A stretch of 20,726 nt of DNA, taken from a virus. The stretch covers positions 1 to 20,726 of the IMG/VR virus record IMGVR_UViG_3300021356_000212. One strand, 5' to 3'. A model generated the notes under the pieces. It did no database searches. It was not told where the DNA came from and was given only the letters and a program-made list of their open reading frames with translations. The number at the start of each line of letters is the position of its first letter. The first letter of the stretch is position 1. Positions 1 to 20,726 of this stretch are shown here, piece by piece. The translations under genes and the position numbers were made by a program.

Positions 1-121
1 TGTTGACTCACTGCTGACTGGAGCCATGGCCTCGTTTGGTATCGAGCGCAAGTCCAATGGCAATGGAAATAAGAAGCCGACTATTGTGGACAACAAAGAC
101 ACCAAAGCTGGCATCAAATGA
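1..121 (+). CDS. 3' end of an unidentified protein (partial, 39 codons visible)
   Basis: The frame beginning at base 2 is open to a TGA at 119-121, giving the last 39 residues of a protein that enters from the left edge. The piece is polar and Lys/Asn/Asp rich near its end and ends in ...DTKAGIK; too little is present to recognise a family. An internal ATG at 26 could start a 31-codon ORF, but nothing favours it. Its stop overlaps the next start codon as ATGA (118-121), the same junction style as at 1052-1055, so it is most simply the upstream member of the same plus-strand operon as the exported proteins that follow. Function unknown. Confidence 0.6.
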   Translation, partial: VDSLLTGAMASFGIERKSNGNGNKKPTIVDNKDTKAGIK

Positions 122-609
122 AGCGCACACTTTTGGTATTAGGTATCACACTTGCTGCCGCTTCGCCCGCTCGTGCTGATCTGACCCACAAGATCATGTC
201 GTCAATCTCACTGCAGGTTGGTGGCGCGGTAACAAGCGCAGACAGGATTGGGAGTAGTTTTTCAATCTCAGGTTCTGGGGTGGATACTACTGACGGGTCA
301 ACTGCCAACACCATTTCCGCTGGAACAATCACCAGCGGTGTTTACGCTCCAGGCACGATTGCAGCCACTCAAGACACACCTGGCGAAGCATTCTCCTTTA
401 GCCAGAGCTACACACAAGGCGATGCCGTTCCAACATCAGCAGTGACAACTGGCACTGTCCCCAACTTTGGCAGCATCGTTTCCACCGCTTCTGGAACTGC
501 AGGCGACCTTGCAGGCACCATTGCTTCAGATGGCACCATGACCATCACAGCAGGTGGAGCTAACACTTTGGCAATCGGACAGCTGACATCAGAACTCACG
601 ATCAAGTGA
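118..609 (+). CDS. Small exported Ser/Thr/Gly-rich protein with signal peptide
   Basis: This is a 163-residue protein. The N-terminus is a classical Sec signal peptide: MKR, a hydrophobic core (LLVLGITLAAA), then SPARA as the likely cleavage site before DLTHK. The mature part has no Cys, is very rich in Ser, Thr, Gly and Ala, and alternates short polar and hydrophobic residues, which suggests a beta-structured secreted or surface protein. The start ATG overlaps the previous stop (ATGA), and its own TGA overlaps the next ATG (TGATG at 607-611), so expression is probably coupled. I remember proteins of this type in marine cyanophage genomes as hypothetical proteins, but I cannot verify homology. 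No enzymatic motif is visible. The export signal suggests action in the periplasm or at the outer membrane of the infected cell, or on the particle if the virion carries it. Confidence 0.85.
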   Translation: MKRTLLVLGITLAAASPARADLTHKIMSSISLQVGGAVTSADRIGSSFSISGSGVDTTDGSTANTISAGTITSGVYAPGTIAATQDTPGEAFSFSQSYTQGDAVPTSAVTTGTVPNFGSIVSTASGTAGDLAGTIASDGTMTITAGGANTLAIGQLTSELTIK

Positions 610-1055
610 TGTGGACAGGCATTTGGATTTCTTGGGGCGTTCTGTGCGTTATTGCACTCGCCGCTCCAGAAGCACAATCCATTCCTGTCGTGCCTAACTT
701 TCAACAGGGCACACTCAAGTCCACCACGACCACAAAGACCAAGGTCAACGAGGTCATCAACTCGTATCGCTACAGAACGGGTTATGAATACACAGCCTCT
801 GGTACTAACGTCGCACCAGATGGGTCAATCGCTCCAATGAGCTTGGTCACAACCACCAACAGCCTCAATGGTGTTTCTAGTGTTTGGCGTGGTCTTGATC
901 CTACGTCAAAGCCATCGTGGAAGATCGTTAATGAAGCGGCTTCGTTCTCTTTTGCCGAAACGCTTCAGGGTCCAGGACTGACAGAGCATACGATCATTAC
1001 TCGTGAGACTGACGTTGAATCAATTACGGAGACGCTAAGCACCTTCACCCAATGA
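609..1055 (+). CDS. Small exported or membrane-anchored protein, second of the trio
   Basis: I place the start at the ATG at 609, which overlaps the upstream TGA as TGATG; a GTG at 606 directly before it is in the same frame and would add one residue. The 148-residue product begins MWTGIWISWGVLCVIALAA, a hydrophobic segment with few positive charges. It could be a signal peptide cleaved near APEAQS or an uncleaved anchor. The rest is Thr/Ser-rich and without Cys, containing a run of Thr/Lys (STTTTKTKV) and ending ETLSTFTQ. It overlaps the next gene by ATGA at 1052-1055. No family is recognised with confidence. Its position between two other signal-peptide proteins suggests that the three work together or are made in fixed ratio at the envelope. 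Confidence 0.8.
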   Translation: MWTGIWISWGVLCVIALAAPEAQSIPVVPNFQQGTLKSTTTTKTKVNEVINSYRYRTGYEYTASGTNVAPDGSIAPMSLVTTTNSLNGVSSVWRGLDPTSKPSWKIVNEAASFSFAETLQGPGLTEHTIITRETDVESITETLSTFTQ

Positions 1056-1783
1056 AGCGAGTCCTAGCAACGCTTCTGCTGCTTTCCGCTCCAGCACAAG
1101 CACAAGTTTCAAGCACTGCCGCCCCAGTTGCCAACAGCTCTGGAAGTGTGACGAATCAGGCAGTTCAAGTCGTGCCGAGTCGCCAATTTACAAATACATA
1201 CGGCGGAGGGATTAGTTGCCAAGGCGCAACGCTAAACATCAATCCATTTCTTAGCTCCACCACTAGCTGGGCTGATCCGTATGAGTCGCATTACAACGAA
1301 CCGGTTTATGACACGATCGATTTGGTTGGCGCGTTTGATCCGGAAGGCAATCCCGTCCCAGATGGCAGGCCCGATAATCCGGGCAATGTCCTTTTCTATA
1401 AACCTATTCGCACGGGCCAAAAAACTAACTTCTCGATCAACGGTGGAATCACTGCCACCTTCTCAATACCGCTGGACCGACACCACGTCAGAACTTGCCG
1501 CAAGGCAGCTGAAAAGCAGGTGGCACTGCTAGACGCCAAGCTTGCCAATGAGCGAATGGTCTACGAGATCAAACGCCTCAAAAATTGCGCTGACCTCATC
1601 AGAGATGGTGTCATGTTCCACCCTGACAGTCCTTTCTCGGCAATCTGCGCTGATGTTGTCGTAAACAACCCACCGCCAAAGATTCCGCCCCACACTCATA
1701 AAATCATTTACGCAAAGCCCTCTGGTTCTTCTGACGCTGCGAAACAGACTCGACAGGCACCTTCTTCCCCAGCTTCTCCTTGA
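1052..1783 (+). CDS. Exported protein with four cysteines, third of the trio
   Basis: This is a 243-residue protein with a clear signal peptide, MKRVLATLLLLSAPAQA, then QVSS. The mature protein has four Cys at about residues 56, 149, 179 and 199, which could form two disulfides after export. A charged helical stretch (about 147-185, TCRKAAEKQVALL to IKRLKNC) sits between Cys 149 and Cys 179. The C-terminal 45 residues are Pro-rich. Translation probably couples to the preceding gene through ATGA. The 3' end is overprinted: the last 80 nt (1704-1783) are also the 3' end of the minus-strand gene at 1704-2477. I recall similar 'GGGxxCQG...NINPF' proteins from cyanophages but cannot name a function. 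A secreted or envelope role is inferred only from the signal peptide and Cys content. Confidence 0.85.
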   Translation: MKRVLATLLLLSAPAQAQVSSTAAPVANSSGSVTNQAVQVVPSRQFTNTYGGGISCQGATLNINPFLSSTTSWADPYESHYNEPVYDTIDLVGAFDPEGNPVPDGRPDNPGNVLFYKPIRTGQKTNFSINGGITATFSIPLDRHHVRTCRKAAEKQVALLDAKLANERMVYEIKRLKNCADLIRDGVMFHPDSPFSAICADVVVNNPPPKIPPHTHKIIYAKPSGSSDAAKQTRQAPSSPASP

Positions 1784-2477
1784 TCTTCTTAATCGTCTTT
1801 TTGACGATGGGTTTGACCGCTTTGAGCAAAATGTCCCCTAACGGTTTGACGAAGATGGCAACCGTCGTGGCAATCGCCACAGTCGTTGCAGTCGTCGCCA
1901 CAGCAGGCGCACCAGGAAGATAATTGCCGATGATCGTTGGTACGTCCAGCTGTTCATAGATCGCCTCGCACTTGCCCTCATCATTCCTCTTGTAACCAAT
2001 AATGACGGCAGTTTGCGCTTTGTTCTTCGCACCTAAAGGAATTGCGTCAGGTGGAGGGCACGGCAATTCCGTGGCTACGTTTGGAATGTCGGGAACGGCA
2101 CCCGGCGGGGAAGAGACACTGTCCGGTTGGTTTGATGCACCAGCCGGCTTTTCTATGTCTACATCAATGTCTGGATCAATCGCTGGTGGCTTTGCTGATC
2201 CATACGTCAGAGTGCCGGGCGTGAAATTAAGCGGCCTGTATGAAGGCATTTCCGCCCCACAGACAACCAGATTCCCACGAGGGTCATCGGTGTAAACCTG
2301 TTCATCTCCAGCTGCCGAACTTCGAGTCTCCACGCAGCCCGGAATATCCGCCACTGGAAATCCAAGCTGCAACGTGATGGGTGGTTCATTTGGAATACTC
2401 TGTGGTGGCAGTGAGCGCCATTCAAGAATCTCTGGAATGGAGATGCGTTGAACCCCAATTTCAGGAATCTCAGGCAT
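1704..2477 (-). CDS. Pro-rich protein with one membrane segment and a basic tail; function unknown
   Basis: This is a 257-residue protein. Residues 1-45 are full of Pro and Ile/Glu (MPEIPEIGVQ, then PPQSIPNEPPITL); residues 98-145 are a second Pro/Asp-rich stretch (for example IDPDIDVDIEKP). There are four Cys at about 48, 73, 140 and 170. A hydrophobic Ala/Thr/Val segment at about 191-210 is followed by a very basic tail (KKTIKKIKEKLGKK), so topology is likely N-out/C-in or a peripheral amphipathic end. There is no signal peptide. The start ATG (2477-2475) shares two bases with the divergent ATG at 2476; no clear Shine-Dalgarno lies upstream. It lies beyond the terminator at 3015-3054, so it needs read-through or its own promoter, which I could not identify. 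Its 3' end overlaps the converging exported-protein gene by 80 nt. It resembles hypothetical cyanophage proteins as I remember them. Confidence 0.8.
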   Translation of the reverse strand: MPEIPEIGVQRISIPEILEWRSLPPQSIPNEPPITLQLGFPVADIPGCVETRSSAAGDEQVYTDDPRGNLVVCGAEMPSYRPLNFTPGTLTYGSAKPPAIDPDIDVDIEKPAGASNQPDSVSSPPGAVPDIPNVATELPCPPPDAIPLGAKNKAQTAVIIGYKRNDEGKCEAIYEQLDVPTIIGNYLPGAPAVATTATTVAIATTVAIFVKPLGDILLKAVKPIVKKTIKKIKEKLGKKVPVESVSQRQKNQRALRK

Positions 2478-2478
2478 G
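2475..2478. promoter_or_regulatory. Overlapping divergent start codons (CATG)
   Basis: The palindrome CATG holds the ATG of the plus-strand gene (2476-2478) and the ATG of the minus-strand gene (2477-2475, read on the other strand). There is no room for a promoter between them, so each transcript must start inside the coding sequence of the other. A 7-bp inverted repeat (ACGGTTT 2487-2493, AAACCGT 2520-2526) lies just inside the plus-strand gene and might be an operator or an RNA hairpin. Confidence 0.7.
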
Positions 2479-2790
2479 AAGTCAGAACGGTTTACAGCTG
2501 GTCAACTCTGGATAGAAAGAAACCGTAGACGAGAGGGACCGCCCGTTGTTTACACCGTTCTGTGCGGCAAAACAGCAAGACCGTTTACCGACCACAAGGC
2601 TATTCTTAAATTTGTGAAATGGCCGAAAGGGACACCAACTGGTGACAAACTGCGCGAATGGTTAGCTTCGTTTGAGCAAAAACCGGAAGCACCCGCGCCA
2701 GAACTTGATATGGCAAAAATCAAGGCTGAAGGCTTTGGACCTGAAGCTCATGACGACGATCCAACCGCCAACACTAAAATGGTGACTTGA
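2476..2790 (+). CDS. Small soluble basic/acidic protein, divergent; function unknown
   Basis: This is a 104-residue protein with no signal peptide or membrane segment. Residues 1-75 are basic, with a compact globular look and a possible small beta core (RREGPPVVYTVLCGKTARPF) followed by a helical part (HKAILKFVKWPKGTPTGDKLREWLASF). The last 30 residues are acidic and Pro-rich. The start ATG at 2476 is preceded by AGGA at 2462-2465, about 10 nt upstream, a plausible ribosome site. It is the only plus-strand gene between two minus-strand genes: its start codon overlaps that of the gene at 1704-2477, and its stop overlaps the end of the gene at 2774-3010 by 17 nt. No convincing long frame opposes its interior, and the KWPKGTPTGDKLREWL stretch looks like real protein. 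I do not recognise a domain. Confidence 0.75.
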   Translation: MKSERFTAGQLWIERNRRREGPPVVYTVLCGKTARPFTDHKAILKFVKWPKGTPTGDKLREWLASFEQKPEAPAPELDMAKIKAEGFGPEAHDDDPTANTKMVT

Positions 2791-3010
2791 TCGGTAGAGC
2801 TGGACCAGTAGTTGTCGGCAGCTCTGGCAAAGCCTCATCAATCTGACCAGGCACCATGTCAGTGACCATCTTGGTCAACTCAAGCCTCAGCTCACTCATG
2901 TAGTGCTTTGTTAGCGATGGGATGCGCGTGTAGAGCATCACCGTTCCAATCACCATGCCAGCACTCATGGTGAATGCTGCCACTGACATCACGTTAAAAA
3001 GCTTTTGCAT
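2774..3010 (-). CDS. 78-residue single-pass membrane protein
   Basis: The start is placed at the ATG at 3010-3008. The frame can be extended to a TTG at 3064, but that would run coding sequence through the terminator hairpin and lose the ATG. Residues 6-28 form a hydrophobic helix (NVMSVAAFTMSAGMVIGTVMLY), followed by a helix with mixed charge (SELRLELTKMVTDMV) and a Pro/Thr-rich end (LPELPTTTGPALPIKSPF). The probable Shine-Dalgarno (GGAGGGGG on the minus strand, 3030-3023) is 12-15 nt from the start and forms the 3' arm of the terminator stem, so translation could depend on whether that hairpin is folded. Its last 17 nt overlap the converging gene at 2476-2790. I recall similar small proteins in cyanophages. 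No function is assigned; an inner-membrane location is the simplest reading. Confidence 0.75.
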   Translation of the reverse strand: MQKLFNVMSVAAFTMSAGMVIGTVMLYTRIPSLTKHYMSELRLELTKMVTDMVPGQIDEALPELPTTTGPALPIKSPF

Positions 3011-3014
3011 GGCA

Positions 3015-3054
3015 AGAAAAAACCCCCTCCTGCTGTGTGAGAACCAAGAGGGGG
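3015..3054 (-). terminator. Intrinsic terminator closing the tail operon
   Basis: On the minus strand a 7-bp stem of CCCCCTC (3054-3048) pairs with GAGGGGG (3029-3023) around an 18-nt loop, and a run of six T (3022-3017) follows directly, then CTT. On the plus strand there is no T-run after the second arm, so it works in one direction only. It begins 25 nt after the stop of the porin-like gene at 3080, as expected for the end of the long minus-strand operon. The 3' arm also contains the likely ribosome-binding site of the gene that starts at 3010. Confidence 0.85.
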
Positions 3055-3079
3055 AAGCGTGCAACCTATCTCAGGCTAA

Positions 3080-3433
3080 TCAGAAGGTCCACTTAGCGCC
3101 AATCTTGGTGCCAATGACAGGTTCACTGTCGGTGGTGATGAAGCTAACTTCGCCATAAACGCCGAAATTTTCAGTGGCTTGAACGCTGCCACCAATCTTG
3201 CCAGAAAGCTCAATCTCAGCTTCACCACCATCAGGCGAAACGACGGCAGGGCCACCTTGCAGGTAGTAGCCATACGTTCCATCGCCACCTTCATAGCCAA
3301 TGTGCATGTCGGTGGTTGAGCCGAGATACCCGTCTTGGTATCCAGCGTTATTCTCCACGTTGGCATAAGGGCCTGCCAAGGCAGCTGAACCAGCGAGAAC
3401 ACCAGAAACAGCGATCGCGAATGGTTTGATCAT
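3080..3433 (-). CDS. Short porin-like secreted beta-barrel-type protein
   Basis: This is a 117-residue protein. Residues 1-20 are a signal peptide (MIKPFAIAVSGVLAGSAALA, then GPYANVE). The mature 97 residues alternate polar and hydrophobic residues with many Gly, Tyr and Val, and end in KWTF: a C-terminal aromatic residue on an alternating strand is the known sorting signal of outer-membrane beta-barrels. Visible strands include DMHIGYEG, YGYYLQGGPAVV, EAEIELSGKIGG, FGVYGEVSF and IGTKIGAKWTF. This is too short for a complete eight-strand barrel unless subunits assemble, so it may be a partial barrel or oligomeric outer-membrane protein. I recall homologous 'GPYANVE' proteins in cyanophages. 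It is the last gene before the terminator and starts 11 nt after the stop of the 41-residue gene. No clear Shine-Dalgarno is seen. Confidence 0.8.
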   Translation of the reverse strand: MIKPFAIAVSGVLAGSAALAGPYANVENNAGYQDGYLGSTTDMHIGYEGGDGTYGYYLQGGPAVVSPDGGEAEIELSGKIGGSVQATENFGVYGEVSFITTDSEPVIGTKIGAKWTF

Positions 3434-3444
3434 TGGAAAGAAGA

Positions 3445-3570
3445 TTAGCGTTTTCCTTGTCCACGATACTTCTTCCGTCCATGTGACGGTTTTGAATGTG
3501 ATCCATTCCCCTGTCTAGTCTTTTTTGGTTTGCTAGGAACGAAATTTTGCCCGCTAAGTGATTTCGCCAT
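3445..3570 (-). CDS. 41-residue very basic protein
   Basis: This small gene encodes MAKSLSGQNFVPSKPKKT and continues with Gly, Ser, His, Lys and Arg to a C-terminal GRKKYRGQGKR. About a third of the residues are Lys, Arg or His, there is no hydrophobic core, and it is probably disordered and able to bind nucleic acid. The start ATG (3570-3568) overlaps the TGA of the preceding gene as TGATG, and the TAA at 3447-3445 lies 11 nt before the next start. The tight fit between two genes, the ATG and the composition support it being real despite its size. I recall similar short basic proteins ('NFVPSKPKKTRQGNG' type) in T4-like cyanophages, always unnamed. Function unknown. Confidence 0.75.
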   Translation of the reverse strand: MAKSLSGQNFVPSKPKKTRQGNGSHSKPSHGRKKYRGQGKR

Positions 3571-3761
3571 CAGATCCCGTCAGTCGAGTTCAGAGTCTGA
3601 TACTTAAGAGCTAGCCCAGTAAACAAGCCACGTTGCGGATGGCTGATCTGATCTCGACCGTCAAGGAAGTACAGCTCTTCAAGCCATAACGTTCGAGCCG
3701 CCATAGCCTGTACGTCTTCCGCACCAGGCTTGGAAGCGATCATCGGATCAGGTCTCTGCAT
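3570..3761 (-). CDS. 63-residue acidic protein of unknown function
   Basis: The start is taken at the ATG at 3761-3759 (MQRPDPMIASKPGAEDVQAM). The frame is open further upstream to 3878, but that part lies inside the preceding gene and has no compositional support. A second ATG at residue 7 is possible. The centre is an amphipathic helix (AMAARTLWLEELYFLDGRD) followed by a short Gly-containing stretch and the end ALKYQTLNSTDGI. It overlaps the 3' end of the 177-residue gene by 14 nt, and its TGA overlaps the next ATG (TGATG), so it is translationally linked on both sides. The sequence type is familiar to me from cyanophage tail-fibre neighbourhoods, but no function is known to me. Confidence 0.75.
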   Translation of the reverse strand: MQRPDPMIASKPGAEDVQAMAARTLWLEELYFLDGRDQISHPQRGLFTGLALKYQTLNSTDGI

Positions 3762-4281
3762 TGTCAGGATCAGCAGTCCACACGTTATAGCTGCTGCCTT
3801 CGATGTATTCCTGCAATGCTTGCACTCTGCCAAAGTCCGCATGAGGTGACGTGTCTCCAACGTCAGCAGTTGCCTCAATAGCAGTCACCATCGCAGCGCA
3901 CTCAGTCCTGATGGTGGAACGCCAAGTGCTCCAAGGTGAATCGCTGTAAGCAGTCTTGGCTGCGGAAAAGCTGCTGTTTTCCTCTTGCAGCTTGGGCCAC
4001 AGATAATCAGACGGCTGCAACAGCTTGTAAGCCGTGCCTTTGGTCTGGGCGATCCAAAGTGCCTTGAGATCGGTGTAAGTCTTCGGGATCAGATTGCCAT
4101 CAGCGTCATAGCCCCAATACCACTTCTGATTCCACGTTGGGCTGTCATCGACCCAAGTGATGCCAAGCTCAGCACGATCTTGCGCCGTGCTTAGTCGCAA
4201 CCAGTTGGCAGGATATTGGACGCCATCGTGCTCCCAGGGAACATCAAGCTGCAGCGTGCGGTCGCCAAGTTGATAAGGCAT
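3748..4281 (-). CDS. Possible tail-fibre assembly chaperone
   Basis: This is a 177-residue soluble protein without signal or membrane segments. The N-terminal third (LDVPWEHDGVQYPANWLRLSTAQDRAELGITWV) has the pattern I associate with phage proteins next to fibre genes: a short strand describing 'this is what the user supplies', then 'the head ... is a-helical'. The middle has WNQKWYWGYDADGNLIPK, and the C-terminal half is helical (AAMVTAIEATADVGDTS, FGRVQALQEYIEG). Its place directly downstream of two fibre genes supports a fibre-assembly or fibre-tip role, as for the small chaperones of other tailed phages. It starts at ATG 4281, 23 nt after the fibre stop, with no obvious Shine-Dalgarno. 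The assignment is from context and general resemblance, not from a specific motif. Confidence 0.55.
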   Translation of the reverse strand: MPYQLGDRTLQLDVPWEHDGVQYPANWLRLSTAQDRAELGITWVDDSPTWNQKWYWGYDADGNLIPKTYTDLKALWIAQTKGTAYKLLQPSDYLWPKLQEENSSFSAAKTAYSDSPWSTWRSTIRTECAAMVTAIEATADVGDTSPHADFGRVQALQEYIEGSSYNVWTADPDNAET

Positions 4282-4304
4282 GAGTCTGGGGCGATAAAAC
4301 GATG

Positions 4305-7046
4305 TTACCGCGCACGGGCGGTTTTGAAGGGATGCTCAGCAAATGCGGCGTAGATGTAATTAGCACTGCTTCCGTTAAACCAACCATCACTTCCTCGAAA
4401 TTTAAAACCATTACTTACAGAATCACATATATTGCCGATGGTTGATCCATTTTCAGCAGCACTATCATTAGCAAGAAGATGATTGTCTATAACGTTAAAA
4501 GTATTGCGCTCAGTATCTGCAATCACCCAGGGAGCGTTACCATCGTACCGTTTGACCATAATCCACTTAGGCCTGAAGCCGGTATAAACAAACGGACCCT
4601 CAGATGAACCGTTGCCGGTGAAGGCCCCGAAGGAAGAGTAGCCGGATACAGGTGCCCAGCAATATGCAATATAGTTTTTATTGCCATCATTGACAGCATT
4701 GTCTTGACCTAGGCTGAAAACTGAAGACGTTGGCGCGGTATTATTAAACGCACCAGATCCTGTCGTCTCACTATTTGTTGTGTCTAAACGCAGGTATTTA
4801 GTCGCTCCAATGGCTGAGTGATAAACATACCAAGTGAATGAAGCGTCTCTGTTTTTGATGATGATCCATTCAGGAGTTGCATTTAAACCATGGCCGACAG
4901 TATCCCCTGCATTGTTGTCACCGTTGTAACTAACAATCGAGAACCCAGCAGACTGATTGGCGCGGACATTAGAAGTGATGCTACCGTCAGTGTTGCTGGC
5001 CGTTGACGTTCCACCGTCCCAAGACCAGCCCACATATGTATTGCTGGTGGCATTAACAAATGTACTTGCGCCAAGTGAAAATCCGTCGCTGTTAAATGCA
5101 GTCAGTTGAGTAGTCTCAGTGTTTTCTCCCTGCGTGTCATTAGGAACAAGTGCTTTAGTAGCTCCTCGAACTGCATCAAATAATTGATGATTTCCAAATG
5201 TCGCGCTATTGCGTTTTTTGATCCACACCAGGTCAGGAGACATATTTAAACCACTGATGTCTCTCGCAGTAGAATTTCCGGACCATATAGCGACATCCAT
5301 AGCCGTCGAACCATCGGCAATCGTTGGGTCGGCAAGATTCTGCGTGCAGAGACTTACATAACCTGTTGGTGGCGTGTACGCAAATGGCCTAGAACCATAA
5401 TTTACTTCTGCGGTAGTGCTTGAATGATAAACACTCACGCCAAAAAAGTAGGTGCCACTCGGCAAACTGCTTGTTGCTGTTCCTTGACTTGTGTTGTTTT
5501 TGTAAAACGTTAGCGTTCCATTGTCTAAATCAGCAGCTACGCCGATTATGTCATTTGTAGCGTACCCAGAACCTCCATAAGACGAGTTTGAATCGTTCTG
5601 ATAAAAGTTTCCCTCTTCTTTCCAACTGAAACCATTGCTGCCGTTAATTTGACCAATGTATCTGCTTGGGTCGCCCGTCTGGTCAATGCCAATAAACATT
5701 CCTTCATTGGCATTTGCAGTAGGCTTGACCTCAAAATACCATTTGCCAGACGAGGCTCCAATCGTTGAAAAAGCAGACCTATAAGCATTGTTAGTCTTGG
5801 CTATCTGTAAATTTCCATTTGACAAAGTAATGTCGGAATGCAAATTAATTGGGTTTAGCGTGGCGTAATTCCCGCCATTGTTGCCAGAACCTGCCGTGTA
5901 ATTCGTCGGCGTGTCGATCAGACTGTCATTACCAGATCCTGATGCAACAGAAAAATTGTTGACTGTCCAGTCATTTGGATCAGTTAAGATTGTTCCGTCA
6001 ACACGAATGGCAGACCATGAGTGCGTATATCCGCTGTTCGGCGTTTGACTAATGCTTGTAATAGTACCAGAACCAGTAGCTAAAGATGTCCAGCCATTAG
6101 CAACGTTAGTAACACCAGATCCACCGTTTAAACTGTAAGTTCTAGTTGTCTGTGAACTTGCAGTATAAACTTCTACAGAGCTTGAATAAGAAATAGCAGC
6201 AGAAGGCGTAAATGTAATGACTGTGCCAGCTGTTCCGTCCACTGTCGTAGCTATACTGCCATCAAAAAGTTTTTTAACAGTAGAAGAAATGCCAGTTCCT
6301 GTTACATCAGGATGGTAACGAACAGTTCCGTTGGCGTCGTACCCAAGTGCAGCGTTACTGCTGTTGTCTTTGAAGTCGAGGTGGAAACCATTTGTGCCAT
6401 ACGACCCAGAGTATTCTTTTGGATTCCAGTTGTTGTTCTCGTCAAGTTCACCAAAATCAGACTCATCAAGCTGCTGCCCGTCAACTAGGTGATACTCGGC
6501 AAGGTAAAAATTAGAACCTGCGCTGAAAGCATTACTGGAATTCGTGCCAGCCCCTATATTTTGCTGTTGATTATTGTTTACGCCAAATTCATAATTTAGA
6601 CTTGGGTCGGAGCCGCCTTTTGTAACTTCAACGCCATTAACGTATAACTTGACTCGATTTGCTGCCGTAGATTGCGTTGTATCCACAGCGACAACAAAGT
6701 GATACCAAGCACTAGGGTCGCGATATAAAGACGATGTTTGTATAAAAAAAGTAGTCCAATCAGACATCTGAAACACACCAGATGCCGTAAATTGCATGTC
6801 TACATATCCACCGCTTGCACCACTCCCGTAGGTAAAAAATGGTCGCATGGCGTTTGTTCCATCGAACGGCGACTTAACCCAAAAACTTATAGTCCACGTC
6901 TTGCGATTGCCTGCAGATGACGGGGTGCGATTAAGGTAAGCCGAATCTGCTGCGTTAAAACGCAAGCTGCGGTCAATCTGGTAGCCAGCATCCGCAGCAG
7001 CCGCCGCTCCAATAAACAGCGGACTTGCAGCTCCAGGAATACTCAT
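4305..7046 (-). CDS. Large receptor-binding tail fibre with LamG, SPRY and triplicated C-terminal modules
   Basis: This is a 913-residue protein. Residues about 25-225 look like a concanavalin-A/LamG lectin fold (RSLRFNAADSAYLNRTP, WTISFWVKS, WYHFVVAVDT, RVKLYVNGVEV). Residues about 255-365 are a beta-rich insert with DGSIATTVDGT and ITFTPSAAI, possibly discoidin-like. Residues about 434-560 match a SPRY/B30.2 pattern (GKWYFEVKP, MFIGIDQTGD, IIGVAADLDNGTLTFYKN, YFFGVSVY). The C-terminal third holds three related units starting SPDLVWIKKRN (603), TPEWIIIKNRD (724) and RPKWIMVKRYD (825), a pattern I associate with DUF7483-type phage fibre repeats. All these folds bind carbohydrate or protein, so host recognition is the likely role. 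The ATG overlaps the previous gene's TGA (ATGA, 7046-7043). By eye it is richer in A+T than the preceding fibre gene. Confidence 0.85.
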   Translation of the reverse strand: MSIPGAASPLFIGAAAAADAGYQIDRSLRFNAADSAYLNRTPSSAGNRKTWTISFWVKSPFDGTNAMRPFFTYGSGASGGYVDMQFTASGVFQMSDWTTFFIQTSSLYRDPSAWYHFVVAVDTTQSTAANRVKLYVNGVEVTKGGSDPSLNYEFGVNNNQQQNIGAGTNSSNAFSAGSNFYLAEYHLVDGQQLDESDFGELDENNNWNPKEYSGSYGTNGFHLDFKDNSSNAALGYDANGTVRYHPDVTGTGISSTVKKLFDGSIATTVDGTAGTVITFTPSAAISYSSSVEVYTASSQTTRTYSLNGGSGVTNVANGWTSLATGSGTITSISQTPNSGYTHSWSAIRVDGTILTDPNDWTVNNFSVASGSGNDSLIDTPTNYTAGSGNNGGNYATLNPINLHSDITLSNGNLQIAKTNNAYRSAFSTIGASSGKWYFEVKPTANANEGMFIGIDQTGDPSRYIGQINGSNGFSWKEEGNFYQNDSNSSYGGSGYATNDIIGVAADLDNGTLTFYKNNTSQGTATSSLPSGTYFFGVSVYHSSTTAEVNYGSRPFAYTPPTGYVSLCTQNLADPTIADGSTAMDVAIWSGNSTARDISGLNMSPDLVWIKKRNSATFGNHQLFDAVRGATKALVPNDTQGENTETTQLTAFNSDGFSLGASTFVNATSNTYVGWSWDGGTSTASNTDGSITSNVRANQSAGFSIVSYNGDNNAGDTVGHGLNATPEWIIIKNRDASFTWYVYHSAIGATKYLRLDTTNSETTGSGAFNNTAPTSSVFSLGQDNAVNDGNKNYIAYCWAPVSGYSSFGAFTGNGSSEGPFVYTGFRPKWIMVKRYDGNAPWVIADTERNTFNVIDNHLLANDSAAENGSTIGNICDSVSNGFKFRGSDGWFNGSSANYIYAAFAEHPFKTARAR

Positions 7047-9469
7047 GAGACGTTCAGCAGCGAAGTGACCGTAATACGGCTGGAACTTTCCACATAGTAG
7101 GCAAGAACATCAACTGCACTAGCTGTTGTCGTCAATGTCGGTGCCGTCCCACCAGCAAACTTATACACCGAGTTGTATGCAAGTGTCCGGCTACCTGTTG
7201 AGTCTTGCGTCACCACGATCACGCCAGACTGACCAGCAGTTTGGTTGGTTGGAGCGCCTAATGTTCGGTTGCCTGCAAGCGTCACGCTGAAGTTGTTGCC
7301 CAAGCTCAGGTCAACAGCAATCGTGGCTGCATCGGTCAAAGAAACAACGCTGCCACGCTGTGCCTTCGTGAAGCTCTGAGCAACAGCAAGACCGGCAACA
7401 GTCGTCGTTGCATCAGGCAGCGTAATCGTGCGATCTGCCGTTGGATCAGTAACGCTGACAGTCGTCTCAAACGCATCAGCAGTTGAACCCTCAAACACCA
7501 AGCTGGCGTCAGTGCTGATGTTGCCGACAACCTGCAACGTTGAATCAAGCGTCACTGCTCCGGTGACATCCAACGTGCCAGGAATATCGACATTGCTGGT
7601 GAACTCAACGCCAGTGCCAGCGGCATCAGTTTGCAGCAGTTGACGGGCAGTACCGTTCGCAAGCTTGCTAACTGCAATTTCAGCAGTTGTGCTGATGTCT
7701 GCGTTGGCAATCGTGCCATCCAGAATCATCGTGCTCGTCACACTGCCTGTATCACCAGTGGTGATGACAGTGCCTGTTACATCCGGGAACGTAATCGTGC
7801 GGTCAGCCGTTGGGTCGGTGACAGTAATCGTCGTTTCATAGTCATCATCTGTTGCACCCTCATAGACAATGACAACGCCGGTATCAAGGTTGATGTTGCC
7901 GGTAAACGTTCCACCGCCAGTGCCAAGCTTTTCGGTGTCAAGCTCCTGAATTGCAGCTTGAACATCAGTGGCTGAAATGCTGCCGGAAGCTGTAAAGCTG
8001 ATATTGGAGGCAGTTTGACCAGCGATTGCGTTTGAAACGTCAATCAGAACAAAGTCAGCGCCTGCACCTGTAGACAGCAACATGTCTGGTGGTGCCAGTG
8101 CAACTGAAGGTGCTGCACCTGAACCCGTTCCAGAAGTCGAAACAACAACGTAATAGTTTTGGTTCGTAGCAGCTGGAGCAGGCAACGCCTGACCATTGGT
8201 AAAACCAGCAGCACTACCTTCACTGGTCACACTATCCAGCAGGTTTGTGCTCGCGTCATACGTTCCAGCCAACACAAGGTTGCCGCTGATAATCGTGATC
8301 GGCAGATACGAAGTTCCCGTATGAATGTAAAGGTCTTCGTTAAGCTCATCAAAGAAGAACTGGCCTTTAAAGTCAGATTCGGGAAAAGTAACGACGTTAT
8401 CGGTTGCACCCGCTCCACCGAACTTACAAGTTGATTGATCCGCTAGCTTTGTGCCGGTTACAGCATCTGATGCAATTAAGCTACTGCCAATCGTGCCACT
8501 CGTAATCTTCGATGCTGGGAGGTCTGGAACGTCAGCAGCAGCAAGAGTTGCGCCTGTTGTGACATGACCCTGACCGTCAATCGTTACTTTTGTAAAAGTG
8601 CCGGCAGTCGCAGTATTGCTGTGATCTAAGTTGCCGCTGGCATCAACAGACAGACCCGTTCCAGGGATCACAGCCCCCTTGGCAGAACTGGTTGCAGCAG
8701 GAAGATCACTAGCAGTAATCGCACGACCACCAGTAATCAGACCCTTGGCGTCATAAGTGACGACATGGTGCGTAGTGCTGGCCGTAACGTCGTTATCAAC
8801 CTCAATGGTGTTGGAGTCCATGCGGAGTCCTTCACCGTTGACGATCACACCGCCCTTGGCGCTACTGGTCGCAACTGGAATGTCGCTGCCATCAATCGTT
8901 CTGAACGTAACCGCACCACCAGCGCCGGTCGGACCAGCCATGAACTGGTTGGCCGCAGACGTGTCGTTAATGACAGCTGCAATCGCAACACTGCTACCAG
9001 TCGTTGTCGCAGTAATGTCAACAATGCCGACCGTACTACCAGTGACGGCGTTGATCGAACCAGCAGCTTTTAAGCTGAGCCATGCTGATCCTGACCACGC
9101 ATATAAGTTGTTGTCGTCCGTGTCTAGAGCAAGCTGACCCGTAAACGCTCCAGATGCAGGCAGCGTTGTGACCAGATCAACCGTTGACTCATTGGCAAGC
9201 TTTGCAGCCGTAATGCCGTCGTCTGCCACCTTGGCAGTTGTAATTGCAGAGTCAGCAATGTCTGCTGTAGCAATGTCCCCTGCGGCAAACAGAATCTTTG
9301 CGCCAGGGATCGTATCGTCACTGATCAGCGTGACGCCGTTAGCGACTAGATCACCAACCGTAAGCTTCTTGGTTTCACTGGCACTGCTATCGACAACAGC
9401 AACCAAATCGCCAGTGGCTAATGCGGAGCCAGCAAGAGCATTAAGCTCACTAATTTTTAGATCAGCCAT
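7043..9469 (-). CDS. Repeat-rich tail fibre / adsorption protein
   Basis: This is an 808-residue protein, low in aromatic residues and Cys and rich in Ala, Thr, Gly and Asp. It starts MADLKISELNALAGSALATGDLVAVVDSS, a common N-terminus of phage fibres that attach to the tail tip. Repeats are visible: PAATSSAKGxVI at about 198 and 258; DGQGHVTTG-type collagen-free fibre motifs at about 298; and a 27-residue unit around TVTDPTADRTITFPDVTGT (541-567) and SVTDPTADRTITLPDATTT (664-690). DVQAAIQELDTEKLG (about 502) is another frequent fibre motif. The C-terminal ~100 residues (QRGSVVSLTD to VTSLLNVS) look like a globular tip. CCGGAG upstream, about 12 nt from the ATG, is a possible ribosome site. 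It ends in ATGA overlap with the LamG fibre, so the two are probably produced together. Confidence 0.85.
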   Translation of the reverse strand: MADLKISELNALAGSALATGDLVAVVDSSASETKKLTVGDLVANGVTLISDDTIPGAKILFAAGDIATADIADSAITTAKVADDGITAAKLANESTVDLVTTLPASGAFTGQLALDTDDNNLYAWSGSAWLSLKAAGSINAVTGSTVGIVDITATTTGSSVAIAAVINDTSAANQFMAGPTGAGGAVTFRTIDGSDIPVATSSAKGGVIVNGEGLRMDSNTIEVDNDVTASTTHHVVTYDAKGLITGGRAITASDLPAATSSAKGAVIPGTGLSVDASGNLDHSNTATAGTFTKVTIDGQGHVTTGATLAAADVPDLPASKITSGTIGSSLIASDAVTGTKLADQSTCKFGGAGATDNVVTFPESDFKGQFFFDELNEDLYIHTGTSYLPITIISGNLVLAGTYDASTNLLDSVTSEGSAAGFTNGQALPAPAATNQNYYVVVSTSGTGSGAAPSVALAPPDMLLSTGAGADFVLIDVSNAIAGQTASNISFTASGSISATDVQAAIQELDTEKLGTGGGTFTGNINLDTGVVIVYEGATDDDYETTITVTDPTADRTITFPDVTGTVITTGDTGSVTSTMILDGTIANADISTTAEIAVSKLANGTARQLLQTDAAGTGVEFTSNVDIPGTLDVTGAVTLDSTLQVVGNISTDASLVFEGSTADAFETTVSVTDPTADRTITLPDATTTVAGLAVAQSFTKAQRGSVVSLTDAATIAVDLSLGNNFSVTLAGNRTLGAPTNQTAGQSGVIVVTQDSTGSRTLAYNSVYKFAGGTAPTLTTTASAVDVLAYYVESSSRITVTSLLNVS
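7428..7870 (-). repeat. Duplicated coding unit in the repeat-rich fibre
   Basis: Two stretches, about 7431-7500 and 7800-7870, encode near-identical peptides around VTDPTADRTIT and share bases such as TCTGCCGTTGG and GTCAGCCGTTGG on the plus strand. DNA divergence is mostly in third positions, so this is an old duplication and not a recent one. It is the clearest of several internal repeats in this gene. Confidence 0.6.
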
Positions 9470-9486
9470 TGGCGGCTAGCTCCGGG

Positions 9487-10356
9487 TCAGGTTTGCTGCT
9501 GTAGGCCAAGTTTAGCCGTACCGTCCTGATCCAAGCGTATTTCACCATCGTCCTCTTGCAAGAGCCCAATTGGGGAATCAAGCTTCATTCGTAAGAGCAC
9601 TTCCCCTGTCGTTATGAAATCAGCTGTTATTTGCACCGTACTGTCAGGAGCGAATTGGATCGCAGCTGCCGTAATAATTGCCTCTACGCGCCACCAAACC
9701 TCATCATCATTGCGCTCTGCTACCCCACTTGGGTTGTATCCGGCTTTTTTAATGTAAAAACGTCCAATAAAATTACTGCCAACCTTAGTGCGATGCGCTA
9801 ACTCGTATAAATACATTGGCAGCTCTTGAGCGCTATTGCCGGTGTATTCCCAGAAAGCAGTAATACGACCGGAGCCGGAAATCAAAGTGTTAATCCTGCT
9901 GCGAAACTCGTCGGACAACACTGTTGTGTCAACTGTTTCGCGTTCAGTATTTATTTCAAAACTGCTGACCTGAGCCAAAAGACGCGGCGAAACAGATTCA
10001 ACGATTACTTCAACAGGCACTGAGCTGGTTGGAGTATTGAGTGCAATCGCATTTGTTTTACCGCCAGTAACTGCATCGGCAAAACTGTTGTAAAGCCTGA
10101 TCCCGTCTAACTCGTCAACATGAATAAACTTCTTAGTGCTTCCATCTGTATCGCCAGGAATAAACGTAAGAGCACTGCCGTTTGTGCTTGTAATTTCAAT
10201 TTGGTCGCCTGTTACCAGCTGACCGTGCTCAAAGTCAAAGCTAAATCGTTTTTCGGTTGCATTTACGTCAGCAACGTCAATCGTTGACCGCAACGTGCCA
10301 CCATTAAAAACACGCCTCAACTCAATTTCACCGTGCGTGCCAAGATATACAGTCAT
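9487..10356 (-). CDS. Tail-tube-like protein, larger of two paralogous neighbours
   Basis: This is a 289-residue soluble protein. The start MTVYLGTHGEIEL resembles MATFYTGRHGSLLL of its upstream neighbour. The central part (LAQVSSFEINTERETVDTTVLSDEFRSRINTLISGSGRITAFW) also lines up by eye with the neighbour's AQVQNWTVSTTISLLNVRTLEESDDRF and TSGSCRILYYD. That layout (a 'wsis', then 'v..T.l.d.fr', then 'sGsg.i' strand) is typical of the tube domain shared by siphovirus major tail proteins. Residues about 30-130 are an insertion of beta-type sequence (including TGDQIEITSTNGSALTF). It starts by TAATG overlap and is followed 17 nt later by the fibre. It could be the major tail tube, a tube-like distal-tail or fibre-adaptor protein, or one of a pair; position after J favours a distal role. 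Confidence 0.55.
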   Translation of the reverse strand: MTVYLGTHGEIELRRVFNGGTLRSTIDVADVNATEKRFSFDFEHGQLVTGDQIEITSTNGSALTFIPGDTDGSTKKFIHVDELDGIRLYNSFADAVTGGKTNAIALNTPTSSVPVEVIVESVSPRLLAQVSSFEINTERETVDTTVLSDEFRSRINTLISGSGRITAFWEYTGNSAQELPMYLYELAHRTKVGSNFIGRFYIKKAGYNPSGVAERNDDEVWWRVEAIITAAAIQFAPDSTVQITADFITTGEVLLRMKLDSPIGLLQEDDGEIRLDQDGTAKLGLQQQT

Positions 10357-10817
10357 TAGATGTTCACAAAAGTGGGAGCGCCTGAAGATTGGAACGTAAT
10401 ATCTGCCGCAAAAATTTCACCAACTGACATCGTTAAAGTTACATTTGTGATCAATACACGCATTTCGATGTAACGACCGTCCGCCGTCCCATCATCTACT
10501 TTTAGGCGCAAATCAGACCGATACTCGTCTGGTTCGTTGCCTTGATACAAGGACGCACCAAGTCCTGGGCTTCCGTCTCTTGCTTTGATTACTTTATTGA
10601 TAAATGAGCTGGCGTTATCTACCGGTGAGTCGTAGTAAAGAATCCGACAGCTGCCGCTGGTGGTGCGACTCTCGGGAAAAAACCGATCGTCGGACTCTTC
10701 AAGCGTTCTGACGTTCAGCAACGAGATAGTCGTGCTGACGGTCCAATTTTGGACCTGAGCGATGGTATCGCCATCAAGCAACAAGCTTCCGTGCCTTCCG
10801 GTGTAGAAAGTAGCCAT
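10356..10817 (-). CDS. Tail-tube-like protein, smaller paralogue
   Basis: This 153-residue protein has the length of a single siphovirus tube domain. Key features in order are MATFYTGRHGSLLLDG, a possible first strand (DTIAQVQNWTVST), NVRTLEESDDRFFPESRTTSGSCRILYYDSP, and a C-terminal beta part (YIEMRVLITNVTLTMSVGEIFAADITFQSSG) that ends in the usual 'g.v..a..tfqssG' strand of tail tube proteins. It begins with a TGATG overlap with the gpM-like gene and ends TAATG before the next gene. No tube gene is seen in the normal site between the tail terminator and the chaperones, so this or its neighbour is the best candidate for the major tail tube. The fold is inferred from pattern, not from a search. 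Confidence 0.6.
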   Translation of the reverse strand: MATFYTGRHGSLLLDGDTIAQVQNWTVSTTISLLNVRTLEESDDRFFPESRTTSGSCRILYYDSPVDNASSFINKVIKARDGSPGLGASLYQGNEPDEYRSDLRLKVDDGTADGRYIEMRVLITNVTLTMSVGEIFAADITFQSSGAPTFVNI

Positions 10818-11197
10818 CAGAGCACACCAATCAGATTCACTGTAACAGTGCTAAACCCAGGCGCTACCTGGACAACTTGCGGTGGGCCTTCATATCGGTA
10901 CTTGTTGCCAGCAGTTTTCGCATCAAGAGCATCTGCATTGCCTTCCCAGCCCTTTTCAAACCCACTTGGCACATTGTCAAACACTCCAAACGTGCCCTGC
11001 TCCTCGTCATAGTGATCCAAGAACAGCTCAGCACTGGCGTCTGTAATGTTCGCGTAGCTCAATGACAGCCTCATGCCGGTGCGGTTGCTGCCGTACAAAA
11101 TCCGGTGCTCCTTACCGTTTTGCGCCTTAAACGTTTTAACGGGGTAGTCTCCCGCCTCAAACGTGCGAGAACTCGGGACCAGCGAAGGAAAAGCCAT
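10817..11197 (-). CDS. Minor tail protein, gpM-like
   Basis: This is a 126-residue protein. The order of features follows lambda gpM: an N-terminal extended part, an arginine/glycine turn (HRILYGSNRTGMRLSLSY, compare 'RFGDGYSQR...LK...SV' in gpM), a helix plus His/Tyr (ITDASAELFLDHYDEEQGTFGVFDNVP, compare the gpM 'LESFLEEHGGWKSFLWTPP' element), and a C-terminal strand (GFSTVTVNLIGV). GpM-like proteins sit at the tail tip between tape measure and hub. In lambda the gene lies right after the tape measure; here it follows J. The start overlaps the J stop as TGATG. The match is by pattern, so the name is tentative, but a tail structural protein is very likely. Confidence 0.6.
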   Translation of the reverse strand: MAFPSLVPSSRTFEAGDYPVKTFKAQNGKEHRILYGSNRTGMRLSLSYANITDASAELFLDHYDEEQGTFGVFDNVPSGFEKGWEGNADALDAKTAGNKYRYEGPPQVVQVAPGFSTVTVNLIGVL

Positions 11198-14100
11198 CAG
11201 GATCGGACTGCAATAACAGAAGTTTCACTTGCGACCAGCTTCGCAAGCTCGCTGACTCCATCATCATCGCAAGGATGCTCTGAAGCAACGATGTCCACTG
11301 TTCCCTCTTGCGAGAAGGTCAACTGCTCCACAATGTAAACGTTTTGTGAGACTCTCTCGTTTTTTACTGTAAACACTGAGTCATGGAAGGTCGAATCAGA
11401 CACCGTGCCATTACTAACCTCCATGATTCCGTCTTCGACATCCTCTGAGTTCGTCTTAAAGAAGGATACAGAATACTGACCATCAGGCATATCCTGCACG
11501 CTTGTTACCGTTCCAGTGGAACTAATTGTTCCGTTGTTTGCGCTGGAGTACGGACTGGAAGTCGTAATCACTTTAATGTAAGAACCGGCTCTTAGATTTA
11601 AACCATGCACAGTTGTTGAAAAGCTGATGGTATGAGTTACCAGCTTGCGAATGCCTAAAAAATACTTGGCAACTTGAATGGCATGTCGCTCTGAAGTGCA
11701 GAACTGGGTTAAGTCAAACTGCTCTTGAGGCAAAAGACCTTCTTGTCCTGGCAGCTTGACCTCCACAACCTTTTCCTGTGGCAGTTTATTTTTAATCTCT
11801 TGTCTATAACGCATGACCGCTTTAAAAGGCCTGCGCTCTTCACTTCTTAGGTATTCAAGCTTGTAGCTGTCCTCAAGAATGTTGCCAGCCGTAAACAACT
11901 GCTCAATCGGCACTGGGCCAAGATTGATTTGACCACTATCCGCCATGTGAGGAATGGCAGGCTTAAGTGAAAACTTGCCATCCATGATCACAAAGTTGCA
12001 CAAGAAGTAAGGCGCTGTATCCGTGATGTACTGACGCAGGTTTGCTCTGTCTCCAAGCACTCCATTGAAAAATAATTTTTGTGCATACAAAAAGCGCGAA
12101 GTTTCCTTAAAATCTTCTACGTCTAAGAGAAAAGGATTGCTTTCGCTCATTTTTAGCAAGCCTCCCGCTCCACCAAGCTGATTGGTCAGCATGTAAAAAA
12201 CTAAATCAGTAAACAGGTTGCTGGGGCCAGAGGCTTTTCCGTTAGCGTTAAGACCTTCTAAGTTGTAAACATTAAGGTCAGGGTGTAGCCGTTTAACGTG
12301 TAAACCGCTGCCAAGCCAACAGCGCATTTGATCCAAGCTGGTGAAGTTGCGACTAGCTTTTAATGACAAACCACTAATAGTTAAGTTGTTATATGCAGGC
12401 ACAATCGCGTTAGGCACAACCTCGTTTACATAAACAATGCTGTGCTCAGGCTCAGATTCGTTTGATTTTTGAACAAGCTCTCTATAAAGACTAAGGTCTG
12501 CATACTGACTCTGACTTTCGAATTCTGTCTCTCCAGTAAAAACAGTCGGTTCCGCTTCCCTGCCAACGTCCCCGACAACGTATCTAAAGCCGACTTCTGT
12601 ATAAGAAGTGATATAAGGATTATCGGCTGAAACAGTTACAAGGTCATCCTGAATATCACCCACTCGCCAAGGGCCTGTCGTGTCAGAGTCTTGAACGACT
12701 GAAATAGGAGTTGCTGGATGATTCCAGCCCTTTGTTTCACCACTAAAATGATCGACCTGCTCTTTAACTGTTGCAGTCATTTCTAGCTTAATTTTTTTAG
12801 GCCCATTAGGGAAATTGCGAATAATGGTCTTTGATTCCCCTACATTTAGGTTGGCTGCATGACCGAAAAGCTCATAGTAATACGCCTGTGCTCGGCCAAC
12901 AGAAAACTCTCGGGTGTCAATGTCTACAATCCTGTATCGCTGGCCTGAAAAGGTCATCGTTCCACCAGGATTGTTTGGAACAAAAGGATTAGAACTGGTG
13001 TATGCGCTTGTTGAGCCGGAAGTGGCCCCAAGACCACGCTTAAATTCAATAGTTTCACCAATGGAATAACCGTCGGAGCTTCCTACGATATTGCAGCTAA
13101 CAAAAGCCCACGTAAAAGTAACGCCGTTGCTGACATGAGCATAATGAGTGCTAGGCAGCCGTGTCTTGCGCACCGTCCATTTGACAGCTATCCATTTTGT
13201 TGAACTTAGCTTTTCCCTTGTCTGTAAAACTTTGATGCCGCCTTCGTTAATTGGATCGTCGTCACAGCTGCCAAAAATTGTATGGAAAAACGCTCCATTT
13301 TTTCCTGAGACAATGGCGCTACTGTTGGATATATTAGCTTCTCTTGCAAAAGAAATTGCTACTTTTATGCTTCCATCTTGGTCTTGCGGCAACACAAGCT
13401 TGCGCTCAACATTTTGAGGTTTATTGCTGGTTGTCTGACCAGTTACTACTCTTGGTTTGCGAATAAATTCCTTGTTAATTTTAATCTGCGACTTGCGCAT
13501 TCTCACTCCAGCGACGGCAACGCCAAAACGTCCCAGTCCCGCCACATCAGCAGACATGCGAAGCAAGTCTGTGCTCTCGTCGGAAACAGAAGCCGAAAGC
13601 CTAATGATCTCTGTTTCATCACCAAGGACTCTTAGTTCAGAAGCCGGAATGCCAATAAATTTATATTCAAGCTCAGTAGGTGGCAAATCTTGCGGATGAG
13701 TGAAACGAATAAAGTTATATTGATCAACAGGCTTGCTGCCCGTCACTGCAAAATAAATATCTATTCTGCTAAATCTAAATGCTTCGCCGCTAGCGTTTAA
13801 ACCGGCCTGCCGGACAAACACCTGAAACACAGAAGACCTTTTAATTGTCCCCGTGTACGTTCCAGATCGTACTGTGACCTCTTCGTCGTCAAAATCGTCT
13901 AATTCGTCTGAAGTTGGAACGGCATTAAACGAACACAAGCCATTTAAACGCTGAAATACTCTGCTTCGCAGGCCAATTTCAGTTACGACAGCAGGCCTAT
14001 TATTTCTTACTAACCCCGTAGCGACACTTGTTATGGGATAAAACGCAGCCCCAACACCGCTCTCATCGCCAATAAAATCTTTGTTGGGCTTTACGACATT

Positions 14101-15591
14101 ATCAAAACTGACAAGTCCAACACGTCTTTGTCGTGACTCGTCCGAATCAATGCAAAGCAATGTAATCATCTGACTTTGATTGCTTTCGGGGTTGTATTGA
14201 TCAAACCTTCTCTTAGTTACCTTCCACAGCGTATTGCCGATAGCAAACCTTTCACCAAGCTGCATCGCATCATCAGCAGCAATCTGTGCTGCAGTAACAG
14301 TTGCGTTAATGTCGTCAACATTTTCGCCTCCCCTGTTATTACTCCGTTGATACTTGCCTTCAGGTATCTCGCTTGGATCAATATCAAAAATTAACTGATC
14401 ACCCGCTCTGACATCCACTTCAGCTCGCCGCTGCCCAGGATAATTATCGTCAACAGTAATTACGCTGCCATTGGCCTTGATTAACTTAACAAGGCCCATA
14501 CGAGGGCTGTACTGCCGACCTTCTCCTTCTTGGTCCTGCTTGCGTACTTTCTTCAAAAGATCCTCTTTTCCAATATCTACATTAAGGTCTTTGTCTCCAA
14601 CAATTTTTATACGACGCAAAGTTAGTGCATAAGCTTGGCTATTTTCAGTACCATCAGGAATACTAACGGTTTCATAGTTTACTCGATAACCGTTTCCGTT
14701 TGGAATCGCGCCAAACATCCCAAAACTGGTATTGTTTGCAGGGGAATAGGCATGGCAAAAATCTGTAGTTTCATCAGCGATATTGCTGGGGCACAAAAAC
14801 ATGTCGTCGTCATTGCCAGCACCTTGCGTGGGATTTCCGCTAGTTTTTCCGCCTTGCGTTCCATAAACTAAATTGCCTCCCCTTATGCGCTTATTGCCGG
14901 AAACGGTCGTATTTTTTTTCCAGTAAAAAGCAAAAAAGTCATTATGAATGATGTCTAAAGCGTTATTGCCAAGGAAAATACCCTCAAGGCTTGGTGGTTC
15001 AATACCGTCAGGCGCTATCCCATCATCAAAACCCTGCTCACCCACCACAAACATCATCTTGGCCCGCTGTTGCGTTCCATGACTAAACATCCGTGACCAA
15101 ACAAGCTTTGGCGTGACAAGCATCCCGCCCGTTTTAGTGGCCTCGTCGTAGAGGCCAAAAATAATTGGAATTGGTGCGCCGTAATCTGCTAGTTCGTTAA
15201 GCGTGTCAAAGCCCCGGCTTTGCGTAAAACGATTGCCAGCGTTTACGCTTCCCAGATCAAGCTGCGACCGCTTTGATGCCTCCGGCATCTTGGGTTTTGG
15301 CGTCAGCAGGTATGAGACACCAGTCAGCACAAGGCTAATGGCAATGCTTATAAGCGCAGCAGTGAATGGATCTCCATTGACTACATCAGGAATATGGTCA
15401 TACTCAGCCGGACGCACCAAGCCCTTACGCCGCACCTCAGCAGCAAACTTTCGATATTCCTCTTCCGTTATCCCAATCGTCTTGATTAACTCTTTCTCGT
15501 ACGGAAGCAGTGGTACGTCGGAAACAGTTGGACCGTAGACCACTGCACCCTTTTTAGTCCCCGATTGACGTACAAGATTCCCGTCTGCCAT
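11197..15591 (-). CDS. Tail tip / host specificity protein, gpJ-like with gpI-like N-terminus
   Basis: This is a 1464-residue protein, the largest in the window, in the position of lambda J: after the L- and K-like genes. Residues about 75-97 are a hydrophobic segment (DPFTAALISIAISLVLTGVSYLLTPKPK) followed by TLNELADYGAPIPIIFGLYDEATKTGGMLV (to about 155); this resembles the end of gpI, which is often fused to J in other phages. The rest is mainly beta, with a late stretch LNLRAGSYIKVITTSS (residue about 1335) typical of J-type tip proteins. The start is uncertain. ATG at 15591 lacks a Shine-Dalgarno and makes a 106-nt overlap with the NlpC-like gene; an in-frame GTG at 15546 preceded by AAGGG would cut the overlap to 61 nt. 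The stop overlaps the next ATG (TGATG). Confidence 0.85.
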   Translation of the reverse strand: MADGNLVRQSGTKKGAVVYGPTVSDVPLLPYEKELIKTIGITEEEYRKFAAEVRRKGLVRPAEYDHIPDVVNGDPFTAALISIAISLVLTGVSYLLTPKPKMPEASKRSQLDLGSVNAGNRFTQSRGFDTLNELADYGAPIPIIFGLYDEATKTGGMLVTPKLVWSRMFSHGTQQRAKMMFVVGEQGFDDGIAPDGIEPPSLEGIFLGNNALDIIHNDFFAFYWKKNTTVSGNKRIRGGNLVYGTQGGKTSGNPTQGAGNDDDMFLCPSNIADETTDFCHAYSPANNTSFGMFGAIPNGNGYRVNYETVSIPDGTENSQAYALTLRRIKIVGDKDLNVDIGKEDLLKKVRKQDQEGEGRQYSPRMGLVKLIKANGSVITVDDNYPGQRRAEVDVRAGDQLIFDIDPSEIPEGKYQRSNNRGGENVDDINATVTAAQIAADDAMQLGERFAIGNTLWKVTKRRFDQYNPESNQSQMITLLCIDSDESRQRRVGLVSFDNVVKPNKDFIGDESGVGAAFYPITSVATGLVRNNRPAVVTEIGLRSRVFQRLNGLCSFNAVPTSDELDDFDDEEVTVRSGTYTGTIKRSSVFQVFVRQAGLNASGEAFRFSRIDIYFAVTGSKPVDQYNFIRFTHPQDLPPTELEYKFIGIPASELRVLGDETEIIRLSASVSDESTDLLRMSADVAGLGRFGVAVAGVRMRKSQIKINKEFIRKPRVVTGQTTSNKPQNVERKLVLPQDQDGSIKVAISFAREANISNSSAIVSGKNGAFFHTIFGSCDDDPINEGGIKVLQTREKLSSTKWIAVKWTVRKTRLPSTHYAHVSNGVTFTWAFVSCNIVGSSDGYSIGETIEFKRGLGATSGSTSAYTSSNPFVPNNPGGTMTFSGQRYRIVDIDTREFSVGRAQAYYYELFGHAANLNVGESKTIIRNFPNGPKKIKLEMTATVKEQVDHFSGETKGWNHPATPISVVQDSDTTGPWRVGDIQDDLVTVSADNPYITSYTEVGFRYVVGDVGREAEPTVFTGETEFESQSQYADLSLYRELVQKSNESEPEHSIVYVNEVVPNAIVPAYNNLTISGLSLKASRNFTSLDQMRCWLGSGLHVKRLHPDLNVYNLEGLNANGKASGPSNLFTDLVFYMLTNQLGGAGGLLKMSESNPFLLDVEDFKETSRFLYAQKLFFNGVLGDRANLRQYITDTAPYFLCNFVIMDGKFSLKPAIPHMADSGQINLGPVPIEQLFTAGNILEDSYKLEYLRSEERRPFKAVMRYRQEIKNKLPQEKVVEVKLPGQEGLLPQEQFDLTQFCTSERHAIQVAKYFLGIRKLVTHTISFSTTVHGLNLRAGSYIKVITTSSPYSSANNGTISSTGTVTSVQDMPDGQYSVSFFKTNSEDVEDGIMEVSNGTVSDSTFHDSVFTVKNERVSQNVYIVEQLTFSQEGTVDIVASEHPCDDDGVSELAKLVASETSVIAVRS

Positions 15592-15854
15592 GTGACTGCA
15601 AATGCCCAGGATTGCTGCGGTAACAGCAGAATATCCCCATCATACTGAGGTCGATCTACACGGGAACCCCAGCGCATAAGGTCTCGACAGATCTCCCACT
15701 TACTTGCCTCGTACCAAGATTGCTTGAACGGTGGCGCTTCAACGCCCATCCGCTCCAATGCTTGATAGCACATGTGGATGCAGTCGATATGGCCGTCACT
15801 GCCGTCAGCGCCGAAGCGATACGGCATTCCGATTAGATCACTGCAGTCGGACAC
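15486..15854 (-). CDS. NlpC/P60-like tail tip protein (gpK-like), catalytic His not apparent
   Basis: This protein has about 122 residues from a GTG at 15854; alternatives are a TTG at 15878 (130 residues) and ATG at 15827 (which would cut into the conserved SDLIGMPYRFG). The gene between L-like and J-like proteins is normally K, a cell-wall peptidase at the tail tip. The sequence supports NlpC/P60: SDLIGMPYRFGADGSDGHIDCIHMCYQALERMG, with the nucleophile Cys in DC, and GDILLL in place of the usual 'GDlvlf'. At the position of the usual His ('HVGIY') the protein has QTGILYV, so the second catalytic residue seems to be Gln, which suggests either a shifted active site or a non-catalytic structural role. 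It overlaps the L-like gene by 17 nt and J by 61-106 nt. Cyanophage homologues with the same feature may exist. Confidence 0.75.
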   Translation of the reverse strand: MSDCSDLIGMPYRFGADGSDGHIDCIHMCYQALERMGVEAPPFKQSWYEASKWEICRDLMRWGSRVDRPQYDGDILLLPQQSWAFAVTWQTGILYVNRGLKRVQWSTVQLFPTYHCFRTRKS

Positions 15855-16344
15855 TGTTGCTAATCGGCAAGTTGCCAACCATGCGCTGCGTCAATGATCG
15901 CCTTGGTACGTCCGTTCCAACAGCATCTAGGACAGAACTTAGCTCAAGATTAAGCGAAACATTATCCCATTGTCCGCCAGTGACAACGCCAGTGTAAGTG
16001 TGAACAACACTGGCACTTGGGCTACTTACTGTTAAGTCCGTACCAGGGTCCGTGTTCTCAATAATTAATACCTGAACCATCATTCGATAACTTTCTTCAA
16101 TTGCTTTGACGCTCCAAGATCGAGTGAGATCGTTGTTTGGAAAAACCACAGCGGCCTCAAGGCCATCACCCGTGCGATTAACGGTTACACCAGAGAAGCC
16201 AAACGGCACAAACTGAAAAGCTGCGTTTGTACCATCAGCTCCCGTATGCATCATGTTCTTACCAATAAAAAAGTTTTGAAAACGGAAGTCAGCGCTGCCG
16301 TCAACCACAATCTGCAAAGCATGTCCAAAAGCAAACTGCGTCAC
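15838..16344 (-). CDS. Minor tail protein, gpL-like (DUF1833-type)
   Basis: This is a 168-residue protein. It begins MTQFAFGHALQIVVDGSADFRFQN, and shows ATG overlap with the tape-measure stop (ATGA, 16344-16341). The core contains FVPFGFSGVTVNRTGDGLEAAVVFPNN, then WSVKAIEESYRMMVQVLIIE, and the C-terminal part (YTGVVTGGQWDNVSLNLELSSVLDAVGTDVPRRSLTQRMVGNLPISN) with the pattern 'r.l....vg.lP..n.v.l' that ends many phage L-type and DUF1833 tail proteins. In lambda, gpL follows the tape measure and gpM and is part of the tip complex. No Cys is present, so a gpL-type iron-sulfur centre, described for lambda, is absent here. The assignment rests on position plus this C-terminal pattern. Confidence 0.6.
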   Translation of the reverse strand: MTQFAFGHALQIVVDGSADFRFQNFFIGKNMMHTGADGTNAAFQFVPFGFSGVTVNRTGDGLEAAVVFPNNDLTRSWSVKAIEESYRMMVQVLIIENTDPGTDLTVSSPSASVVHTYTGVVTGGQWDNVSLNLELSSVLDAVGTDVPRRSLTQRMVGNLPISNSVRLQ

Positions 16345-18656
16345 ATTCCGACCCTCTTACGAGTGCTGCTGCTCATTTGCAACCGCTTCAACGTTTGCTG
16401 CTCACCCTGTTTAGCACCCTGATTAGCAGCTTGCCTCATGCCAGCTTGGAACTGATCAGCAGTTACATAATCAACGCTGTTGATACGTTCCACGGTGTAG
16501 CGAACGTCGATTGGTGCAGCAACTGCTGTTCCGCCACCTTCGCTCATAGCTCCACTGCCACCACCGTTTTCAGGAATAACGGCAGAACCGCGAGCACCAC
16601 GCGAGTAACGCGCCATGCTTTCACGCATCTTGCTTTCGGGAATGATGTACTCAGACTCTCCGCCTTCACCGACAAGAGCGCGAGTAGGACCAGAAACATA
16701 GCCGCCTTCAGCGAATGAAGTATTGGCTCCGACTCCCGAATACTGCTCAATAGCGTCCAGATTCAAACTATCACCTTCATTTCCACCACCCATTCCGGCA
16801 AACAACCGGGCAACGCCAATCGCGATGTACGTCGCAATCATTTGTGCAGCCTGCTGAGCCAACACATCAGCAATGCTCTTCAACATGTCCGCAAAGACTT
16901 GCTTAACGCTTGTCGCTCCAGTGACAAGGTTCTGCATTCCGTTGACAAGCGAGTTGCCAATCGCGTTGCCGATGCCTTGAGACACCTGAACAGCGTGCTG
17001 CTCAAGGTTGTTCAAACTCTCAATCGACTGCTTAATAAATTGATTAAGAGGGCTATTCTCTGCAGAGATTTGCCGCATCAAATCACCGATCTGTCCAAGT
17101 TGTGACTCGGACATTCGGCCTTTTCTGAGTTTGCGCAGTTTTTCTTCAATCCGAAGACGTTCTCTTTCGGCCTCGCTAGTTGCCTGGCTTAACGCAAGTT
17201 GATACTCAAGGTCTGCAACAGTGTCGTCAAACACTTCTTGACGCATACGTTGCTCTTCTGTGATCTGACGCTCAATTTCACGGTGAGCAGCTAGCTTTTC
17301 AGTGGCTTTAGCGATGTTGATAGCCTCTATTTCGCGCTGATCCGTAACACCAATAAGTGCTTCTTTACGGCTTGCTTCGATTTCAGCTATTTTCTGCTCG
17401 CCTTGCAAGCGAATAACCAATTGAGTATCGCCAAGAGCTTCAGCAGCTGCGATTTGATCCCTGAATCGAGAAATCTCAAGAACTTTCTGACGCTCTTCCT
17501 CAAGCTTTGCTAATCGTTTCAGCAATCGGTCTTCTTCTCTTGCCGCTTTGTCGCCTGTTGCTCCCTTGACAGCAAATCGCCGCCGGTCTGCAGCTGTTAC
17601 AGGAATTTGAGCAGTGCTAGTGACTTTTGGGCCAAACAGCTCTAAAAGCTCTAGTTTCTCTGCTGGCGACAACACTCCGGCCCTGCCACTCTTGCGGGCT
17701 GCGACAGCAGCTTCAAACTCTTTATCGCCAGCCAAGTCTTTACTTAATGCTGCAAAACGCCCAGAAGCAGTGATGCCACCTAAGACTTGATTGACAATTT
17801 TTAAAAACTCATTTAGAGGGCCGGAAACTAACGCAAACAACTGAGTCGTCAGCTCGCCCCACAAACGTGTCGTTTCGTCTGTTGTTTTGCCTAGCTCCTG
17901 CAAGGAACGAACGCCTTCATTGCCAATTTTGCCAGTTAGCTCTTCCGTCAAAAGAGTTGCTAATTCTTCTACTCTGCCTAACTCTTCAAGAACAGCTGCA
18001 CGCTCTTCAGCTGCAGCACTGCTAAATAAAGACTTCTCGCGCATAAAATCCAGCGCACCACCTGTCGAATTAAGTGCCTGGCCAGCTGTTGTAGCAGCTT
18101 GTGCAAATGCTTCAAATTGAGACACCACTGCTGATGCAGCGATGGATCCGCCAAGCCCTCCAAACGCTCCACCAATGCCACCAGCAAGCGCTTGAGCTGG
18201 TCCACCGCCAAATAACAACGGAAAACCAGCACCCGTAGCAATGTCTTGGAATCTGCCTCCACGCCTGCCTTGTCGTCTGACGCCGCTAGAGGCAGCTTTT
18301 ACTGCAGACCTAGCTTGACGCTCTAGCTGACTCGCTATTTTCTGCTGGGCTCTTGCCTCTTGTTCTACGATTTTAGTCCTTTGTTTTGCAGTTGCTAGAT
18401 TGCCTTTATCAATAGCTTCTGCAGCTTTTTTTAGCTGAAAACTTGCTTTGTCAAGCTTAACTCCCTGCTCTTGCAGCTTTCTTACTTGATCTCCAACATT
18501 GCGCAGCCTAACCATTGCTGCCGCACGCTTGTCTGCATTAACTGCAGATTTTTTTTCAGATTTACCTATATTTGCCGTAGCAGATTGTATTTTCTTTAAT
18601 TCGCGCTCGATCTGCTGACTATTAAGCTTGATATTGACTTCGTACTCAGCGGCCAC
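16341..18656 (-). CDS. Tail tape measure protein
   Basis: This is a 771-residue protein, started by GTG at 18656. The features are those of tape measures. There is a helical N-terminal third with long Lys/Glu/Ala-rich stretches (residues about 10-130). A Gly/Ala-rich hydrophobic segment at about 137-195 contains FPLLFGGGPAQALAGG. A long charged coiled coil follows (about 375-520, for example LLKRLAKLEEERQKVLE). A second hydrophobic part comes at about 585-640 (VLAQQAAQMIATYIAIGVARLFAG). The C-terminal motif TRALVGEGGESEYIIPESKM (about 658-677) is very common near the end of siphovirus tape measures. The protein fixes tail length and may pass through the tip into the host envelope. At the usual 0.15 nm per residue it would span about 115 nm, an estimate only. 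The gene follows the GT chaperone across a 27-nt gap filled by a hairpin, and couples to the next gene by ATGA. Confidence 0.9.
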   Translation of the reverse strand: MAAEYEVNIKLNSQQIERELKKIQSATANIGKSEKKSAVNADKRAAAMVRLRNVGDQVRKLQEQGVKLDKASFQLKKAAEAIDKGNLATAKQRTKIVEQEARAQQKIASQLERQARSAVKAASSGVRRQGRRGGRFQDIATGAGFPLLFGGGPAQALAGGIGGAFGGLGGSIAASAVVSQFEAFAQAATTAGQALNSTGGALDFMREKSLFSSAAAEERAAVLEELGRVEELATLLTEELTGKIGNEGVRSLQELGKTTDETTRLWGELTTQLFALVSGPLNEFLKIVNQVLGGITASGRFAALSKDLAGDKEFEAAVAARKSGRAGVLSPAEKLELLELFGPKVTSTAQIPVTAADRRRFAVKGATGDKAAREEDRLLKRLAKLEEERQKVLEISRFRDQIAAAEALGDTQLVIRLQGEQKIAEIEASRKEALIGVTDQREIEAINIAKATEKLAAHREIERQITEEQRMRQEVFDDTVADLEYQLALSQATSEAERERLRIEEKLRKLRKGRMSESQLGQIGDLMRQISAENSPLNQFIKQSIESLNNLEQHAVQVSQGIGNAIGNSLVNGMQNLVTGATSVKQVFADMLKSIADVLAQQAAQMIATYIAIGVARLFAGMGGGNEGDSLNLDAIEQYSGVGANTSFAEGGYVSGPTRALVGEGGESEYIIPESKMRESMARYSRGARGSAVIPENGGGSGAMSEGGGTAVAAPIDVRYTVERINSVDYVTADQFQAGMRQAANQGAKQGEQQTLKRLQMSSSTRKRVGM

Positions 18657-18658
18657 GA

Positions 18659-18687
18659 CTAACCCGAAGACATTGCCTTCAGGTTAG
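18659..18687 (-). promoter_or_regulatory. RNA hairpin between the chaperone extension and the tape measure start
   Basis: The minus-strand RNA can pair 18687-18677 with 18669-18659 over 11 pairs around a 7-nt loop (18676-18670). One pair is a G-U wobble (18665/18681) that would be an A-C mismatch in plus-strand RNA, so a role in minus-strand RNA fits. The TAA of the chaperone extension (18686-18684) lies in the first arm and the tape measure GTG (18656) begins 2 nt after the second. There is no T-run, so it is unlikely to be a terminator. It may set the ratio of chaperone to tape measure translation or be an RNA-processing site. Confidence 0.6.
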
Positions 18688-18914
18688 CGCACACGGCGAT
18701 ATTGAGCCTGCTGACGACTTCGCTCGATCTCCTTCTGTTCCCGATCAGACTTGACCGAGCAGTAAGCGCTCCAAGCAATCAGCTCTTCCATCGACATGCT
18801 GGCTCGAAGCTGAGCCAATGTCATGCCTAGCTTTTCAGCAATAAAGAACTGCAGGAACAGGAAGTGATCCTTATCAATCCTTGCTTTTAAGATCGTCTGC
18901 TTCTTCCACCTCAT
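18684..18914 (-). CDS. gpT-like chaperone extension, probably made by +1 frameshift from the upstream chaperone
   Basis: This frame is +1 to the gpG-like gene and overlaps its last 40 nt. The sequence from ILKARIDKDHFLFLQFF through IAEKLGMTLAQLRASMSMEELIAW to the basic end has the pattern of gpT domains, which are helical and bind the tape measure. Without the frameshift it would need to begin at the ATG at 18914, which has no clear ribosome site. The likely shift is at GAT CTT AAA AGC (18894-18883): tRNA-Lys on AAA can slip by one base to AAA because four A are present, and zero-frame stop TGA follows 4 codons later. The product would be a GT fusion of about 187 residues (19245-18684). In lambda the homologous shift is -1; +1 and -2 are known in other phages. 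The stop TAA lies in a hairpin arm. Confidence 0.75.
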   Translation of the reverse strand: MRWKKQTILKARIDKDHFLFLQFFIAEKLGMTLAQLRASMSMEELIAWSAYCSVKSDREQKEIERSRQQAQYRRVR

Positions 18915-19245
18915 CCATGCTCTGCATCTTGGACATGATGTCCAGCACAATGCTCAGAGGCAGGCGGTTGCGAATCTTGGCACGGTCGCCGTCCGAAAAG
19001 ATCCGATTGCCAGCTTCGTCTTCTGCTTTGCGAATGACCATCTGAATCGCAAAGTCCAAATTGTCCTCAGACGCACCAATGTTCAGCGCTTTCAATGAGT
19101 TGTTGATCGCATCGCGATCAGCAATCGTCAAAGGCTTCCAATACAGCTTAAGAACGACTTCCTCACCGCTTTTAATCGTGTAGCTGCTGCGTTGCTCAAC
19201 GCTAAACGCTTGACACAACTTGTCGATTGCGCGTGCTTCAGCCAT
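18874..19245 (-). CDS. Tail assembly chaperone, gpG-like
   Basis: This is a 123-residue protein from ATG 19245, in the position right before the tape measure where siphoviruses place their G chaperone. It has a short beta N-terminal part (SYTIKSGEEVVLKLYWKPLTIADRD) and then helices (INNSLKALNIGASEDNLDFAIQMVIRKAED, LPLSIVLDIMSKMQSM) with an acidic end (DEVEEADDLKSKD), consistent with tail chaperones that coat the tape measure before tube polymerisation. About 10 codons before the stop lies a frameshift-prone CTTAAAAG that leads into the gpT-like frame. The protein alone, made in excess, and the longer GT fusion would be the two chaperone forms. It starts 28 nt after the gp10-like stop, with no strong Shine-Dalgarno. 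Confidence 0.8.
   Translation of the reverse strand: MAEARAIDKLCQAFSVEQRSSYTIKSGEEVVLKLYWKPLTIADRDAINNSLKALNIGASEDNLDFAIQMVIRKAEDEAGNRIFSDGDRAKIRNRLPLSIVLDIMSKMQSMDEVEEADDLKSKD
18883..18894 (-). other. Predicted +1 ribosomal frameshift site
   Basis: The minus-strand zero-frame codons are GAT-CTT-AAA-AGC. A +1 move gives ATC-TTA-AAA-GCA and enters the gpT-like frame; a -1 move would meet TAA at once. Both P-site candidates can re-pair: Lys AAA to AAA in the A-run, or Leu CTT to TTA. The zero frame ends at TGA (18876-18874), followed directly by TAA in the same phase. Confidence 0.6.
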
Positions 19246-19273
19246 AAAACTCAGTCAACTAGCACAATATAGC

Positions 19274-19747
19274 TTATCCCAGGCGCACAGATGCAAATGC
19301 TTTGTCTAGATCATGAAACAAGCCCGTATCTCTGCCGGTCTCTGTATAAATCTTGTACCAACGCGGACCATTAGGTGCTGTGCTTCGCTGTGGAGGTCTA
19401 GCTTCTCCATAGGTTTTACCGTCAATTTTGGCCTGCGGATTATTGACCGCATATCCTGCATAATCAGCCAGGTTGCCGATATAGAGGGGACTGTTAATCG
19501 GAATCTTTAGAGCAGGACGTTTCTGAAAACTCCGAGAGGTCGGCATGTTTTCATCTTCCCAATCACGCTGATTGCTAACGACTGGTTTAACCGGTCTAGG
19601 GCTTAACTCCCACAACTCACCAAAGTTTCCAGTCCACCAAGGACCAGCTTTTTGCAAGCTAAACACAATCTCTGGACCAGCAGCTGCCCGTCCATCTTCA
19701 ATCAACTTGCGAATATCGTTCGTTAGCTCGCTGATCGGCTTGGCCAT
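19274..19747 (-). CDS. HK97 gp10-like neck/tail-completion protein
   Basis: This protein has 157 residues from the ATG at 19747, which overlaps the previous TGA as TGATG; a GTG directly before it (19750) would add one residue. A helix near the N-terminus (SELTNDIRKLIEDGRAAAGPEIVFSLQKAGPWWTGNFGELWEL) is followed by a long loop, then PLYIGNLADYAGYAVNNPQAKIDG. The 'W.TG.f...w', then 'y...l.N...YA..ve.G' layout is characteristic of HK97 gp10-type proteins, which join the head-tail neck to the tube. The C-terminal helix DLDKAFASVRLG also fits. It lies just after the tail terminator, whereas in HK97 it is before it, so the two may be swapped. Confidence 0.65.
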   Translation of the reverse strand: MAKPISELTNDIRKLIEDGRAAAGPEIVFSLQKAGPWWTGNFGELWELSPRPVKPVVSNQRDWEDENMPTSRSFQKRPALKIPINSPLYIGNLADYAGYAVNNPQAKIDGKTYGEARPPQRSTAPNGPRWYKIYTETGRDTGLFHDLDKAFASVRLG

Positions 19748-20172
19748 CACACCGCAGTAAACAAGCAGCTAACCACGCTGACAAAATGACTGTTATTTTC
19801 CTGCGTGACAGCAGTAGGGCCGCTGATCTGACCAACACGTGGCACCACAGAATAAGTGTCCGTGTAGCCAGAAGCATTTACAGAGGTTAAACCGTCAATA
19901 ACTGACTCTGCAATCGCAGCTGCTGCAGCACTTCCCTTGTCTCTTGGCGTAAAAATACCGCATTGCACCGTTCCAGCGTATTGATCAATCGCTGCACCGT
20001 GAGGCTGGATCGTTGACTGATCAAAGTTGATCGACACCATTACATACTTCTTATCCTTGCCAGGCGTTGTAAACGGCATGTTGTCAAACACCACTGAAAC
20101 TGTGGCATCCGCGTCTGTCACTGCAGTGTTGATCGCAGTTTCAAGTGCAGCTCTAGCGTTTACAAGCGTCAT
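19747..20172 (-). CDS. Tail terminator protein (gpU-like)
   Basis: This is a 141-residue protein. It opens with a helix (TLVNARAALETAINTAVTDAD), then strands with the 'vvfDNmPF' motif (ATVSVVFDNMPFTTPGK), and 'KKYVMVSINFDQSTIQPHGAAIDQYAGTVQCGIFTPRDKGSAAA'; this is the pattern (vi.w.n.pf.p..g..yv.v.......q..l......r..G.v.v.if.p.g.G...a) of the tail terminator family, which caps the tube and docks the tail to the head. A helix follows with AIAESVIDGL. The start ATG overlaps the preceding stop (TGATG) and its stop overlaps the next start, so it is made in coupled translation with its neighbours. Confidence 0.8.
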   Translation of the reverse strand: MTLVNARAALETAINTAVTDADATVSVVFDNMPFTTPGKDKKYVMVSINFDQSTIQPHGAAIDQYAGTVQCGIFTPRDKGSAAAAAIAESVIDGLTSVNASGYTDTYSVVPRVGQISGPTAVTQENNSHFVSVVSCLFTAV

Positions 20173-20555
20173 CAGAACACCACCCGAATCATATAAAGGT
20201 ATTCCTGACCGCCTCTAAAAGTGCGAATGTCTTGGATTTTGGTGGCACGTGACGCCCCATCAAACGTCAACGAGATCTCGTCTTGCAGGTTGGCTTGGTT
20301 GTCTCCAATCTGATCAGGCGTTATGTAAAGCCGAGCCGTATTTTCCTGATACCCGCCTTCTTCATCAGAAACAATAAATTCAACGGGAGCTTTGAAGCTA
20401 TAGCTTGTGTCAGTGCTGGTTACAGCACCAGTCGCCACGTTGTACGTTGCAGACGCTTTCTTTGTGTAAGTGATTGACGTATCAAGTGACGTGCCAAGAT
20501 CCTTGACTACCGACTTGGCAACGTTCTTGAACAGACTGTCAAGTTGACCAGCCAT
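20172..20555 (-). CDS. Head-tail stopper / head closure protein (probable)
   Basis: This is a 127-residue protein. An N-terminal helix (LDSLFKNVAKSVVKDLGTSLD) is followed by a beta-rich barrel-like region (ITYTKKASATYNVATGAVTSTDTSYSFKAPVEFIV), a linker with a Gly/Glu loop (SDEEGGYQEN) and a second beta part (ARLYITPDQIG to EYLYMIRVVF). This matches the usual layout of phage stopper proteins ('y....Yd..tg....t......v.a.v'). Position between a gp6-like adaptor and the tail terminator supports the call. It starts one base after the stop of the adaptor gene and ends TGATG with the terminator gene. Confidence 0.7.
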   Translation of the reverse strand: MAGQLDSLFKNVAKSVVKDLGTSLDTSITYTKKASATYNVATGAVTSTDTSYSFKAPVEFIVSDEEGGYQENTARLYITPDQIGDNQANLQDEISLTFDGASRATKIQDIRTFRGGQEYLYMIRVVF

Positions 20556-20556
20556 C

Positions 20557-20726
20557 TCAACCCCTCACAACGCGAACTTGATACGAGCCACTGCCGCCCA
20601 AACAATAAGCCCCGAGATAAGACTGAAGCCAAGGATAAACGTCGAATACGTTATTAACAGTTCCAGTAGCCTGACTAGAAGTGTTGTACTTGACTTCCAT
20701 CTCTCCGAGCTTGACGGACTCGTAAA
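20557..20726 (-). CDS. Head-tail adaptor (gp6-like), C-terminal part only
   Basis: The gene enters from the right edge; the last 55 residues are visible and end at TGA 20559-20557. The visible part reads ...YESVKLGEMEVKYN, a Ser/Thr stretch, then NVFDVYPWLQSYLGAYCLGGSGSYQVRVVRG. The 'V..G.v...y.......vypwl..yL..y' pattern is the C-terminal end common in phage head-tail connector proteins, where the end fits into the portal wing. The next gene starts after a single base. An alternative minus frame through the same bases is also open but ends in a run of hydrophobic residues with no family resemblance, so I prefer this one. Confidence 0.65.
   Translation of the reverse strand, partial: YESVKLGEMEVKYNTSSQATGTVNNVFDVYPWLQSYLGAYCLGGSGSYQVRVVRG

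Follow-up and report, generated by a model that had tools for sequence, protein, structure and literature searches.

The genes P and M of the window, the complete 20,726-nt (20.7-kb) record IMGVR_UViG_3300021356_000212 of a single IMG/VR virus, diverge from one CATG tetranucleotide that carries both of their start codons. Comparison with related loci indicates that this fusion is a genuine, if rare, way of arranging two genes, and the CATG is best read as the locked joint of a module and not as a demonstrated switch. The ATG of P occupies positions 2476 to 2478 on the plus strand and the ATG of M positions 2477 to 2475 on the minus strand, so that the joint covers 2475 to 2478 and bases 2476 and 2477 are common to both start codons. 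In the favored explanation, which is given a probability of roughly 0.6, P would be an antisense insert locked in at the CATG, with M read after the phrog_568 gene and P transcribed from a promoter of its own within M.

Under this explanation, P is an antisense insert between the phrog_568 gene and M, both on the minus strand, and its ends are trimmed to the CATG joint on one side and to a 17-nt overlap on the other. With two genes starting at the CATG, no substitution would leave both start codons intact, which would hold all four bases fixed. Lock-in of this kind, combined with an exchange of P between phages at the joint, for which there is support, would keep the CATG in place. M would be the distal cistron of the minus strand after phrog_568, read through P in antisense, and P would be transcribed from a promoter located somewhere in codons 1 to ∼105 of M, since a conserved terminator inside M closes the gp168-gp165 operon. 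The transcripts of P and M would overlap; a search for sequence evidence that the overlap serves as a control device found none.

The shared start codons and the two genes

The two start codons on one CATG and the lack of intergenic space between the genes had been described in an earlier note on this DNA, and the window sequence and both open reading frames (ORFs) bear out the description, with two bases shared. The note also called for a comparison with homologous loci. Scans of IMG/VR recovered hundreds of relatives for each protein, and among the loci fetched, the ATG of P lies within the CATG that opens the minus-strand M frame in every distinct context in which P stands beside M (140/140). 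These contexts span 26 M clusters with less than about 75% identity between clusters and include short, strongly divergent M alleles ('MEIREI...') recognizable only at the C terminus. Displaced start codons in homologues and a loss of coding constraint, both of which the earlier note had named as evidence against the pair, were looked for. Homologues keep both starts, those in other phages begin at the same residue, and both proteins are under purifying selection, with a median dN/dS of 0.077 for P and 0.221 for M. The head-to-head coding overlap at the 5' ends joins two real genes and is kept across relatives. In loci lacking P, M starts with GTG in 72 cases and with ATG in 34; wherever the CATG is shared with P, M starts with ATG, as the joint demands.

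P (2476 to 2790, plus strand) encodes an accessory protein of 104 residues that matches phrog_37139 (E of 4e-18). Its AlphaFold model shows a β4-α2 arrangement with a mean pLDDT of 75 and a low-confidence C-terminal third. At an E value of ≤0.001, the model has no match in the PDB, and its matches among viral structures are restricted to its own cyanophage relatives. M (1704 to 2477, minus strand) encodes 257 residues and belongs to phrog_570, the 'gp164' family of cyanomyoviruses (E of 7e-57). Neither Pfam nor PHROGs gives a function for P or M. The 3' end of P overlaps the 3' end of the phrog_568 gene by 17 nt, an overlap found in 90 loci. The NTKM motif at the C terminus of P is present in distant homologues too, so this end is P's own. 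These distant homologues, with 25 to 38% identity over the whole protein, have in common a nearly invariant tail, ...EEPNDNTKM(V/I), encoded at about 2740 to 2787 in the window.

The shared-start arrangement is absent from six P homologues in other contexts of other phages and from all of the more distant homologues of P. The homologues without it include some in early-type regions of podoviruses.

An insertion slot between the phrog_568 gene and M

In the window, M is preceded on its own strand by the phrog_568 gene (2774 to 3010, minus strand; 78 residues counted from the ATG at 3010), and P lies between the two. In relatives lacking P, phrog_568 and M are immediate neighbors in this order on one strand. 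Of the 95 P-less loci with a long-type M that were measured, 77 have the phrog_568 stop at a distance of -1, 1, 3, or 4 nt from M; the distance is 3 or 4 nt in 74 P-less loci, and a one-base overlap occurs in 2. The locus L009 represents a clean empty site, in which TAGTG joins the phrog_568 stop to the start of an M 84% identical to that of the window. This abutment in P-less relatives shows P to be an accessory gene that was placed antisense in a cargo slot between phrog_568 and M, and both of its ends overlap the neighboring genes, through the CATG on the side of M and by 17 nt on the side of phrog_568.

The same slot is filled in one other clade by an unrelated antisense ORF of 46 codons (L292, L280, and L298), which has the same CATG joint and also overlaps the phrog_568 3' end. 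Its dN of 0.04 to 0.06 against a dS of 0.29 to 0.37, from three sequences only, suggests that this ORF is coding, and its product has no match in phage records. Separately, a gap of 213 nt between phrog_568 and M recurs in 11 P-less loci with a long-type M (for example, L006, L012, L029, and L030), which hints at a different cargo gene there.

The joint appears to outlast the exchange of its parts. In eight pairs of loci, P is near-identical beside M proteins of less than 60% identity, and the silent divergence of P reaches a plateau near 0.4, compared to values of up to 0.68 for M. Both observations support an exchange of P, or of M, between phages with retention of the joint.

A probable terminator inside M and the transcription of P

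The plus-strand operon upstream of P runs from gp168 to gp165. In the window, it includes a gp167-like gene (118 to 609; phrog_564), a gp166-like gene (606 to 1055; DUF6322, phrog_650), and a gp165-like gene (1052 to 1783; phrog_848/1755), which closes the operon and overlaps M tail to tail by 80 nt. Between gp165 and P, a plus-strand terminator-like hairpin with a T-rich tail lies at 2123 to 2155 (stem at 2123 to 2147), antisense in codons 108 to 121 of M. The hairpin recurs at the homologous place in nearly all long-type M genes, with and without P, and is found in 16 of 21 long-M clusters, compared to 1.4 expected from synonymous shuffles. In an alignment of 27 sequences, hand-picked from 114 distinct long-M segments and mostly hairpin bearing and of one length, 97.7% of the cells are paired, with 18 two-sided changes confined to two of the eight pairs. 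None of 500 shuffles scores as high, a control that leaves the relatedness of the 27 sequences in, and slid controls drop to 6 to 53% paired. The element has the sequence hallmarks of an intrinsic terminator, namely, a GC-rich stem-loop, a T tract behind it, and a structure whose conservation is shown by covariation. An Rfam scan of positions 1500 to 3500 gave no match.

With such a terminator, the gp168-gp165 operon should end about 320 nt before P, and this closure makes a P promoter inside M likely. The proposition of the earlier note that the promoter of each gene must lie in the other gene is thereby upheld for P as a likely arrangement. Not every locus isolates P in this way, since the hairpin is mostly missing in short-type M loci. 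A scan for σ70-type promoters over 32 cluster representatives on the P side gave scores of 4.5, compared to 4.9 for shuffled sequences, in a test that covers σ70-like signals and not phage-specific promoters. Synonymous-site constraint along M, compared between P-bearing and P-less loci, reveals no clear promoter footprint, and a weak P-specific constraint is seen in codons 1 to 6 and 25 to 30 only.

An alternative, in which P is expressed solely when transcription of the gp168-gp165 operon reads through a leaky terminator and the shared start is a by-product of compaction, is doubtful. In its favor, P lies on the strand of that operon, 692 nt beyond the stop of gp165, the terminator is lacking in most short-M loci, and the promoter signal for P does not exceed chance. 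Against it, a strong hairpin and T tract with compensatory changes separate P from gp165 in nearly all loci with a long-type M.

A possible ribosome-binding site of P, AGGA at 2463 to 2466 on the plus strand, is written in antisense by codons 4 and 5 of M. A Shine-Dalgarno-like motif, mostly AGGA, occurs upstream of P in 13 of the 17 P-bearing long-M clusters and in none of the 8 P-bearing short-M clusters; before M, such a motif is absent from all 26 P-bearing clusters. The use of CCT for Pro5 of M, which gives AGG on the plus strand, was considered as a trace of selection for this site (40/41 loci with P and 18/24 without) and was rejected as confounded by descent, because the nearest P-less relatives carry CCT too. 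Among the cluster representatives, no plus-strand hairpin with a T tract was found beyond the start of M that might act as P's own terminator.

Transcription of M and the question of control at the joint

For M, a promoter within the partner gene is not a necessity. No minus-strand terminator-like hairpin is found between the phrog_568 gene and M in P-bearing loci, and M abuts phrog_568 in P-less relatives, so that M could be read from the phrog_568 transcript. On the M side, the σ70-type scan of 31 cluster representatives gave a mean score of 3.2 upstream of M within P, compared to 5.0 for shuffles, again for σ70-like signals and not phage-specific promoters. The favored account of how the phrog_568 gene and M are transcribed has against it a minus-strand terminator-like hairpin with a T tract at 3014 to 3054, which lies just before the phrog_568 gene, between it and an OMP-like gene (3080-3433), and has similar counterparts in many relatives. 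The loop sequence of this hairpin, TCTCACACAGCA, is common to several relatives.

These results bear on the idea of a mutual switch, in which each promoter would lie inside the coding sequence of the other gene and complementary 5' ends, together with an inverted repeat, would cause interference or antisense silencing. The missing intergenic space fits this idea, as does the conserved terminator, which separates P from the plus operon upstream of it and makes a P promoter inside M likely. The idea is nevertheless improbable, as the scores upstream of M fall below those of shuffles, M is readable with phrog_568 as in P-less relatives, and no conserved promoter-like constraint is seen in M. The 7-bp inverted repeat just inside P (ACGGTTT at 2487 to 2493 and AAACCGT at 2520 to 2526, plus strand) had been put forward as part of the control; with both arms present in only 5 of 102 relatives, it is not conserved and was rejected as an operator.

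A further proposal, which is very improbable, takes the joint itself as a selected regulatory device and not as a by-product of compaction: the slot would accept unrelated antisense genes in fused-start form because the shared start would make M and the cargo gene depend on each other for initiation. Both P and the 46-codon ORF, which is unrelated to it, have the fused-start form. That one ORF or start codon is spurious, either a noncoding frame or a misannotated start of the kind that long divergent overlaps in prokaryote annotation proved to be (PMC2478687), is refuted in the main, with next to no probability left to it, by the purifying selection, the constant joint, and the common start residues described above.

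Relationship to known overlapping genes and phage modules

Divergent overlaps are the rarest class of gene overlap, and the long annotated ones proved to be start-codon errors. Across 58 genomes, they account for 331 of 14,958 overlaps, and 57 of the 331 span fewer than 5 nt (PMC2174442; summed here from Tables 2 and 3). A second prokaryote survey lists 457, about 1% of overlaps, and judges all 75 of those longer than 60 bp to be misannotations (PMC2478687). The short divergent pairs of these surveys likewise stand head to head, and their first few bases overlap. The P/M pair differs from them in that all relatives found to carry P and M retain the 2-nt overlap, and in the availability of an empty-site comparison and of an unrelated gene at the same joint elsewhere. 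It represents a variant, of which no published description was found, within a known but rare class; a literature search returned no paper on the P/M CATG pair, an absence that counts as weak evidence. The empty site, the independent gene at the joint, and the signs of exchange make P/M a well-supported short divergent overlap.

P resembles the phage morons of Hendrix et al. 1999, as they are cited for the cyanosiphovirus P-SS2 (PMC2784084), in being a small gene inserted between neighbors that adjoin each other in relatives, in this case antisense to both. Unlike morons, it brought in no spacer, and both of its ends overlap the adjacent genes; no terminator of its own was found, nor a σ70-type promoter signal above that of shuffles. 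The convergent gp164-gp167 module of cyanomyoviruses such as S-RIM2 is built from the same gene families and shows the same tail-to-tail overlap of gp165 and gp164. In S-RIM2, in contrast, there is no P beside gp164, and its gp164 was found to lack the antisense terminator hairpin. The covarying terminator antisense in a protein-coding gene illustrates how, in a very compact phage genome, one operon can terminate within the next, and it gives a concrete place to look for the P promoter.

Source virus and distribution of P

The other minus-strand genes of the window match tail and connector families, among them the tape measure, the central fiber J, and the tail terminator, and identify the virus as a siphovirus-type tailed phage. 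Its named relatives are marine cyanophages, which makes a cyanobacterial host likely. The viruses carrying P and M together are uncultured ocean viruses whose hosts are probably cyanobacteria. In cellular genomes, P occurs on two contigs only, both from metagenome bins. The contig L372, binned as a Sphingobacteriales genome, carries a P gene (88% identical) with the CATG joint and is probably a phage contig within the bin.
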